Counted from the stretch's first letter, positions 1 to 64,000 are shown. The stretch is DNA of 64,000 nucleotides from Desulfurococcales archaeon (GCA_015520735.1 WAPN01000006.1:124001-188000), one strand, 5' to 3'. Numbers and translations are program-made. Notes: generated by a model from the sequence alone, not told the origin.

Positions 1-2
1 AA

Positions 3-98
3 GGAATAATACCGGAAAAACTAGCCAGAAAAGCCCAAGAAATAGCCAGAAAAATCAGCGAAAACCCGGAAAACCACATTTATAACCCCAACACTTAA
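3..98 (+). CDS. C-terminal end of an unidentified protein (partial, 5' end outside the window)
   Basis: One frame is open from the window edge to a TAA at 96-98 and encodes about 31 residues rich in Glu, Lys and Ala, helical in character (EKLARKAQEIARKI), ending in a short polar tail. The two other forward frames give less protein-like sequence. It would end just before the TATA box and gene of tRNA-Leu. Too little is present to name a family, and chance openness over 96 bases cannot be excluded. Confidence 0.4.
   Translation, partial: GIIPEKLARKAQEIARKISENPENHIYNPNT
77..85 (+). promoter_or_regulatory. TATA box of tRNA-Leu(CAG)
   Basis: The motif ATTTATAA lies about 28-35 bases upstream of the first base of the tRNA, the usual distance for an archaeal TBP site. 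It overlaps the end of the upstream partial reading frame. Confidence 0.55.
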
Positions 99-112
99 AT
101 CCAATAATGGAT

Positions 113-200
113 GCGGGGGTGCCCGAGCTAGGTCAAAGGGGTCGGGCTCAGGACCCGATGGCGTAGGCCTGCGTGGGTTCAAATCCCACCCCCCGCACCA
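113..200 (+). tRNA. tRNA-Leu, anticodon CAG, CCA encoded
   Basis: A class II cloverleaf is visible. The acceptor strands are 113-119 and 190-196. The anticodon stem TCGGG/CCCGA encloses loop CTCAGGA, with anticodon CAG at 149-151. There is a long variable arm, the T arm is GTGGG-TTCAAAT-CCCAC, the discriminator is A197 and CCA is encoded at 198-200. There is no intron. It differs from the tRNA-Leu(UAG) gene at 43768-43855 at one base only, the wobble position of the anticodon. Confidence 0.97.
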
Positions 201-422
201 CTCTCCTAGCTTTTCCTCAAAGAAGTTTACGGCATCCACAACAATCCTTCTAAATGATTGGGGCGGAGCCATAAGCGAAGCATGGTGTCGCCAAGCATTA
301 ACTTATATTCTAATTATACTCTCATATATACCTGGTTTATTTAAACATCAGAATATATGAAACCAGAACTATATAAGGTTTTAAACTACAAGCCAGAAAA
401 CTGTTGTTGATCACTAAGGCAG

Positions 423-434
423 AAATATAAAAAG
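423..434 (+). promoter_or_regulatory. Strong TATA-type promoter without an obvious gene
   Basis: The AAATATAAAAAG box is one of the best TATA matches in the window. It predicts a transcript starting near 455. The only reading frame nearby is a 12-codon ORF from ATG 461, and the next protein gene starts 250 bases further on at 704, so the promoter may serve a non-coding RNA or a long leader. Confidence 0.4.
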
Positions 435-449
435 CTTCTTGCCTTTCAT

Positions 450-610
450 TGAGGAGAACGATGAGAAGACAGCCGCAAGATTGCCTTAATGGTTCCTAGG
501 CAAGCACTCTAGGTAGTTGTTAAGTAGTTGATAGATCCCAAACCATGCTTCTAGGCTGTGACCTTATTCGAACAGTATCTATCCCTTATGTATGGCAGGG
601 ATATCTCTAG
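450..610 (+). ncRNA. Possible non-coding RNA or structured leader
   Basis: The stretch 201-703 holds no convincing protein gene. Downstream of the TATA box at 423-434 there are two simple hairpins. TTGCCT near 480 pairs with AGGCAA near 500. ATCCCT at 581-586 pairs with AGGGAT at 597-602 across a 10-base loop. The sequence could be a free RNA or the 5' leader of the surface protein gene at 704. No known RNA family was recognised. Confidence 0.25.
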
Positions 611-703
611 TCCCTATAGTCACCGCCTAGCATGTCAGTCCATGATCATATGATAGTATATAATATATTGTCTACCTATATAGTTGGTGAGCCGGGTGTT
701 TAG

Positions 704-2338
704 TTGTTGAACAAGTGGGTCATGGCTGGACTATTACTGGCCATTGTATTGCTACAGCAACTCTGCCTAGTTGTTCATGAGGGCATCGTCCCACTATATA
801 ATAACTTTATATCCGCGATAATCAAGCCCATGGGCTATTCATACACCATGGCGCATCTCATATTGAGGTGCCCGGTAAAGAATGAACTCCCCATCCCTCT
901 ACCACTATTTAATACACGGATTAACGGCACATTATGTGCACATATAAATAATACCATGATACGAAGCATATCAACGTTCAGCTTAAAAATGATCCCCGCC
1001 AACACGCCGATGACAAAGGTGATCTGGGGAAGAGGATCCCTGAGGCTAAATACAACTATTAATAATTCCTCATCCGAGACAATTTATCTCGAGTATCACT
1101 ATAGGGTCTACAACATCTCAAGTATAATCTCTGGGATGGGATCGGGGGTTGTAAGGATAAATATTAGTGGTAATAAGTCGATTATAGATGCTATAATTAA
1201 AGCCACAAATAATGCAACTACGAGCTTTATGGAAAATGCGATAGAGACTTTCATAGTAACACCGCTCTTAGGTAGACCATTAAGCCTCAAAGTGAAACAT
1301 AATACAACACTATACCAGTTGAGAGTGAAGTATACAGGGATCCCCGCAATTATATGGGTCAATTTCACCGGCAACTACAACGCGATTAGCTGGCAATATA
1401 ATGGGCTCTCCTATCCATCTGCAAATGGAAGCTTCACCCTAAATTACAAGGTTAAGTATGCTATAGGCCTAGATAGGATCATTAATATGACCATGAATAT
1501 GAGTGACAGTATCTACAGACTATCTGACCTACTACACCCTATCGAGACATACAACATTTTCCCAATAACATGGGAGGCTCATCACATCGTAGATATACTA
1601 ATTTCCAATTCTCTAGCCATATGTAATTCATCATCAATAGACTTAGCCATAAGAACAATCAATGGAGGCTATCTCTATACGGATATTAGAATACTATATC
1701 CACGGAGTAGAGTTGACGAGGGCGATGCAGCCCTACTTATAGGTCTAAGTATCAGCGGCTACGGTGCCAACACGTACTTGAGGATCAGAGAGCAATCAGT
1801 ATTGCTTGACAAGTACCTTGGCGAGAACAGGACATATATGGTGGGTAAGCTTATAGGATCCCCGCTAATACCACCTACAGATATTCCTGATCTTATAAGC
1901 CCTGACAGCTACATGAAGATATATATTGGTGCGTCAACCTCATTTATACTCCGCTATATCCTTGGAGGAAACTGTTTCAGGACACCAAACAAGAGATGGA
2001 TAAATATTACTAGGGAGTGGATCGTCGTGAGGCCATTTCCAGACACTATAAACACCGTCCTTGTCTACCTAACATTAACAGGGTTTACACCACTTTCTAA
2101 CTATAGATTCTCATATGAAAATAATAGACACATATGTGTAACAAGCCTGGGCACTACAACATCTAAAAGCTCCGCGACATGTACTACTCCATGTACTACT
2201 AGGCGCACACTCTCACCATCAACTCATAGGACAGGTAATTCCATGTACACGTATATAGCCGGATTTATCATATTTATCATTATCTCACTAATAACATATG
2301 TTATATTACATAAGAGAAGAAAAACATACAGTAACTGA
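704..2338 (+). CDS. Large secreted, membrane-anchored, sequon-rich surface protein
   Basis: The 544-residue product has a hydrophobic N-terminal segment (about 5-24) that could be a signal peptide or anchor. A long extracellular-type region follows, then a Ser/Thr-rich stalk (about 470-510, with several Cys), a transmembrane helix (about 514-537) and a basic tail HKRRK. The ectodomain carries well over a dozen N-X-S/T sequons (for example NGT, NNT, NIS, NFT, NMT), as expected for a heavily N-glycosylated archaeal cell-surface protein. Start TTG 704 is followed at once by a second TTG; a GGTGA lies at 685-689. No catalytic motif or known family was recognised. A protein of similar design but no obvious sequence similarity is at 37698-38918. 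Confidence 0.8.
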   Translation: MLNKWVMAGLLLAIVLLQQLCLVVHEGIVPLYNNFISAIIKPMGYSYTMAHLILRCPVKNELPIPLPLFNTRINGTLCAHINNTMIRSISTFSLKMIPANTPMTKVIWGRGSLRLNTTINNSSSETIYLEYHYRVYNISSIISGMGSGVVRINISGNKSIIDAIIKATNNATTSFMENAIETFIVTPLLGRPLSLKVKHNTTLYQLRVKYTGIPAIIWVNFTGNYNAISWQYNGLSYPSANGSFTLNYKVKYAIGLDRIINMTMNMSDSIYRLSDLLHPIETYNIFPITWEAHHIVDILISNSLAICNSSSIDLAIRTINGGYLYTDIRILYPRSRVDEGDAALLIGLSISGYGANTYLRIREQSVLLDKYLGENRTYMVGKLIGSPLIPPTDIPDLISPDSYMKIYIGASTSFILRYILGGNCFRTPNKRWINITREWIVVRPFPDTINTVLVYLTLTGFTPLSNYRFSYENNRHICVTSLGTTTSKSSATCTTPCTTRRTLSPSTHRTGNSMYTYIAGFIIFIIISLITYVILHKRRKTYSN

Positions 2339-2349
2339 TATATTACTCA

Positions 2350-2935
2350 CCGGCAAAAATTGTTCCCTAAAATACCTCTTACCATAAACTCTTCTCCCAT
2401 ACAAACTCAACGACCTCGTCATGGCTTGGAATGCAATGGCTATCCAGACGCACAACCTTAATGCTGACACAGCATCGGCATAAATAAGAGCCTCCCTGAG
2501 GCTGTACCCCCTTAAGAGACCTAGTAATAGGCCTGAAGTAAAGGCATCACCGGCATTAGTTGTGTCTACGACCTCGCCTATACTGAACGCTAGGAGCTCG
2601 TATTACTCACCACTTCTCGTTATCGCGTAGTCCACCATTTGTGCCACGCTTAACAACCACAATATCGGGACCATATTCCATTGACTTCTCGGCTACATCC
2701 TTATGGTTTTCGAGATCAGTTAGGCCTCATCGCCTCGAGTCTGCTTGCAGGGGGCAATGTCCACTTTTCTCAGAAGGATACCTAGGGATAACGTTGTCAT
2801 TAAAGCTTGGAGAGCACCAACCCTATGGAGAAGCATGCGGACATGACGCCCCGAGATCAGCATTCGTTCCCCAGGGCATCGCCTCGAGGGCTTCCCCAAA
2901 GACCAATAATCATCATCCTAGACTCTTATTTTCCG
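2350..2935 (-). pseudogene. Decayed PfkB-family carbohydrate kinase
   Basis: Reading the minus strand in shifting frames recovers the C-terminal half of a PfkB/ribokinase protein. In order these are DNVIPRYPSEK, LRKVDI, GDEA then LTDLENHKDVAEK, YGPDIVVVKRGTNGG, YAITRSGE-stop-YELL, the signature VVDTTNAGDAF, GYSLREALIYADAVSAL and IPSHDEVVEFVWEK. At least three frameshifts and an in-frame TAA separate the pieces, and the N-terminal domain is missing. The catalytic loop NAGDAF is still readable, so the loss looks fairly recent. Forward frames over this stretch are not protein-like. Confidence 0.85.
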
Positions 2936-2982
2936 TTTAGTTGTTATTTATTCTTCCTAGTAGAGGCTTCGGTGTTATTGGC

Positions 2983-4131
2983 ATGGACGAATACGTGTTG
3001 AGAAGCCTGTGCCGCGCACTGGGGAGTTTCTGCAAAAGTATTATCGAGGCACTCTATATCCCTCCTAAGAGGCTCTACTTGAGGGTTAATACATTCTTAA
3101 TTAAACGGGGCGAGCTTATAGATAGACTAAGGGAAAGGGGGATAAGGGTTTACCCGGATCCCTTTGTTGATGAAGCACTATACATTGTCCTTGAAGGCCC
3201 CTTTAGAATTGAGGTGCTCGAGAAAAAGATAGTGGTTAACAGACACGCGGCAGAATCCATATTGATGGGCGCCAATACCTATGCTCCCGGCGTGGTCAGC
3301 TATGATCCTTTCAGGCGTGGAGACGCTGTCACGATCATGGCTCCGAACATGAGGCCTGTCGCCATAGGTATCACTGTTGTTGATTCCAACCAGCTCAAGA
3401 AGATGAAGCACGGCCTTATAGCCAGAACCATTAAGAGCGTGTACAGTGCGCCCCCGATAAGGGAGATGCCCGAGTACAGTATGGGATATTTTTACCCACA
3501 GAGCCTCCCAGCTATGATGGTCTCTAGACTCATGGATCCTCGGCCCGGGCAACTCATAGTCGATATGAACTGCTCCCCGGGAGGTAAGACAAGCCATATA
3601 GTACAACTCACAAGGGGGAGCGCCAGAATACTTGGTTTCGATCGTAATCTGGGAAAGGTGGAACGAGTACGTGAAACCCTCACTAGGCTTAAACTATACT
3701 TGAACACAGTACTTACTCCGGCTGATACGAGATATATCGATGTAGATCTGCTGGGAGAGAATAAAGTCGATGCAGTACTTATAGATCCGCCGTGCACAGG
3801 ACTTGGTGTTAGGCCAAAGATAGAAATAAGGACGAGAAGGTCTGATCTTGTGAACAGTTATCTATATCAGAGACAGTTCTTCAGACCCGCGAAGAATATT
3901 GTCAGGCCGGGAGGCAGGATAGTATACTCCACCTGCACACTCACATACGAGGAGAACGAGGGCAACATACTATATGCTGTTAAAAAATATGGCCTGGAAT
4001 GCGTTGATCTTGGAAGAGTACCGTATGCGGAAAAACTTGTTTTCAGCGACTGTACAGCCTACAGGTTTGGGCCACATATAGATGATATGCCGGGCTTTTT
4101 CATTGCAGTTCTTAGGAAGCCCTCTTCCTAA
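2983..4131 (+). CDS. tRNA/rRNA cytosine-C5 methyltransferase with PUA domain (NSUN6-like)
   Basis: The 382-residue product belongs to the NOL1/NOP2/Sun family. An N-terminal RNA-binding part is followed by a PUA domain (about 80-160) and a Rossmann methyltransferase domain. The SAM loop is DMNCSPGGKTSH. The two family cysteines lie in DPPCTGLG (motif IV) and STCTLTYEENE (motif VI). A PUA inserted before the catalytic domain is the layout of NSUN6 and its archaeal homologues, which methylate C72 of tRNAs; that substrate is inferred. ATG 2983 is preferred over an upstream TTG at 2941. The gene overlaps the convergent Nob1 gene by 20 bases. Confidence 0.9.
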   Translation: MDEYVLRSLCRALGSFCKSIIEALYIPPKRLYLRVNTFLIKRGELIDRLRERGIRVYPDPFVDEALYIVLEGPFRIEVLEKKIVVNRHAAESILMGANTYAPGVVSYDPFRRGDAVTIMAPNMRPVAIGITVVDSNQLKKMKHGLIARTIKSVYSAPPIREMPEYSMGYFYPQSLPAMMVSRLMDPRPGQLIVDMNCSPGGKTSHIVQLTRGSARILGFDRNLGKVERVRETLTRLKLYLNTVLTPADTRYIDVDLLGENKVDAVLIDPPCTGLGVRPKIEIRTRRSDLVNSYLYQRQFFRPAKNIVRPGGRIVYSTCTLTYEENEGNILYAVKKYGLECVDLGRVPYAEKLVFSDCTAYRFGPHIDDMPGFFIAVLRKPSS

Positions 4132-4678
4132 TTATCGCTGAGCCACATAGCGGGCATAGAGTCTCCTTGGGGCTTGAGGGCACATAGCCGCAGACTGGAC
4201 AGAAAGCACGATACTTTCTGGGCTTTTTGATCCCTGTGGTCCGGAGGGGCTTGAACCCTATTCCCATATGGTATAGGAGGTTCTGGAGACTATAGTCATC
4301 GGTTATAACTACTACTGCTCCACACTTCTTTTTGAGAGTGAGGGCTAGGGCAGCGACTACTATATCTGTGCGTGATAATTTAACTAGTTCGCCTATCTTT
4401 TTAGCAGTTCTCATAGCCTCATCTATGCTTGTCGATTCAGGCTCAACAATACTGATCCTGCCTATACTAAGTCCTAGCTCTAGGGCTTCCCGGCTCTCCT
4501 TATCCTTAACTTCATCGTACACCTCTGCCGGGGCAAAGTAGTCCGCATTACCTATGTTCGCTATCAAATGAAACTTAGCTAGGAGAGCTCCTGTATCAAG
4601 TACTATACAGATCTTTTTATTGGACGAAAAAGAGCCTCCTCCTATCGAATACTTTCTTAGCCACATCTCTACGTCCAC
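4112..4678 (-). CDS. nob1: Nob1-like PIN-domain endoribonuclease with zinc ribbon
   Basis: The 188-residue product has a PIN domain whose acidic residues are visible in VLDTGALL, in SRTDIVV and in ITDDYSL. It ends in a zinc ribbon CPVCG...CPLCG (about 160-182). This combination is that of archaeal Nob1, the nuclease that matures the 3' end of 16S rRNA. The GTG start lies inside the end of the upstream NAD kinase gene (62-base overlap), so the two are probably co-transcribed and translationally coupled. A shorter N-terminus cannot be excluded, as no good alternative start lies close to the PIN domain. Confidence 0.88.
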   Translation of the reverse strand: MDVEMWLRKYSIGGGSFSSNKKICIVLDTGALLAKFHLIANIGNADYFAPAEVYDEVKDKESREALELGLSIGRISIVEPESTSIDEAMRTAKKIGELVKLSRTDIVVAALALTLKKKCGAVVVITDDYSLQNLLYHMGIGFKPLRTTGIKKPRKYRAFCPVCGYVPSSPKETLCPLCGSAIIRKRAS

Positions 4679-5486
4679 TCAGCCTTATTATTCTAAAACT
4701 ACGGAAATCCATCTCGACGAGAAGCTCCGAGCCCTTCTCCATGGATTCCATGTTTTCCCCATCAACGTACAGATCGACGTGGCCATGTATTCTAACAAGT
4801 AGTTTTGAGAGCCTCGACACTATTATTGGTTTGATATTCAGTTCCATAGGATTCAAAGGGGCAACACTGATCCCGCTGACAGAATACTCCATTAGGCTGC
4901 CGCCCGCCGACAGGTTATAGGCGGCCGAACCAGCAGGCGTCGAGATAATTATGCCATCTCCATAGAAGAAAAGATGAGATCTCATGCCAGGTGTCACTAT
5001 TTCTAGTTCAAACCTCAATACTCTCCCATGGTCAATACTTATGAGAGCAGCCTCATTCAATGCATAGTAGCTAGCTCTAGGTGACAAGACGTGTAACCTG
5101 TCGTAATCCTCTATTACGAAATCACCGCTGATAACCCTGTCAATAATATGCTCTATATCATCAGCTCCGATATTCTCATAGAGAATTGTACGTCTACCAC
5201 AAGGTATTGGTAAAATAAGCGGCGTGTTCTCAGGATACACCCTCGATATTTTCAGGAGAGTGCCATCACCGCCAATCCCAACTATTATGTCAACATATTT
5301 CCTCGCGCCACGTATTATGTCGTCAACCCAGAACGTCTCGACATTAACACCTCTCGATATAAGGGCGCGGCGAGCAACCCTTGCTAGCTCTATGCATTTC
5401 TCGCTCGGCCTGTAAACAATATATGCTTCCTTGAAATAATTATTCCTCTGCAATGCCGATCCATACTCCGTCGGTAAGCATATCAT
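4617..5486 (-). CDS. ppnK: NAD kinase
   Basis: The 289-residue product shows the two hallmarks of ATP-NAD kinases: the GGDGT loop in VGIGGDGTLLK (about 91-101) and the second nucleotide-binding motif GDGIIISTPAGSAAYNLSAGG (about 195-215). It phosphorylates NAD to NADP in the cytosol. The length is typical of archaeal members. It is the first gene of a two-gene minus-strand unit with nob1 and is divergent from trm5. Confidence 0.93.
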   Translation of the reverse strand: MICLPTEYGSALQRNNYFKEAYIVYRPSEKCIELARVARRALISRGVNVETFWVDDIIRGARKYVDIIVGIGGDGTLLKISRVYPENTPLILPIPCGRRTILYENIGADDIEHIIDRVISGDFVIEDYDRLHVLSPRASYYALNEAALISIDHGRVLRFELEIVTPGMRSHLFFYGDGIIISTPAGSAAYNLSAGGSLMEYSVSGISVAPLNPMELNIKPIIVSRLSKLLVRIHGHVDLYVDGENMESMEKGSELLVEMDFRSFRIIRLSGRRDVAKKVFDRRRLFFVQ

Positions 5487-5569
5487 GTCTATGATTAATT
5501 AGTAGCAGGCCTATAGTTAAACAATTACATGGGCAGATAATAAAAACTAGGATAGGGAGAGAAAACGGC

Positions 5570-6532
5570 TTGAAATGCATCGAGGTACCTAAGAAGTACG
5601 CGGAAAGAACGATAAAACTGCTTCGTGCACTGCACATTATGGATAACGAACATATTATTACTAGGAAGAATGACCATGTGTTGATTCCCGTTAAGAAGCC
5701 TCCTGTGAATAATGAGTTAAGCTCTATTCCAATCAGATTAATAATCTGTAATCCTCCTGCAAAAAAGAAGAAAGAAGTTAAGGTTCCAGCCCACGATATT
5801 GTAGGAGACATAGCAGTTGTAAGAGAGAATGTTCTCGAATACATGAGTAGAGAAGATATCGTGGAAACACTTCGCGCGACCTATCCAAGAATTAGAACGA
5901 TATATCTTAAAAAAAGAACGGAGGGCGAGTTCAGGGTCGCTGATCTCGAACTATTGTGGGGTATTGATAACCCTTCAACTATCCATAAGGAATATGGCCT
6001 AAGATTCAAGGTTGATCTTAGGAGAGCATATTATAATCCACGATTATCCGAAGAGCATAGAAGGATCGCTGAGAACGCTAAGGACGGGGAGATCATATTC
6101 GATCTTTTCTCTGGAATAGGAGGATTTACAATACATATTGCTTCACTACATAAAGCCACTGTTCTGATGAATGATCTGAACCCCTACGCTGTGAGACTAG
6201 GTGTCGAGAATATACTGCTTAACAAGAAGAGGATCAGGGGGACAATAATACCTCTCCACATGGACGCTCTTCTTGCTCCCAAATACTTTAGGGCTGAGAG
6301 ATTTGATAGAGTTATAGCCAACATACCACGTTCTAGCTATTTATTCGAGGAGATCTACTGGTATTTACTTAGGAGCAAAGGCATACTCCACCTTTACTTC
6401 CTATCCAGTATCAGCGAGCGAGACGGGTTCATAAAACGGTATTTCGCACGCTGGGAATTAGCTGGTGTTAGGAAAGTCATTGATTATGCTCCCTATGTTT
6501 TTATATGGAGAGCAGACCTCATCAAGCCCTAG
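5570..6532 (+). CDS. trm5: tRNA (guanine37-N1)-methyltransferase, Trm5 family
   Basis: The 320-residue product has the Trm5 layout. An N-terminal recognition part leads to a D2-like middle domain (VGDIAVV, about 84-90, then RTEGEFRVADLELLWG). A class I methyltransferase domain follows, with SAM loop FDLFSGIGGFTI, NDLNPYAV and the NPPY-equivalent NIPRSS. The enzyme makes m1G37 beside the anticodon; some archaeal paralogues act in wyosine synthesis, and the sequence alone does not tell which type this is. The TTG start follows a GGGAGAG stretch. The last 75 bases overlap the convergent DUF371 gene. Confidence 0.88.
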   Translation: MKCIEVPKKYAERTIKLLRALHIMDNEHIITRKNDHVLIPVKKPPVNNELSSIPIRLIICNPPAKKKKEVKVPAHDIVGDIAVVRENVLEYMSREDIVETLRATYPRIRTIYLKKRTEGEFRVADLELLWGIDNPSTIHKEYGLRFKVDLRRAYYNPRLSEEHRRIAENAKDGEIIFDLFSGIGGFTIHIASLHKATVLMNDLNPYAVRLGVENILLNKKRIRGTIIPLHMDALLAPKYFRAERFDRVIANIPRSSYLFEEIYWYLLRSKGILHLYFLSSISERDGFIKRYFARWELAGVRKVIDYAPYVFIWRADLIKP

Positions 6533-6943
6533 GATGTATATATCCAAGATTAGCTCTGCTTCTTCTTTGAGCATATCGACGAGGACTCTATTGATATCCC
6601 TAGCGGCCTTATTGGCTCTTATAGCTAGTGTTGCCGGCTCGACGTAGGCGCTCTTCCTAACTACTATTCTGCGTTGGTCGCTTAACTGAAGCTTTTTTGA
6701 TCCCTGTGCTAAAACCATGTCTTGTACCTGACCGACCCTCAATACTATGATTATGATAGCATCATCTCTCCTTATTGCATCCTTCACTCGGGGATCCAGA
6801 TCGTCAGCGGACTTATCAGCATTCACACCTATAATACAGTCGCCTCTAGGAGTAAGATAGGGGTCCTTGGTTATCTCAAATGTTGTTCTATGCGTAGCTC
6901 TTATCATTGGATGGCCATACGCCCTAATAGTCTCATGGAGCAC
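6458..6943 (-). CDS. DUF371 family conserved archaeal protein
   Basis: The 161-residue product opens with the family signature: IRAYGHPMIRATHRTTFEIT, then LTPRGDCIIGVNAD. An alternating beta-rich core follows. DUF371 is widespread in archaea and has no established function that I can name. The gene shares 75 bases with the 3' end of trm5 on the opposite strand and is divergent from pcm, with a 66-base gap between the start codons that must hold both promoters. Confidence 0.8.
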   Translation of the reverse strand: MLHETIRAYGHPMIRATHRTTFEITKDPYLTPRGDCIIGVNADKSADDLDPRVKDAIRRDDAIIIIVLRVGQVQDMVLAQGSKKLQLSDQRRIVVRKSAYVEPATLAIRANKAARDINRVLVDMLKEEAELILDIYILGLDEVCSPYKNIGSIINDFPNTS

Positions 6944-7009
6944 CAGTATTGTTCACCCATGTTAGCATTATAGTAGAGTTACTATATACTATATTCATGG
7001 TTGATGGTT

Positions 7010-7678
7010 ATGAATGAAAAACGATTTTACGAAGAAAGAAGGCGCGTAGTCAAGTACTTGGAGAGCCTGGAATATATTAAGAGCGAGAAGGTCAAAAAAG
7101 CACTGCTCCATGTACCTAGGGAAGAGTTTATACCCGAGCCCTACAGAGATCTAGCCTACGTTGATCGCCCACTACCCATAGGGTATGGACAGACTATAAG
7201 CGCTATCCATATGGTCGCAATTATGACTGAGGTCCTGGATCCTCAACCTGGAGACAAGGTGCTCGAGATAGGTACAGGGTCAGGTTACCAAGCAGCGGTA
7301 CTGGCCGAGATAGTTTGTAGAGATGGAGATGGACATGTGTATTCCATTGAGAGAATACCTGAGCTCGCTGAATATGCGCGTAGGAATCTCGATAGGACAG
7401 GTTATAGTAATTGTGTCACTGTAATAACTGGGGATGGGACACGTGGCTATCCCGAGAAGGCGCCCTATGATAGAATAATCGTGACGGCGGCCGCACCCGA
7501 TATGCCAGAACCTCTGATCGAACAGTTAAGGGATGGGGGACGAATGGTTATCCCTGTAGGTGATAGATGGATACAGAGGCTTCACATTGTTGATAAAAAG
7601 AAGGGTAAAATCATTATTAGGCGTTCGATCGAGTGCCTCTTCGTACCGTTGATCGGTGAGTATGGATGGAAATACTAG
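7010..7678 (+). CDS. pcm: Protein-L-isoaspartate O-methyltransferase
   Basis: The 222-residue product carries the PCMT signature: [34 protein letters not shown], the SAM motif [17 protein letters not shown], and [23 protein letters not shown]. It methylates isoaspartyl residues to start repair of damaged proteins, important in thermophiles. The frame is open from TTG 7001, but a TATA-like CTATATACTA near 6981-6990 would place the transcript start close to ATG 7010, so a leaderless start there is likely. The stop overlaps the stop of the convergent fen gene. Confidence 0.94.
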
Positions 7679-8727
7679 CGTTTAAACCAGGCTTCAAGAC
7701 CCATTTGTCTGCCTTTGATATGCTCCCTGTAGGCTTTCATTAGCCTCTGGACAGCGTTCTTCACCCGCTCCGGATTGAAATCGTGTTCCTCGACAAGTAT
7801 CTCGTAGATCGCCTTCTCATCGGGCTCTCTCCATTCAAGCTTATAATCCGATGCAACAGGTGGGTTTAAGAAGTACTCCTTGATCCTCTCCGGTGGTACC
7901 GGAAACTCTGCCTTATATAGTTTAACGATCTTTTCTATTGTTCCGTAGGCTTTTATAAGCTGCAACGCCTTCTTGGGCCCTATACCTTTTATTCCATCGG
8001 GATTATAATCCGTGCCAAGCATTATTGCGATATCTATTAGTTGTTCACGAGTTATACCAAGTGCTTCGAGGAGCTTCTTAAGTTCTATCACCTCAGGCTT
8101 TATCTCGATGTACACATTCTTCCTCGGAAGCTTCCTCCGACCAGTAATGGTCAGATTCCTTACAAGCCTAGGTGAACCGAATAACAGACTATCATAGTCC
8201 TGCGATGCACTAGCCCATGCATCCCCTCTGCTCGCAATATATGCTGCCTGCGCCTCTCCTTCCGCTGGTGCTTGAACCCATGGAATTCCCATAGCGTCTA
8301 AGAGCTTCTTGGCATCAGCTACCATTTCATCTGTTAGTTTAGCGGTCATCATAGCATATCTTCTAGCGGCTTCGAGGTCTCCCTTTCTGATTGCCTCCTC
8401 ATACTTCTTCGTTGCATCCTCCTTGATCTTCTTTCTCCTCTCTATCTCCTTGGCCTTCATCTCAGGCGGTTTGCCGTCAAAAACATATGCTGGCTTGATT
8501 CCATGTTCCATGATGTTTATCGTCCTGTAGAAAAGGCCGCTGAGATGACTTGTTATTCTTCCCTGACTATCCATGAGCGGAGTTCCATCGGGCTGCCTAA
8601 TCGCCGTTAGGAATTGGTAGAGAGCATTGTATCCGTCTATAATAACAGCTTTTCCGCGTAGAGCCTTTAAGTCTTCGATTATCGTCTTAGCCTTATCAGG
8701 GATTAAATCCCTCAGATTAACACCCAT
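7675..8727 (-). CDS. fen: Flap endonuclease 1
   Basis: The 350-residue product starts with [10 protein letters not shown], the usual FEN-1 N-terminus. Acidic metal ligands are visible in [10 protein letters not shown] (D31), [28 protein letters not shown] and GTDYNPDG. An H3TH region contains [14 protein letters not shown], and the C-terminus is a PCNA-binding PIP box QMGLEAWF. It removes 5' flaps in Okazaki fragment maturation and repair. ATG 8727 is chosen over an upstream start because AGGTG lies about 8 bases ahead of it on the minus strand and the family begins here. Confidence 0.96.
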
Positions 8728-8789
8728 AAGGTAACACCTCTTCAATCACTATTTTTATTGTTTGGAGCAAAATAAGCAGTGATCATAAT

Positions 8790-9047
8790 TCAAGAGAGAA
8801 GCTTTATGATATTAGGCGATACTTTGATTATCAGATCCCTGCCGACACGGGCGACAACAATAAATCCTCTTAGCTCGAGCTTCATTAATTCCTCGTAGAA
8901 CTCTGATCTCGATACATCTACCCCATGCTCTTTCCTCAGTGTTTCAAGCAGGTCTTTCTCACTGACACCAGATGTATGGTTCAGTACTTCCTCTAGTATT
9001 AGTCTGAATAATGGTTGGTTTCTCCAAACCTCAGAGAACCGCGGCAT
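8790..9047 (-). CDS. Small winged-helix-like protein
   Basis: The 85-residue product has a predicted helix-turn-helix core. The helix FRLILEEVLNH leads to SEKDLLETLRKEHG, a recognition-type helix SRSEFYEELMKLELRG and a beta wing FIVVARVGRDLIIKV. This suggests a DNA-binding regulator, but no named family was recognised. It lies between cdc48 and fen on the same strand and has its own TATA candidate (CTTATATAACTC, read on the minus strand, near 9109-9120). Confidence 0.7.
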   Translation of the reverse strand: MPRFSEVWRNQPLFRLILEEVLNHTSGVSEKDLLETLRKEHGVDVSRSEFYEELMKLELRGFIVVARVGRDLIIKVSPNIIKLLS

Positions 9048-9153
9048 GATTATCTACCCCGTTTTACATGGTTATTGTAATTGGCCATGTATGGGTTATT
9101 GTTTTGAGTTATATAAGCATTAACAAAAAACAGCAAAATTCCTTTAGCAGGAG

Positions 9154-11364
9154 CTAAGAGTAAACGGATGGCTTAAGATACTCCCTTGGAAGTCTCTGCC
9201 TTGCCCTCGTCGCCCATTCCTCGTATATCCTTACTATCTCCGGGGTTATTGATGGCTTTACCTTCTCCATCGCTTCTAGGAAATGCCTCATGTGTATCTG
9301 CGTGATATTTATATCCTCTTTGAGCGCTCTCATGGCTGCTTCACGAACGAGCGCTTCTAGATCAGCACCACTATATCCTTCAGTTCTCTGTGCAAGCTCA
9401 TAGAGGTCCACGTCGGGGGCTAACGGCATGTTACGCGTGTGTATCTTTAGTATTTCGAGCCTCGAGTTGACATCAGGTGGCGGCACATAGATGAGCTTAT
9501 CAAATCTTCCTGGCCTCAGCAAGGCCGGGTCTAGTATATCAGGCCTATTGGTCGCCGCTATCACTACTACGTTCTCAAGACCAGATATCCCGTCCATTTC
9601 CGTCAATAACTGACTAACTATTCTCTCGGTAACCCTTGTATCGGCAGCATATCCTCTAGCCGGCGCAATTGCATCGATCTCGTCGAAGAAGATCACTACG
9701 GGCGCGTACATTCTCGCCTTACGGAATATCTCTCTAACAGCCTTCTCTGATTCTCCTACCCATTTGCTTAGGATTTCTGGCCCTCTTACCGCTATGAAGT
9801 TGGCGCCGCTCTCAGTAGCAACAGCCTTAGCCAACAAAGTCTTACCAGTACCTGGAGGGCCATAGAGTAGTATGCCCTTTGGAGGCCTTATGCCGAGACG
9901 CCTGAACACCTCGGGATACTTCATGGGCCATTCAACAGCCTGTTTTAGCTCTTGCTTAGCCTCCTCTAGGCCTCCGATATCGTTCCAGGAGACCTCAGGA
10001 ACTTCAACATAGATCTCTCTTAGACCGCTCGGTACTATCTCTTTATATGCCGCCATGAAGTCCTCCATCCTCACCTCCATTTTCTCGAGTACTTCTGGCG
10101 GTATCGTGTCACTGTCCAGATCTATTTCGGGCAGGTATCTGCGTAGCGCGTTTAAGGCTGCTTCTCTTGCGAGTGCAGCTATGTCGGCGCCGGTGTACCC
10201 ATGCGTTATCTCGGCGAGCTTCTTCAAGTCAACATTGTCTGCCAGAGGCATCCCTCTGGTATGGATCTGTAGTATTTCTAGTCTTCCCTGCTTGTCTGGC
10301 AGCGGTATCTCGATTTCACGGTCGAATCTGCCCGGCCTTCTCAGCGCTGGATCAAGAGCATTTGGTCTGTTAGTCGCCGCTATCACTATTACGTCTCCAC
10401 GGCTCTCAAGACCGTCCATAAGGGCTAATAGCTGTGCCACTACCCTCCTTTCTACTTCGCCCATTACCTCATCTCTCTTCGGAGCAATTGCATCTATCTC
10501 GTCGATAAATATTATCGCTGGAGCGTTCTTCTTTGCTTGCTCAAATATCTCTCTGAGCCTCTGCTCCGACTCGCCGTAAAACTTACTCATTATCTCTGGT
10601 CCGTTTATTGCGATGAAGTAAGCCTCTGACTCATTAGCAACTGCTTTGGCGAGCAATGTCTTGCCCGTACCTGGTGGTCCGTATAGGAGTATGCCTTTAG
10701 GCGGATCTATTCCCAAGCGCTTGAACAGCTCCGGATGCCTCAGTGGAAGTTCAACCATTTCACGTATTTTCCTGATAATATGCTTCATACCACCGATATC
10801 CTCATAAGTTACGCGCGGCACTTTGTAGGCATCCATGGGTTTTTCTAAAAGGACGACGTTCGTTGTTCTCTTGATTATGACAGGGCCTTTTGGCTTCGTG
10901 AAGACTACTTTGAGGGGCAGGCTCTGGCCAAGTATTGGTATCATGACGATATCTTCTTCCATAACAGGCCTGTCGAGGAGCTTGTTCTTGACATAATTGG
11001 CCAGCCTATGATCTGCTGGAGCGAAGTACTTAGCAGGGGCTAGTTTTACAGCAACAGCTGGCGGCACGTTTATTTTCTCAATAACCACCTTGTCACCGAT
11101 CTTCACACCAGCGTTCTGCCTAGTTATATTGTCAAGCCTGATAATGCCTAGTCCGCGGTCCTGAGGCCTCCCCTGTATTACCCTTACAACAGTTCTCCTT
11201 TTCCCCTCGACCACTATTATATCGCCGTTCTCTAGCCCCAGTTTCTCCATTACCTCCGGATCTATGCGCGCAATACCCTTACCCACATCCTTAGGCTCCG
11301 CTTCTAGAACCCTCAATGTGATCTTGTTCTTATCCTTCTTGGAAGAGGCTGATATGTTCACCAA
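9154..11364 (-). CDS. cdc48: CDC48/VCP-type double AAA ATPase
   Basis: The 736-residue product has the full archaeal VAT/CDC48 layout. An N-terminal double-psi barrel and CDC48-2 domain cover about 1-170. The D1 ring has Walker A GPPGTGKT at 229-236 and Walker [10 protein letters not shown]. The D2 ring has Walker A at 502-509 and Walker [10 protein letters not shown]. Second-region-of-homology arginines are visible in RRPGRFD and LRPGRFD. It unfolds proteins, feeding the proteasome or remodelling complexes. A TATA-like GTATTTAAG on the minus strand near 11440-11452 could be its promoter. Confidence 0.97.
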
Positions 11365-11502
11365 TCCCTACACCTTAAACAGTAGTAAACACATATGAAC
11401 TAATAATAAGCATCATCCTACGGTTAGAGAATCGTATAATCCCCTTAAATACTATTGTTAACAAAAGAGTTCACGCTATTATTACGGGCGTAATAAAAAC
11501 CG

Positions 11503-11778
11503 TTACTCGCTAATCCTGTGTACTGCTTCTACCTCTACCTGGCTTACTCCCTCGACACCCATGACAGTCTTCTCAAGCGGCTCTGTGCCTCCTTCAGTCT
11601 CCTCGGGTATGAATATATATAGCCTAAGAGCTTTCAGGCCAAACGCGATGGGCTCAATATCGTATCCCTTAACCTCGTAGCCCTCCGGTAGGGCCTCGGC
11701 GATCTTGTTCTTGAGTTCTTCTAGGTCAATATTTATATCTTCGGGTAGAACCTTTAGAAGTACAAGCACCTTAGCCAT
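11503..11778 (-). CDS. ef1b: Translation elongation factor EF-1 beta
   Basis: The 91-residue product is the whole archaeal aEF-1 beta, the nucleotide exchange factor of EF-1A. Diagnostic stretches are MAKVLVLLKVLPEDINIDLE, the central IEPIAFGLKALRLYIFIPEE and the ending VEGVSQVEVEAVHRI. It follows the zinc-ribbon gene 19 bases downstream on the same strand, and the two are commonly paired in archaea. Confidence 0.95.
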   Translation of the reverse strand: MAKVLVLLKVLPEDINIDLEELKNKIAEALPEGYEVKGYDIEPIAFGLKALRLYIFIPEETEGGTEPLEKTVMGVEGVSQVEVEAVHRISE

Positions 11779-11797
11779 ACATGTACACCTCTCCTAG

Positions 11798-12016
11798 TTA
11801 TGGGCCCCTGAACCCACAGTTGGGGCATACATATGGGACGGATAGCTTTCTACACTTCTTGCATCTTCTTATAATTACTTGTCCACAGTTTGGGCAGATA
11901 AATGCTGTACCGTGTTCGTGGGGCGGGATTATTCGGTGACAACTACTGCATACTGGCGGCGAAGCAGCCTCCAGCAATGATATGTTCCCCGTCTCCAGAG
12001 TGTATTTCGCACCCAT
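11798..12016 (-). CDS. Zinc-ribbon RNA-binding protein (COG2888 type)
   Basis: The 72-residue product has four CxxC-type knuckles: [22 protein letters not shown] and CPNCGFRGP. This matches the small archaeal zinc-ribbon protein assigned to translation and found upstream of EF-1 beta, as here. Two zinc sites are expected. The first 20 residues are less conserved, so the true start could be downstream. Confidence 0.82.
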
Positions 12017-12132
12017 TTCCAGTCACTCCCACAACGCACTTCTACTATGCTATCCGATAATCTTTTAGGGAGACTTAAAAAAGTATTCCAAACTACTCCC
12101 GAGTAATGTGTCCTGTATAAACGGTGACTAGG

Positions 12133-12495
12133 ATGATCAACGGTGATTATAAGCAGGTAATAGTTGTACGAACAGATATACGTATGAGTAAGGGCAAATT
12201 AGCCGTTCAGGTGGCACATGCCTCTGTGATAGCCGCGTTCACGGCCTATAGAGAATATAGAAATTGGTTCGATAAATGGTGGGCTACTGGTCAGAAAAAA
12301 GTTGCGTTAAAAGGTGGTGACGAGAAAGAACTCTTAGCGATAGCTGACCAGGCCATGCGCTCTGATCTACCGGTAGGTATAGCTAGGGATGCTGGCCTCA
12401 CAGAGCTTCCTCCTGGGACTCTCACGGCAGTCGCGATCGGGCCTGCTCCAGCGGATAAAATAGACCGTATAACGGGGAGGCTAAAACTACTATGA
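12133..12495 (+). CDS. pth2: Peptidyl-tRNA hydrolase, archaeal Pth2 type
   Basis: The 120-residue product shows the Pth2 core: KQVIVVRTDIRMSKGKLAVQ, VAHASVIAAF, a middle helix pair, DAGLTELPPGTLTAVAIGPA and a final DKIDRITGRLKLL. It recycles peptidyl-tRNA released from ribosomes. ATG 12133 is chosen because GGTGA lies 5 bases ahead; an upstream in-frame GTG falls in that ribosome binding site. A TATA-like GACTTAAAAAAG lies near 12073-12084. The stop overlaps the start of truD by four bases (ATGA). Confidence 0.94.
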   Translation: MINGDYKQVIVVRTDIRMSKGKLAVQVAHASVIAAFTAYREYRNWFDKWWATGQKKVALKGGDEKELLAIADQAMRSDLPVGIARDAGLTELPPGTLTAVAIGPAPADKIDRITGRLKLL

Positions 12496-13580
12496 TCAGA
12501 TCTAATAGGCTTATAGATCATATCACTGGGATCAAATACTATCTACTCAGTACATATATTGATTATCCATTCAGGCATACTGAAAAAACCTTCTATGTGG
12601 AAGAGATCGTTGACCTCGAGGGCCTCGGATTTACAGAAGAGAAAACAGATTACACATTATTTTTGATGACTAAGAGGAACATCGAGACAATAAAAGCGAT
12701 AGAGATCATTGCACGAGTGCTCGGTATACCTTCCTCGAACATATACTATCTTGGCCTAAAGGACAAGCATGCCACATCGAAACAATATATCTTCGTAAAA
12801 ACAGCTATTCTAAGGAGAAAACCTCCTGAAAGCCTCTACGATGATATGATAAGGCTTCGACACATCGGTTTCGTTAGGCGGAAGCCTTCGAGAAAGTTCC
12901 TCTTAGGGAACAAATTCAAGATCATTATTGAAAACAAAGATGTAGTTAAAGACCTAGAATCAATGATGAGAGAAATTACTTCTCTCGGTCTTCCCAATTA
13001 TTATGGCTACCAGAGATTCGGTGTAAGAAGACCAAATTCACACATTCTCGGAAAATTTCTTCTACTTAACCGATACGATCTCTTTATAGAAGAGCTCCTG
13101 AGCACTATTTACTCTTATGAGGACGATGAAGAAATAGTTGCTAGGTGTGCAAAAAGGTTTTCAGGAAAACGTTTTATCTATGAGGAATTATTTTCTTCAG
13201 TGTACAAGCTCTTCAAGACGAGTACATCAAGAAAGCGTATTCTAACATTATTGCTGGAAGCATATCTATCATATCTGTTTAACGCGCTACTGAATAAGAT
13301 AATTGAGGATTATGGATGGAGCGCACTAAACAAGGTTTACCCTGTAGCATCTTGTAGAGATTCCCAGATATACTACGGTGAAATACTTGTTTCTGAGAAT
13401 ATACCATATGATCTCCTCAAGGTCGTTCCATGCTGGTTTAGAACAGGGATCCTTATTCCAAAGAATGTGTCAGTCTATAGATTCGATGAAAGAGCATTCC
13501 TTGAGTTCGAGCTAGGAGTAGGAGAATACGCCTCAGTAGTTCTCAGAGAGATTTTTAAGAATAAATATATGTTATATTAG
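12492..13580 (+). CDS. truD: tRNA pseudouridine synthase D
   Basis: The 362-residue product belongs to the TruD/Pus7 family. The catalytic Asp is in YLGLKDKHATSKQY (about 94-107), and the RNA-binding motif NYYGYQRFG is near 170. TruD modifies U13 of tRNA; in archaea homologues can also act on U35. It is translationally coupled to pth2 through an ATGA overlap. The protein is slightly shorter than many archaeal members (often above 400 residues), mainly in the insert region. Confidence 0.9.
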   Translation: MIRSNRLIDHITGIKYYLLSTYIDYPFRHTEKTFYVEEIVDLEGLGFTEEKTDYTLFLMTKRNIETIKAIEIIARVLGIPSSNIYYLGLKDKHATSKQYIFVKTAILRRKPPESLYDDMIRLRHIGFVRRKPSRKFLLGNKFKIIIENKDVVKDLESMMREITSLGLPNYYGYQRFGVRRPNSHILGKFLLLNRYDLFIEELLSTIYSYEDDEEIVARCAKRFSGKRFIYEELFSSVYKLFKTSTSRKRILTLLLEAYLSYLFNALLNKIIEDYGWSALNKVYPVASCRDSQIYYGEILVSENIPYDLLKVVPCWFRTGILIPKNVSVYRFDERAFLEFELGVGEYASVVLREIFKNKYMLY

Positions 13581-13588
13581 GATGCCTG

Positions 13589-14089
13589 TTACTCAAACCT
13601 TATCCTTACAGGGCGGCCGAGAAGCTCTGACAATATTTCCTCCAGATATTTCCTCTTGCCAGCCAAAAATCTCTGGTCTTGCCTAGAGATCCTTATGACC
13701 GTCTGCTCCGATCCATCAGGTAACCATAGAGTGTTTATACCTAGGAGACTCGCAGGATAGATTAACTGCTCAACAATCCTCTTTTTCTCCGGAGAATAAT
13801 TGACAACTCTGACCCTTGCTCTAAGCTTGCTTGACAACTTCTTGCTCAACCGCTCAAGTATCTCCATATCGTTTATCCCACGTATCAGTATCACTATGAA
13901 GCTATCATACTTGTATGAGCGAACATATTCCCCCTGATCTCTTAGCTCCTTGATCTGCTCCTCGATCTCCATTAGCGATTTAATTATCGGTATTTCGTAC
14001 TCCTTAACGATCCCCGTGTCTACTTTGCGCTGGCAGCTGGGACAGAGTATGCCGCTACGTACACATATTCTATCGAGCGGGTACCTCAA
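13589..14089 (-). CDS. KH-type RNA-binding protein, NusA-like
   Basis: The 166-residue product starts with a short Cys pair region (CVRSGILCPSCQ), followed by a helical linker and a KH-like fold containing the conserved stretch LIYPASLLGINTLWLPDGSEQ. This resembles the archaeal NusA-like KH proteins that accompany transcription and translation genes. Its exact role is unknown. It converges with truD with only 8 bases between the genes. Confidence 0.6.
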   Translation of the reverse strand: MRYPLDRICVRSGILCPSCQRKVDTGIVKEYEIPIIKSLMEIEEQIKELRDQGEYVRSYKYDSFIVILIRGINDMEILERLSKKLSSKLRARVRVVNYSPEKKRIVEQLIYPASLLGINTLWLPDGSEQTVIRISRQDQRFLAGKRKYLEEILSELLGRPVRIRFE

Positions 14090-14174
14090 TGCTTCCTCCT
14101 CACCGTCCGCCCATTACTCCGTTTCATTCACAGTTAGGTCTAGATAAGTTAGTAGAGTATATTAATGGTATCCC

Positions 14175-14400
14175 TAGGTATTCCTGCAAAGCAGGCATTG
14201 AGGAAAAGGGGAAAACATTATGTTTCCTCGGTAACCGGTGCAACAATCATCCCGCCCGGTCTCGAGGAGAAGGCACCTCATCGGAACATTATACGAGCAA
14301 TGGATTGAAGGCCGGGAACCCCCGAGTCATCCCATGCCTGTTCGGCAGATGTCGCTCGGGGAGCGGGGGACATTCACCATTATCGTTTTCTCCTGATAAA
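14175..14400. ncRNA. Unidentified structured RNA candidate
   Basis: Between the KH gene and the nucleotidyltransferase gene lies about 400 bases without a convincing protein. Three hairpins are clear. CCTGC/GCAGG sits at 14183-14195. A two-tier stem TTTCCTCG/CGAGGAGA enclosing ACCGG/CCGGT spans 14223-14270. A long hairpin at 14320-14361 has stems CCCCGAG/CTCGGGG, CATC/GATG and TGCC/GGCA. The strand is unclear because hairpins are palindromic; a TATA-like box exists on each side. I saw neither SRP RNA (GGAAGG...AGCA apex) nor RNase P RNA (GAGGAAAGUC, ACAGAA) signatures. Confidence 0.4.
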
Positions 14401-14425
14401 TTATTTTTGGCCCCAGAGCAAATCC

Positions 14426-14490
14426 TCGTTATGATGAGGTATTCCGGCGGAACTGAGCTTTGGCGATGATGTACTCTTCGCTGACCCGAC
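14426..14490 (+). ncRNA. C/D box sRNA candidate
   Basis: All four boxes can be placed in order: C ATGATGA 14431-14437, D' CTGA 14453-14456, C' GCGATGA 14463-14469 (one mismatch) and D CTGA 14481-14484. The spacers are 15 and 11 bases, close to the archaeal norm of about 12. Such RNAs guide 2'-O-methylation of rRNA or tRNA; the base pairing with the fifth guide base before D or D' would be methylated. The terminal stem is weak. It ends just before the 3' end of the convergent gene at 14492. Confidence 0.5.
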
Positions 14491-14491
14491 A

Positions 14492-15046
14492 CTACTTGAT
14501 CTTCAGTCCTATACTGGCCAGCCTGTTCTTTATGAGCATTTGTTCTTCTCGTGGGAACAGCTTAATAGTTTTCTCGATAAGCTTTAGATCAATCTTCTTC
14601 AGCTTCTTCATATAAGTGGAGAGCTTCTCTAAATCAATGCCTTGCCTGGCTTTTAATACAAAATATTCTTCTTGCCTAATAAATTTGACCTTATATCCCT
14701 CAAGCTTAATACTTCTAGCAGATTCGAGTATCTCTAGAGGAATGTTGAAATCCATAAAGTTCTCATAGACCTCAATTATGATCTCCTTATCTCCCACCAA
14801 CGCTATGAACCTGGGCGTACCTATATCAGTAGTAGTATAACCCCATCTCTCCTTCTCGGCTATTTCTCCGTAGAACTCCTGCTCGATAAGAGGACTTGGT
14901 TCCAAGGCATATAAATCTACGTCTCCACGAAACGTCCTGGTTTTTAGTGCCAGCTGCACGACTGTATCTCCTATGATCACATAGTCTACACCGTGATCGA
15001 TAAGCCTACCTAGGACAAACGCTAGTTCTTTCAGACCATAACCCAT
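14492..15046 (-). CDS. Nucleotidyltransferase-fold protein
   Basis: The 184-residue product has a Pol-beta-type nucleotidyltransferase core in degenerate form. DYVIIGDTVVQLAL replaces the GS motif, RGDVDLYAL gives the DxD, and IIIEVYENFMDFN may carry the third strand. This resembles AbiEii-like and archaeal minimal nucleotidyltransferases. Helical C-terminal residues 130-184 are rich in Lys and Leu. Substrate and partner are unknown; no HEPN partner gene is adjacent, so it is not a standard MNT/HEPN toxin pair. Confidence 0.6.
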   Translation of the reverse strand: MGYGLKELAFVLGRLIDHGVDYVIIGDTVVQLALKTRTFRGDVDLYALEPSPLIEQEFYGEIAEKERWGYTTTDIGTPRFIALVGDKEIIIEVYENFMDFNIPLEILESARSIKLEGYKVKFIRQEEYFVLKARQGIDLEKLSTYMKKLKKIDLKLIEKTIKLFPREEQMLIKNRLASIGLKIK

Positions 15047-15160
15047 TACCCGTCACCCTCACGAGTCATGATAGTATTTCATAAATGCTAATTTAAAATA
15101 TGGGTGCCCCTAAGGAGAAAACTATATAGAGACAACTACCTAGGAGAACAATTATTGGAT

Positions 15161-15257
15161 GGGCCCGTAGCCTAGCCAGGATAGGGCGCCGGCCTCCTAA
15201 GCACATTTCGACCGCAGGGCCAGCCGGAGACCCGGGGTTCGAATCCCCGCGGGCCCG
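15161..15257 (+). tRNA. tRNA-Arg, anticodon CCU, with a 22-base intron
   Basis: Acceptor strands GGGCCCG/CGGGCCC enclose a standard cloverleaf. The anticodon stem CCGGC (15189-15193) pairs with GCCGG (15223-15227), and the anticodon CCT is at 15196-15198. A 22-base intron occupies 15200-15221, directly after position 37, the canonical bulge-helix-bulge site. The discriminator is G15257 and CCA is not encoded, unlike the other tRNAs here. The first 21 bases are identical to tRNA-Arg(UCG) at 20305. A TATA candidate CTATATAGA lies near 15122-15130. Confidence 0.93.
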
Positions 15258-15281
15258 CATAATCCATTCTCTTACACTAGC

Positions 15282-15638
15282 TCAGATACATTGTTCCGCC
15301 TTCAGACTGATCACATATGCTCCAGCTATCACTGCAATAAACCATAATTCTAGGAACAAGTAACCGAAACATACTGGCCCGACACGGGTTAGTACGAGCC
15401 ATAGAACTCCTATAAAGTATGCGATCAGGGTCACTATACCGTGGAAGATCCCGGCTCTCCTTACGCGTTGTTCACTACCACCTATCTTCATCCAGCCTGT
15501 TGGTAGCGGCAACCAGTCGAAGAAGGCTGCTATAAGGAACAAGAATTTAATATTATAGATGACGGCTGTTATGAAGAATATACCTGCTATAGCTACACAT
15601 ATCAGTGTTTTCGACATATTGGATATCAATATTTTCAT
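15282..15638 (-). CDS. Small membrane protein of unknown function
   Basis: The 118-residue product has about three to four hydrophobic helices: TLICVAIAGIFFITAVIY, FLFLIAAFFDWL, FHGIVTLIAYFIGVLWLVL and LFLELWFIAVIAGAYVI. A short polar, positively charged loop (EQRVRRAG) lies between the second and third. No family was recognised. It sits between tRNA-Arg(CCU) and the oxidoreductase operon on the same strand as the latter. Confidence 0.6.
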   Translation of the reverse strand: MKILISNMSKTLICVAIAGIFFITAVIYNIKFLFLIAAFFDWLPLPTGWMKIGGSEQRVRRAGIFHGIVTLIAYFIGVLWLVLTRVGPVCFGYLFLELWFIAVIAGAYVISLKAEQCI

Positions 15639-15707
15639 CTCCTGCGGAACCGGTTTTTGTTTAAAAATAGGAAGAGATAGTCTAAAACTTTTTAGATATA
15701 TTCATAC

Positions 15708-16886
15708 CTAGGAGAACATTGTATGTATATCGTAGTATATCTGCCACGCCTTATTTCTAATCTTATTGCTAAAGCCTATGGCTTCATAGCCTATCGGTGT
15801 TTGATCTTGAAGTACTGTGCAACTAGCATAACTAGGTGTTTCCTCGCACTTTATAGTCGGTGAGAGGCCAAGAGATTCAGCTTCCTTCAAGCTCAGCCCT
15901 ACCCTGACCACGTGTGCTCCACCGATATTCTCATATATTGTTGGCACGATCCCTCTTGTCTCCTTCCTAGTCCCTGTAATGTTCCTCGCTATGATCCTAG
16001 CATAATGAGCGGCAATAAAGCCGAGGGGCCTATACACTTCCTTCCCAGTTATCAGGTCATGGCTTAATGCACAATCTCCAGTGGCATAGATGCCGTCAAT
16101 ACTCGTCACACCATTTCTTCCTATCTTTATCGCTCCACGCAGCATCTCAATACCTGATCCTTTAACCAGCTCGGTGTTCGGCCTTACACCCGTGGCAAAC
16201 ACAACTACGTCTACTGGCTCGATCCTCCCAGAGACTTTTATCTCCCTAGCAGTTTTACCACCTATGATCCCCTCAACCCTTGACCTCGTACGTATCTTAA
16301 TACCTTTGCTCACCAGGTATTTCTTCAGTTTAGTAGATAATGGATGATCTATCACTCCCGGCAAAATATCTTCCATAAGCTCATAGACAGTAACTCGTAC
16401 ACCAAGCCTATTGAGCGCCGTTGCCGCTGAGAGACCGACCAGCCCTGCGCCGATCACTGCCACTCTTGCTGTTCTAGGTATCTTGGATAGTTTCTTCAAG
16501 TCCTCGAGATCATAGAATGTCATAACGTTTTTCAGTTCAGTCCCTTTTAATGGTGGTATGAACGGCTTCCCGCCGGTGGCGATCACGATGCTATCATATG
16601 TGATCTCACCGTTATGTCTTAGTACAACTGTCTTGTTACTGATGTTGAGTCTTATGGCTACATCTTGTAGGATTTTCACTCCTTTATCTAGGAGCGTGTT
16701 ATATATTCCTATATAGGCGTAATCGATCGATAATTTCTCGCCGAGAATTTCTGCAAGTCGATGTTTCGAGTACGGTGGCCATTCCGCGGCAACTAGTACT
16801 ATATTGCTTGGCTTATAACCATATTTTACCAGATAATATGCAGTATATAATCCTCCTATTCCTCCCCCAATTATAACTGTCTTCAC
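15708..16886 (-). CDS. FAD-dependent NAD(P) oxidoreductase, likely AorC-like partner of the tungsten enzyme
   Basis: The 392-residue product is a two-dinucleotide-fold flavoprotein. The N-terminal FAD motif is VIIGGGIGGLYTAYYL, a second NAD(P) motif VIGAGLVGLSAATAL lies near 142-156, and FAD closure GVTSIDGIYATGDCA is near 257-271. The active-site region has PPYSKHRLAEIL and no redox cysteine, so it is closer to the NirB/rubredoxin-reductase type than to CoA-disulfide or sulfur reductases. As the last gene of the AOR operon, 7 bases after a ferredoxin gene, it probably passes electrons between the ferredoxin subunits and NAD(P). Confidence 0.82.
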   Translation of the reverse strand: MKTVIIGGGIGGLYTAYYLVKYGYKPSNIVLVAAEWPPYSKHRLAEILGEKLSIDYAYIGIYNTLLDKGVKILQDVAIRLNISNKTVVLRHNGEITYDSIVIATGGKPFIPPLKGTELKNVMTFYDLEDLKKLSKIPRTARVAVIGAGLVGLSAATALNRLGVRVTVYELMEDILPGVIDHPLSTKLKKYLVSKGIKIRTRSRVEGIIGGKTAREIKVSGRIEPVDVVVFATGVRPNTELVKGSGIEMLRGAIKIGRNGVTSIDGIYATGDCALSHDLITGKEVYRPLGFIAAHYARIIARNITGTRKETRGIVPTIYENIGGAHVVRVGLSLKEAESLGLSPTIKCEETPSYASCTVLQDQTPIGYEAIGFSNKIRNKAWQIYYDIHTMFS

Positions 16887-16893
16887 GGCACGC

Positions 16894-17370
16894 TCACCCC
16901 CTGCCTATTATTTCTAGGTACTCGTACACTGTTCTCGTAGCACCTCCTACGCGCCTCATCTTCACCAAGTGTGCTGGGAGATATCTTATGGCACCAGTAG
17001 GACATACTTTTACACATTCTGGGTCTCCGCCGCAGAGATCACATTTGACCAGTTCACCGCCATAAGATTCCCTGATCGCGCCGAAGGGGCAGACAGATAC
17101 ACATGCTTTGCATGTGGTGCATTTTGACTGATCTAGTATAACGCGTCCATTCTCAACATGCAGGGCATCGAATTCGCAGACGTTGACACACGGTGCTGGT
17201 TCACAATGTCTACACACAGCTATATCTACGACTACTCCTTTCTCCACCACTATTGTTATCATGGCCTGTCTTTCATCAATTACACCTCCTCTGGCAAGAG
17301 AGCAGGCAAACACGCATCTCATACACGCATTACATTTCTCCGGATCTATATCGAGCACGTGCTTGACCAC
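16894..17370 (-). CDS. Polyferredoxin subunit with four [4Fe-4S] motifs (AorA-like, copy 2)
   Basis: The 158-residue product contains 16 cysteines in four sets: CNACMRCVFAC, CRHCEPAPCVNVC, CTTCKACVSVC and CDLCGGDPECVKVC. This pattern fits four cubane clusters, as in HycB/AorA-type electron-transfer subunits. It is a paralogue of the gene at 17478-18053 and shares with it a perfect 46-base stretch. It lies between that gene and the FAD oxidoreductase, and probably forms part of the electron wire of the tungsten enzyme. Confidence 0.88.
   Translation of the reverse strand: MVKHVLDIDPEKCNACMRCVFACSLARGGVIDERQAMITIVVEKGVVVDIAVCRHCEPAPCVNVCEFDALHVENGRVILDQSKCTTCKACVSVCPFGAIRESYGGELVKCDLCGGDPECVKVCPTGAIRYLPAHLVKMRRVGGATRTVYEYLEIIGRG
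17003..17048. repeat. 46-base direct repeat, copy A (inside ferredoxin 2)
   Basis: This stretch is identical, base for base, to 17674-17719 in the paralogous ferredoxin gene. It encodes the fourth cluster motif. Neighbouring sequence in the two genes is much more diverged, which suggests local gene conversion. Confidence 0.9.
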
Positions 17371-17477
17371 TACCGATCATCTCTCTCCCTTATACAAACA
17401 AACCCCTATGCCACATCCTCCAACACTATCTAACCAGAGAGTTGATCAGAAGGGAAGAGAAAAAAATTGTGTTAAGG

Positions 17478-18053
17478 TTAGATATTGAGCTTCTTCCTCT
17501 CCTCCCAGATCCTATACAGAGTCTTGACAGCCTCTTCGGCCTCCTTTACCCTATTGCCAGCAGGTACTTCAACACCTTTCTCGAGAACCTCATAGACTAT
17601 TCCAACAGACTTGCCCTTCTTCAGCTTTCTTACAACCTCGTATTCTGGACCATAGAATATTGCTCCGTGCGGGCATACTTTTACACATTCTGGGTCTCCG
17701 CCGCAGAGATCACATTTGATAGGCTCGGCTTTCACAGTCAATGAGATGGCTCCGAACGGGCAGGCATATACACACTCGCGGCAACCTATACACTTGTTAT
17801 AATCTATAAGCCATGCACCCGTCTTCTCGTCAAAGTATATCGCGTTAGCGGGGCATGCACGTGCACATAGTGCATCGTTGCACTGCAGGCAGAATACTGG
17901 TGTTGATGCCTGTATCTCGGGCTTCGTAATAATCGTTATCCTTGACAGGTACGGGTTAACCACGCCGTAGTATTTGATACTGCATGCTAGTTCGCATAGA
18001 TGGCATCCAGTACATTTCTCATAATCTACGGCTAGGATATATCTATGGGCCAT
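17478..18053 (-). CDS. Polyferredoxin subunit with four [4Fe-4S] motifs (AorA-like, copy 1)
   Basis: The 191-residue product has 16 cysteines in four sets: CTGCHLCELAC, CLQCNDALCARAC, CIGCRECVYAC and CDLCGGDPECVKVC. A 40-residue charged C-terminal tail (VKEAEEAVKTLYRIWEERKK) is absent from its paralogue. ATG 18053 is chosen because GGTGAT lies just ahead and overlaps the stop of the AOR gene, coupling the two. The frame is open further upstream, but that part is only antisense-like overlap with AOR. It is probably the direct electron acceptor of the tungsten subunit. Confidence 0.9.
   Translation of the reverse strand: MAHRYILAVDYEKCTGCHLCELACSIKYYGVVNPYLSRITIITKPEIQASTPVFCLQCNDALCARACPANAIYFDEKTGAWLIDYNKCIGCRECVYACPFGAISLTVKAEPIKCDLCGGDPECVKVCPHGAIFYGPEYEVVRKLKKGKSVGIVYEVLEKGVEVPAGNRVKEAEEAVKTLYRIWEERKKLNI
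17674..17719. repeat. 46-base direct repeat, copy B (inside ferredoxin 1)
   Basis: This is the partner of 17003-17048, 671 bases away in the same orientation, with all 46 bases identical. Confidence 0.9.
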
Positions 18054-18058
18054 CACGA

Positions 18059-20002
18059 TCACCTCCCACGCGGATACTTGTCTAGAGGCCATAGAGGCGG
18101 GCCATCCCATTCTGGGAACTCCTTGTTCTCGATCTCGTCGGCAACCCACTCGATCCCCAGCTTTCTCAGCGTCTCTCTCTTCGGCACTGCGGTCTCTACG
18201 TCGCATCCTCTCCTCTTAAGATACTCGTCGACCATCTCCCAGTGCCTCTTTATCTCGGCCTGTATCTTCGGCGTATTGATTATTTCTGGTGGGAATGGCA
18301 CTGCGTAGTGTTTCTTCTTGATGCCCTGCCTGACGTTGAACGCCATCTCGATCAAATATATCCTGTCGGCAATCTCTACTAGCTTCTCCTCGGTAAACTC
18401 ATAGCCTGTGGCAGCTGTTAGTAGCTTGGCTAGCCCCTTGAATAATGGATACTTCCATACTAGTGGTATGGCCTGTGGCCAGGAGTTAATTGAGCCCTTA
18501 CACCTACCTATGCTGTCGGTGAGCGTACAGGCGCGTTCGCTGACGATCAATGCTCCTACCGGGTCTTTCCTATAGTCTGGAAGGCCGCCCTCGAGGAGCT
18601 TTAGGGGTAGCTCTGGATCCATGTTTCTGTCGTTCTCCCAGTATGCCCAGCTTCTCCCGCGTAGGTGATCCGCTCCTCTCGTTGAGGTTGCATGTGCTAG
18701 TGTGAAGATGCCGTTGAGGAAGTCTACATGGTACCATCCTCTGCTTAGTCCTTTGACATCATAACTGTATTTGAGCGCTTCTGGGCCTATGATCTTAGCG
18801 AAGTTCCTGTATCCCTCAGCGAGCTTGTTTCCGAAGCCCTCCCTGTATGCTATCATCTCTATGAGCTTGATCTGGGTCTCAGCATCACCCCATTTCAGCG
18901 GTATTCCGCCGGTGTCCGTGTCTGTTATGATTCCTTTCTCGTAGAGGAACTTGGCCATTGCAAGGGTGTCTCCAAGCGTGATCACATCCATGCCGTACTC
19001 GTCGGCCATCTGCTCCATCTTCAGTATCGCCTCAGTATCGGTGATCGCGTTGTTTGCTCCGAGCGCGTAGATTGATTCGAACTCGCTCGATACCCCGTAC
19101 TCGTTCCACCTAGGTAGCTTATAGACATCCTTGCATGATACTGGGCAGCTGAAACACTGTGTCCTGCCTACCTCGTACTTGGCGAGGTCAACGGGCCTTA
19201 TGCCCTCGGGCAGTTCTTCGGGGCCCAGATATTTCTCAAAGTATTTCCAGCCGGGATACCATGCTAGCAGTCCGTAATGGGTTCCGATGACACTATATAT
19301 TTTCTTTACGAACTCGTTTTTCTTGAACCATTCCTCGTCCTCCTTGGCGAGCTTGAAGAAGGCCTCGGGATCAGCGATCTCGACGCCCCTGGTTCCTCTC
19401 ACCGCTATGGCTTTGAGGTTCTTAGAGCCCCAGACAGCGCCTGTTCCACGGGCTCCGCTGTGGTACTTATCGATCATAGTGGTGGCGAACCTTACGAGGT
19501 GCTCGCCCGCCGGGCCTATGCCAGCCACAGCTATGTCGTCGCCATGGATGTCTCTCAGTGTGTCCACCATTTCACCGACCTTTAATCCCCACAGGTCGCC
19601 AGCGTCCCTGATCTCCACCGTGTCGTCCTCAATCCAAATATATTTCGGCTTGCTAGCCCTACCGGTAATGACTATCTGGTCGTAGCCGGCATGCTTTAAG
19701 ATTGCTGAGAAATCGCCGCCAGCATTGCCATCGCCGAGTATTCCTGATAAAGGTGATAGACTGCTTATCTCAGTCCTGCTTGTCATCGATAAGGCTGTAC
19801 CAGCCAGCACACCATTGGCAAGACACAGTACGTTCTCTGGGCTCAGCGGGTCTATTCCCGGCTTAACCATCTTGAATAGCCTGTAGGAGTTAAGGCCTCT
19901 CCCGCCAAGATACATCTTGGCTTCTGTCTCGCTGAGAGGCTGTACAACGACTTTTTCCCTGGTTAAGTCGACGTAGATTACTTTGCCTCCCCAACCATAC
20001 AA
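18059..20002 (-). CDS. aor: Tungsten-dependent aldehyde ferredoxin oxidoreductase, catalytic subunit
   Basis: The 647-residue product is a full-length AOR-family enzyme. The tungstopterin-binding N-domain has GGRGLNSY and GILGDGNAGGDFS. Cluster ligands are C283, C286 and C290 in CFSCPVSC, with a distal Cys in DSIGRC (C501), spaced as in Pyrococcus AOR. The pterin-contact motif RGADHLRG is at about 442-449. It oxidises aldehydes to acids. The TTG start follows GGTGATC. It is the first gene of a four-gene operon with two polyferredoxins and a FAD oxidoreductase, which points to an AorABC-type multi-subunit enzyme able to use NAD(P) as well as ferredoxin. Confidence 0.93.
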   Translation of the reverse strand: MYGWGGKVIYVDLTREKVVVQPLSETEAKMYLGGRGLNSYRLFKMVKPGIDPLSPENVLCLANGVLAGTALSMTSRTEISSLSPLSGILGDGNAGGDFSAILKHAGYDQIVITGRASKPKYIWIEDDTVEIRDAGDLWGLKVGEMVDTLRDIHGDDIAVAGIGPAGEHLVRFATTMIDKYHSGARGTGAVWGSKNLKAIAVRGTRGVEIADPEAFFKLAKEDEEWFKKNEFVKKIYSVIGTHYGLLAWYPGWKYFEKYLGPEELPEGIRPVDLAKYEVGRTQCFSCPVSCKDVYKLPRWNEYGVSSEFESIYALGANNAITDTEAILKMEQMADEYGMDVITLGDTLAMAKFLYEKGIITDTDTGGIPLKWGDAETQIKLIEMIAYREGFGNKLAEGYRNFAKIIGPEALKYSYDVKGLSRGWYHVDFLNGIFTLAHATSTRGADHLRGRSWAYWENDRNMDPELPLKLLEGGLPDYRKDPVGALIVSERACTLTDSIGRCKGSINSWPQAIPLVWKYPLFKGLAKLLTAATGYEFTEEKLVEIADRIYLIEMAFNVRQGIKKKHYAVPFPPEIINTPKIQAEIKRHWEMVDEYLKRRGCDVETAVPKRETLRKLGIEWVADEIENKEFPEWDGPPLWPLDKYPRGR

Positions 20003-20195
20003 TTAGATCACCAGGACATGTTGTTCAAATAGAAAATGTAGGGCTCACGTCGGATAATAAGCGTTCCCCAATATTCTATCACAGAGTGTTTACTCTTCAT
20101 ATAAGCAAAGCGTTCCTTCCAACAAATAATATGTACAGCAAAAACGAATAAGATAGAATACTCTAATAAACACCGAGACAAAAACAAGATAAGAT

Positions 20196-20258
20196 GAAGC
20201 AATGACGAAGGAGTCACGGGACTGAACAAATGATGACCGGGCTATTAAGCCGAGCAAA
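20196..20258 (+). ncRNA. C/D box sRNA candidate
   Basis: The boxes are C ATGACGA 20202-20208 (one mismatch), D' CTGA 20222-20225, C' ATGATGA 20230-20236 (perfect) and D CCGA 20250-20253 (one mismatch). Both guide spacers are 13 bases and the D'-C' gap is 4 bases, which is the archaeal standard. GC/GC flanks allow a minimal terminal stem. It lies about 45 bases ahead of tRNA-Arg(UCG) on the same strand and may be processed from a shared transcript. Confidence 0.55.
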
Positions 20259-20304
20259 AACATAGAAATAGGCATCAATACTATCACAAAATACACGGTC
20301 AACA

Positions 20305-20383
20305 GGGCCCGTAGCCTAGCCAGGACCAAGGCGCCGGCCTTCGGAGCCGGAGACCCCGGGTTCAAATCCCGGCGGGCCCGCCA
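20305..20383 (+). tRNA. tRNA-Arg, anticodon UCG, CCA encoded
   Basis: Acceptor GGGCCCG pairs with CGGGCCC (20373-20379), the anticodon stem CCGGC/GCCGG encloses CTTCGGA (anticodon TCG), and the T arm is CCGGG-TTCAAAT-CCCGG. The discriminator is G20380 and CCA is at 20381-20383. There is no intron. A degenerate copy of its 3' half lies at 21369-21415 in the same orientation, so this gene has probably served as an integration site. Confidence 0.97.
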
Positions 20384-20466
20384 CCAGGCACCTCTTAATT
20401 TCACAAAGCTATGTGTGGAATGTCTCGGCAGCTAGAACCGCAAAACTCGACCAGGACTTGCTCGGT

Positions 20467-20507
20467 CTTGATATCATGATGTATAATAGCACGTCTATGG
20501 TATCAAG
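20467..20507. repeat. Inverted repeat between tRNA-Arg and vapC
   Basis: CTTGATA at 20467-20473 pairs perfectly with TATCAAG at 20501-20507 across a 27-base loop. It lies in the 146-base gap between the tRNA and the 3' end of vapC. It may be a terminator-like or recombination-related structure; nothing else was seen in this gap. Confidence 0.35.
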
Positions 20508-20529
20508 CCCACTTGACCCGGAAGGGCTT

Positions 20530-20976
20530 CTAGGGTATAACCTTTAGCCAAGGTATCCTTTTAAAGTCCTCGTCAAAAGTAAGGATGGTATTTATGCCGT
20601 GATGCTTGCAGGTTAAGGCTATAATAGCGTCGCTTGGGGTTAGCTTGTATATTCTCATAGTTTCTAGTAGCTCCTTGGGTTCTGAATGGTCTCTCAAGAC
20701 CGTTATGTCGAATTCGCGGAGCATCTCAGTGTATCTCTCTAGCATGTCGATTGCGAAGTCCAATCCCCTCTTTCTTATATGTTCCTTTAGCCTACTGAGC
20801 CTCCTAATACCTAGTCTCTTCTTTGCTAGGCGTCTTATAATCACAAACTCCACTTCATCGATTATACCAACCGTCACTGCCAGGTCAGGATATGAGGCAA
20901 AGAGTCTCTCAGCTTCGTCAGCACGGTCTCCGTCGAATAGATATTCTACGAAGATGTTAGTATCTACTATTTTCAA
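20530..20976 (-). CDS. vapC: PIN-domain ribonuclease toxin (VapC family)
   Basis: The 148-residue product begins MKIVDTNIFVEYL, the first PIN acidic motif (D5). It continues with a conserved Glu in IIDEVEFVI, then PSDAIIALTCKHHG and ILTFDEDFKRIPWL, giving the four-acidic-residue active site. VapC toxins cleave RNA, often tRNA. It lies 15 bases downstream of the antitoxin gene. A dead relative is found at 21532-21900. Confidence 0.9.
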   Translation of the reverse strand: MKIVDTNIFVEYLFDGDRADEAERLFASYPDLAVTVGIIDEVEFVIIRRLAKKRLGIRRLSRLKEHIRKRGLDFAIDMLERYTEMLREFDITVLRDHSEPKELLETMRIYKLTPSDAIIALTCKHHGINTILTFDEDFKRIPWLKVIP

Positions 20977-20991
20977 CCCTGTCTATCCCCT

Positions 20992-21219
20992 TTAGAGACG
21001 CTCGAACTCAGCCTCAAGCAGGAGCTCCTCTATTTCTTCCCTACTCGCCTTACCCAATATGCCCCGATATTTCCGGAGCCTCTTGACACGGTCCTCGTAC
21101 CTCTCCAACCTTACAAATACCTCCTCGCCCTCCTTGAGCTCTACAGGCTCTAGAAGTTTCAACACACCATCCTTATACACTGCTCTGACAACCTTGGACA
21201 ACTCCTCATACACCTCCAA
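20992..21219 (-). CDS. vapB: Antitoxin of the AF2212/DUF104 type
   Basis: The 75-residue product has the DUF104 signature VVRAVYKDGVLKLLEPVELK followed by EGEEVFVRLE, then a basic helix and an acidic Leu-rich tail (EEIEELLLEAEFERL) likely to bind the toxin. It precedes vapC. A TATA candidate TTATATAAAG on the minus strand near 21250-21259 fits a promoter for the pair. The true start may be a few codons further in. Confidence 0.87.
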   Translation of the reverse strand: MEVYEELSKVVRAVYKDGVLKLLEPVELKEGEEVFVRLERYEDRVKRLRKYRGILGKASREEIEELLLEAEFERL

Positions 21220-21368
21220 GAACTACTACGAGCTCTCGGCCCAATATACTTTATATAACTTCTATCCTACAGAAGAGTTTCCAGATTAACACGATAGATA
21301 TCTTAATCCGATAATTATTCTTGAAGTGCGTTTCCAGTTAAAGGGTTCAAACATTGTTTATAAGTCCT

Positions 21369-21415
21369 GGGCCTTCGGAGCCGGAGGTACTGGGTTCGAA
21401 TTCCGGCGGGCCCGC
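21369..21415 (+). repeat. Degenerate copy of the 3' half of tRNA-Arg(UCG), a probable old attachment site
   Basis: Beginning with GGCCTTCGGAGCCGGAG, the first 17 bases match the intact tRNA from the anticodon loop on. The T arm then carries several changes and the acceptor end GGCGGGCCCGC is kept. The 5' half of a tRNA is absent. With the intact gene at 20305 this forms a direct repeat about 1 kb apart, typical of elements that integrate by site-specific recombination in the 3' half of a tRNA gene. Confidence 0.75.
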
Positions 21416-21531
21416 TACTTATAAAGCCCCCATGTGGGCTTTCTTCCCTCTTTAAGCGAGGCTATTACTCCTAATCTAGACAGGCTTTACTATTAATATT
21501 TTTAGCTGATAGTCTCTTTGATGATTTATAG

Positions 21532-21900
21532 AACTCCTTTGAGTCAAGGTATTTGTTTGAAGTCTTAACCTAAGGTGAGAATATAGTCTACGCAGTAGTG
21601 TTTCCATGCTAGTGCGATAATAGCCTTGCTTGGCGGTTGTCTAAACTCTGTCAATGCATTGTAAAGTTCTTGTTTAGTGTATGTGTTTGGATTAGCCTGA
21701 TGTTTTTAGTCTTTTAATTAATTCAATTAATTCTTCAACATTATCTATTTACCTTGAATATCCATATTTCTTTATCCGCTTTCTAATTGTGAATTGTCGA
21801 AGCATATATTATTTCATTCATTACGGGCTACCAGAACAATTACATAGTCGCATGGTTCATCAACTTGTATGGTTGATGCTTACTCTGTTCTGGACGTCTT
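21532..21900 (-). pseudogene. Decayed VapC-type PIN toxin
   Basis: On the minus strand the fragments NEIIYASTI, IRKRIKKYGYSR and PSKAIIALAWKHYCVDYILTLG-stop-DFKQIP-stop-LK can be read with frameshifts. They align to the intact VapC at 20530-20976 (PSDAIIALTCKHHG, ILTFDEDFKRIPWL). The N-terminal Asp motif is not clearly recoverable. The rest of 21420-22040 is AT-rich and shows nothing else that I can identify. Confidence 0.75.
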
Positions 21901-22044
21901 ATGGAGTATGTGGTATGGTATGTTGATATCGAGGCTCTAGATAATTCTTTTTATCATAGCATATTGATTATAGCTAGATCTTTTCCTCGTGCTAAAATTC
22001 ATGGATTATTCTATTTTGCCGATAAGCTTTATTAAAATGTTATA

Positions 22045-22055
22045 GTTTATATATC
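22045..22055 (+). promoter_or_regulatory. TATA box of the membrane complex operon
   Basis: GTTTATATATC lies about 34-44 bases ahead of the first start codon (ATG 22089), predicting a very short leader. It is the only good promoter candidate in front of the 12-gene operon. Confidence 0.5.
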
Positions 22056-22088
22056 ACCTCGTCAAATTTGTTAGGTTAGGTGAACCTA

Positions 22089-23651
22089 ATGCTCGGCTCT
22101 ACGGAGCCAGGTTTGCTGGCGCCTTTGTCTGCTTTTTTGCTGATTGGCGGCGCGTTTTCAGTAATATTGCTTAAGGCTTTAAAAGCTCCTAAAGTAGTGA
22201 CCAGGATTTATTCCTATGTTTTTGTTATTGTTTCTCTGGTCTTTTCGTTTTGGCTTTACATCGAAACAAGCGGGGGCGATATGTTCGTATATACTGTTGG
22301 AGGTTTTCCTCCTCCTATTGGGATTGTTTATCAGGTTGACGGTTTCTCCGCCCTTTTTGGCCTAGTCATTGCGATACTTTTTGCTGTCTTCTATCCTCTG
22401 ATCGGCGTATTGTCTGATGCTAATGAGTATTTTTACGCATTATTCTTGGGCCTGGAGGCTGGTATGCTTGGAGTGGTCTATACTGGTGACTTGTTTAATT
22501 CTTTCGTTATGCTTGAAGTACTCACAATATCGGCTCTCGGCCTGATCGCTATGTCTAAAACCAGGGATTCCTATGTAGCGGTTTATCGCTATGGTATTCT
22601 AATGTTTATCACTGGTATCCTATACTTCTTTGCGGCTGCTTTGATGTATTTCGCGACAGGAACTTTATCTATAGGATATATTGCGGCGTGGAACTATGCT
22701 CCTGGAATATTGGCTGGAAAATCGGCATATATTGGAGCAAGTATGGGTGCTGTTATAGGATTTATACTATTATTGCTAACATGGAGCCTGATAGCCGAGG
22801 AGGCTCTCGCACCACTGCACTTCTGGCTGCCTGACGCATATAGTTCCGCACCTCCAGTTATTGCTGGTTTGTTGGCTGGTGTAGGCGAGGCTGTAGGCTA
22901 TTATCTCATGCTTAGATTTTACTACACCATATACGCAGGCGTACCGTGGAGCATAGCTGTTCTCCTCAGGGTGCTTGGTATAATAACTATCATCATAGGT
23001 GGATTTGGTATAGTATATTCTGACAGACTACTCAAAATGATATCATATAGCGTTATTTTGGATACAGGATATATCGCATTAGCAGTATCTATCGGTCCTC
23101 AGGGAGTGCCTGTTGTGTTATCATATGTCATTGCACACGCTATTGTGAAGCCGCTCTTATTCATTTCTGCTGGATGGGCTAGACAAGTTTCAGGCACGGA
23201 TAAGCTTGACGGATTATCAGGAGTGTTCAGATCGAGTAGATTGATGCAAGTAGGATTCGTATCAGGTGCATTAGCAGTTATAGGTATTCCACCAACTATC
23301 CTGTTTGCTGCAAAACTCGAACTATATATCAACATGTTCAACAGCCTATTAGGAGACCCGCTGATGATTATCGCAATAATAGCTGCTTTTATAGGTTCAG
23401 GCCTAGCTGCTGCAGGATTTATCAAGGCAGTATCAGCGACTATCTTATCGCCGAATAAACGGTCATTCGGTGTTAAGCCCGGTATAAAGGCATATGTACT
23501 ATTGCTAACATTAGCGGTTTTCGCTTTCGGATTACTTTACCCAGTATTTCATAACCAAGTGATAGTTCCTGCATCAAATATTCTGGTCGAGCACAGAGAC
23601 GCTTACATCAATGAAATATTAAAGCTCATACCACAATTAGCGGGTGGATGA
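22089..23651 (+). CDS. mbhH: MbhH/MrpD-like ion-translocating antiporter subunit
   Basis: The 520-residue protein has about 14 hydrophobic helices and the NuoL/M/N fold. The key Glu in the fifth helix region (LFNSFVMLEVLTISALGL) and the lysine-bearing broken helix region LIAEEALAPLHFWLPDAYSSAPP are present. It forms the proton or sodium channel arm of the MBH/MBS complex. ATG 22089 is chosen over GTG 22080 because GGTGA (22079-22083) lies 5 bases ahead. It is the first gene of the operon and overlaps the downstream reading frame slightly. Confidence 0.9.
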   Translation: MLGSTEPGLLAPLSAFLLIGGAFSVILLKALKAPKVVTRIYSYVFVIVSLVFSFWLYIETSGGDMFVYTVGGFPPPIGIVYQVDGFSALFGLVIAILFAVFYPLIGVLSDANEYFYALFLGLEAGMLGVVYTGDLFNSFVMLEVLTISALGLIAMSKTRDSYVAVYRYGILMFITGILYFFAAALMYFATGTLSIGYIAAWNYAPGILAGKSAYIGASMGAVIGFILLLLTWSLIAEEALAPLHFWLPDAYSSAPPVIAGLLAGVGEAVGYYLMLRFYYTIYAGVPWSIAVLLRVLGIITIIIGGFGIVYSDRLLKMISYSVILDTGYIALAVSIGPQGVPVVLSYVIAHAIVKPLLFISAGWARQVSGTDKLDGLSGVFRSSRLMQVGFVSGALAVIGIPPTILFAAKLELYINMFNSLLGDPLMIIAIIAAFIGSGLAAAGFIKAVSATILSPNKRSFGVKPGIKAYVLLLTLAVFAFGLLYPVFHNQVIVPASNILVEHRDAYINEILKLIPQLAGG

Positions 23652-23652
23652 T

Positions 23653-24672
23653 ATGGGTATCCTAGAGAAGATATTCAAGTGGCCCTTCAGTAGGAGTTTG
23701 TGGATGATACACTATTGCTCTGCATGCGGAGCCGTGGAATTCCCACCCCTAGTAATGTCTCCAGTAGATTGGGAGAGATATGGATACATGCCTGCTCCTA
23801 GCCCGAGACAGAGTGACATCTATATTGGAATGGGGTACTTGACCAAGAAGACCGTGAAGCTTTTCCTTAATATGTATAGACAGATGCCAGAACCCAAATT
23901 CGTAGCAGCTGGATGTAATTGTACGGCTACAGGAGGATTATACTGGGATAGCTATGCAACATACAAGAGACTGGATGACTTTGTTGAGGTAGAGGGATGG
24001 GTTCCTGGATGCATGCCTATGCCTGACGACTACACTGCATTCATAGAATATTTCAGAAGAAACCTAAAGGAAAGAGAGATCGGAAAATACGTCTCTAGAA
24101 TAAAGCCAGAAGCGTTTAAGAAGATTATGGAGTGGGAAAAACTAGAGCGTGAATGGCTTAAGGAATACGAGGAAAAAATGAAGAAAGAATCTAATATACT
24201 TATTCAATACGATTTCACCGAAACATATCCCGAATGCTTTGAAAAAGACGAACCCAAGGGAATATGTAAGACAAGTATACGCCCAGTTAGAGTTAGGAAG
24301 GTGCTTAAAGAATTAAAAGATAAGGGGTATGTATTATTTATCAATATCAATACTATTGATTGGCCCAAGAAAGGAGTAATTGAGATATTCTATATTGTTG
24401 AGAATCCTTCCAGCGGCGAACAGATCTGGGTAAAAACATTTGTTCCAAGAGCTAATCCTATGATTGATAGTATACATGACATATATCCAATAGCCTATTA
24501 CATCGAACGAGAAGTCTATGAGATGATGGGCGTAGTGTTTAGAGGACACCCTAATCTAAAGAAATGGATCCTTGAAGGAAACTGGGAGGGCCCGCCGCCG
24601 CTTAGGAAAGATGTGGATACTCCTAGTTTCGTCGTAAAGACGATGTATGGGGGCTACAAGTATGGGAGATAA
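23653..24672 (+). CDS. Fused MbhJ-MbhK (NuoB-NuoC-like) subunit
   Basis: The 339-residue protein joins two subunits that are separate in Pyrococcus. Residues 1-150 are NuoB/MbhJ-like with candidate ligands of the proximal [4Fe-4S] cluster at C22, C25, C88 or C90, and C120 (HYCSACG, AAGCNC, WVPGCMPMPDD). A charged linker (about 150-185) follows. Residues 185-339 are NuoC/MbhK-like, ending with the family stretch YEMMGVVFRGHPNLKKW. GGTGG precedes ATG 23653. The protein docks the large subunit and carries electrons towards the catalytic site. Confidence 0.88.
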   Translation: MGILEKIFKWPFSRSLWMIHYCSACGAVEFPPLVMSPVDWERYGYMPAPSPRQSDIYIGMGYLTKKTVKLFLNMYRQMPEPKFVAAGCNCTATGGLYWDSYATYKRLDDFVEVEGWVPGCMPMPDDYTAFIEYFRRNLKEREIGKYVSRIKPEAFKKIMEWEKLEREWLKEYEEKMKKESNILIQYDFTETYPECFEKDEPKGICKTSIRPVRVRKVLKELKDKGYVLFININTIDWPKKGVIEIFYIVENPSSGEQIWVKTFVPRANPMIDSIHDIYPIAYYIEREVYEMMGVVFRGHPNLKKWILEGNWEGPPPLRKDVDTPSFVVKTMYGGYKYGR

Positions 24673-25768
24673 CGGGAAACTAGTACAAATTTATTTTGGG
24701 CCACAACATCCGGGAGCTCCCGGCAATATAGGTTACAAGCTATGGCTCGACGGAGAAAGAGTTGTAAGAGCAGAAGTTATACCGGGTTTTCTACATCGTG
24801 GATTCGAGAAAATGATGGAAAACAGAACATGGGAAATGAATATCACGCTTAGCTATAGATTTTGTGTAGAAGATCCTGATCCCCTGGAAATAGCATATGC
24901 CTTAGCGGTTGAGGACTTATTCGGTGCAGAAATACCTGAAAATGCCAAGTATATTAGAATGATACAGGCAGAGTTCTCTAGGATAGCCTCCCATATGTTC
25001 TGGGCTCATTTTATAGGTGGAAGCACAGGTCTCAGAACACCAGCATACTGGGCAGTGTCTGCCCGCGAGGAAATTTTAAAGTGGTTTGGATGGTATGCTG
25101 GGCATAGAATATACCATAATATAAGTGTTCCTGGAGGGGTAAGATATACCCTTCCAGAGGGATTCATCGAAAGAACGCTTAGAGTCCTAGACTTCGTGGA
25201 GAAAACAGTTAGGGATGTAGAGAAAGCATTAATACGGAACAGTGTCTTCAAGGCTAGAACCGTTGGTATGGGCAAACTTTCCACCAAGGAAGCATTAGAG
25301 CTGGGTGTAACCGGACCAGTTCTAAGAGCTACTGGTATGCCGTATGACATAAGGAAGGCTAGGCCTTATCTAAATTATGATAAGGTCGACTTTGAAGTGC
25401 CGACAGGCTCTGCTGGGGATTCTTATGATAGATGCCGTGTAAGGTTTCAGGAGATATACCAGAGCATAAAGATCATTAAAGAAAGTTTATCGAAACTCGA
25501 TCCTAGTGAGCCTTTCAGAATAAAGTTACCAATAGTTGCGCCCGCAGGTGAAGGAATCGCCAGAGTTGAGACCGCTAGGGGAGAATATGTGATTCATATC
25601 GTCAGTACTCGTGGTAGACAACCATATCGTGTAAGGCTTAGGAGCGCATCAATGCCGCTACTCACAACTGTTGTTAACTATATCATTGAAAACGAGGAGA
25701 TCACTATAGCTGATTTTCCAGTATTACTTGCCTCACTAGATCCATGTGCACCCGACTTAGATAGGTGA
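24662..25768 (+). CDS. MbhL/MbsL-like (NuoD-like) large catalytic subunit without complete [NiFe] motifs
   Basis: The 368-residue protein has the group 4 hydrogenase large-subunit fold (FGPQHPGAPG, GFLHRGFEK, RIASHMFW, PVLRATGMPYDIRK). The N-terminal RxCxxC is RFCVED (C68, D71) and the C-terminal DPCxxC is DPCAPD (C362, D365). Each motif keeps its first Cys and has Asp for the second. Loss of two of the four nickel ligands is known for the MBX/MBS family, which reduces sulfane sulfur, and argues against H2 production. ATG 24662 overlaps the end of the JK gene by 11 bases. Confidence 0.9.
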   Translation: MGDNGKLVQIYFGPQHPGAPGNIGYKLWLDGERVVRAEVIPGFLHRGFEKMMENRTWEMNITLSYRFCVEDPDPLEIAYALAVEDLFGAEIPENAKYIRMIQAEFSRIASHMFWAHFIGGSTGLRTPAYWAVSAREEILKWFGWYAGHRIYHNISVPGGVRYTLPEGFIERTLRVLDFVEKTVRDVEKALIRNSVFKARTVGMGKLSTKEALELGVTGPVLRATGMPYDIRKARPYLNYDKVDFEVPTGSAGDSYDRCRVRFQEIYQSIKIIKESLSKLDPSEPFRIKLPIVAPAGEGIARVETARGEYVIHIVSTRGRQPYRVRLRSASMPLLTTVVNYIIENEEITIADFPVLLASLDPCAPDLDR

Positions 25769-25774
25769 TCTATC

Positions 25775-26272
25775 ATGGTGCTTTCAACTATAAAAAACGC
25801 CATAAAATACATGGTTAAAAAACCATACACAAGGCAAGTGCCCCGGAAGGATAAAAGATACAAGAGCGAGAATCTAAGGGGGGCACATATCTTATACATG
25901 GATAAGTGTACTGGTTGTTCAATGTGTCAGCGGGTATGCCCGGCGGCATGTATTGATATGGTGGTCGTCGAGGGTGATTGGCCCCGCAATCATAGGAAAA
26001 GGTTTCCAAGAATAGATCATAGCAAGTGTACTTTCTGCGCACTATGTGTCGAATACTGTCCATTCAATGCCTTATCAATGACCGATGCCACGGGCTTTGA
26101 ATTATTTACTACGGATAAATCGAAGACGCTTAAGATGCCACAGGAACTAAAACCGATCGGGAAGGAAACGCTGACCAAGCAGAAGCTATTGAGCAGTTAT
26201 GCACCTCCTTATGCTCTAAAGAAGTTCGAGAAGGCATTGGAAAAATCCAGGAAGGTGAGCTCAAGTGGTTAG
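25775..26272 (+). CDS. MbhN/NuoI-like 2[4Fe-4S] ferredoxin subunit
   Basis: The 165-residue protein has two cluster motifs, CTGCSMCQRVCPAACID and CTFCALCVEYCPFNAL, and an amphipathic N-terminus typical of the NuoI-like subunit on the membrane surface. It takes electrons from soluble ferredoxin and passes them to the JK cluster. GGTGATC lies 6 bases ahead of ATG 25775. It overlaps the next gene by 8 bases. Confidence 0.92.
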   Translation: MVLSTIKNAIKYMVKKPYTRQVPRKDKRYKSENLRGAHILYMDKCTGCSMCQRVCPAACIDMVVVEGDWPRNHRKRFPRIDHSKCTFCALCVEYCPFNALSMTDATGFELFTTDKSKTLKMPQELKPIGKETLTKQKLLSSYAPPYALKKFEKALEKSRKVSSSG

Positions 26273-26546
26273 CTATAGTGTTCTCGAAGGAGTTCTACCG
26301 ATACTCTTTGGCTTGTTTACGTTAGCCATGATAATTTATTCTTTAAGGGTATTTACATCAAAGTCTGTATCGGATATGGTTTTAGCTGTTGATGCTCTAA
26401 CAATTGATTTAATCATAATATTTGTTCTCATAGGATTGTATTATAGGTCTCCATACCTACTCATAGGCGTGATACCCCTTGCCGCATGGATTTTAATACT
26501 GGACATAGTTGTGTCGAGGTATCTTTCAAAGGGTGGTGGAAAATGA
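26265..26546 (+). CDS. MbhB/MrpF-like membrane subunit
   Basis: The 93-residue protein has three transmembrane helices, with the MrpF feature of an Asp in helix 2 (MVLAVDALTIDLIIIFVLI) and a conserved end helix (AAWILILDIVVSRYL). It belongs to the sodium/proton antiporter module. The GTG start is preceded by GGTGAGC. It overlaps the next start by ATGA. Confidence 0.85.
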   Translation: MVSYSVLEGVLPILFGLFTLAMIIYSLRVFTSKSVSDMVLAVDALTIDLIIIFVLIGLYYRSPYLLIGVIPLAAWILILDIVVSRYLSKGGGK

Positions 26547-26920
26547 TTGACTGGATATTATTTTATCTAGGCTTAGCGCTCACACTATTAGGTGGCGCGA
26601 TGGATTTAATAGCCTCCATAGGATTCTTCAGGTTCAAGGATTTCTATATGAGGCTACATGCAGCAACTATAGGCGCTATTGGTGGAGGATTTTATCCTTT
26701 GATAGGCTTAGCATTAATAGCTCTCTCACTGAACTTGGACGTCTATATCAAAGCTTACATTTCGGGCGTATGCGTTATAGCTGCAGCCTTGATAGCTTTA
26801 ACTGCCCCGGCAGGCTCGCATATACTTGCGAGAGCAACCCATAGAAGCGGGGAGGTCGTGCCGAAGGTAATTGTTGATAGAATTAAAGAAGACATGGAGA
26901 AAGGTGGTAATGAGCCATGA
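26543..26920 (+). CDS. MbhC/MrpG-like membrane subunit
   Basis: The 125-residue protein has three helices and the MrpG signature FFRFKDFYMRLHAATIGAIG. It is part of the antiporter module. ATG 26543 overlaps the stop of the previous gene and is preceded by GGTGGTGG. A C-terminal charged tail (VDRIKEDMEKGG) is longer than usual. Confidence 0.88.
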   Translation: MIDWILFYLGLALTLLGGAMDLIASIGFFRFKDFYMRLHAATIGAIGGGFYPLIGLALIALSLNLDVYIKAYISGVCVIAAALIALTAPAGSHILARATHRSGEVVPKVIVDRIKEDMEKGGNEP

Positions 26921-27165
26921 TCACACTTATAATAGGAGCTATAGCCGTAACACTAGCACTTGTTTCAGCAATACTTATTGTTAATGAAAAAGATGTTTTA
27001 AAGGCAATAGTCCTAGCTGGTGTAGAGTCAGTATTCTTTGCTATTGCTCTAGCGATATTTCTAGCACCAGATCTACTGATAGCCTATATTGCAATAGGCC
27101 TTGGTTTGAACAGTTTACTGTTTATATATGCGCTGAAGAGGGGTGAAAGATATGAGGAAGAGTAA
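26917..27165 (+). CDS. MbhD-like (DUF4040) membrane subunit
   Basis: The 82-residue protein has three helices and matches the DUF4040 core: NEKDVLKAIVLAGVESVFFA, LLIAYIAIGLGLNSLLFIYAL. In MBH it corresponds to the C-terminal part of MrpA. It overlaps its neighbours at both ends (ATGA at the start, 14 bases at the end). Confidence 0.85.
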   Translation: MITLIIGAIAVTLALVSAILIVNEKDVLKAIVLAGVESVFFAIALAIFLAPDLLIAYIAIGLGLNSLLFIYALKRGERYEEE

Positions 27166-27964
27166 GACCTTCCCGGTGATCTGCCTAATAACTACGATCT
27201 CGATTGTTCTCATCTTAGCAGTTCTTCTAAACATATCTGGGCTTACAACATACGGAGTCAATGAATTAACAGGGCTAGCCAAACTGTTCGTTCTAAACAT
27301 TCCTGACCCTACTAAGCCTTGGTCTTCACATGCATTTGAAATAGTTACAGCTATTTTATGGGATCAAAGAGGGCTCGACACGTATTTTGAGACAAGCGTG
27401 TTATTTCTTGCAATAGTTGCATCGGTTGCCTTACTGTCTTACTATGGAAGGAGACACGTACTTGAAGGTACTGGCGACGGATATACTACTATGATTGTAA
27501 AAATCGTAACGAAACTTGTTGTACCGATAATCGCTGTTGTAAGCGCCTCTATAGCTATTCATGGTCATCTGACTCCGGGAGGAGGTTTTCAGGGTGGTAG
27601 TGTTTTCGTTGTCGCACCAGTTCTGATACTTCTGGCCTATGGGAGCAGATTTTTATCGTCTAGAGGCTTCAATGAGCTAAGACTATTAGCCATTAGAGCT
27701 TTAAGCGTGACCTTGATATTTGTTGTGGGCTTAGTACCTGTTCTATATTTCCTAATGCATGGTACAGCGTATTTGTTCCAGAACACATATAAGCCGGACT
27801 CAGCTTTTACGTATCCATACCTTATACCTACACCCATAGGAGAGATACTGACTGCAGGCTCAATAATGATATATAACATACTTGAATTCTTTGCTGTAGC
27901 CGCAGGTTTTACCCTTGCTATACTATTATTGACCAGAGAATTCGAGAGAGGTGAGAAAAAGTGA
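27152..27964 (+). CDS. Fused MbhE-MbhF (MrpA C-terminal end plus MrpB) membrane subunit
   Basis: Residues 1-110 are MbhE-like, with VTAILWDQRGLDTYFETSVL, the MrpA-end signature. Residues 115-270 are MrpB/MbhF-like, with the helix motif IHGHLTPGGGFQGGSVFV. In Pyrococcus MBH the two are separate genes, so this is a natural fusion. ATG 27152 is chosen because GGGGTGA lies 5 bases ahead. The next gene starts within the stop region. Confidence 0.87.
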   Translation: MRKSKTFPVICLITTISIVLILAVLLNISGLTTYGVNELTGLAKLFVLNIPDPTKPWSSHAFEIVTAILWDQRGLDTYFETSVLFLAIVASVALLSYYGRRHVLEGTGDGYTTMIVKIVTKLVVPIIAVVSASIAIHGHLTPGGGFQGGSVFVVAPVLILLAYGSRFLSSRGFNELRLLAIRALSVTLIFVVGLVPVLYFLMHGTAYLFQNTYKPDSAFTYPYLIPTPIGEILTAGSIMIYNILEFFAVAAGFTLAILLLTREFERGEKK

Positions 27965-28371
27965 TATCACTAGATGGCCTTCTTTGGTACTATATAGTTG
28001 TCGCGATATTGTTCACGATTACTTGTGCGCTATACGGCATAGCTACGAGACCACATATTATTAAGAAGCTTGTCTTACTAACCATTGTCTCCGATGCTGT
28101 CTACGTGTTGCTCGTTCTTATGGGTTACAGGATTGGGGCAACAAATCCACCCGTTGTTCCTGGCGGAGTGCTCGAAAACCCGGTTTTTCCATCCCATAAA
28201 ACAATCGTGGAGTTTATGCATAAAGTAGTTGATCCTGTTCCTCAAGTATTGATCGTCACAGCTATAGTTATAGGACTTGCACAATTCGTTTTCCTCGTAA
28301 CTATCTCGATGCACTTGGCGAAATCCACAGGCTCATTCGATATTAGGAGGATCGAAGGTGAAAAAGAATGA
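27961..28371 (+). CDS. MbhG/MrpC (NuoK-like) membrane subunit
   Basis: The 136-residue protein has three helices as in NuoK/MrpC (WYYIVVAILFTITCALYG, KKLVLLTIVSDAVYVLLVLMG and VPQVLIVTAIVIGLAQFVF). The TAIVIG helix carries the conserved MrpC pattern PQxLxLTAIVI. The GTG start overlaps the previous stop and the end overlaps the next start. Confidence 0.87.
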   Translation: MISLDGLLWYYIVVAILFTITCALYGIATRPHIIKKLVLLTIVSDAVYVLLVLMGYRIGATNPPVVPGGVLENPVFPSHKTIVEFMHKVVDPVPQVLIVTAIVIGLAQFVFLVTISMHLAKSTGSFDIRRIEGEKE

Positions 28372-28871
28372 GAAAAGCTGTATCAATCATAATATATGGC
28401 TTGCTAATGGCTATTGTATATCTTATATATACTGGAGTGTTTTCTCTAGTAGAGATTATACTATCAATAGCAATAGGATTAATCATTGCATATATATTTG
28501 CGGGAGACATTATAACTGATCTTTCGAAGCTCTCGCTATCAAGGATCTACCATGCCATAACATATCTAATTAAGTACTTCACGGTCATAGAGGCCAGGGC
28601 TCACTGGAGCGTTATAAAAATTATCCTGTCAAGAAATACAAATCCCAAACCAGCAATTGTGAGAGTTCCATTCAAAGCCAATAATCCTTACACCATAGTA
28701 TTCATCGCCAATAGCATCACTAATACTCCGGGAACAGTTGTCATAGATATGGATGAGAACAAAAAAGCATACTATGTTCACTGGCTTACACCAACAAGCC
28801 TAACCGATGATGACGCCTATAGGAATATTTCACTAGAATTCGAGAAGCACCTTACAAAGGTTTTCGAGTAG
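28368..28871 (+). CDS. MbhA/MrpE-like membrane subunit
   Basis: The 167-residue protein has two or three N-terminal helices followed by a cytoplasmic domain with the MrpE signature TIVFIANSITNTPGTVVIDM and HWLTP. It is part of the antiporter module. In Pyrococcus this subunit is encoded first; here it is near the end of the operon, so the order is rearranged. Confidence 0.87.
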   Translation: MRKAVSIIIYGLLMAIVYLIYTGVFSLVEIILSIAIGLIIAYIFAGDIITDLSKLSLSRIYHAITYLIKYFTVIEARAHWSVIKIILSRNTNPKPAIVRVPFKANNPYTIVFIANSITNTPGTVVIDMDENKKAYYVHWLTPTSLTDDDAYRNISLEFEKHLTKVFE

Positions 28872-28880
28872 GTGGTATAA

Positions 28881-29225
28881 ATGATGAGTATGTTTGAGTT
28901 CCTAAGCACTATAATAGGTTTAACAGTATTGGTCGGCTTCATTATTTATCTTATTTTCTATGAGTTCTTCCAGAGATTCATAGCAAGCAAAATACCCGCT
29001 ATAAGAGATGAGGTCTCAGAGAAACCTGTTATGAGTGGCTTCATCGTCGATGAAATAGATAGCCCGCCAGTTACGAAAATAGTTAAGGAGATCTTATATA
29101 GGGCTTGGAGGCAGGGAGCAAAATTTGTGGAAAGGAGCGTGTCCTCCTATCTAAGCGACTGGTATTTTGTCTCAATAGTCTTGTTGCTCGTATTGGTATT
29201 GTTATCATTCATTATGGGGTGGTAA
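28881..29225 (+). CDS. MbhI-like two-helix membrane subunit
   Basis: The 114-residue protein has one N-terminal helix (STIIGLTVLVGFIIYLIFY), a polar middle part and one C-terminal helix (WYFVSIVLLLVLVLLSFIM). By size, topology and place it corresponds to MbhI, the subunit that links the antiporter and hydrogenase modules. Similarity is topological more than by motif. GGTGGT lies ahead of the ATG. Confidence 0.6.
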   Translation: MMSMFEFLSTIIGLTVLVGFIIYLIFYEFFQRFIASKIPAIRDEVSEKPVMSGFIVDEIDSPPVTKIVKEILYRAWRQGAKFVERSVSSYLSDWYFVSIVLLLVLVLLSFIMGW

Positions 29226-29227
29226 GA

Positions 29228-30208
29228 GTGATTTGGCAGGCGCTTATATTGTTCTTAGAAGCCCTGCTTTACCCCGGGCTATTATTCATGATATTTTTTA
29301 TTATACTTACACAGTGGCTTGCAAGAAAACTTGTTGCAAGAATACAGTTTAGGCGCGGACCCATATATGCTGGTCCAGCAGGTTTTCTACAGCCGATGGC
29401 CGATCTATTGAAGCTCGTGATGAAAAAGGACTTAATAAATAAGTATAGTATGAAGATCAGTCCTTTAATAGCGGTGGCTATTGGGATAGGTGCATTGATA
29501 TCAATAACTGTGGCGACTCCAATAGCTTTTCAGCCTATATATGGAGACTACGACTTTATAATAATACTTTATTTATTATTGATGGTTCCATTTACGCTAG
29601 CGTACTTAGCTGTTGCCCATCCAAACCCCTACACAGCTATTGGTGCTGGTAGATTTGTAGCGCAACTGCTTTCGAGCGAGCCTGCATTTGCACTATCCCT
29701 TCTCGTACCAGTAATAATTGCATCAAAAGAGTTCAATGCCTCCTATTCTCTATACATGACAAGCATATATTCTGCTTACTTATGGGGCATAAGCTTCTCG
29801 AAAACACTAGCTATGATACTTGCAGCTATTGCGGGATTTCTCGGATTACTTGCTGTACTAATGGTAAAGCCATTCGATACGCCCGAAGCAGAATCAGAGC
29901 TTTATTGGGGCATATTTACTGAGCTCGGTGGTCCTAGGCTTGCACTAGGCTTTTTCCTAAAATTTGCGGAGAAGATAGTTTATCCATTGATCTACTCGCT
30001 TTTATTCTTGGGTGGAATATGGCCAGCGTCTCCTGACGACTGGTTGGCAGGTACAGTTGCTGTGTTATTTAAGACAATCATAGTATTCATTGCGATAACA
30101 GTAATTGATGCTTCTCTACCTAGATATAGGCCTGATCAAGCTGTCAAGTTTATGTGGAAATACCTATACCCTATTTCCATTATTGCAATTTTATTATCAA
30201 TTATTTAA
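29228..30208 (+). CDS. MbhM/NuoH-like membrane subunit
   Basis: The 326-residue protein has about eight helices and NuoH signatures: ARIQFRRGPIYAGPAGFLQP, MADLLKLVMKKDL, and the acidic loop KPFDTPEAESELYWGIFTE. It connects the peripheral electron-transfer arm to the membrane arm. GTG 29228 follows the previous stop after 2 bases; the frame extends upstream only through overlap with MbhI. It is the last gene of the operon. Confidence 0.9.
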   Translation: MIWQALILFLEALLYPGLLFMIFFIILTQWLARKLVARIQFRRGPIYAGPAGFLQPMADLLKLVMKKDLINKYSMKISPLIAVAIGIGALISITVATPIAFQPIYGDYDFIIILYLLLMVPFTLAYLAVAHPNPYTAIGAGRFVAQLLSSEPAFALSLLVPVIIASKEFNASYSLYMTSIYSAYLWGISFSKTLAMILAAIAGFLGLLAVLMVKPFDTPEAESELYWGIFTELGGPRLALGFFLKFAEKIVYPLIYSLLFLGGIWPASPDDWLAGTVAVLFKTIIVFIAITVIDASLPRYRPDQAVKFMWKYLYPISIIAILLSII

Positions 30209-30242
30209 GAAGCCCCCTCGAACAGTGAATTTGACCTGCAAT

Positions 30243-30256
30243 ACTTTTTCTTTCTC
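30243..30256 (+). terminator. T-rich transcription terminator
   Basis: A pyrimidine run CTTTTTCTTTCTC lies 35 bases after the last stop of the membrane complex operon. Archaeal RNA polymerase terminates on such T tracts. No stem was seen. Confidence 0.4.
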
Positions 30257-30291
30257 AACTCTTGAACGTTGCAAGACTTTTTGATAATAAT

Positions 30292-30540
30292 GTTCAGTCC
30301 TTCAAGCAAGTTCTCCTAAGCATATCATTGCTTGAAACAGTACTAACCACGAGTCCACTGTCATTGAGAATTAGGGCATCGCTTGGGTTTACTTTCTCTA
30401 TTTGTGTCCTCACACATCATGGTACTAACCAGTACATTTTATCGTCAACCATTACAAGTATTGATGAGGAGACTGTGTTTTTGGCTAACATTTCTGCTAT
30501 GAGCTCTATTATCATAATTGTCGGCGTTACGAGAACCTTT
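30292..30540 (-). pseudogene. Possible PIN-domain toxin remnant
   Basis: On the minus strand a frame with a single stop reads LVTPTIMIIELIAEMLAKN ... IEKVNPSDALILNDSGLVVS and TVSSNDMLRR. The NPSDALIL and SNDMLRR pieces resemble the last two PIN acidic motifs, and no N-terminal Asp motif is visible. A forward frame over the same bases is open for 122 codons but is not protein-like. The rest of 30209-30868 is AT-rich (with an AAT repeat near 30669) and holds the promoter region of the peptidase gene. Confidence 0.35.
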
Positions 30541-30868
30541 GATGAATATTTTGTTCATTTTAAGCGAACTTGCTATGAGTGTTCTCATCCCCTGTGTGAG
30601 AAGTTTCCCCTGGGGGTTCTTCGCAGGTAATTATTCCTTGAGGTATTGGTTAACTTACGGCTTCAAGTAATAATAATAATAATTGAAACAAGACCACTAT
30701 TAAAGATTATTAAACTCCTATCTTGACAAAAAGGATCAATCTCACAGTCATGTAGATATTATGTTATGCTTATTTATTGTTTATCAAAATTATTACGCCG
30801 GAATAAATTAAGTATTTTCTATATTAAACTACTGAATTGTATATCTAAAAAATTATGAGTGATAAGAC

Positions 30869-32652
30869 TTGGCGGTCTCTAGGCTCATTAATATTGTCGA
30901 ATATATAGCAAACATCCCATACTATAATGTAGTTGGGAATGTTGAGAGAAGGATCATATATATAAGCAATAGGGACGGTATTAGGAGGGCATGGATATAC
31001 GATCCTGCTGAGAACAAAACATATCCTATCACAAAACACCCATCAATACTTGTGGCTACCCCTAGACATAGCGAATCAAATACAATAATATACACTTACG
31101 ACGTAGCTCATGGGAAAGAGCTCCATAGATTATGCATAGTTGACATTGAAGAAGGAGTTGAGAATTGCCTTGAGGATCTAGATCCTATGAGAATATTTAG
31201 TCTTGTATGGAATGGCATTACCTTAGCCCTTGTAGGCTCTACCAGTGAAGCATTATACCTTATAATTATTAGAGAAGGACACGCCGTGAGAAAACGTAGG
31301 CTTGATTTCTTCATTGAAGTATCCGATATATATGGAGAACATGTTGTTGGACATGGGATGCTTGCTGGAAATCCTAGGTCTTCGGAGCTCTTCATTTACA
31401 ATATTGACAATGATGAATTTAAAGCCTTCACTCCTAGACAAGGTAGTATCAATGAAAACCCGGTATTTTGCAATGATAAATTATTGTTCGAGTCCAACTA
31501 CGAAGATATGGATGCGAAGAGGCTATACACCATAGATCTATGGCTTACTAGTGAGCCTGAGAAACTCATATTTAAGTATGATGACTACTCAGATTTTGAT
31601 CCTGTCGAGCATATATACTATGACTGCATAGGCGACAAGACATATGTTGTCGCGAAGAAAAACGGCAAGACAAAAGTTTTCGTCAATGGAAGACTCGTCC
31701 CAACGCCTATAGGCTCGATAGGGCGTCTGGGAGTGCTGGGTAATAAAATATATTATTCGGCTTCATCACTTGTCGAGCCCTACCAAATATACTACAGCAC
31801 AAGCAACAACTTTGATGTCGTTCTACCTAATCCGTTACCAGACGATATAAAGAATTCACTTGGAGATAAATACTTTGTCAAGATAAGATCTACGGGCCAA
31901 GTGGATGTACCAACATATATTATCGAATCAAGAAAAACAGGAAAGCCCGGACCAACGATCGTTTACGTTCATGGAGGCCCGTGGGCAGAAATAATGGATA
32001 CCTGGTCGCCCATTATAGCATCCTTAGTGGCTGCAGGATATCATGTAGTCGCCCCTAATTACAGGGGCTCCACAGGTTACGGTGAAAAGTATCGTTTGCT
32101 AGACATAGGAGATCCCGGCGGTGGTGATCTAGAAGACATTATTTCTGTAGCTAAATATGCGGTTGAAATAGGGCTTGCATCCAGCGTTGCCATAGTTGGT
32201 TATAGCTATGGTGGCTACATGACCTACTTGGCGACAACAAGATACCCCGAGCTATGGAGAGCTGGAGTTGCAGGAGCCGGATCGTTGATTGGCTAGAACA
32301 ATACATGCTCAGCGACGCTTTGTTTCGGAGATTCATAGAAATATTATTTGACGGCTATAAACCGGAACTATTGAGGGAGAGATCTCCGATAAATCATGCC
32401 GACAAACTATCTTGTCCCCTATGTATTATCCATGCATCAAATGATACAAGAACGCCGCTGAAGCCTGTAATGAGGTTCATGGAGAAACTGATCGAGAAAC
32501 AGAAGATATTCGAAGCCCATATTTATCCAGGCCTAGGACATATGCTGACAACCACAGATGATCTCCTCAAATACATTGTGCCGATACTCGTTTTCCTTCA
32601 AAAAACACTAGAGAGGCTAGGAGAGACAAAGGATAGCAAAAAGGATTGGTAG
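30869..32652 (+). pseudogene. Acylaminoacyl peptidase (prolyl oligopeptidase family), broken by one frameshift
   Basis: The first frame (30869-32296) gives a beta-propeller domain (about 1-330) and the start of an alpha/beta hydrolase with VYVHGGPWAE, PNYRGSTGYGE and the nucleophile GYSYGGY. Near 32280 the frame shifts, and the second frame continues to 32652 with IVDWLEQYMLSDALFRRFIE, RSPINHADKLSCPLCIIHAS, the acid NDTRTPLKP and the base PGLGHM. Adding one base at the break restores GVAGAGSVDWLEQY, close to the Aeropyrum enzyme. All three triad residues are intact. It is either a recent mutation, a sequencing error or recoding; no slippery site was seen. Confidence 0.88.
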
Positions 32653-32668
32653 CAGAAGGGAATAGTAG

Positions 32669-33865
32669 TTGACACGGAGAAAACTGGCGATAACACTATT
32701 CATAATCACGGCCTATACTGGTACAGTTGCATTTAGGATGAGCATGCCAGCAATAGCTTTTTATGCAAAAAACGTTCTCGAAGCATCAATGTTAGGTATA
32801 GGTCTTCTTACTTCGTCCTTCTTCATCGCACGGGGAATCACGGCAATAATTGCGGGCGGTCTAACAGATAAGCTTAGATCAAAGATGCTGGTTGCATCGA
32901 CAGCAGGTTTCCTATTGAATGCTCTCGTGGTACAACTTTATCCCGCTGTAGCCAACATATACTGGTTGCTCCTTCTAAGATTTGTACAAGGAGTAATGAA
33001 CGGCTTTGCGTGGGTGCCTATACAGGCTCTCCTTGGATTTATAACTAACAAGAACATACGCGGAAGAATATACTCGATTTACTTTATACTTGGAGCGCTT
33101 GGAGCCTTATCAGGTAATATCTTATACTCGGCACTATCATCAGCACCGCTAACACATATACTTATGATCTCATCAATATTCTTCATCCTCTCCGGTACCA
33201 AGATAGTACTTGCTAAATCAATGATCGGCAAGAACGTATCAATAGAGAATAGATTTGAGGAGCGCGGCGAGCCAAGTACAAAGCATGTTATTCAAACAAC
33301 CGTCATGACGATCATACCATTAATGCTTGTTGTGCTTTCAAGCAGCATGTTCAGCTCGGTATTGAGGGGTGATCTTATATATGTTTACCTCAACGTATAC
33401 CTAGGCCTATCCAGATCTGTTGCTTCCCTCATAATCGGGTTTGCAGGAGTAACCGTTCTCCCAGTGAATTATATGATCAGCTGGATAGCCGATAAGAAAA
33501 GCAACAAAACAGCACTGGAAATAGCATTGTCTATCGGCATTGTGGGAGGGTTATTACTATCGACGAAAAACCTCCTACTAGCAGTACCCGGACTCATCCT
33601 GGCAATGATAGGTGGTTCAAGTATTGTACCCGTAACGAGGAAACTAGCAGTTTCAATTAGGTCTTATGGAGGGACAGGTATCGGGATAATAAATACTTCT
33701 GGAAATATCGGTAGCATGGTCGGATCAGCTATTGCGGGCTTATTTTTTGATCGCCTAGGCAACATCTATCTCGGCGGAGGACTAGTATTACCAATGATGT
33801 TAATGATTCTGCCCCTAGTTATCGCGGTTGCCCTCGTCATATTAGCGTTAAAGGAGAATTTCTGA
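32669..33865 (+). CDS. Major facilitator superfamily transporter
   Basis: The 398-residue protein has about 12 helices with the MFS loop 2-3 motif in degenerate form (GGLTDKLRSKMLV, near 62-75) and a repeat of the pattern in the second half (SWIADKKSNKTALE). The substrate is not evident. It follows the peptidase gene by 16 bases, so peptide or amino acid export or import is possible. The TTG start follows GAAGGGAATAG. Confidence 0.8.
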   Translation: MTRRKLAITLFIITAYTGTVAFRMSMPAIAFYAKNVLEASMLGIGLLTSSFFIARGITAIIAGGLTDKLRSKMLVASTAGFLLNALVVQLYPAVANIYWLLLLRFVQGVMNGFAWVPIQALLGFITNKNIRGRIYSIYFILGALGALSGNILYSALSSAPLTHILMISSIFFILSGTKIVLAKSMIGKNVSIENRFEERGEPSTKHVIQTTVMTIIPLMLVVLSSSMFSSVLRGDLIYVYLNVYLGLSRSVASLIIGFAGVTVLPVNYMISWIADKKSNKTALEIALSIGIVGGLLLSTKNLLLAVPGLILAMIGGSSIVPVTRKLAVSIRSYGGTGIGIINTSGNIGSMVGSAIAGLFFDRLGNIYLGGGLVLPMMLMILPLVIAVALVILALKENF

Positions 33866-34146
33866 GGACCGGCCGCCACATATTTTCCCTCATCTTACTG
33901 AAGAGCAGGCCTTACTGATCGGTAAACATAGTATTTTCCTTCTCTAAGTCAAAGACCTCCCGAATTCCTATATCTTCATAATAAAAATAAAGCGAATCAA
34001 TTATGATTATCGCTAGCTACTTCTATAATCTTATAATGTTGCAGTCATGCAATAGACATACATTCTTATACGAACGAAGGTAGTGCTAGCATATTTTATC
34101 TTATCGAGCATAATATAAGTACATGATAGAGATCAAGGTGTTATGA

Positions 34147-35769
34147 TTGACGAATAGAGAATCCATCGGATTTACCGAGGCTTTTAGTATAGGAGTAGGT
34201 GGTATGATTGGCGGAGGAATATTCGCTGTCCTCGGTCTCAGCCTTCAACTAGCAGGCACGGCTGCACCAATAGCCTTTCTTATAGCTGGCCTTATAGCAT
34301 TAGCGACGGCTTACTCATATTCAAAACTATCTATTAGATACCCCAGCGAGGGAGGGACAATAGAGTATCTTGTGAGGGCATATGGGAACGGTGTCTTCTC
34401 GGGCGGCCTCAACATAATGTTGCTTGCAAGCTACATCGTTATGATATCGCTTTATAGCTATGCCTTTGGAAGCTATGGGGCAAGCATGCTGGGAGGCTCC
34501 ATATTCGCTAAACACTTACTGGCAACACTGGCTATAGTCTTATTCACAATAATCAATGCCTTGGGGGCAGTGATAACCGGGAGGACCGAGGACGCCCTTG
34601 TCCTGTTCAAGGTAGCGATACTCGTTCTAGTTGTCGGTGCTGGTTTCTCCTTCGTAGACTGGGGACGGATGTCTTCTTCAAACTGGCCGGGCCCTGTTAA
34701 CATCATAGCTGGCGGGATGATCATATTCCTAGCCTATGAAGGCTTCGAATTAATAGCCAACACGGCAAAGGATGTCAGGGACATAAAGGTTTTACCTAAA
34801 GCATTCATATCAGCCGTAGTATTCGTCACAACAATTTACGTCTTAGTAGCAATAGTCACGGCCGGTACACTGACCCCGCAACAAGTCGCTGTCGCCAGAG
34901 ACTATGCACTAGCCATGGCGGCTAAACCCGCCCTTGGCGAGCTGGGCTTTCTACTCATAGTTGCAGCAGCTCTTGCATCAACTAGTAGTGCCATTAATGC
35001 TACGCTTTACGGCACAGCAAGAGCTAGCTATATTGTCGCTAAATATGGTCAGCTACCAAAGATCGTAGAGAAAAAAGTGTGGAGGAGCGCTTACGAGGGA
35101 CTAATACTGATCAGTATCCTGAGCGTCATAATGGTTAACACTACAAGTCTAGAAGCAATAAGCGCAGCTGGTAGTGGAGGCTTCCTAACGATCTTCATGA
35201 TGGTTAACTTCGCAGCCTACAAGCTCCGTAGAGAAACAGGTGCAAACAAATACATAACGTTGCTTGGAGGCTTCGCAACACTATTTGCTTTAGGCCTACT
35301 CGTCCTTAGGATGATCCAGCTTGCCCCGACGAAATTATCCGTGTTCATAACGCTCCTCGTTCTCTCGTTCCTCATAGAATATGCTATACGCCGCACAACA
35401 GGCAGAGAAATATCGAAATACATAGACCCCGACCTCGAGAAGCGCGAGAAACACATAAGGAGCTGGCACGAGTGGATACACAGGGTTATCAAGGAGATCC
35501 TCGAGGAATTCAGAGATGCGGAGATATACATTGTTGGAAGCATTGCTAGGGGAGAAATACATAGGTCCCACGATGTCGACGTAATGATTGTTAGTAGTAA
35601 GGTCCCAGCAGATAAGAATGAGAGGTTAAAGAAGAAGATAGAGCTCAAGACTATTAAACCTTATCTAAGAGAGTATCCTGTCGACATACATTTGGTGAGG
35701 CCAGAAGAAAAAGATGAGTGGCTCAAGAAACAATACAAGAAACTAGAATCAAAGAATCATAGTGAGTAG
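34147..35769 (+). CDS. APC-family amino acid permease fused to a nucleotidyltransferase domain
   Basis: The 540-residue protein begins with a 12-helix permease (about 1-415) carrying the APC signatures GVGGMIGGGIFAVLGLS and YEGFELIANTAKDVRD. It ends with a soluble domain (about 430-535). That domain has the full Pol-beta nucleotidyltransferase site: GSIARGE at 464-470, HDVDVMIV with D476 and D478, and the third Asp in VDIHLV (D513). No frameshift or stop lies between the domains. The cytosolic domain may modify or regulate the transporter. The TTG start follows AAGGTG. The preceding 281 bases (33866-34146) hold only a promoter-like AT-rich region. Confidence 0.88.
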   Translation: MTNRESIGFTEAFSIGVGGMIGGGIFAVLGLSLQLAGTAAPIAFLIAGLIALATAYSYSKLSIRYPSEGGTIEYLVRAYGNGVFSGGLNIMLLASYIVMISLYSYAFGSYGASMLGGSIFAKHLLATLAIVLFTIINALGAVITGRTEDALVLFKVAILVLVVGAGFSFVDWGRMSSSNWPGPVNIIAGGMIIFLAYEGFELIANTAKDVRDIKVLPKAFISAVVFVTTIYVLVAIVTAGTLTPQQVAVARDYALAMAAKPALGELGFLLIVAAALASTSSAINATLYGTARASYIVAKYGQLPKIVEKKVWRSAYEGLILISILSVIMVNTTSLEAISAAGSGGFLTIFMMVNFAAYKLRRETGANKYITLLGGFATLFALGLLVLRMIQLAPTKLSVFITLLVLSFLIEYAIRRTTGREISKYIDPDLEKREKHIRSWHEWIHRVIKEILEEFRDAEIYIVGSIARGEIHRSHDVDVMIVSSKVPADKNERLKKKIELKTIKPYLREYPVDIHLVRPEEKDEWLKKQYKKLESKNHSE

Positions 35770-35869
35770 TCATTCCATCAAGAATTTATTTGTTCTCCTT
35801 CAATTAATTCGTATCCGGAGAAACATATGCATGTATTTGTGATATAAAATAGGGTAAGGTTGATGAGAT

Positions 35870-37081
35870 ATGGCAAAGCCCAGGGGACTGGTCGTAGGCC
35901 TGGACTTGCTGTTCATGAGCGTTAACTTCAGCGCACTAACACTGTTTGCCGCACTCAGTACGTATATATCAAGCTCTATTGGTATCGATAAGTTCACCGA
36001 GTGGTTGGCGTCAGCTGTCTATAGCGCCGGTATATTCGCCGCGTTTTTCATCGGCCACTCGAAATACACGGAGGAACATCCCAGGAAGACCGTGTTCATC
36101 GCCGCCATACTGGCATCAATACCCCAGTTCCTCATACCATACTCCATAAATCCATGGGAAGTAGTCATCCTGAGGTTTATACAGGGAATGGTTATGATGG
36201 CGCTACCGATATTCTCATCACAGGTCGGACTATTGTTTGCTGAGGCTCGACCACTAGCGCTGGGCATAATATTGTCAGGTATATTCGTCGGAGGCCTCAT
36301 AGGCTCCAGTGTGGGTCCCCTACTAGCAACAAGCATAGGCTGGAGAGCTACCTACATATTATTCGGTATCGCAATGCTAATAGCAGCATTCATATGGATT
36401 GGGCTGACACCACGCGACGCACTACCAGTTCATAAAGAGGTTAAGACCAAGAAACGCGTTAGTGTATGGAAAGACCCGTTCACAATCCTCTGGGGTTTCT
36501 CGTTCTTCCCAGCAATATGGATAATCTTCACACTAGCACCACTGATCTCATTCATAGTTGAGAGCATGGGTGCCCCTGGCAGCGTTAACAAGCTGTCCTC
36601 AACAGTTCTTGAAGCATCTTATCTCAGCTGGTCTATAATCATAGGCGGAGTAGCATACGCTCTAGCCCGTCGCAAAACTGGGACGCCGCACAACATGTTC
36701 AATACATTTGCATCAGTACAGCTGTTCTGCTTCATAGTAACGTTCATAGGAGTACTGATCGTTATGAACTCCCATAATGTCACCATGTTATTGACGGGAC
36801 TAGTACTTGTGGCAATGATTCAGGGAACAGGCCCCACATTCTGGTCGGCGCCAACAACAGCGTACCCCGAAGACCTAGCGATAAGAGCAGGATATGCTCT
36901 CGGTTTGATCTCCAACTCTGCCGCCCTGGTCGGCCCTATGACATCTGTCGTGGTGCACGGCGTCACTGCTGTCTGGGGTATAATACTGTTCATGGCGATA
37001 CTCGGTGCGATACTGACATTCATTGGTATGAAGATGAAACTGCCTATCGAGAAATACAGCTCTGAAAACCGAGTAGAATGA
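35870..37081 (+). CDS. Major facilitator superfamily transporter
   Basis: The 403-residue protein has 12 predicted helices in two halves, with features such as RFIQGMVMMALPIFSSQ (helix 4 region), GGLIGSSVGPLLATSIGWRATY (helix 5, the motif C region) and a long central loop with KEVKTKKRVSVWKDP. It is related to sugar-phosphate or nitrate type MFS carriers only in general design; the substrate is unknown. It is not an evident duplicate of the MFS gene at 32669. Confidence 0.8.
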   Translation: MAKPRGLVVGLDLLFMSVNFSALTLFAALSTYISSSIGIDKFTEWLASAVYSAGIFAAFFIGHSKYTEEHPRKTVFIAAILASIPQFLIPYSINPWEVVILRFIQGMVMMALPIFSSQVGLLFAEARPLALGIILSGIFVGGLIGSSVGPLLATSIGWRATYILFGIAMLIAAFIWIGLTPRDALPVHKEVKTKKRVSVWKDPFTILWGFSFFPAIWIIFTLAPLISFIVESMGAPGSVNKLSSTVLEASYLSWSIIIGGVAYALARRKTGTPHNMFNTFASVQLFCFIVTFIGVLIVMNSHNVTMLLTGLVLVAMIQGTGPTFWSAPTTAYPEDLAIRAGYALGLISNSAALVGPMTSVVVHGVTAVWGIILFMAILGAILTFIGMKMKLPIEKYSSENRVE

Positions 37082-37121
37082 ATAGTATTTACATAAAATC
37101 TAACACGACTGTTTTTATCAA

Positions 37122-37685
37122 CTACTTCCCAGTTTTCATTGTTTCACGTAGGAAGAACGGGACAAATGATATGCTCGAGAGTATCTCTGGAATAGCTGCG
37201 CCGGGCGGGAGGTTGTATGCGAAGTGAAGCATCCATGTTATGACATCTATAATAGCAATAATGAATGCTGGCAAAGAAATATGGATGTAGCCATAGGATG
37301 TCAGGTAAGCAATTATCGTTAGGAAGAATGCGACCGATACAATGAAATGAACGTATCCATACGATTCATTCAGAACACCTATGAGGATCAATGTGAACCC
37401 GGCAATACACAATATGAGCCTATTTACTGCTCTGATGCCCTGGGATAATGCAATTGCCAAACCGAGCAGATATCCTCCGAGCGCGAGTCCCGAATTGAAT
37501 ATTTGTGCTGAACATATATGCTTCATCTCGCCTAGGTCGCTGAGAGCATTTGCCCATATACTGAACCAAGGTGCACGTACTATAGCCAGTATTATCGCTA
37601 TGTATGGAGTCAGTATTGAGGATATTACGATGATTTTGAAAACGTTGTCCCGTGTGATGAGAAGGTGTCCAGTGTGATTGTTCAT
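37122..37685 (-). CDS. DUF998 family membrane protein
   Basis: The 187-residue protein has six hydrophobic helices and the DUF998 hallmark WANALSDLG after the first helix, followed by AQIFNSGLALGGYLLGL. Members are integral membrane proteins of unknown function. It lies 12 bases downstream of the surface protein gene at 37698 on the same strand, so the two may be expressed together. Confidence 0.75.
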   Translation of the reverse strand: MNNHTGHLLITRDNVFKIIVISSILTPYIAIILAIVRAPWFSIWANALSDLGEMKHICSAQIFNSGLALGGYLLGLAIALSQGIRAVNRLILCIAGFTLILIGVLNESYGYVHFIVSVAFFLTIIAYLTSYGYIHISLPAFIIAIIDVITWMLHFAYNLPPGAAIPEILSSISFVPFFLRETMKTGK

Positions 37686-37697
37686 AGTTTATACCCA

Positions 37698-38918
37698 TCA
37701 TATTTTTTCTATTAACAATGTTATAAGGTAAGCCATCAGCACAATAGCTATTACTAGCGCAATATTAATTATTATTATTTGAAATGCTGTAGCCGGCCTG
37801 GTCTTTTTATGCACTATGAATGTTATGTCCAAGTTCTTGACAAGCTTGATCTTTATATCACTACCCGGTGCCTGGATGAGTATATGCTTTATTTCCCTCA
37901 TAGGTATTGGTTTCGATACTAGGACGTAGTAGTTTGACGAAAAAATTTTCTTCCCATATATTGGTGACACGGTGGTGCCGTTCTTGTATACAATTACTAA
38001 TCTGTAGCTGGGTTTTGTAGGGGTGGGGCCACTGATATTCTCTTCTTCAATCACAATACGTAAAGGAGATGCAGAAGAGCCTGCCAGATGTACCCTTATT
38101 TGCTTTCCCTGATGTTGTAGAGAGACATTGATAGGTGCTGAAGATATAAATGCTATTCTCACTATTATCTCGAGTTTTCTGTGTTCTATGAGTATTCCGG
38201 TAGAGTAATGTGCTCCAAAACCCGGGTTATCTGTGGCTATCTCGACTTCTGATTCGACGAGTAAATTGGTATTATTCTTGTTATCTTTTTGATAATACAT
38301 GTAATATTCGTATAGTGGTGTGCCTGTTAGCATGTCGCTATATGAGGCATAAATGAATCTCTCAACAACTTTATCGTGGCGGTATGTGTAGGAGTATCTT
38401 GTTTCGAGGCAGTATGTGTTCTTATAATATGCGATAACCGTTGCATTGGGCTTCGTAACCCATTTTGGCCATATGAAGGGCTTTGACGCAAGTTTTATCT
38501 GTACATTACCTGTTATATTGGTTAGCTGTAGGATCAATGGGATCATGGCCCTGTTCTTAGTAGTAATGTTTTCATGTAGATGTACTAACTGAGCGTTTAC
38601 GGTTATACTTGGTATTCCGGCTAATTTCGTTATGCTTGTATTGATTAGTGATACTGTTACTGGAGCGGGCATACTATTTTCTAGAGGGCCAACAAGAAGC
38701 TTATATTTCATGTTTATTTCAAATCCTTTAGGTGATACAAGCCCGAGTAGTACGGGGACAAGTGGTTTGCCCGAGTATATTATTCTGAAAGAGCCCCAAT
38801 ACTGGTAGTAGTCAATAGATAGCGCATTCTTATCCATGCTTCCATAAACTAACAAATATGTGGGAGCTCCGAGAATGATCAGGGCAAGCAATAATATGGT
38901 TAAAACGTTTTTGGACAA
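37698..38918 (-). CDS. Secreted membrane-anchored protein of unknown function
   Basis: The 406-residue protein has an N-terminal hydrophobic segment (NVLTILLLALIILGAPTYLLVYG), a beta-rich ectodomain with several sequons (NTS, NIT, NAT, NKNNT, NIS, NGT) and a C-terminal transmembrane helix (IIIINIALVIAIVLMAYLITLL) followed by a very short tail. It resembles the protein at 704-2338 in architecture only. No family or active site was recognised. Confidence 0.7.
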   Translation of the reverse strand: MSKNVLTILLLALIILGAPTYLLVYGSMDKNALSIDYYQYWGSFRIIYSGKPLVPVLLGLVSPKGFEINMKYKLLVGPLENSMPAPVTVSLINTSITKLAGIPSITVNAQLVHLHENITTKNRAMIPLILQLTNITGNVQIKLASKPFIWPKWVTKPNATVIAYYKNTYCLETRYSYTYRHDKVVERFIYASYSDMLTGTPLYEYYMYYQKDNKNNTNLLVESEVEIATDNPGFGAHYSTGILIEHRKLEIIVRIAFISSAPINVSLQHQGKQIRVHLAGSSASPLRIVIEEENISGPTPTKPSYRLVIVYKNGTTVSPIYGKKIFSSNYYVLVSKPIPMREIKHILIQAPGSDIKIKLVKNLDITFIVHKKTRPATAFQIIIINIALVIAIVLMAYLITLLIEKI

Positions 38919-39055
38919 ACTATTCCCCTTAACTAATGGTTATTCGGTTAAGGGCCCACCTCCTCACAGCCGTTCACGGCTCGGCTATGCGGGCAATCAC
39001 TCATCAATAATATTATCACTAATAACTAACAATTTATTAGTGTAGGGGGAACCAG

Positions 39056-39853
39056 GTGGTATCCGTGTTTAATATAGAAGGATTAAGAGTAATAATTACT
39101 GCGTCAAGCAGAGGCATAGGCTTCGGTATTGCTAAGGTATTAGTCAGGGAAGGAGCCAGGGTAGTGATCTCTTCTAGGAATAAGGAGAGGCTGTATAGGG
39201 CGCTACATGAGCTCAACAATATAGGCTCTGGAGAGGCCTATGCTGTACAGGCTGATCTCACTCGCCGAGAAGATATCGAGAGACTGGTTGAAGAATCTGT
39301 AGATAGGCTTGGCGGGCTCGATGCCATAGTCTATGTTACTGGGCCGCCTAGGCCTGGAAGATTTCAAGACCTTGGCCTCAATGATTGGGAGTATGGTGTC
39401 AGATTGTTAATAATGAGCGCGGTATGGCTTACTTATTACTCCCTGCCCTACATACTGGAATCGGCTAATCCCTCCATAACGTATGTCACGAGCGTCGCTG
39501 TAAGGGAGCCTATCGAGACCATTGCTTTGTCGAATACGCTGAGAATAAGCGTTCATGGCCTCGTCAAAACACTTGCAAGAGAACTTGGGAGAAAGGGTGT
39601 GAGAGTTAACGCGGTGCTCCCTGGGTATATATACACGGATAGGATTAGGGAGATCGCGTCCGATAAGGCTATGAGAACCGGGAAATCTGAAGAAGAAATA
39701 ATCAATGATATGATCAAAGAAGTGCCTCTCGGCAGGATAGGTAGACCTGAAGAAGTGGGTTATCTTGTCGCTTTCCTGCTGAGCAATTACGCATCCTATA
39801 TAAATGGTGCATCTATACCTATAGATGGAGGACTCCTCAAGTCAGTGTTCTAA
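39056..39853 (+). CDS. Short-chain dehydrogenase/reductase family protein, atypical active site
   Basis: The 265-residue protein has the SDR nucleotide motif TASSRGIGFGIA, the NNAG-equivalent YVTGPPRPG and the C-terminal motif IPIDGG. The catalytic Ser in TYVTSVAV is kept, but 13 residues later the Tyr is replaced by Ser and the Lys four residues on by Arg (SNTLR). Archaeal SDRs with this change exist, so it may be a divergent enzyme or a binding protein. GTG 39056 follows AGGGGG; GTG 39065 after GGTGGT is an alternative start. Confidence 0.85.
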   Translation: MVSVFNIEGLRVIITASSRGIGFGIAKVLVREGARVVISSRNKERLYRALHELNNIGSGEAYAVQADLTRREDIERLVEESVDRLGGLDAIVYVTGPPRPGRFQDLGLNDWEYGVRLLIMSAVWLTYYSLPYILESANPSITYVTSVAVREPIETIALSNTLRISVHGLVKTLARELGRKGVRVNAVLPGYIYTDRIREIASDKAMRTGKSEEEIINDMIKEVPLGRIGRPEEVGYLVAFLLSNYASYINGASIPIDGGLLKSVF

Positions 39854-40020
39854 TCAGCAATACTAGCCTAAACATTATGAGGCTTGATCAGGAACTTATT
39901 TTATCGGGTGCTGAGCGGCTGGTACCTGATTCTAATGATGAACAACACCTAGGCTTAGCATGGGATGATGAGGCCGGCCTGTCCCTAATGATGGGGAGGG
40001 CCTTGGCCTCTACTGACCCT

Positions 40021-41364
40021 TTATTTCTTCTTTCTCAGCAACGCGTAGTAAAAGCCGATCGTTCCGTGAATGTGGGGATACGCTCTCATAGTTCCGGGGA
40101 GTAGTGGTGATGGTTTGAACGGTTTTGTTAGATGTATTAGTTCTGCATCGTCGTGGTTCTCAGCAAATTCTTTTATGATTTTTTCTCCCTCCTCGACTAG
40201 GACACTACATACTGTGTATAGGAGTCTTCCACTAGGCCTTAACAGCCTCCACCCAGCCTCGAGGAGCTCGCGTTGAAGCCTCATTATCTCTCTTATATCT
40301 TCTTCTCTGTACCTCCACCTCACATCAGGGTTCCTAGCTAGCGCACCAGTAGAGCTACAAGGAGGGTCTACGAGTACATAGTCCATGGTCTCTTCTCCGA
40401 GTGTCTCGGGGGCTTTCCTAGCATCTTCAACATGTATTATTACAGCCTTTAGCGTGCCTGTTCGTTCGAGCAGCGCTCTCAACCTTTTAGCTCTATTGCT
40501 ATGTATTTCAAAGCTATGGATCTCTGATTTCAGTCCCGTGTACTCGGCCAAGTAGCTTGTCTTTCCCCCAGGTGCCGAGCATAGATCAGCGATGCGTGTG
40601 CCTGGTTTTGGATCTAGCAGTTCAACCGCTATCATGCTTGACTCGTCCTGTGGAGTCAGTATTCCCGTCTCTATAAGCTTCACAGCATCTTTACCGAGCG
40701 GGCCATGTATTATGACCGCGTTTCTACTGTATCTTCCAGGCTCAACGCTGTATCCTGCTCTTTCCAGGAATACGAGAATCGCTTTTCGGCTTGCCTTTAA
40801 AGTGTTTACTCTGAATGTCTTTGTGTACTGCTTATATGTTAGAGTTAAGAATGCCTCGAGGTCTTCTCCTAGGAGATTAAAGCTATTCCTCAACGCGTAA
40901 TAGAGGCTCGGTGAAATACGGTATTCTAGAAGTATCCTTTCCTCCGAGCTTTTAGGCTTCCATTTCGTCTCTGCTATTTTATTGATATATTCTATGTTAT
41001 TGGTTCTCGTGCGACGTGCTAGATACTTTTTAGCGTATCTTGTCACGCTGTGTTTCAGGCTGTGACCAGCTCTTGGATCAAGCTGTAAGACGTATGTAAC
41101 AAGCCTCAGCACCGATCTCGTAATGCTATCTAACTCGTATGGTTTCTTCCCTATAATCTCCTCTATGATCTTATCTATTATACCGAGGTTTCTGAAGACA
41201 CTGTATATTATACCCGATGCTCGTCTATCCAGTGTTGTTCCCTGGAGCCCGTACTTGATCATGGCTCTCCTAATCGGTTCTTGCACGGGTTTTATCTTTT
41301 CTCCCTGTCTTACAGCCTCGATGATAGCGTATACCATTCTCTCATAGTCTTTCATTGAAACCAT
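40021..41364 (-). CDS. RNA cytosine-C5 methyltransferase, NOL1/NOP2/Sun family with NusB-like N-domain
   Basis: The 447-residue protein has an N-terminal helical NusB-like domain (about 1-130), as in bacterial RsmB. A linker domain and a SAM domain follow: LCSAPGGKTSYLAEYTG, the motif IV cysteine in VDPPCSSTG and the motif VI cysteine in YTVCSVLVEEGE. It makes m5C in rRNA or tRNA. It is a distant relative of the NSUN6-like gene at 2983 and lacks a PUA domain. Convergent with the SDR gene; the 167-base gap is described separately. Confidence 0.9.
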   Translation of the reverse strand: MVSMKDYERMVYAIIEAVRQGEKIKPVQEPIRRAMIKYGLQGTTLDRRASGIIYSVFRNLGIIDKIIEEIIGKKPYELDSITRSVLRLVTYVLQLDPRAGHSLKHSVTRYAKKYLARRTRTNNIEYINKIAETKWKPKSSEERILLEYRISPSLYYALRNSFNLLGEDLEAFLTLTYKQYTKTFRVNTLKASRKAILVFLERAGYSVEPGRYSRNAVIIHGPLGKDAVKLIETGILTPQDESSMIAVELLDPKPGTRIADLCSAPGGKTSYLAEYTGLKSEIHSFEIHSNRAKRLRALLERTGTLKAVIIHVEDARKAPETLGEETMDYVLVDPPCSSTGALARNPDVRWRYREEDIREIMRLQRELLEAGWRLLRPSGRLLYTVCSVLVEEGEKIIKEFAENHDDAELIHLTKPFKPSPLLPGTMRAYPHIHGTIGFYYALLRKKK

Positions 41365-41448
41365 TCTTTTCCTCCCACATACTTATGGACGACTATACTG
41401 TATTTGTACCTCGTGCACCACTATCTATTATGTGGAGAGGTGGTTTGA

Positions 41449-42618
41449 TTGGTGTTTAAACTTGGTTTTGCGACAACATATCCCCCTACTCACTGTGGTA
41501 TTGCCGAGTACTCTCGTATGCTTTTAATGGCCATGAAATCCATTATGCCTTCTATCGAGGCATACGTTTTCGCGGACAAGCTCGGCGGGGACGAAAGATT
41601 CGACGAGTTTGCCCGTGTATTGGTTTATCCTTCTTTTACTCACCAGGAGATGGGCTACGGCGGATTACTCGATAAGCTTACGGAAGTCGGCGGAGTTGAT
41701 GTTCTCCATGTACAGCACGAGTACGGTATCTTCGGCCTGCACAACGGGTTGATCCACGCTGTCGAAGAAGCTGTCAGGGAGAGGCTCGCAAAGAAGATAG
41801 TTATAACCATGCACACCGTTGATCACCCGAACTCGCCAAGGAAGGCGGCGATAGAGTTCCAGTCTCATCTAAATGTTTTCGATGCCGTCATTGTGCACAG
41901 CGTTCTCCAGGAGTTTGAACTACAACATCAGGATATCCACCCACTCAGAATATATAGGATCCCCCATGGAACTATGTTAAATCCGTATCTCTGGATGCCG
42001 AGATTCAAGTTAATGGAGGAGCTTGGCCTCAAATCGGAGCAACTACGGGGCTTTATAGTGGTTGTGCCGGGTTTCCTCAGGAAGGATAAGGGTTTCGACA
42101 TACTTGTCAGGGCCGTCAAGCCATTGTTGAAGGAGAGAGGTTTTACTCTTATCGTTGCAGGGGAAACGAGGGATCCTGTTCTTAGGCGGGAGCTCGAGGA
42201 GATGATCAGGAACGGGCCCAATACGATCTTTATAGAGCGGTATCTGGCCAATGAGGAGATACTCAAACTTGTAGCGTTGGCCGATGCTGTCGTGTTACCG
42301 TATAGAGATAGGCCTAAATCCTATAGTGTGTCCGGCATACTTCATCTTTCCATGGGCGGGTTGAAGCCTATCATAGGTACTAGGACACCTAGGCTGATCG
42401 AGCTATACCAGCATGCCCCACGTCTCACGGTCCCACCGAAATCGCCGAGGGAGTTGACAAAGAAGATCAGATGGTTGTCGGAGAACTATGATCTTGCAAT
42501 AGCATATATGGGGTCGCTATACAGCTATGCTGTGAGAACTCAGTGGTTGAGAATGGCCCGTAGACACTTGTCTCTCTACGCCTACCTGTTAGGAGTTGAC
42601 CGTGTAACCGATATCTAG
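41449..42618 (+). CDS. Glycosyltransferase, GT-B fold (GT4-like)
   Basis: The 389-residue protein opens with FATTYPPTHCGIAEYSRML, the usual GT4 acceptor-side loop. The C-terminal donor domain has VVPGFLRKDKGFDILVRAV and the EX7E-like region VVLPYRDRPKSYSVSGILHLSMG, in which the first Glu of the motif is replaced by Asp. It likely transfers a sugar (mannose or glucose) to a small acceptor or glycan. The TTG start follows GGAGAGGTGG. It heads a plus-strand run with the macro domain and MoaD-like genes. Confidence 0.8.
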   Translation: MVFKLGFATTYPPTHCGIAEYSRMLLMAMKSIMPSIEAYVFADKLGGDERFDEFARVLVYPSFTHQEMGYGGLLDKLTEVGGVDVLHVQHEYGIFGLHNGLIHAVEEAVRERLAKKIVITMHTVDHPNSPRKAAIEFQSHLNVFDAVIVHSVLQEFELQHQDIHPLRIYRIPHGTMLNPYLWMPRFKLMEELGLKSEQLRGFIVVVPGFLRKDKGFDILVRAVKPLLKERGFTLIVAGETRDPVLRRELEEMIRNGPNTIFIERYLANEEILKLVALADAVVLPYRDRPKSYSVSGILHLSMGGLKPIIGTRTPRLIELYQHAPRLTVPPKSPRELTKKIRWLSENYDLAIAYMGSLYSYAVRTQWLRMARRHLSLYAYLLGVDRVTDI

Positions 42619-42638
42619 ATAACGATGGGGTAGCAGGT

Positions 42639-43184
42639 ATGGTGAATAAGATCATCTGTAGGACAATGTATCGTGGTACCGAGATCATAGGTTTGAAGGG
42701 CGATATTACTCGTTTGAAAGTTGATGCTATTGTGAATCCAGCGAACAGCTTGATGATCATGGGCGGCGGTGTTGCCGGAGCTATAAGGAGACGTGGAGGA
42801 AAGATGATCGAGGAGGAAGCGAAGATGCATGCCCCCGTACTCGTTGGGGAAGCAGTGGTTACCCGTGCTGGCAGACTTCCAGCGAAATACGTTATACACG
42901 CCCCGACTATGGAGAGACCAGCCATGATGATACCGGTTGAGAATGCCTATAAGGCGACTAGAGCAGCCTTGATCAAAGCACTGGATCTGTCTCTCGAATC
43001 AATAGCGTTGCCCGGTATGGGCACAGGGGTCGGAGGCTTATCGCCAAGAGAAGCAGGTGAGGCTATGGCCAGAGCAATCAAGGAGATACTCGACCTAGGG
43101 ACGAAGCTTAAGAAGATATATGTTGCCGACCTAAACGAAGAGATACCCCTAGAAGTATGCAGGAACATAGAGGCGAAGCCGTAG
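42639..43184 (+). CDS. Macro domain protein (ADP-ribose binding/hydrolase)
   Basis: The 181-residue protein is a single macro domain: GDITRLKVDAIVNPANSLMI, GGGVAGAIRRRGG, PVLVGEAVVTRAG, KYVIHAPTMERP and ALPGMGTGVGGLSP. Such proteins bind or hydrolyse ADP-ribose derivatives. The gene ends 2 bases before the start of the MoaD-like gene. Confidence 0.92.
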   Translation: MVNKIICRTMYRGTEIIGLKGDITRLKVDAIVNPANSLMIMGGGVAGAIRRRGGKMIEEEAKMHAPVLVGEAVVTRAGRLPAKYVIHAPTMERPAMMIPVENAYKATRAALIKALDLSLESIALPGMGTGVGGLSPREAGEAMARAIKEILDLGTKLKKIYVADLNEEIPLEVCRNIEAKP

Positions 43185-43186
43185 AG

Positions 43187-43453
43187 ATGCGGGTGGTTGT
43201 CAAGTACTTATTGTGGATGCGAGAGAAAGCCGGGACCAATAGGGAGGAGTATATCTTAGAGGAGAACAGCACAATCGAAGACCTGCTCGAGAAAATAATC
43301 AGTAAGCATGAGAACCTAAGAAAACACCTCACTAACCCATTTACACAAGAAAACCCAGTTCTAATAACAATCAATGGCCACACAGCCCGGCCAGGAGCTA
43401 GATTAAGAGAAAACGATACAGTAACGATAATGCCGCCAGTATCAGGAGGGTAG
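43187..43453 (+). CDS. MoaD/ThiS/SAMP-type ubiquitin-like sulfur carrier
   Basis: The 88-residue protein has a beta-grasp pattern (MRVVVKYLLWMREKAG, NSTIEDLLEKII, LITINGHTARPG, DTVTIMPPVSGG) and ends in Gly-Gly, the site of adenylation and thiocarboxylation or isopeptide conjugation. ATG 43187 is chosen as it starts the fold; the frame continues upstream into the macro gene. It may serve molybdo/tungstopterin synthesis (relevant to the AOR operon), tRNA thiolation or protein tagging. The sequence does not decide. Confidence 0.87.
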   Translation: MRVVVKYLLWMREKAGTNREEYILEENSTIEDLLEKIISKHENLRKHLTNPFTQENPVLITINGHTARPGARLRENDTVTIMPPVSGG

Positions 43454-43458
43454 AATGG

Positions 43459-43564
43459 TGGAGCCGCCGGCGGGATTTGAACCCGCGACCACCGGCTATC
43501 CTGACGGGCCTGATACGCCGAACTGCTTACAAGGCCGGCGCTCTACCGGCTGAGCTACGGCGGC
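43459..43564 (-). tRNA. tRNA-Thr, anticodon UGU, with a 30-base intron
   Basis: Read on the minus strand, acceptor GCCGCCG pairs with CGGCGGC and the T arm is GCGGG-TTCAAAT-CCCGC. The anticodon stem CCGGC/GCCGG is split by a 30-base intron (plus-strand 43498-43527) after position 37. The anticodon TGT is at 43529-43531. CCA is encoded at 43459-43461. A TATA-like CTTTAAAGG lies about 33 bases upstream. Confidence 0.93.
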
Positions 43565-43620
43565 GCAAACCATTAAAAACAAAATCCGGAAACACCTTTA
43601 AAGAATTTTTCCACAAAACA

Positions 43621-43662
43621 GAGACGGGGCGTTTATCCAAGCATCGATATTTTAGCCGTCTC
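43621..43662. other. Long-loop inverted repeat between two tRNA genes
   Basis: GAGACGG at 43621-43627 pairs with CCGTCTC at 43656-43662 across a 28-base loop, followed on the plus strand by a CTTTTATC tract. It could act as a terminator for plus-strand transcripts from the MoaD-like gene or be part of a small RNA. Nothing else was identified in 43566-43767. Confidence 0.35.
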
Positions 43663-43767
43663 CTTTTATCTTTCACAATAATATTTACATATGGGTCCGT
43701 ACATACAATATTTTCCCTATTCAAATGAGAACAATCAAGTCATCAACCTTAGGTCAGGATTGTATTG

Positions 43768-43855
43768 TGGTGCGGGGGGTGGGATTTGAACCCACGCAGG
43801 CCTACGCCATCGGGTCCTAAGCCCGACCCCTTTGACCTAGCTCGGGCACCCCCGC
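43768..43855 (-). tRNA. tRNA-Leu, anticodon UAG, CCA encoded
   Basis: A class II cloverleaf with long variable arm is read on the minus strand. The acceptor is GCGGGGG/CCCCCGC, the anticodon loop is CTTAGGA, and CCA is at 43768-43770. There is no intron. Its 88 bases equal those of tRNA-Leu(CAG) at 113-200 except for the anticodon wobble base, and 12 bases of 5' flank (CCAATAATGGAT) are also shared. Confidence 0.97.
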
Positions 43856-43957
43856 ATCCATTATTGGGATAGTTATTGGAGGGGTTTTAATGAGTTTTGG
43901 GTTTTTGTTAAAACTTATATCTCATATTTCTTGTTTATTGTTATGGTGATAGGCTTT

Positions 43958-44641
43958 ATGCCCCGTGTTAATGTTAGGCTTGTGTCTTGGGAGGATATTG
44001 TTGATTGGGCCTGGGGTCTTGCAGATACGATCCGTTCTTCTGGGTATAAGCCTGATGTTGTTGTGGCCCTTGCTCGCGGCGGTTATGTTCCGGCGAGGTT
44101 GATATGTGACTTTCTTGATATTGAGAATTTACTAAGTATTCAGAGCCAGCACTGGACAGAGGCTGCTAAAGTCGAAGAGAGAGCTATTATCAAGTTCCCG
44201 TACAAGATAGATCTTAGTGGTATGAAGGCCCTGCTCGTTGACGATATCGTTGATACCGGTGACACTCTCAGCCTCGCCAAGAGGTTTGTGGAGGAGAACT
44301 GGGGGCCTGAGGAGGCCCGGACAGCTGCTCTTCAGTGGATCAGTCCCGTTGCTAGGTTTAAACCAGACTACTACTATATCGAGGTCAAGGAGTGGATCTG
44401 GTTCCAATACCCATGGACAAGGCTAGAGGACACATACCAGTTCATTAAACGAATGATGCTCGAGACACACAAGGAGACAGGGAAGAAGGAGTGGACTTAT
44501 CGGGAGATCATTGACGAGTTCAAGGAGTGGTATGGTATAGATGTTGGTGAACGATATTACCGTGATGCACTAAGAATACTTGAGGAGAAGGGCCTCATTA
44601 AATATGATGAATCCACGAGAAAATATGTGCTTAACACATAG
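43958..44641 (+). CDS. Purine-type phosphoribosyltransferase with C-terminal winged-helix extension
   Basis: The 227-residue protein has a type I phosphoribosyltransferase domain (about 1-150) with VVALARGGYVPARL and the PRPP motif ALLVDDIVDTGDTL. An extra C-terminal domain follows (about 160-227; TYREIIDEFKEWYGID, YYRDALRILEEKGLIKYDES), with a winged-helix look. It may salvage guanine or hypoxanthine, or act as a PRPP-sensing regulator. ATG 43958 is chosen as GGTGAT lies 7 bases ahead. It precedes the MTA phosphorylase gene by 18 bases, a purine salvage pairing. Confidence 0.83.
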   Translation: MPRVNVRLVSWEDIVDWAWGLADTIRSSGYKPDVVVALARGGYVPARLICDFLDIENLLSIQSQHWTEAAKVEERAIIKFPYKIDLSGMKALLVDDIVDTGDTLSLAKRFVEENWGPEEARTAALQWISPVARFKPDYYYIEVKEWIWFQYPWTRLEDTYQFIKRMMLETHKETGKKEWTYREIIDEFKEWYGIDVGERYYRDALRILEEKGLIKYDESTRKYVLNT

Positions 44642-44659
44642 ACGTGCGAGGTAGAATAA

Positions 44660-45481
44660 TTGCTGATCAGGCCTGAAACACGGGTCGAAATAGGCGTTAT
44701 TGGCGGTAGTGGGCTTTACAGCATTGATGAGTTAGAGAAGATCGACGAAATAAAAATATATACCCCGTACGGTGAGCCCAGCGACAAAATAGTGATTGGG
44801 CGGTTAAGGGACCGGAAAATAGCGTTCCTCCCAAGGCACGGCCGAGGACACCGCATACCGCCCCACCGCGTCAATTATAGAGCGAATATATGGGCGCTCA
44901 AAGCACTGGGTGCCAAATGGATTATATCGTTCTCAGCCGTTGGGAGCTTGAGAGAAGATTATAGGCCTGGAGACTTCGTAGTGCCAGACCAATTTATAGA
45001 CATGACCAAAGGAGTGAGGCCAATGACGTTCTTCGAGGGCGGAATGGTCGCACATGTAAGTATGGCTGACCCATTCTGCGAGCATCTCAGGAGAATAATA
45101 ATCGAGGCGGCTAAAGAGGCCCCTGAAATAAGGCTCCATGAGGGGGGCACATACATCTGTATTGAGGGCCCAAGATTCTCTACAAGGGCCGAGAGCAATA
45201 TATGGAAGAACGTGTTCCACGCCGACATAATAGGTATGACCCTTGTCCCTGAGGTTGTCCTTGCATGTGAGGCAGAGCTATGCTACGCCACCGTGGCTAT
45301 GATAACAGACTATGATGTATGGGCAGAAAAACCCGTTACGGCAGACGAGGTACTAAAGGTGATGAGGGAGAATACAGAGAAGGCTAAAAGACTGTTACCA
45401 AAGATAATTGAGAAAATACCCGAAAACCCGGATGAGAGGTATTGTAGCTGTTGCAGAGCACTGGAAAACGCAGTGATATAA
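44660..45481 (+). CDS. mtnP: S-methyl-5'-thioadenosine phosphorylase
   Basis: The 273-residue protein shows the PNP/MTAP class II features: [82 protein letters not shown] and TDYDVW. It ends with a CSCC cluster of cysteines, comparable to the CxC disulfide motif described in the Sulfolobus MTAP II enzyme that raises thermostability. It releases adenine from methylthioadenosine, linking to the upstream phosphoribosyltransferase. Confidence 0.95.
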
Positions 45482-46353
45482 GGCTGCTGGCGAATAGGGT
45501 CCAAGCCCTAGAAGATATTGCGAAGAAAATTTCAAATAATCTTAATCAGTATCTCGAATCCTCAAAGGGTAGACTATACATTGTTTATTCACGCCTAGGA
45601 TATCTTCCAGCCAACATACTCTACTGGATAATATCAACAATGACGCCGGAAAATGATGTCCGTCTTCTCGATGCAATGAGCTACTCATACTATGTTGCAG
45701 CATATACTGAGCCTTCAACAATAGTTTTCTTCACCACTGATCCAGGATCAAATATAACGCTCAACATATTACAAGCAGCAAGACTCATGGGCAACGAAAT
45801 ATTGATGGTTTCAACAAAACCGCAGAACGTCATACTAGCGGATATGTTGGCCCCGTACGATAAAATATATGTCGACCTACAAGATGAGATAGAAACTTCC
45901 ATCGCCATGGGAATAGCGGCGTTCAACACAGGAATAAAGATCTATAAGGGGCTTGGACGAAGACATGAGCGTCTGGATACACATATGAAGGAGGGATTTC
46001 ACCCAGTAACTGCAGAATTAATCGAAAAATATAGCAACGTAATAGATAGTATCGCCAGTACCGAGGGCATCATTGTAACCTCACCAAAGATACTGGAGCC
46101 CTCCGCATACCTGATCTCAGAGGCGCTGAGACGTAGAGGCATTAAGTCAAGATATGAGCCCCTAGAATACGTCGCGGGCCCCGGCGATGTGCTCATTATA
46201 TCATCTACAGTCGAAGAACACTATATGAAGGAAAAAATCTTCAAATTGAGACTCATGAGAGCGAAAATACATCAGATAGTGTTCAATACAGACCCTCTAG
46301 AAACCAATATTTATGCCTCAATAATTGGATTATATATAGCCAGAAAACGGTGA
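45451..46353 (+). CDS. Unidentified protein with weak SIS (sugar isomerase) resemblance
   Basis: The 300-residue protein starts at TTG 45451 inside the end of mtnP (31-base overlap), so it is coupled to that gene. Segments such as [20 protein letters not shown] followed by [27 protein letters not shown] and a final [17 protein letters not shown] recall the alpha/beta order of SIS domains, including the last helix. The usual phosphosugar-binding Ser/Thr loop is not clear. Function unknown; a role in sugar-phosphate metabolism is possible. Confidence 0.6.
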
Positions 46354-46384
46354 ACATGGATAACTGGAAAAGAAGTGAGCACTA

Positions 46385-46732
46385 ATGGGCATCCTCGATC
46401 GCCTTTCATACTCCAGGAAATTCTTGATTCTAACATTCATAATTCTCTATATTGATCTTCTCTATCTCACCGCGACATTTAAGCTCGAGACAATTATAGC
46501 CTGCACAATAATAGCCGCGATAATCCTACTCTACTACGCATACTATACCAAGGAGCACAGAAGCGAGCGTGAAGGTATTGCACTCCTAACGTTCGTACTG
46601 CTTTCTATGTCCCTTGGCGCGATCACTGGTACAGCAATTAATCCTGCACTAGGGCCTGCATTCTATACAGTAACAATGACGGTTGCATCAATCATCATAT
46701 TGTTTACTGTGACGAGGCTATCAAGGATCTGA
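46385..46732 (+). CDS. Small four-helix membrane protein
   Basis: The 115-residue protein has four hydrophobic helices (KFLILTFIILYIDLLYL, IIACTIIAAIILLYYAYY, IALLTFVLLSMSLGAITG and ALGPAFYTVTMTVASIIILF) with a short basic N-terminus and loop (KEHRSERE). No family was recognised. It lies 13 bases ahead of the RimK-like gene on the same strand. Confidence 0.6.
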   Translation: MGILDRLSYSRKFLILTFIILYIDLLYLTATFKLETIIACTIIAAIILLYYAYYTKEHRSEREGIALLTFVLLSMSLGAITGTAINPALGPAFYTVTMTVASIIILFTVTRLSRI

Positions 46733-46745
46733 GGTATATCATCTT

Positions 46746-47636
46746 ATGAAAATAGGCATTATCCACTACCGATCCACGCCTCCCTGGAGCGCGCAGGACC
46801 TCATAAGGGCAACTAGCGAGCTTGGCCATACACCGGTATATATGAAGATACAGGAGCTAGATGCCGAGATCAATAGGGGCGAAATACGAGTCTACAGCAG
46901 AAGAAACAATGTAGAAGTAGATGCTGCAGTGGTAAGAAGCCTAGGATTAACGCCTAGCTTAGAGCTATTCTTTAAGCGGCTGGGCATCATTGAGGCGTTG
47001 GAACACAGTACATGTATAATCAATTCCTCTAGAGCGATCATTGACACGAGAGATAAGTGGCGTAGCTTACTAAGACTAGTCTTCAACGGAATCCCTGTCC
47101 CGACAACTATAATGACTGAGAACCCGTTCATGGCGAAGGGTTTTGTGGATAAACATGGCAAAGCCGTATTTAAACCCCTAATAGGTAGCCTAGGCCTGGG
47201 CTCCACACTGATACCAGACCCTGATCTAGCCTATCATATATCTAGGAGCCTGCTATCACTGCGTCTACCAAGCTATCTCCAAGAATATATTGAGAAGCCA
47301 GGCTATGATCTAAGGATATTTATTGTAGGGGGAGAAGTTATAGGAGCGATGAAGAGAGTTGTAAGTAGTGGCTGGAAAACAAATATAGCTCAGGGTGCAC
47401 GAGGAATAAGGGTTTCCGAGAAAGATTATCCAGATGAATTCGAGACAGCGATCAAAACAGCCGAGGTTCTTGGCCTAGACTATACAGGCGTTGACATAAT
47501 AATCGATAAGAACACTGGAAAACACTATGTGATAGAAGCAAATGCTTTCCCGTTATGGCGTGGCCTAAAAGAAGCAACCGGGATCGATCCGGCTAAATCT
47601 ATTATCTCTTACCTAGTAGAGAAGACTAGGAGATGA
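46746..47636 (+). CDS. RimK-like ATP-grasp ligase
   Basis: The 296-residue protein has the RimK/LysX layout: an N-terminal pre-ATP-grasp domain, DTRDKWRSLLRLVFNGIPVP (about 100-120), KAVFKPLIGSLGLGS (ATP loop), QEYIEKPGYDLRIFIVGGEV, WKTNIAQGARG and the metal site DIIIDKNTGKHYVIEANAFP. Family members add amino acids, often glutamate, to proteins, carrier proteins or pterin cofactors. The CitG-like gene 730 bases on makes cofactor modification worth considering. The stop codon lies inside the C box of an sRNA candidate. Confidence 0.82.
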   Translation: MKIGIIHYRSTPPWSAQDLIRATSELGHTPVYMKIQELDAEINRGEIRVYSRRNNVEVDAAVVRSLGLTPSLELFFKRLGIIEALEHSTCIINSSRAIIDTRDKWRSLLRLVFNGIPVPTTIMTENPFMAKGFVDKHGKAVFKPLIGSLGLGSTLIPDPDLAYHISRSLLSLRLPSYLQEYIEKPGYDLRIFIVGGEVIGAMKRVVSSGWKTNIAQGARGIRVSEKDYPDEFETAIKTAEVLGLDYTGVDIIIDKNTGKHYVIEANAFPLWRGLKEATGIDPAKSIISYLVEKTRR

Positions 47637-47696
47637 TGAATAGCAAACCATCGGATCAGCTTATGCTCGTGAAGAGGAGCTCTCACCCTGATCCAT
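47628..47696 (+). ncRNA. C/D box sRNA candidate overlapping a stop codon
   Basis: The boxes are C ATGATGA 47633-47639 (perfect), D' CGGA 47652-47655 (one mismatch), C' GTGAAGA 47669-47675 (one mismatch) and D CTGA 47688-47691 (perfect). Both guide spacers are exactly 12 bases, the archaeal optimum, though the D'-C' gap of 13 is long. The C box contains the TGA stop of the RimK-like gene, and the RNA would end just before the convergent gene at 47700. Confidence 0.45.
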
Positions 47697-47699
47697 ATA

Positions 47700-48332
47700 T
47701 TATTTCATCACGAGCAGGCTCAAAATAGTGAGACCATACGAGATCCCGGGCGAGAATAAAGGAATTACTACTAAGGCGTCATAAAACCCTCCTCCGCCGA
47801 AGACAAGCTTTTCTCTAGAACCCCTATAACCAAGAATATCTGCCCCAAGCAAGGTCGAGACGTAACCCACGACTATTGATAGCGGCAGCGAATAATATGG
47901 CGAGATATTATACATGGATAGTACAAGCGCAGTAGCTGACGAAACACCTATTATAGGCGGCAGAAAACGCACTATGACGCCATGACCTACAACGACATAG
48001 GATGAAAGATATGCAATGACTATATTTATGAAAACAGGCACAACAACCACTTGCGGATATAATGCTACAATATTATATGTCCTGACAAGCATTTCGGCAG
48101 AAATAATCATAGGGACAAAGAAACCCCCAACATTAATGAAGACACGACTAGATAATCTGACCACTATTTTGGAGCCAAAATAAAGAGTTGCAACGACAAT
48201 ACTGCTTTCGAACAAAGCGGTTAAATGATCAGTTAGGATTAACAGTGACGAGAATGTGGCCAGCCAATACACAGCAGCAACGATAATACCTATAACACTT
48301 TGTCTCAATATAGAACAACCAGCAACTATCAT
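47700..48332 (-). CDS. DUF1614-like membrane protein
   Basis: The 210-residue protein has about seven hydrophobic helices. The stretch TLLGADILGYRG and the motif FGGGGFYDALVVIPLFSPGISYG resemble the DUF1614 pattern of GAD...SIGGAGTFDGI. Members are found in archaea and bacteria without an assigned function. It converges on the RimK-like gene and is divergent from the CitG-like gene. Confidence 0.55.
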   Translation of the reverse strand: MIVAGCSILRQSVIGIIVAAVYWLATFSSLLILTDHLTALFESSIVVATLYFGSKIVVRLSSRVFINVGGFFVPMIISAEMLVRTYNIVALYPQVVVVPVFINIVIAYLSSYVVVGHGVIVRFLPPIIGVSSATALVLSMYNISPYYSLPLSIVVGYVSTLLGADILGYRGSREKLVFGGGGFYDALVVIPLFSPGISYGLTILSLLVMK

Positions 48333-48364
48333 GATTTGTCTAACAGCTTATAATCTCTGGGCGG

Positions 48365-49249
48365 GTGTTAAAAACTTTGAACGACTTCATTGTAAAATCC
48401 TTTATGGAGGGTGTACATCTCGGCGTATACTCATCGATAAAGCCTGGATGCTATCATAGGCTAAGCCTCGATAAGGACGCAAGGTATCTGGTGTCATCGC
48501 TTGTATCAGTGATCGACTACTTAGATCAAGCAAGCATGATCGGAGAGAAAATAAGGCGAGGAGAATTAGCAGCTCCCCATGCCTCCTGGGGAACACTATT
48601 GGGGAAAGCACTGAGGGAAGCATATAGGTGGATTCCCGACCACGTGTTCCCAGACATCATTGTCCCCCACTTAATGTATGCCTCCGTGCTAGCATACACG
48701 GATGTGGACAGTATTGTTAAGGATTCAGGGAAGATACGTAGAACACTGAATATATTCCTCCATGGCACTGGTTGGAGAGATATTAAGGTGTTCATAGATG
48801 CTCTTAGAAGCATTCATAGATACGATATGGTCGATCATCTCAGGACGTCGGGCATAGACCATGTGCACGCGCTGGAGAGCGGTATGACTCTTGAGGACGT
48901 GTTCAGAGTTCTTGGGAGCAAATGGCCTGGTTTCATGTCGCTCGATACAAGATATACTGAGTTATTCGATCACGTCAAACGATTAATTGAATATAATAAG
49001 AAGTACGGTGATCCAGAATCCGCTGTCGTCGCCACATACTTGGATCTAATAGAAAAAAGACTTCCAAGCTGGGCTGAAAAAATAGTTGAGGAAGCAAGAA
49101 ACAGTGGATTGATGACTTCTAGAGAAGGAAGCAAGATACTGTTCAACATGGATTTACGGCTTAGGAAGGAGAAACACTTATTCAGGGAGTATATTGGGCT
49201 AGTGGCAATAATAACGAGCCTCGCAATATATGAGGGGCTAAGACCCTGA
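48365..49249 (+). CDS. CitG/MdcB-like protein (triphosphoribosyl-dephospho-CoA synthase family, COG1767)
   Basis: The 294-residue protein is all-helical with the family features FMEGVHLGVYSSIKPGCYHR (compare TPKPGLVDR of CitG), RGELAAPHASWGTLLGKALREAY and DYLDQASMIGEKI. In bacteria the family makes the prosthetic group of citrate lyase; no citrate lyase is here, so an archaeal nucleotide-cofactor role is more likely. The TTG or ATG start is not fully certain. Confidence 0.65.
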   Translation: MLKTLNDFIVKSFMEGVHLGVYSSIKPGCYHRLSLDKDARYLVSSLVSVIDYLDQASMIGEKIRRGELAAPHASWGTLLGKALREAYRWIPDHVFPDIIVPHLMYASVLAYTDVDSIVKDSGKIRRTLNIFLHGTGWRDIKVFIDALRSIHRYDMVDHLRTSGIDHVHALESGMTLEDVFRVLGSKWPGFMSLDTRYTELFDHVKRLIEYNKKYGDPESAVVATYLDLIEKRLPSWAEKIVEEARNSGLMTSREGSKILFNMDLRLRKEKHLFREYIGLVAIITSLAIYEGLRP

Positions 49250-49254
49250 GGCTC

Positions 49255-50049
49255 TTAGTAGATGAAGTCGTCATAGTATAGTTCGCTCATGGGTTCTCCT
49301 ATGTGCTTTTCTAGGCTCCTAAACACCTTTATCTGCGCTTTAATTCTCGGATCCATGAAGAACGGGGCGAAAGCTATGCCTGAAAGGAACCCTCCTATAT
49401 GAGCCCAAAACGCTACCGAGGACGCAAATCCTATCAATACGTATAGTCCCATGAACAACTGAAATATGAACCACATGATTATATAAGCCCATGCCGGTAA
49501 CGTGAATATCAATGGTATAAACCATATTGGGTAAACCATTGTTATCTTCGATCTAGGATAGAATACCAGGTAAGCGCCCATAACGCCACTGATAGCGCCG
49601 GAGGCCCCCAGGGTAGGCACTATCCAGGGGTTAATCCCCGAATAAGAGCCAGCCAGTGTTTCCTGAGGCGTTATAGCAATACTAAATATGTGGAAAATAG
49701 CTGCTAGAACACCGCATAGAAAATAGAATACGATGTATCTCTTCTTACCCATAACACTCTCCACAGGAGCGCCAAAGAAAAACAGGAATATCATGTTACC
49801 GAGAATGTGGATAAGGTTGGCGTGGAGAAACATTGCAGTAAATATCGTCCATAGGCGATGCCCCATCACTATATCTAGGGGCACCATTGCCAGAGCACGT
49901 TGTACATCAAAATAGGTTTTGGCGCCGTTAACGAGGAGGGATGGATCAACATACATGAGTATGAATATTATGAAATTTAAAGCGATTATGGTGAGTGTGA
50001 TTGTTGGTCTCCTATGTGGAGCGCTCTGCCAGATCGGGATGCCCGCCAA
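49255..50049 (-). CDS. Rhomboid family intramembrane serine protease
   Basis: The 264-residue protein has six or seven helices and the rhomboid catalytic dyad: Ser in LGASGAISGVMGAYL and His in FWAHIGGFLSGIAF. The loop motif FLHANLIHILGNMIFLFFFG (HxxxN-type) is also present. It cleaves transmembrane substrates within the membrane. It ends 5 bases from the convergent CitG-like gene. Confidence 0.92.
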   Translation of the reverse strand: MAGIPIWQSAPHRRPTITLTIIALNFIIFILMYVDPSLLVNGAKTYFDVQRALAMVPLDIVMGHRLWTIFTAMFLHANLIHILGNMIFLFFFGAPVESVMGKKRYIVFYFLCGVLAAIFHIFSIAITPQETLAGSYSGINPWIVPTLGASGAISGVMGAYLVFYPRSKITMVYPIWFIPLIFTLPAWAYIIMWFIFQLFMGLYVLIGFASSVAFWAHIGGFLSGIAFAPFFMDPRIKAQIKVFRSLEKHIGEPMSELYYDDFIY

Positions 50050-50097
50050 TAACTAACACCGTGGACAAGCATGTTCTTGCATACTATTTCATTGTGC

Positions 50098-50835
50098 TTA
50101 GCGTCTAAATATCCATCTCTCCAGGCCTTGCGGGGTATATTGATCTATATTTATCGTTACGATCTTTTTTCTCGCCGGGAGAGATACATTGTATACTGGT
50201 TTTTCTCCAATAGTTATTTTCTCGATTAAACCATTGTGTGCATGGCCATGGATAACAATATCAAACAATCCTTTCTCGATGAGCTTCTCGAATTTTGTAG
50301 AGGCTAAGTGTGGCCATACATGTCTCGGTTCTCCTTTTAGGTTTCGATAAGTTACACCATAATGGCTTACGAGGACTACCCTGTCTACGCGGTGCTTGAG
50401 AGTTAAAGCTATCTCCGCTATCTTATCGGGCAATGTGTCGTAGTATTTCTTGATTCCTGGTATGTTTTTGAGCTGCCATGTAGTGGGTTTGTCGAGTGCT
50501 CCTCTTGTGCCTATAAATCCTATTTTTAAATCATCCACTTGGACCACTGTGTAGTTGTCATTAAGCCATGTAATCTCGGGGTATTTCTTCACATATTCTT
50601 CTTCATGATCTCTGAACTCCTCATTACCAAATACGCTGATAATTGTTATGTTTCCGAGCATCCTGTGTATTGCGTCTACAACAGGTTTCAGCATCACAAT
50701 TCTATTCTTGTAGACAAGATCTCCGGCTAGAATGAGGAGAGAGGGTTTTTCTTTAAGTTTCCTAAGTGATCTTATAAACAGGGCCAAGTACTTAGGGCTG
50801 TGGATGTCTGCTGTTGCAGCTATTTTCATCGTCAT
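50098..50835 (-). CDS. Calcineurin-like metallophosphoesterase
   Basis: The 245-residue protein has all five metal-binding blocks: ATADIHSPKYL (DxH), LAGDLVYKN (GD), VFGNEEFRDHEE (GNxE in place of GNHD), VLVSHYGVTY (H) and IHGHAHNG (GHxH). It belongs to the archaeal phosphoesterase group often annotated as Icc-like. The substrate is unknown. The start could be the second ATG at 50829. Confidence 0.85.
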   Translation of the reverse strand: MTMKIAATADIHSPKYLALFIRSLRKLKEKPSLLILAGDLVYKNRIVMLKPVVDAIHRMLGNITIISVFGNEEFRDHEEEYVKKYPEITWLNDNYTVVQVDDLKIGFIGTRGALDKPTTWQLKNIPGIKKYYDTLPDKIAEIALTLKHRVDRVVLVSHYGVTYRNLKGEPRHVWPHLASTKFEKLIEKGLFDIVIHGHAHNGLIEKITIGEKPVYNVSLPARKKIVTINIDQYTPQGLERWIFRR

Positions 50836-50896
50836 CGCCGAGACAAATGTTATTAGGGAAATATCCCCCTATCCTACAGTTCGAGTATAGTATTAT

Positions 50897-51151
50897 ATGT
50901 TGGGTGAAAAGAATATGACGATCGGATTGCTAAAAGGCGTCAACAAGGCAGGACATAAGGGATGGACCACTGTTAAATGTGTGATCTGCCACAGAGATCT
51001 AGATCTCTTCAAAGCAGTTGATACCGGGGACGTATACTACTGTCCGAAGTGCTTAAAAGCCGGTCGAGAAGCATATTTCTGTGCAGCTCATGCCAGAAAC
51101 GTACACTATAAATGCCCACTCTGCGGAAGCGAGCTAAAACCCTACTATTAG
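50897..51151 (+). CDS. Small zinc-knuckle protein
   Basis: The 84-residue protein has four Cys/His pairs: CVICHRDL, CPKCLKAG, CAAHARNVH and CPLCGSEL, suited for two zinc sites in a treble-clef or RING-like arrangement. An N-terminal basic stretch (KGVNKAGHKGW) precedes them. No family was recognised. The stop overlaps the stop of the convergent ferredoxin by four bases. Confidence 0.65.
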   Translation: MLGEKNMTIGLLKGVNKAGHKGWTTVKCVICHRDLDLFKAVDTGDVYYCPKCLKAGREAYFCAAHARNVHYKCPLCGSELKPYY

Positions 51152-51336
51152 GGATCATCATCGACTATATTGATTGCTTTTTCAGGACATAAAGGAACAC
51201 ATGCATAGCACTCTGTACATTTTTCCTGCCTAACCACGAGCTCCCCATCAATGATCACAAATACATGTGCGGGACAGTATTCAACGCATAGCTTACACAT
51301 ATTACATCTACCACGATCAACTATCACATTAACCAA
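51148..51336 (-). CDS. 2[4Fe-4S] ferredoxin
   Basis: The 62-residue protein has two classical cluster motifs, CNMCKLCVEYCP and CTECYACVPLCP, with eight Cys and no insert. It may be the soluble electron carrier between fermentative oxidoreductases such as AOR and the membrane complex. It may equally be a subunit of 2-oxoacid oxidoreductases, none of which is in this window. It is divergent from the PHP gene with only 23 bases between. Confidence 0.9.
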   Translation of the reverse strand: MVNVIVDRGRCNMCKLCVEYCPAHVFVIIDGELVVRQEKCTECYACVPLCPEKAINIVDDDP

Positions 51337-51359
51337 TACATCCCACCGGTGATAGAGCT

Positions 51360-52022
51360 TTGAGGCTCAAAGCAGATTTCCACATACATAGTACGTATAG
51401 TGATGGTCGTTGTACACCAAAGGATATTATTCTCGAAGCAATCAATAAAGGCATCGAGATCATTAGTATTACGGACCATAATAGTTTCCAGGGTGCAATT
51501 GTGGGTTCCCGTTATGCTAAGGAACTACCCGACGCGCCCCTAGTAATCATAGGTAACGAGGTTAGAACAGACCTGGGCGATATACTAGTATATTGTCTCG
51601 AAGCATTTGATCCCCCTAGAAATGCTTTGGAACTAATAGATCGAGCGCATGAAAACAGCTGCTTAGTTGTTCCAGCACATCCCTTCGATATCATAAGACA
51701 TGGAGTTGGCGAAAACCTCTATAACATTCGTGGATGGGACGCGGTCGAAGTATGGAACGCGTCAGCACCTCCAAACGCGAATAAAGAGGCCATAAAAGCC
51801 GCTAAAATACTGGGTCTCCCGGGCATAGCTTCTAGCGATGCGCATATTCCCGAATATATTGGTGTAGCGTACACTGTGATAGATGCTGATGAACTCAGCA
51901 TTGAGAATGTGCTGGAAGCTATTAAAAGAGGACGTGTTCAGCCCCACTATGGTTACCCGGATTTTAGGGCATTTGTTAAAAGAGTTGGCTGGAGTATTAG
52001 GAGAAGGCTAGGGCTGGACTAG
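51360..52022 (+). CDS. PHP-domain metal-dependent phosphoesterase
   Basis: The 220-residue protein has the PHP motifs: ADFHIHSTYSDGRCTP, ISITDHNSFQGA, GNEVRTDLGDILVYCLEA, VVPAHPFD and IASSDAHIPEYIG. Homologues cleave nucleotides or histidinol phosphate. Start TTG 51360. The last 15 bases overlap the convergent valS gene. Confidence 0.88.
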   Translation: MRLKADFHIHSTYSDGRCTPKDIILEAINKGIEIISITDHNSFQGAIVGSRYAKELPDAPLVIIGNEVRTDLGDILVYCLEAFDPPRNALELIDRAHENSCLVVPAHPFDIIRHGVGENLYNIRGWDAVEVWNASAPPNANKEAIKAAKILGLPGIASSDAHIPEYIGVAYTVIDADELSIENVLEAIKRGRVQPHYGYPDFRAFVKRVGWSIRRRLGLD

Positions 52023-54458
52023 ATATATGCCCGCCCCTATTTCTATTGCTTTCTCACACTTCTCGTTCTCCTTATAGAACACGTAATCCGTTATATGGTG
52101 AAGTTTTATGAAGTCTTTCTCGAGTGGCCGCATCTTCTCGGGCAGTAGTACTTTTCCAGGCAATGGCTCCTTGAATCTAATGTTGTTTTTCTTCTTGTAG
52201 CTCCATATAGCCGAGTTTGTCTGAACCAGTATTTCCGCTAGATCAGCTGGCGTTTCCAACCATTTATCCTCGGGATCTGGGAAGTGCTCGATATGGACTG
52301 TCTTTCCGTATAGTTCCCTATAGATCGCATCTGTTACGAAGGGCATTATGGGTGCGAGTGCTCTTAATATTGTCTTCAGCACGTAGTGGAGGGTGTACCA
52401 TGCGGCTTTTTGCTCTGACTCCGTGAAGGAGTTATCCCGGTTATAGGCCCTGGATTTTATGAGCTCCATGTAGTTTGAGGCGAAGTAGTTCCATGTATAC
52501 TGGTATATCCGGGTTATTGGTTCATACACGTCGAGATCGCTATATGCTCTATCTATTTCCTTTAGCTCCCTATGCAGCAGGGCGATCGTTGCCTTATCTA
52601 TAGGCTCCAGTTTATCCTCGCTAATATCATTCGGCTCCGGGAACATCGATATGAATCTGGCTATGTTCCATAGCTTGGTGGCGAAAAGAAGACCCGTTCT
52701 AAGCATTTGCTCGGAGAACCTGTAGTCGTATCCGAGCTTCGAGGCCGCCGCAGCCCAGTAGCGGAACGCGTCGGCGCCATACTTTTCTATGTAGGGCTCT
52801 GGGTCGATGACGTTGCCCTTTGACTTATGCATAGCTTCTCCTTTCTCGTCCAGCCCCATACCTGTTATTCTTACCCATTTGAATGCTGGTTTTCCTGTAA
52901 GCTGGTATACTCTTAGGAGGCTATAGTATAGCCATGTCCTGATAATGTCTTGTCCCTGAGGCCTGAGCGTGTTATTGAATACTCTTTTGAATAACTCCTC
53001 GTTCCTCCTATATCCAGTTATGTAGAGAACCGATATGCTTGAGTCAAACCATGTATCAAATACTTTCTTCTCTCCCTCAAGCTCTTCTTTGGGTGCACCA
53101 CATCTCGGACAATTATCCCACGGAGGCTCATCGATCCACGGCCTATAGTATTTGCCGGGCTCCGGCACTAGTACGGCTCCACACCGACGGCATCTCCACA
53201 ATGGTACCTCTGTAGCATAGTATCTATCCCTGCTAATGGGCCAGTCGGTTGAGACACTGTCTATCCAGTCTATGAGTTTTTTCCTATGCATTTCGGGGTG
53301 AAAGCTTATTTCTTCAGCGATCCTTCTTATTTGGTCTTTGAAGTCCAGTTGTTTTAGGAACCATTCCCTGGTATGTATTATTTGGATGGGAGTCTTGCAA
53401 CGCCAACATACGGGGATGCTGTGCTTGATCTTCTCCTTCTTGACCAAGACTCCCTTCTCCTCGAGTATCTCGACGATCTTCTTCCTAGCCTCCTCAACTG
53501 TTAGCCCGGCCAGAGGCCCCGTTATATCCCTCATCCTGCCGTCTTTATCGATTATTATCGTTGGCTCTAGACAGAGGTCCCGGAACATCTTAACATCTGT
53601 CTGGTCCCCATAACTACATACCATTACAAGGCCTGTGCCGAATGAAGGATCTACTTCTGGGTACTCAGTGATAATCATTTCGTGTCCGTAAGCAGGGTTT
53701 ATCGCGTGGAGACCATTAAGCCTCTTATACCTTTCATCCTCGGGGTTATAGACGAGGGCTTTACAAGCTCGGAGCATTTCGGGCCTAGTTGTAGCGACTA
53801 CTACTTCTTCTCCGGTCTCCTTTATCTTGAACTTGATGTAGTAGAGGTATCCTTCGACATCCTTATGCTCTAGCTCCGCGTCTGCCAGTGTTGTCCTGCA
53901 TCGAGGACACCAGTTAACGGGTCTTTCATCCTCGTATATTAGGCCCTTATTGAACAGCTCGATGAACGTTGCCTGGGTTATCCTCCTATACTCTGGGCTA
54001 TCCGTGCCATTTCTCCAGTAGTCGAAGCTACAACCTATCTTCCTCCACACTTTGACTATCTCGTCTTCGGCCTTATCGAGAAACTCTTTACATAGTTTTA
54101 GGAAACGCTCTCTCCCTTCAGGGGTCTGCGATATTTCATGCGGGTTTATACCATACGCCTTCTCGACCTGTACCTCAACGGGTAAACCATTTCTGTCCGC
54201 ATAGAATGGTACGAGTACGTTATAGCCTTTCATTCTAAAGTACCTTGCAATCATGTCGATTTGTGCATAATGAGCTGTTCCTCCGACATGCCATTTCCCG
54301 CTCGCGTATGGCGGGGGGGTATCAATCGCTATTATTGGCTTCTTATCGTTTGGATCAAATTTGAACTCGTATAGTTTTTCCTCCATCCATTTCTCGTAGA
54401 GTTGCTTCTCTTTATCAATGCTCCAACGCTTATCCTTTATCTTTGGCTTAAACCCCAA
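52008..54458 (-). CDS. valS: Valyl-tRNA synthetase
   Basis: The 816-residue protein is the archaeal short form. The class I signature is PPPYASGKWHVGGTAHY (HIGH equivalent HVGG), the editing domain contains ATTRPEMLRACKALVYNP, zinc knuckles CPRCRTTL, CWRCKTPI, CRRCG and CPRCG are present, and MHKSKGNVIDPEP stands for KMSKS. A C-terminal anticodon-binding helix domain follows. It charges tRNA-Val. Confidence 0.96.
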   Translation of the reverse strand: MGFKPKIKDKRWSIDKEKQLYEKWMEEKLYEFKFDPNDKKPIIAIDTPPPYASGKWHVGGTAHYAQIDMIARYFRMKGYNVLVPFYADRNGLPVEVQVEKAYGINPHEISQTPEGRERFLKLCKEFLDKAEDEIVKVWRKIGCSFDYWRNGTDSPEYRRITQATFIELFNKGLIYEDERPVNWCPRCRTTLADAELEHKDVEGYLYYIKFKIKETGEEVVVATTRPEMLRACKALVYNPEDERYKRLNGLHAINPAYGHEMIITEYPEVDPSFGTGLVMVCSYGDQTDVKMFRDLCLEPTIIIDKDGRMRDITGPLAGLTVEEARKKIVEILEEKGVLVKKEKIKHSIPVCWRCKTPIQIIHTREWFLKQLDFKDQIRRIAEEISFHPEMHRKKLIDWIDSVSTDWPISRDRYYATEVPLWRCRRCGAVLVPEPGKYYRPWIDEPPWDNCPRCGAPKEELEGEKKVFDTWFDSSISVLYITGYRRNEELFKRVFNNTLRPQGQDIIRTWLYYSLLRVYQLTGKPAFKWVRITGMGLDEKGEAMHKSKGNVIDPEPYIEKYGADAFRYWAAAASKLGYDYRFSEQMLRTGLLFATKLWNIARFISMFPEPNDISEDKLEPIDKATIALLHRELKEIDRAYSDLDVYEPITRIYQYTWNYFASNYMELIKSRAYNRDNSFTESEQKAAWYTLHYVLKTILRALAPIMPFVTDAIYRELYGKTVHIEHFPDPEDKWLETPADLAEILVQTNSAIWSYKKKNNIRFKEPLPGKVLLPEKMRPLEKDFIKLHHITDYVFYKENEKCEKAIEIGAGIYLVQP

Positions 54459-54534
54459 TACTCACACCTAGTATTATCTTTCCCCTAGCGTAAAGGTTGA
54501 ACTAATTAATAATACCATGTATGATTAAAATAAG

Positions 54535-54969
54535 TTATACCCGGTTCTTCTCCTCGGGACACCTAGTTTCCCATGCGGATACGGGTTGTCCACAACCAAT
54601 TATCCGCCACGACTGATAGAACAGTCTTTCGATCAAGGGGTAGGTTGGTTGTTGATCCATTATATAGCGTACGTTTATCGTCTCCTTATGGTCATCGTAT
54701 TTGAGACCTGTAACTATTATTTTTGAGACACCCTTATCTGCAAGATCATACTTGCTGGGATCTATCTCGGCATATAAGAGGCAGTAGTTCTTGATACATA
54801 CTTGATCGTACTTTTCGAAAACCCAGTTACGCCTATACACGTCCACCGACAAAAGATATTTTCCTGAAGCAAGCCTGGCCACAATGATCCTGTAGTGGTC
54901 TAAGAACCAATACTCGCTAACATTTTCCATGGCTGACACGTTGTTCACCATACATCTATGCGGATTCAA
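54535..54969 (-). CDS. Unidentified protein downstream of the radical SAM gene
   Basis: The 144-residue protein starts at TTG 54969 overlapping the radical SAM stop (TTGA). Visible features are a beta-rich first part (YRIIVARLASGKYLLSVDVY), cysteines in QVCIKNYCLLY and a C-terminal Cys pair (GCGQ, TRCPEE). No family was recognised. The tight coupling suggests a partner of the radical SAM enzyme. An internal ATG at 54951 is an alternative start. Confidence 0.6.
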   Translation of the reverse strand: MNPHRCMVNNVSAMENVSEYWFLDHYRIIVARLASGKYLLSVDVYRRNWVFEKYDQVCIKNYCLLYAEIDPSKYDLADKGVSKIIVTGLKYDDHKETINVRYIMDQQPTYPLIERLFYQSWRIIGCGQPVSAWETRCPEEKNRV

Positions 54970-56090
54970 GATACCGGTCTAAAAACTATTCCTAGCTCAT
55001 CGGCCAACCTATATGCTTCGAGGAGTTCCTCTTTCTTTATACGTCTCGCTATTTCCGGATATCGTTCCGGATGCTTCTTGACAAGGTATTCCGGCCTATA
55101 CTGATCCATGATATTGACTAGTGCTCTCGGTGTGTTCTCTGCGATCCATTTCAGTATTTTCCTGGTACAACAGTTAATGTGACCAGGAAGTATCAGATGC
55201 CTTATTATCATGTCACCGTTATCATGGGCTATCCTTATGTTATGGGTAACAATCCCCCAGTAGTTCTTGACGAGCGAGTATTTTTCGGCACATTGATTAT
55301 TACCGTACTTTAGATCGGGGAGCCAGACATCTATAACATCGACGATCAGAGAGAGAGCTTCCTCAGTCATGTACATATTGCTATTCCATAGCTGTGGAAC
55401 ATTCACGTCCAAGTACTTTAAACTCTCAAGAATAAATGGTATGTGTGGTATGGGATCTCCTCCAACATGGTTAATGTTACGCGCCCCGCCCAGCCTCAAC
55501 TCTTTCTGTATCTTAGCCAGTCTGAATGGCGTTATCTTTGCTCCATCCTCTATACCTACCTGGCTGATATCCCAATTCTGGCAATAAACGCACTTTAGGG
55601 GACATCCTCCATAGAATATTGTGCCGCTTGGGACAAGTGGAGCTTCTTCGCCTAGGTGGTGGAAATACGAGTGTACAATGCAGTGACCGCTAACACCGCA
55701 TATTCCTTTCTGACCCATATCTCTCTTGGCTCCGCATCTTCTCGCACATAGTCGGCAGGGACTATAGAGTCTTTTGGCTAACGATATTTTTAGGTCGAGA
55801 AAACTATGTTTTGGGAAAGAATCCTGTTTTTCTAATTCAACACGTCCTTCTCTAATTTCCACCCATATCTTCCTGAAAGTATCCCGGTATTTCTCATGTA
55901 TTCTCCATAGCTCTTCCTCCGTGATCTCGGGGTCATAGGGGTCTAGGTCTATCTCCAGATTACGGGCTATGATGAACTTAGCTGGTTTTTCGTTCTTCAT
56001 AACGCTGTAGTACCATGATAACCTCTCCCTGACATCGGGGTCAGCCCACACGCTTAAGGCATCGGGTCTTAGGTAGAAGTACTCGAACAA
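54966..56090 (-). CDS. Radical SAM protein, PflA-like (COG1313)
   Basis: The 374-residue protein has an N-terminal Cys-rich block (CRLCARRCGAKRDMGQKGIC) and the radical SAM cluster motif GGCPLKCVYCQNWDIS (CxxxCxxC). AdoMet-contact regions INHVGGDPIPH and DVWLPDLKYGNNQ follow. It resembles the uncharacterised activase-like proteins of COG1313. It lies 5 bases after maf and overlaps the orphan at 54535. Confidence 0.85.
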   Translation of the reverse strand: MFEYFYLRPDALSVWADPDVRERLSWYYSVMKNEKPAKFIIARNLEIDLDPYDPEITEEELWRIHEKYRDTFRKIWVEIREGRVELEKQDSFPKHSFLDLKISLAKRLYSPCRLCARRCGAKRDMGQKGICGVSGHCIVHSYFHHLGEEAPLVPSGTIFYGGCPLKCVYCQNWDISQVGIEDGAKITPFRLAKIQKELRLGGARNINHVGGDPIPHIPFILESLKYLDVNVPQLWNSNMYMTEEALSLIVDVIDVWLPDLKYGNNQCAEKYSLVKNYWGIVTHNIRIAHDNGDMIIRHLILPGHINCCTRKILKWIAENTPRALVNIMDQYRPEYLVKKHPERYPEIARRIKKEELLEAYRLADELGIVFRPVS

Positions 56091-56095
56091 TATTG

Positions 56096-56704
56096 TCAGC
56101 CAACTACTTTTTTCTTGAGGGACTCATTCAGAAGGTTTATACCGTACTTCCTTAGCTCTACGTAGAGCCTGGACAAGGGTAGTCCAACAACGTTGTAGAA
56201 GTCGCCAACTATTATTTCAACGAGTAATGCACCGATCCCCTGTATCGCGTAGGCGCCTGCTTTCCCCATGGGCTCCATTGTTGCTAGATACTCATGTAGT
56301 TCTTGTTCCGTGAAATCCCTTAGCTTAACACTAGTCTCTGCAGTGAAACTGCTTGTTGCTAGGGTCTCAATGTCTATTATAGTAACGCCGGTTATTACGG
56401 AGTGCCATTTCCCCCGTAGTTTCAATAGTATCTCGGCTGCCTCGTTCATACTCCGAGGCTTTCCTATGATACCGTATTGTTTTGAATATATAATTGTATC
56501 GGCTCCAATGATCACCGCTCTCGGAGGGGCTTCATGCAATACGCTAAGGGCTTTCTCACGTGAATTCGTCAGGACTGTCTTGTAAGGATCATCGTATATT
56601 TTCTCAACTATTTTCGGCTTTATTATGACTAGTCTCGAAACATATTTTCTAAGTAGTTCAGCCCTTCGAGGACTGGATGAAGCTAGCACTAATATTTTCT
56701 CCAA
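56096..56704 (-). CDS. maf: Maf-family nucleoside triphosphate pyrophosphatase
   Basis: The 202-residue protein begins with LVLASSSPRRAELLRK and has KPRSMNEAAEILLKLRGKWH, SVITGVTIID and GKAGAYAIQGIGALLVE, all Maf hallmarks. It hydrolyses non-canonical nucleotides. It leads a three-gene minus-strand unit with the radical SAM gene and the orphan at 54535. Confidence 0.93.
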   Translation of the reverse strand: MEKILVLASSSPRRAELLRKYVSRLVIIKPKIVEKIYDDPYKTVLTNSREKALSVLHEAPPRAVIIGADTIIYSKQYGIIGKPRSMNEAAEILLKLRGKWHSVITGVTIIDIETLATSSFTAETSVKLRDFTEQELHEYLATMEPMGKAGAYAIQGIGALLVEIIVGDFYNVVGLPLSRLYVELRKYGINLLNESLKKKVVG

Positions 56705-56753
56705 GGATACTCCCCAGTATAGTAGGGTGTAAAAACAGGGTTACATAGATTGC

Positions 56754-58709
56754 TTATCCGCCTAGTTGTGCCCTCCCATATCCTACATATATGATCTTAT
56801 CTGGATTCAGTGCTTCAATAATGTCGGGCCTGTTAGTCGCAACGATAAGGGTTATCCCGGCTTGCCTAGCTAGTTTACCGAGCTTTCTAGCAACTCTCTG
56901 AGCCGTTAGAGAGTCTAGATGAGCGGCGAACTCATCGATTATAAGAAGATTAGGTTTCTCTGCTAGCAGGCTCGCTAGTTTGGCTCTTTCTTTCTGACCA
57001 GTTGATAGCTCAACGAACTTGGCACGGTAGAATACTGCGTCGCTTAGGCCGACCATATTCAGTATTTCAACGGCTTCTGCAGGATCTCCTACCTTCATCG
57101 TTATGTGTTCGAGCAATGTCTCTGAACCAAATGAGGGTTCCGCCTCGCCGGGAAGAAGGTATGCTATCTTGGTGTTGGGCGGAACTCTGACATCTCCTTG
57201 GCTTGGACGATAGTTCTCATTGGTGCGAAGCTCGGGTTTAGCGGCTCCTATGATCATTCTTAGCAAGGTTGTCTTACCCGCCCCGCTAGCACCTACGACT
57301 ACAACTACTTCTCGTGGCTTGATCTCGATGTCCACATTTCTTAGGACATATTTCTCAACTATTCTTCTCTCAACACCGAATGCGAGTAGGACTTCTCTAA
57401 GGCTGGGTGGCAAGCGCGAGACGTCCAGGACGCTACGATATATCTTGGTCAGTCCCTTCAAGACTATGTTATCCGTTAAAACCTCCACACCACTGTATCT
57501 TGGCCTGTATAGTTTTCCTCTGTGCTTTCTAGCATAGAGGTCTGTCTCAAGGAATCTCTCTATGTATTTTCTTGCCTCCTCAGTCAGGGGATACATTAGT
57601 ACTGGTCTACCGCTCCCAGTATCCCACATGTAGTAGAACCCTGCCTTCTCGAAAAACGGGTTGTACTTTGCCATCATCGCTATTGTCTCTACAATGTGTT
57701 TCCTCTTCTTCATCTCCGGGACTCTTCTAACCCTAATCCACTCAATCGCTGCTTTCACAGCAAGTATGCCGAGTCCGTCGCCTCTGTAGTCTGGATGAAC
57801 AACTACTCTCGCTATTCTCGCGGCGGCAGAGTTCGCGATCTTGAGTGCTTTCTCGCTTACTTCTTCGCCGACTATGGCTCTCGCTAATCTACGGCTCCCG
57901 TACAGCTCTCTGAGGTCCTTGTATCGTGAAATAATGCTTATTCTCTCGTTGAGTGCTGTGGGCCAGAAGGTCGGGTGGAACCAGTCTTTGGGAAATACTT
58001 TTTCACGGATCATCTTCTGTATTCTGCCGTCGGGAAGCCTCCTGTTCATTAATGGTATTGGCGTGTCTACTCTTACGTAACCAACTATTCTAGGCTCATA
58101 AGGTTTCCTTGATCTTAGCTCGAGGACCAAGAACCTGCTACTGGGTATACTTCCACGTATTTCTTGAAGCTTCATCGGTATTCTGCACCGTGGACATCTA
58201 GGTTGTATGTTTGCCTCCATGTACTCACCGCATCTGGGACACCTCCATATGGCCACGATCTCTTCTTTGCTCGCATAGTGGTGTTGCTCGAGATTCACAA
58301 TATCCATATAATCTTCTTCGGATACGGCTTCTCTTGCTATTATCCTGTACTCATAGACTTTCTTGGTATTGAGAGGGTCTTTTCTCTCGAGAACATACTC
58401 CTTGCTCCAAGGAGGCCAGATAGACACTTCTTCACCATTATATATTCTATAGAGAACATAATCCTGCGGACCAAGGACCCACGTGTTCCCTATCTTTTTA
58501 GGCTCATCCCTTATGATTATCTTTACCTTCTCGCCTTTACTGAACCATTGAGCGATAACACCGGTTGTCCACAGATTTACTATCTCATTCTTTATTCTAA
58601 CAGGTATTATGCCGAACCACTTATAGCCACGCCTACTCATCAGTTTAAACGGGTCTATCGCTACGGTCGCATCTACCACTATTCCTCTTTCAACAAGGTG
58701 AGAGCTCAA
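56754..58709 (-). CDS. GNAT acetyltransferase-ABC ATPase fusion with zinc ribbon (COG2401)
   Basis: The 651-residue soluble protein has an N-terminal domain (about 1-160), a zinc ribbon CPRCGEYM...CPRCRIPM (about 163-185) and a GNAT acetyl-CoA fold with VVHPDYRGDGLGILAVKAA (about 305-325). A C-terminal ABC ATPase follows: Walker A VVGASGAGKTTLL, signature LSTGQKERAKL, Walker B NLLIIDEFAAHLD, H-loop replaced by ATNRP. There is no membrane segment, so it is not a transporter. The whole design is typical of archaeal COG2401 and suggests a nucleic-acid-linked acetyltransferase. Confidence 0.9.
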   Translation of the reverse strand: MSSHLVERGIVVDATVAIDPFKLMSRRGYKWFGIIPVRIKNEIVNLWTTGVIAQWFSKGEKVKIIIRDEPKKIGNTWVLGPQDYVLYRIYNGEEVSIWPPWSKEYVLERKDPLNTKKVYEYRIIAREAVSEEDYMDIVNLEQHHYASKEEIVAIWRCPRCGEYMEANIQPRCPRCRIPMKLQEIRGSIPSSRFLVLELRSRKPYEPRIVGYVRVDTPIPLMNRRLPDGRIQKMIREKVFPKDWFHPTFWPTALNERISIISRYKDLRELYGSRRLARAIVGEEVSEKALKIANSAAARIARVVVHPDYRGDGLGILAVKAAIEWIRVRRVPEMKKRKHIVETIAMMAKYNPFFEKAGFYYMWDTGSGRPVLMYPLTEEARKYIERFLETDLYARKHRGKLYRPRYSGVEVLTDNIVLKGLTKIYRSVLDVSRLPPSLREVLLAFGVERRIVEKYVLRNVDIEIKPREVVVVVGASGAGKTTLLRMIIGAAKPELRTNENYRPSQGDVRVPPNTKIAYLLPGEAEPSFGSETLLEHITMKVGDPAEAVEILNMVGLSDAVFYRAKFVELSTGQKERAKLASLLAEKPNLLIIDEFAAHLDSLTAQRVARKLGKLARQAGITLIVATNRPDIIEALNPDKIIYVGYGRAQLGG

Positions 58710-58777
58710 GGTCTAATTTTACCTCATAACAATTGTATTACATTGAAAAATTCTATTTGAAGGATATTAATGATTAT

Positions 58778-59470
58778 CTAAGAATGCGTGGAATCAGCTA
58801 TGATTGTAATTGCTTTCGCGAACAATTGTTTTAGATATTCAACTAGATCATGTGGTTCAATATTCCCCTCAGCTCCAGCGGATAATGGTGAATATCTTCC
58901 CCTTAGACCACTATGTTCTATCGGATTATCAATGCATTTCTCATCAGATGCTATATTGTTTAATGTATTGTAAAGTTTTATCTCGGTACAGCAAGCATGA
59001 CAATATTTTAGACCGAGATCGCTGGCTGCTCTCCATATATCGATTACTATGAAGGGCTTATGATACTTATTCCAAAACCACTGTGCATATCTCTCGATTA
59101 TACTATAGTTTCCGCCATGCCCATTGACAATAATATATCCTTTTATCCGGAGCCTCCGTTCCAGCGATTCAATAATATCTGATATGAACTCATAATATGT
59201 TTGGAGCTTTATCGATATTGTTCCAGGCCATTCCAGCCACTCTATTGATGAACCATAGGGAAGTACTGGTAAAAGGAGCACCTTGTAGTTATCCGACAAT
59301 TCTTTGTCAATACTGTGTATCAATAGTTTGGCTAACTTATCAGCGATAAAAGTATCGACACTAAACGGTAACTTGTTAAAATGATACTCTGTGCTTCCAA
59401 GAGGCAGCACTACTATGTATTCAAATTTTTCATCAACCATGGTTGCTGAGGACAGATCAATCACATCCAT
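58778..59470 (-). CDS. Creatininase-family amidohydrolase
   Basis: The 230-residue protein has the family metal motifs: LPLGSTEYHFNKLPFSVDT (E, H and D ligands), VNGHGGNYSII and a late Glu in AGAEGNIEPHD. The middle carries an unusual Cys-rich stretch CHACCTE. In archaea a member acts as ArfB, the formylamide deformylase of riboflavin/F420 synthesis; that role is possible but not shown here. Confidence 0.8.
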   Translation of the reverse strand: MDVIDLSSATMVDEKFEYIVVLPLGSTEYHFNKLPFSVDTFIADKLAKLLIHSIDKELSDNYKVLLLPVLPYGSSIEWLEWPGTISIKLQTYYEFISDIIESLERRLRIKGYIIVNGHGGNYSIIERYAQWFWNKYHKPFIVIDIWRAASDLGLKYCHACCTEIKLYNTLNNIASDEKCIDNPIEHSGLRGRYSPLSAGAEGNIEPHDLVEYLKQLFAKAITIIADSTHS

Positions 59471-59500
59471 GTATGAACACCATATAGTATTATTATAGTA

Positions 59501-60403
59501 TTATGTTCTGGCCCCAAGTATTTGCCTGCCGAGCTCCCATATTAGTGCTTTGATCTGCTCAGGATACTTGTCACAGACTCTGGGAAAGTATCGGCAGAAA
59601 CTACCTACTGCTGATGTAGGGCTCTCAGCATATCTGATATGAGGGGCTATGTTCCAGATCAGTGCATCGAGTCTATAGAGGGGTATTCCTGAATGTTGTT
59701 TGACAGTCTCCCATGCTCTAACAAGTAGTTTTGAGTATTTTACAGATATTAATTCCGAGACGCATTTTTCTACGCTGTAATTACATCCTTTTACGACTCC
59801 TGAGCTAAGAGATATGAAGGCGTTCCTCCTATCAATGGGCATGTATATATCTCCGGAAACCTTTCTTCCGAGAGCCTTACAGATATACCAGTACATCTTG
59901 GATGCAAAGACTATAGTCTTGCTGGTTTCTCTTGAACCAGTAATCTTGGCTAAATCTCTGGCCAGCCTAGCTATATCATCGGCGTACCGGAACGGATTGA
60001 TCATTATCTCAACACACATGTTTGAACGATAATATTTCTCTAACCTAGCATACTTGTTGCGTAGAGATAATTTATTGAACTTGGAGAAACCTAGGAATTC
60101 CCTATGGAGAGTTAATAGATCACTGCATTTAAGCTTCTCCGACACCAATGGTCTCTTGGCCAGTAAGAAACTGGCGAATTCGCTCCAATAGTCTTCGCCT
60201 TTACCAGTCAAGAAATAACTTATGAGTGCATTAGCGATAACCATATTAGCGGCGATATTTGCTGGGATCTTCCTTGATAGTTCTCTTAGAGATATATACT
60301 GCCTATCATGTTCTTCGATCAAATCAATTATTTCAAGGATCTCGGGAAGAGATTTGAGAAATACACCTACTTCTCTACATCTTTTGATATCTATCCTGTA
60401 CAT
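59501..60403 (-). CDS. Archaeal 8-oxoguanine DNA glycosylase (AGOG)
   Basis: The 300-residue protein is an all-helical HhH-GPD relative of the AGOG type: NMVIANALISYFLTGKGEDYW (family N-part), the catalytic Lys in ETSKTIVFASKMYWY (about 178-192) and the Asp-containing MPIDRRNAFIS. C-terminal LYRLDALIWNIA also fits. It removes 8-oxoguanine and nicks the strand. It is divergent from the small gene at 60479. Confidence 0.85.
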   Translation of the reverse strand: MYRIDIKRCREVGVFLKSLPEILEIIDLIEEHDRQYISLRELSRKIPANIAANMVIANALISYFLTGKGEDYWSEFASFLLAKRPLVSEKLKCSDLLTLHREFLGFSKFNKLSLRNKYARLEKYYRSNMCVEIMINPFRYADDIARLARDLAKITGSRETSKTIVFASKMYWYICKALGRKVSGDIYMPIDRRNAFISLSSGVVKGCNYSVEKCVSELISVKYSKLLVRAWETVKQHSGIPLYRLDALIWNIAPHIRYAESPTSAVGSFCRYFPRVCDKYPEQIKALIWELGRQILGART

Positions 60404-60478
60404 TCCTGGTCATCATTCAAGATGATATATTAACCGTTTAAAATACTAATTGAGTACCAAGCTACAGGTGATACGTAC

Positions 60479-60778
60479 TTGAAGGGATACATAGTATTGA
60501 TACTTAAGAAAGGAGATAATGTCGGTAGCCTCAAGGATTCGAAAGAGATACTCGTGCTGAACATAGACAATGGTGAATCTACTACCATAGATAACAAATA
60601 CTCTGACAAGGGAATAGATTTCCTCGAGGAGCTTTTCGATGAATATGATCCCCCACTAATATTTATATCAAGCATAGACGATGAGACACGGTTCAAGATA
60701 GAGGAAAACGGGGTCAAAGTCATCGAGACAGGCCATCGAGATATTAGGGGATTACGGGAAGAACTATTTCTCTACTAA
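60479..60778 (+). CDS. Small protein of unknown function
   Basis: The 99-residue protein alternates strands and helices: GYIVLILKKGDNVG, EILVLNIDNGES, IDFLEELFDEYDPPLIFIS, TRFKIEENGVKVIETGHR. A Rossmann-like or NifX-like fold is conceivable, but no motif proves it. GGTGAT lies 6 bases before TTG 60479, which supports translation. It sits between the AGOG and GH1 genes. Confidence 0.65.
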   Translation: MKGYIVLILKKGDNVGSLKDSKEILVLNIDNGESTTIDNKYSDKGIDFLEELFDEYDPPLIFISSIDDETRFKIEENGVKVIETGHRDIRGLREELFLY

Positions 60779-60868
60779 ACAACGATTACACAGCCTTAGT
60801 ATTATTGGCACGGTGTTGTTCTAAAACCATTTATTTCATTAAAACATAGTTATTACAGGTGCTAGTTT

Positions 60869-62131
60869 TTGCTAAAATTTCCAGAGAGCTTCATATTCGG
60901 AGTCTCCACTTCAGCATATCAGATAGAAGGAAACAACAAATATTCTGACTGGTGGCTCTTCGAAGAAATGGGCAAACTACCATATAAATCCGGCAAAGCA
61001 ACCGATCATTGGAATAAATATCAGGAAGACATAGAGCTACTAGCGGATCTTGGAGTGGATATGTATAGGTTCTCGATAGAGTGGAGCCGAATCTGTCCAG
61101 ACAAAGACTACGTTAACTATGAGGCTTTATCCCGATACAGGGAAATAGTTGATCTACTGAGAGACCATGGAATAGAGCCCATGATAACGCTCCACCACTT
61201 TACCAATCCTATCTGGTTCTACAAACTAGGTGGTTGGGAGAAACGGGAGAACATAGACTACTTCATTAACTATGTGGAGACCATTGCTAACGAATTCTCG
61301 GACGTAAAGTACTGGCTTGTCTTTAACGAGCCAATAGTATATATGTTGGAGAGCTATATCGAGGGGCACTGGCCTCCTATGAAGGAAAACCTCTTCATAG
61401 CGGAACAAGTAGCCGCTAATATGGCTTACGCGTATGCAAGAGCTTATGAAATACTACACGATATAGGCAAGGTAAGCATAGCCAAGAACATGGTTTACTT
61501 TGAGCCATACAGTGATAAGGATAAAGATGTACAATCTTGTCTGAAGGCTGAACAAATGTTCAACTGGAGCTTCATCGACGGAATACTCTCCGGCAAACTC
61601 AGAATAATAAGGAAGGAATATGATATACCGGTGTCGAAACTTGACTTCATAGGGCTAAACTACTATACTGGTATGAAGGTAAAATATACTCTGAACCCGC
61701 TGAAACTTCATCTTGACATAGAGCCCATACAGACGGACAAATGCACACTCATGGGCTACTGTATCTATCCCAGAGGGCTATACGAAGTCCTCAAGAAGAC
61801 ATGGAACAGGTATGGGTTACAGATTATAATAACGGAAAATGGGGTTGCTATGGAAAACGATGAGGATAGAATATTATCGATTGTAAGGCACCTACAATAC
61901 ACGCATAAAGCATTGAGCGAGGGCGTCTATGTTAATGGCTACTTCTACTGGAGTATTCTAGACAACTTTGAATGGGATAAAGGTTACGATAAAAAATTCG
62001 GCCTAGTAGAAGTCGATTATACCACGTTCAAACGTAAGCCCAGGAAAAGCTTCTACGCATACAAGGAGATAATCAAAAACAGAGGCATCTCTGACGATCT
62101 ACTTGAGAAGTATGGGGAAAGAATATCATAG
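60869..62131 (+). CDS. Glycoside hydrolase family 1 beta-glycosidase
   Basis: The 420-residue protein has the GH1 N-terminal signature FPESFIFGVSTSAYQIEG, acid/base Glu in YWLVFNEPIVYM and nucleophile Glu in IIITENGVAMENDEDR, with the late WSILDNFEWDKGY motif. It cleaves beta-glucosides or beta-galactosides. No signal peptide is visible, so it acts in the cytosol. It is slightly shorter than Sulfolobus LacS-type enzymes. Confidence 0.95.
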   Translation: MLKFPESFIFGVSTSAYQIEGNNKYSDWWLFEEMGKLPYKSGKATDHWNKYQEDIELLADLGVDMYRFSIEWSRICPDKDYVNYEALSRYREIVDLLRDHGIEPMITLHHFTNPIWFYKLGGWEKRENIDYFINYVETIANEFSDVKYWLVFNEPIVYMLESYIEGHWPPMKENLFIAEQVAANMAYAYARAYEILHDIGKVSIAKNMVYFEPYSDKDKDVQSCLKAEQMFNWSFIDGILSGKLRIIRKEYDIPVSKLDFIGLNYYTGMKVKYTLNPLKLHLDIEPIQTDKCTLMGYCIYPRGLYEVLKKTWNRYGLQIIITENGVAMENDEDRILSIVRHLQYTHKALSEGVYVNGYFYWSILDNFEWDKGYDKKFGLVEVDYTTFKRKPRKSFYAYKEIIKNRGISDDLLEKYGERIS

Positions 62132-62226
62132 GATATTCTTATAAGTTTTTGAATACATCTAGCTTATATTAGACAATACAGTGCTGCCAATAATCTCTAC
62201 AATTTTATCGGAGGAGGCGATAAACT

Positions 62227-62544
62227 ATGTGTGCAGGCTCATACGTTTCGGACGACGAGCTCCAAAAAGCCCTCGAGAAAAAATCCGAGAAAACCACGAG
62301 TGAGAAACAGCGCTGGATGCAGCGTATGCTGAGAAGCGCCAAGCACCATCACAAGATATGCCCGTACTATGACAAGAAAACAGGAATGTGCTTCATAGCA
62401 CTAGGCGAGAAATGCGACCGTGACGGTAGATATGATAATTGCCCAAGATTCCTCAAATTCCTCGAAGAAAAGTACGAGTACTACAAGTCTAGGAATCTCC
62501 CATTACCAGTGGACTTTGCCGACATCGTTATTGCTCCATTCTGA
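62227..62544 (+). CDS. Cys-containing orphan conserved-looking protein
   Basis: The 105-residue protein has a charged helical N-terminus (DELQKALEKKSEKTTSEKQR) and a Cys cluster: CPYYDKKTGMC...EKCDRDGRYDNCPRF, four cysteines suitable for a metal site. An excellent GGAGGAGGCG ribosome binding site precedes the ATG. No family was recognised. Confidence 0.65.
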   Translation: MCAGSYVSDDELQKALEKKSEKTTSEKQRWMQRMLRSAKHHHKICPYYDKKTGMCFIALGEKCDRDGRYDNCPRFLKFLEEKYEYYKSRNLPLPVDFADIVIAPF

Positions 62545-62609
62545 GTTTTTTAAACATGTTTTAAATAACCACTCTAACAATTATTCTCAATTAAGACAAA
62601 AGATAACAC

Positions 62610-62873
62610 ATGGAAAGGTGCTCTAGCTTGTCCAAGCATTCTGAGAGTAAAACCGAGACAAAAATGTATTCGATCAAAGACCTGGACAAGATATGGATCG
62701 AGTACGATAAGCAGAACGATATACTATACATCAACTTTGGATACGACATAGAAGAGGCGGACGAGGAGTTCTTGAGTAAGGATGAAGACATAGTAGTGAG
62801 GATAAAGGATGGACGCGTAGTATCTATTATGATTATGAACTTCAGTGGGAAAGCCGGAATAATGATCTATTAG
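62610..62873 (+). CDS. DUF2283 family protein
   Basis: The 87-residue protein carries the DUF2283 pattern: IWIEYDKQNDILYINFG, followed by EDIVVRIKDGRVVSIMIMNF. Such small proteins are often found beside toxin-like genes. The stop overlaps the convergent gene at 62870 by four bases. Confidence 0.7.
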   Translation: MERCSSLSKHSESKTETKMYSIKDLDKIWIEYDKQNDILYINFGYDIEEADEEFLSKDEDIVVRIKDGRVVSIMIMNFSGKAGIMIY

Positions 62874-63139
62874 CGCTCGATATAATGTACTACTATCAGT
62901 CGCTTATCAAACGATCCTATTTTAGAGAACAACTCAACGGGATCAGTATCGCCGTAAACATAGATATCTATGTAGATTTTGTTACCATTATAGCTTACAA
63001 GAAGAATAGAATCATCCAGTACGAGGAAAAGCGTTGAAACAAAACCATTGGTCTTCAAATACCTCCTCGGCTTAAGCTTTTCGAGGAGCTTATCGGAGAA
63101 CTCATCAAAATTACTAATCCTCTGCTTGATTTCCACCAT
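62870..63139 (-). CDS. Small orphan protein converging on the DUF2283 gene
   Basis: The 89-residue protein (from ATG 63139; the frame continues 10 codons upstream) has helical and beta segments: FDEFSDKLLEKLKPRRYLKT, FLVLDDSILLVSYNGNK and IYIDIYVYGDTDPVELFS. No family was recognised. It lies just before tRNA-Leu(GAG), both on the minus strand. Confidence 0.55.
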   Translation of the reverse strand: MVEIKQRISNFDEFSDKLLEKLKPRRYLKTNGFVSTLFLVLDDSILLVSYNGNKIYIDIYVYGDTDPVELFSKIGSFDKRLIVVHYIER

Positions 63140-63176
63140 CAAGTGACGCAACCAACAACACCAAGCCATAGAATTG

Positions 63177-63264
63177 TGGTGCGGGGGGTGGGATTTGAAC
63201 CCACGCAGGCCTACGCCACCGGGTCCTCAACCCGGCCCCTTTGACCTAGCTCGGGCACCCCCGC
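63177..63264 (-). tRNA. tRNA-Leu, anticodon GAG, CCA encoded
   Basis: A class II cloverleaf on the minus strand. Acceptor, D, T and most of the variable arm are identical to the two other tRNA-Leu genes of the window. The anticodon stem is CCGGG/CCCGG, with the loop TTGAGGA holding anticodon GAG. CCA is encoded at 63177-63179. There is no intron. Confidence 0.96.
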
Positions 63265-63381
63265 GCATACCCTAGGTAAAAGTAATTTCGCAACTAGTGT
63301 TTATATTCATAACGGAAAACACCAGCCCTGTAATTGATATAAATAAATAAGGGGCACGTTAAACTTATTTTTAGACTAGAC

Positions 63382-63499
63382 GCCGGGGTGCCCGAGCGGC
63401 CTAAGGGGGTGGGCTCGAGACCTTTTCCGGCTTTCCCGGGCTGAGAGACCCACTGTCCCCTCGGGGGGCGCGCGGGTTCGAATCCCGCCCCCGGCGCCA
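63382..63499 (+). tRNA. tRNA-Ser, anticodon CGA, with a 28-base intron
   Basis: Acceptor GCCGGGG pairs with CCCCGGC (63489-63495) and the T arm is GCGGG-TTCGAAT-CCCGC. The anticodon stem GTGGG/CCCAC encloses CTCGAG-intron-A, with anticodon CGA at 63416-63418. The 28-base intron is at 63420-63447, directly after position 37. A long variable arm (CCCC/GGGG) is typical of tRNA-Ser. Discriminator G63496 and CCA 63497-63499 are encoded. Confidence 0.93.
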
Positions 63500-63530
63500 C
63501 TAATAATATCTTTTCTTGCTAGATTCTTGT

Positions 63531-64000
63531 ATGGTGCATGGATTGATTGTTCCCTGCTTAACATTTAAGATTAGAGAAAAACTAACGTGGAGACTCGTGC
63601 TTGGCGCATATAGTTTTCCATGGGAGTATGATGGGAAAACGGGGCATTTCGTGGTAGGTGATACAGTTATAGTTGTGGAGACCAATAAGGATCAAGTGGG
63701 GGTGCATGTTTATAGTTTAAAAAACGACTGCGCCGACATAGATGAAAGGATCATCGTCTCATTTTTCGATCTCAGGAACAGCTATACGGAGTTTTACGAG
63801 AAAGCATTAAAAGACCCCCTTCTCTCCGAATTTGCTAAGGAATATTATGGATGGAGACCCAGACAATCAGATCTATGGTGGGCAACAGTTATTGGTGTCT
63901 GTCAACAGAACGCTAGTTTTCTTCAGGGATGGAAAATGCTGGCGTCGATAATCAAGCTTTATGGACGAAGGATACTTGTAGGAAATAAGGAGTTATTAGT
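63531..64000 (+). CDS. HhH-GPD DNA glycosylase, N-terminal part (runs off the window)
   Basis: One frame from ATG 63531 stays open for 156 codons to the end of the window. The translated part has an N-terminal beta-rich domain (LTWRLVLGAYSFPWEYDG, HFVVGDTVIVVET). It is followed by the typical entry to the helical domain: KDPLLSEFAKEYYGWRP, RQSDLWWATVIGVCQQNASF. This is the pattern of AlkA/OGG-like glycosylases, where CQQ(N/V) marks the first catalytic-domain helix. The HhH and catalytic Lys/Asp lie beyond the edge. Confidence 0.75.
   Translation, partial: MVHGLIVPCLTFKIREKLTWRLVLGAYSFPWEYDGKTGHFVVGDTVIVVETNKDQVGVHVYSLKNDCADIDERIIVSFFDLRNSYTEFYEKALKDPLLSEFAKEYYGWRPRQSDLWWATVIGVCQQNASFLQGWKMLASIIKLYGRRILVGNKELL

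Follow-up and report, generated by a model that had tools for sequence, protein, structure and literature searches.

The locus described here would encode a NAD-linked multi-subunit tungsten aldehyde oxidoreductase of the WorL-S-N design, extended by a second electron wire, with the ferredoxin Fd1 as core wire and the ferredoxin Fd2 as adapter. We favoured this reading with somewhat better than even confidence. The locus lies on the minus strand at positions 15708-20002 of the window, a stretch of 64,000 nucleotides from a Desulfurococcales archaeon, and comprises in transcription order an AOR-family catalytic protein (AOR), Fd1, Fd2 and a Pyr_redox_2 flavoprotein (FAD protein). What can be read from the sequence itself are the four proteins with their cofactor ligands, the fact that they stay associated across genomes, and the concerted evolution of Fd1 and Fd2. 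The initial annotation had proposed a multi-subunit, NAD-type AOR in an archaeon, and this proposal was supported by the synteny, the strict co-occurrence of the AOR and FAD genes, the FAD and NAD motifs and the loss of the dimer-iron ligands of PfAOR.

Results

Gene layout

All four genes expected at the locus were present. The catalytic protein has complete AFOR_N (7.7e-71) and AFOR_C (1.2e-81) Pfam domains, both ferredoxins contain 16 Cys, and the flavoprotein matches Pyr_redox_2 (6.9e-51). The true start of Fd1 is at 18053, 5 nt past the AOR stop; the start of the listed ORF at 18206 gives a spurious overlap with AOR. The host genome (1.53 Mb, 40 contigs, 99.8% complete) contains five AOR-family genes, and its AOR paralogues include L002 of the PfAOR group and L001 of the FOR type.

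Features of the locus, with positions counted from the first letter of the window.
Feature	Position	Strand	Description
WorL/AOR, tungsten-bis-pyranopterin aldehyde oxidoreductase catalytic subunit	18059..20002	-	647 aa, TTG start
Fd1, WorS-like	17478..18053	-	191 aa, ATG start, 16 Cys in four [4Fe-4S] motifs, conserved C-terminal tail EAEEAVKTLYRIWEERKKLNI
Fd1-Fd2 intergenic region, 107 nt	17371..17477	-	T-run at about 17460-17466; TATA-like TTTGTATAAGG at 17388-17398; possible second promoter
Fd2, second WorS-like polyferredoxin	16894..17370	-	158 aa, 16 Cys, without the conserved long C-terminal tail
WorN-like FAD/NAD(P)-binding oxidoreductase	15708..16886	-	392 aa, without redox-active Cys
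Putative gene-conversion tract, Fd1 copy	17674..17719	-	46 nt identical to Fd2; fourth Cys motif CDLCGGDPECVKV
Putative gene-conversion tract, Fd2 copy	17003..17048	-	pairs with the Fd1 tract 17674..17719

The genes are tightly spaced within two pairs, with 5 nt between AOR and Fd1 and 7 nt between Fd2 and the FAD gene, and 107 nt separate the pairs. Because this gap holds a run of seven T downstream of the Fd1 stop and a TATA-like box, TTTGTATAAGG, about 25 nt upstream of the Fd2 start, AOR-Fd1 and Fd2-FAD are possibly two transcription units. The earlier description as one tight operon thus fits the spacing within each pair and is doubtful for the locus as a whole. Relatives have a gap of approx. 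70-130 nt at the equivalent position, and in the seven closest genomes, which were aligned, the T-run and TTTGTATAAGG or a close variant of it are kept. The box occurs in one exact copy in the window, and chance alone would give 1.6 matches if up to one mismatch is allowed; it is therefore a weak promoter argument by itself, and its conservation is the better one.

Distribution and synteny

This AOR (E<=1e-120) was found in 14 of the 229 genomes of the class, all 14 of which also carried the FAD gene, and in these genomes the two genes were neighbours wherever the extent of the contig permits. Two families of Desulfurococcales share the order AOR-Fd1-Fd2-FAD, which was seen in 12 genomes, counting that of the window (G000, G078, G076, G075, G077, G074, G082, G155, G087, G161, G164 and G162; some interrupted by a contig end). 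Judged by this identical order in 12 genomes and two families, the four-gene arrangement is far beyond chance. The contigs of G156 and G080, incomplete at the locus, have the same order as far as their sequence extends. The named relatives were Desulfurococcales MAGs and one Staphylothermus MAG.

Shorter versions of the locus were also found. G089 has AOR-Fd1-FAD, with no Fd2 and the FAD gene directly after the single ferredoxin, so that Fd2 would not be essential to such a complex. A Thermococci MAG (L079) carries AOR-Fd1 on a contig for which mis-binning is possible; Fd2 and a FAD gene are both missing from this locus, and the rest of the MAG has no close homologue of the FAD protein either (32% for the best match). 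No case of Fd2 without the FAD gene was found among the genomes examined. In Thermoproteota, FAD genes of this lineage always adjoin WorL-S genes, either of the present type or of a second type in which the FAD gene is convergent, and no FAD gene of the lineage was found without a WOR.

The catalytic subunit

The AOR matches PDB entry 1aor with E=2e-95. It is 38.7% identical to PfAOR and 34.2% identical to AorB, which share 49.9% with each other, and over its full length it is at most 39% identical to Thermoproteota AORs outside its own clade. In maximum-likelihood trees the AOR formed a separate deep clade (100/100), and AorB clustered with AmWOR1, PfAOR, the solved AOR 9g7j and the host paralogue L002 (100/100). 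A joint clade of the AOR with AorB and AmWOR1, and thereby AorB orthology, was rejected in a constrained-tree test (p-AU 0.0014). The kinship with AorABC that had been suggested for the AOR was not supported, as the protein falls outside the AorB clade.

In every member of the AOR clade examined, the four cluster Cys were present together with Thr243, Glu313, Tyr427 and His448 (PfAOR numbering), the residues marking aldehyde-oxidising members. Glu332 and His383, the ligands of the bridging iron in the PfAOR homodimer, are replaced in this clade by K/R and I/A, respectively. Loss of these residues in heteromeric AORs was noted by Arndt et al. (PMC6365974).

A four-cluster ferredoxin adjoins most of the WORs of other classes that are closest to this AOR, so that the WorLS form with two components seems to be common in Thermoproteota. 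A FAD gene of the present kind was found beside none of the 20 nearest WORs of other classes. The generalisation that most archaeal AORs are encoded alone was therefore only partly right, since most of the closest Thermoproteota relatives have a neighbouring four-cluster ferredoxin.

The flavoprotein

Sequence matches of the flavoprotein included NoxA-3 (3.7e-46) and AorC (8c0z_E, 4.4e-30). Its AF2 model (pLDDT 92) was searched with Foldseek, which gave the NAD-dependent persulfide reductase 6pfz as the best PDB match (TM 0.90) and AorC (8c0z_E) with TM 0.84. Both GxGxxG motifs, for FAD and for NAD, are kept, and a Glu of the NAD type follows the second beta strand; from these motifs NAD+ would be the electron acceptor. 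The redox Cys of NADH oxidases and CoA-disulfide reductases (Nox/CoADR) is replaced by an invariant His, and a function as persulfide reductase was disfavoured because this Cys is missing. The host genome has no close paralogue of the flavoprotein (30% at best).

In the flavoprotein tree the protein was sister (100/98) to the flavoproteins of the second archaeal WorL-S type and stood apart from stand-alone Nox-like proteins, with which AorC was placed; a joint clade of AorC and the present flavoprotein gave p-AU values of 0.051 and 0.14. At these p-AU values, orthology with AorC, the flavin subunit of AorABC, was not demonstrated.

The two ferredoxins

All 16 Cys are invariant in Fd1 and in Fd2, each aligned over 13 relatives. 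The window's Fd1 and Fd2 are 42% identical (approx. 35-46% across genomes with complete copies of the two), and no other protein of the host genome matches Fd2 as well as Fd1 does. The nearest solved relatives of both ferredoxins are WOR small subunits. For Fd1 the best PDB match was AorA (8c0z_C, 1.7e-32), followed by the WorS of AmWOR1 (9mqx_E) and Pf WorS (6x6u_B), and for Fd2 the best were 9mqx_E (8.5e-27) and 8c0z_C (8.8e-26). The AF2 model of Fd2 was poor (pLDDT 56). Fd1 ends in a conserved helix-like tail, EAEEAVKTLYRIWEERKKLNI, which is absent from Fd2 and from the single ferredoxin of G089. In AorA the C-terminal 20 residues form a helix that drives filament formation (PMC10413684), and by analogy the Fd1 tail could pack Fd1 units together.

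Fd1 and Fd2 formed two clades in the trees, and the question whether these are sisters was left at p-AU 0.07 to 0.28. In the first tree Fd2 grouped with the ferredoxins of the second WOR type (97/91), a support that was gone with wider sampling (long branches). A simple tandem duplication of Fd1 into Fd2 was not shown, as Fd1+Fd2 gave p-AU 0.25-0.28 and Fd2+FdX was likewise unsettled. What stands of the "duplicated polyferredoxin" is the pair of related 16-Cys ferredoxins; duplication is no more than a candidate origin of Fd2.

Over the fourth Cys motif, Fd1 and Fd2 of the window are identical for 46 nt. The identical run is 70 nt in G155 and 67 nt in G156, each with its own sequence, and 9-22 nt in other genomes. 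In the window's genome (G000), G155 and G156, 14-15 of the 15 codons of the motif are identical; elsewhere approx. 40-60% of the codons are identical for amino acids common to Fd1 and Fd2. From these patterns the fourth motifs look like they were homogenised by at least three independent gene conversions, at one spot and in at least three lineages. The host Fd2 reads ECVK at a site that is ACVR in its congeners, which suggests that Fd1 was the donor in the putative host conversion. The cause may have been either selection for a common docking face or just a short stretch prone to mispairing.

At family distance the identity was 83-84% for AOR, 70-74% for Fd1, 53-58% for Fd2 and 46-50% for the FAD protein. 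The divergence of Fd2 tracks that of the FAD protein (r = 0.985), and both change faster than AOR and Fd1. As all inter-gene distance correlations were high (0.94-0.99), this value is weak evidence for a specific Fd2-FAD pair. Judged by the relative rates, AOR-Fd1 would be a conserved core and Fd2-FAD a periphery that changes faster.

Discussion

Proposed electron path

We infer a physical complex, its substrate, the order and direction of electron flow and NAD+ as the acceptor, as follows. Aldehydes, probably from amino-acid fermentation, would be oxidised to acids at the W-bis-pyranopterin centre of the AOR. The [4Fe-4S] cluster of the AOR would hand the electrons on to Fd1, the core wire with its four clusters; the helix-like C-terminal tail could hold Fd1 units together. 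From Fd1 they would move through Fd2, the adapter wire, to the FAD of the last subunit, which would reduce NAD+. Some observations count against this four-subunit reading: the 107-nt gap with its promoter-like features allows separate expression of Fd2-FAD, the AOR-Fd1 locus of the Thermococci MAG does without Fd2 and FAD, and G089 does without Fd2.

A more far-reaching version, which we put forward only tentatively, would be that this NAD-linked enzyme of archaea evolved independently and has a heterotypic polyferredoxin wire. Gene conversion would then keep a cluster-binding face identical between the two wire proteins because both must dock to a shared partner.

Alternative readings

The main rival to the four-subunit enzyme divides the locus into two neighbouring modules. 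AOR-Fd1 would be a Class II WorLS with soluble ferredoxin as its electron acceptor, and this ferredoxin would be regenerated by Fd2-FAD, a ferredoxin:NAD(P) oxidoreductase in its own right; the two would be co-located and co-inherited without forming a single complex. The conserved gap of approx. 100 nt with T-run and TATA-like box speaks for such a division, as do the lone AOR-Fd1 pair of the Thermococci MAG and the closest WORs of other classes, which are WorLS pairs without FAD. We nevertheless considered it unlikely: no FAD gene of the lineage was found apart from a WOR, in G089 the FAD gene directly follows Fd1 with no Fd2 between them, and gene conversion links Fd1 with Fd2. The homogenised fourth motifs in G000, G155 and G156 would also fit a single mixed wire in which Fd1 and Fd2 are interchangeable or alternate and both dock AOR and FAD (cf. 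HycB3/HycB4, HDCR), and HDCR does have two polyferredoxins in a single filament (PMC10413684). The low identity between Fd1 and Fd2, the conserved tail that only Fd1 has and the divergence of Fd2 in step with FAD make this arrangement quite improbable.

The best sequence and fold matches of the FAD protein, NADH oxidases and the NAD-dependent persulfide reductase, would agree with a persulfide/CoA-disulfide reductase or NADH oxidase unconnected to the electron flow of the AOR. Such a role is very hard to reconcile with the absence of the redox-active Cys, with the clade shared with WOR-linked FAD proteins apart from stand-alone Nox-like proteins, and with the strict linkage to the present AOR.

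Significance

If the four-subunit enzyme is real, multi-subunit tungsten aldehyde oxidoreductases linked to NAD arose outside the catalytic lineage of AorABC. They would be active in archaeal hyperthermophiles, whose characterised aldehyde enzymes use ferredoxin, and one tungsten enzyme would have two distinct wire proteins. The host group consists of heat-loving archaea of deep-sea vents, and the multi-subunit NAD-linked design has so far been demonstrated only in bacteria. A natural comparison would be provided by AOR-Fd1 (Thermococci MAG), AOR-Fd1-FAD (G089, probably Staphylothermus hellenicus, which is cultured) and AOR-Fd1-Fd2-FAD (the remaining relatives).

Comparison with known systems

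Multi-subunit NAD-linked WORs have been described before as Class III WORs, WorL-S-N (Putumbaka et al. 2026, PMC13328260), with AaAOR as the sole characterised member (PMC13328260). By the published subunit content the present locus is a Class III WOR, having both AFOR domains, an adjacent WorS, twice, and an adjacent FAD/NAD-binding Pyr_redox_2 WorN; judged by the tree of its catalytic subunit it is not an AorABC orthologue. The definition of Class III has no second S-type subunit, whereas two are present here. In the papers covered, neither a WOR with two distinct four-cluster subunits nor gene conversion between such subunits was mentioned. No WorABC genes of a Class IV bifurcating WOR adjoin the locus, as judged from the ORF list and a Pfam scan of neighbouring ORFs. 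Phenylglyoxylate dehydrogenase PadHI was rejected, as the NCBIfam cut-offs were missed (PadI 91 of 700 bits, PadH 140 of 475 bits).

The AorABC of Aromatoleum aromaticum (PDB 8c0z; PMC6365974, PMC10413684) likewise combines a WorL, a four-cluster ferredoxin and a FAD/NAD flavoprotein, with the polyferredoxin feeding the cap flavoprotein (PMC10413684), and AorABC and the present AOR have both lost the PfAOR dimer-iron ligands. In contrast, AorB is only 34% identical and belongs to another clade, and the present locus has two ferredoxins, the order L-S1-S2-N and archaeal hyperthermophile hosts. The AOR of Pyrococcus furiosus (1aor) shares the catalytic fold and residues but is a Fe-bridged homodimer working with ferredoxin; unlike this Class I type, the present AOR lacks the Glu332/His383 ligands and has an adjacent WorS, Fd1. 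The ASOR/WOR5 of P. furiosus (6x6u) also shares fold and residues, and its WorS resembles Fd1. The second archaeal L-S plus FAD type (G045, G021, G228, G338, G284, G318 and G358) has a FAD protein sister to the present one and a single 16-Cys ferredoxin between WorL and the FAD gene. It differs in that the FAD gene is convergent, in opposite orientation to WorL-WorS (seven genomes), and in that the two WorL proteins placed, those of G045 and G021, fall in a separate clade.

Gene conversion between the two polyferredoxin genes

Between the genes of the two 16-Cys polyferredoxins, Fd1 and Fd2, gene-conversion tracts were found in the window (17674-17719 and 17003-17048) and at two loci of compared genomes, L042 and L044. 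In every case the tract was located at the fourth cysteine motif. The conversions look like independent events in at least three lineages.

Surroundings of the AOR genes

An MBX/MBS/Mbh-like membrane complex adjoins the AOR genes (22080-30208, plus strand). Elsewhere in the window, a single ORF (34147-35769, plus strand) encodes an amino-acid permease with a C-terminal nucleotidyltransferase domain, which is either an unusual fusion or a frame artefact.

Subunits of the membrane complex and tRNA genes in the window
Feature	Position	Strand	Remark
MrpD-, MrpB-, MrpE- and MrpG-like antiporter subunits	within 22080-30208	+	
Fused NuoB-NuoC-type protein	23644-24672	+	
NuoD-like subunit	within 22080-30208	+	NiFe Cys motifs incomplete
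Ferredoxin-like and NuoH-like subunits	within 22080-30208	+	
tRNA gene	15161-15257	+	Apparent intron; Rfam match, missed by ARAGORN
tRNA	43462-43564	-	Case similar to 15161-15257
tRNA	63382-63496	+	Case similar to 15161-15257

Related AOR loci in other genomes

Two contigs binned as Thermococci (L079, L082) carry the AOR of the window's locus, otherwise a Desulfurococcales protein, with an identity of 69-72%; either lateral transfer or mis-binning would account for this. A second archaeal type, WorL-WorS with a tail-to-tail (convergent) FAD gene, was present in seven genomes (loci L048, L050, L051 and L154-L157), whose hosts belong partly to the order of the window's archaeon and partly to other groups of its phylum. 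The position of Thr243 (PfAOR numbering) is occupied by Ser in WorL of two genomes with this type, G045 and G021.
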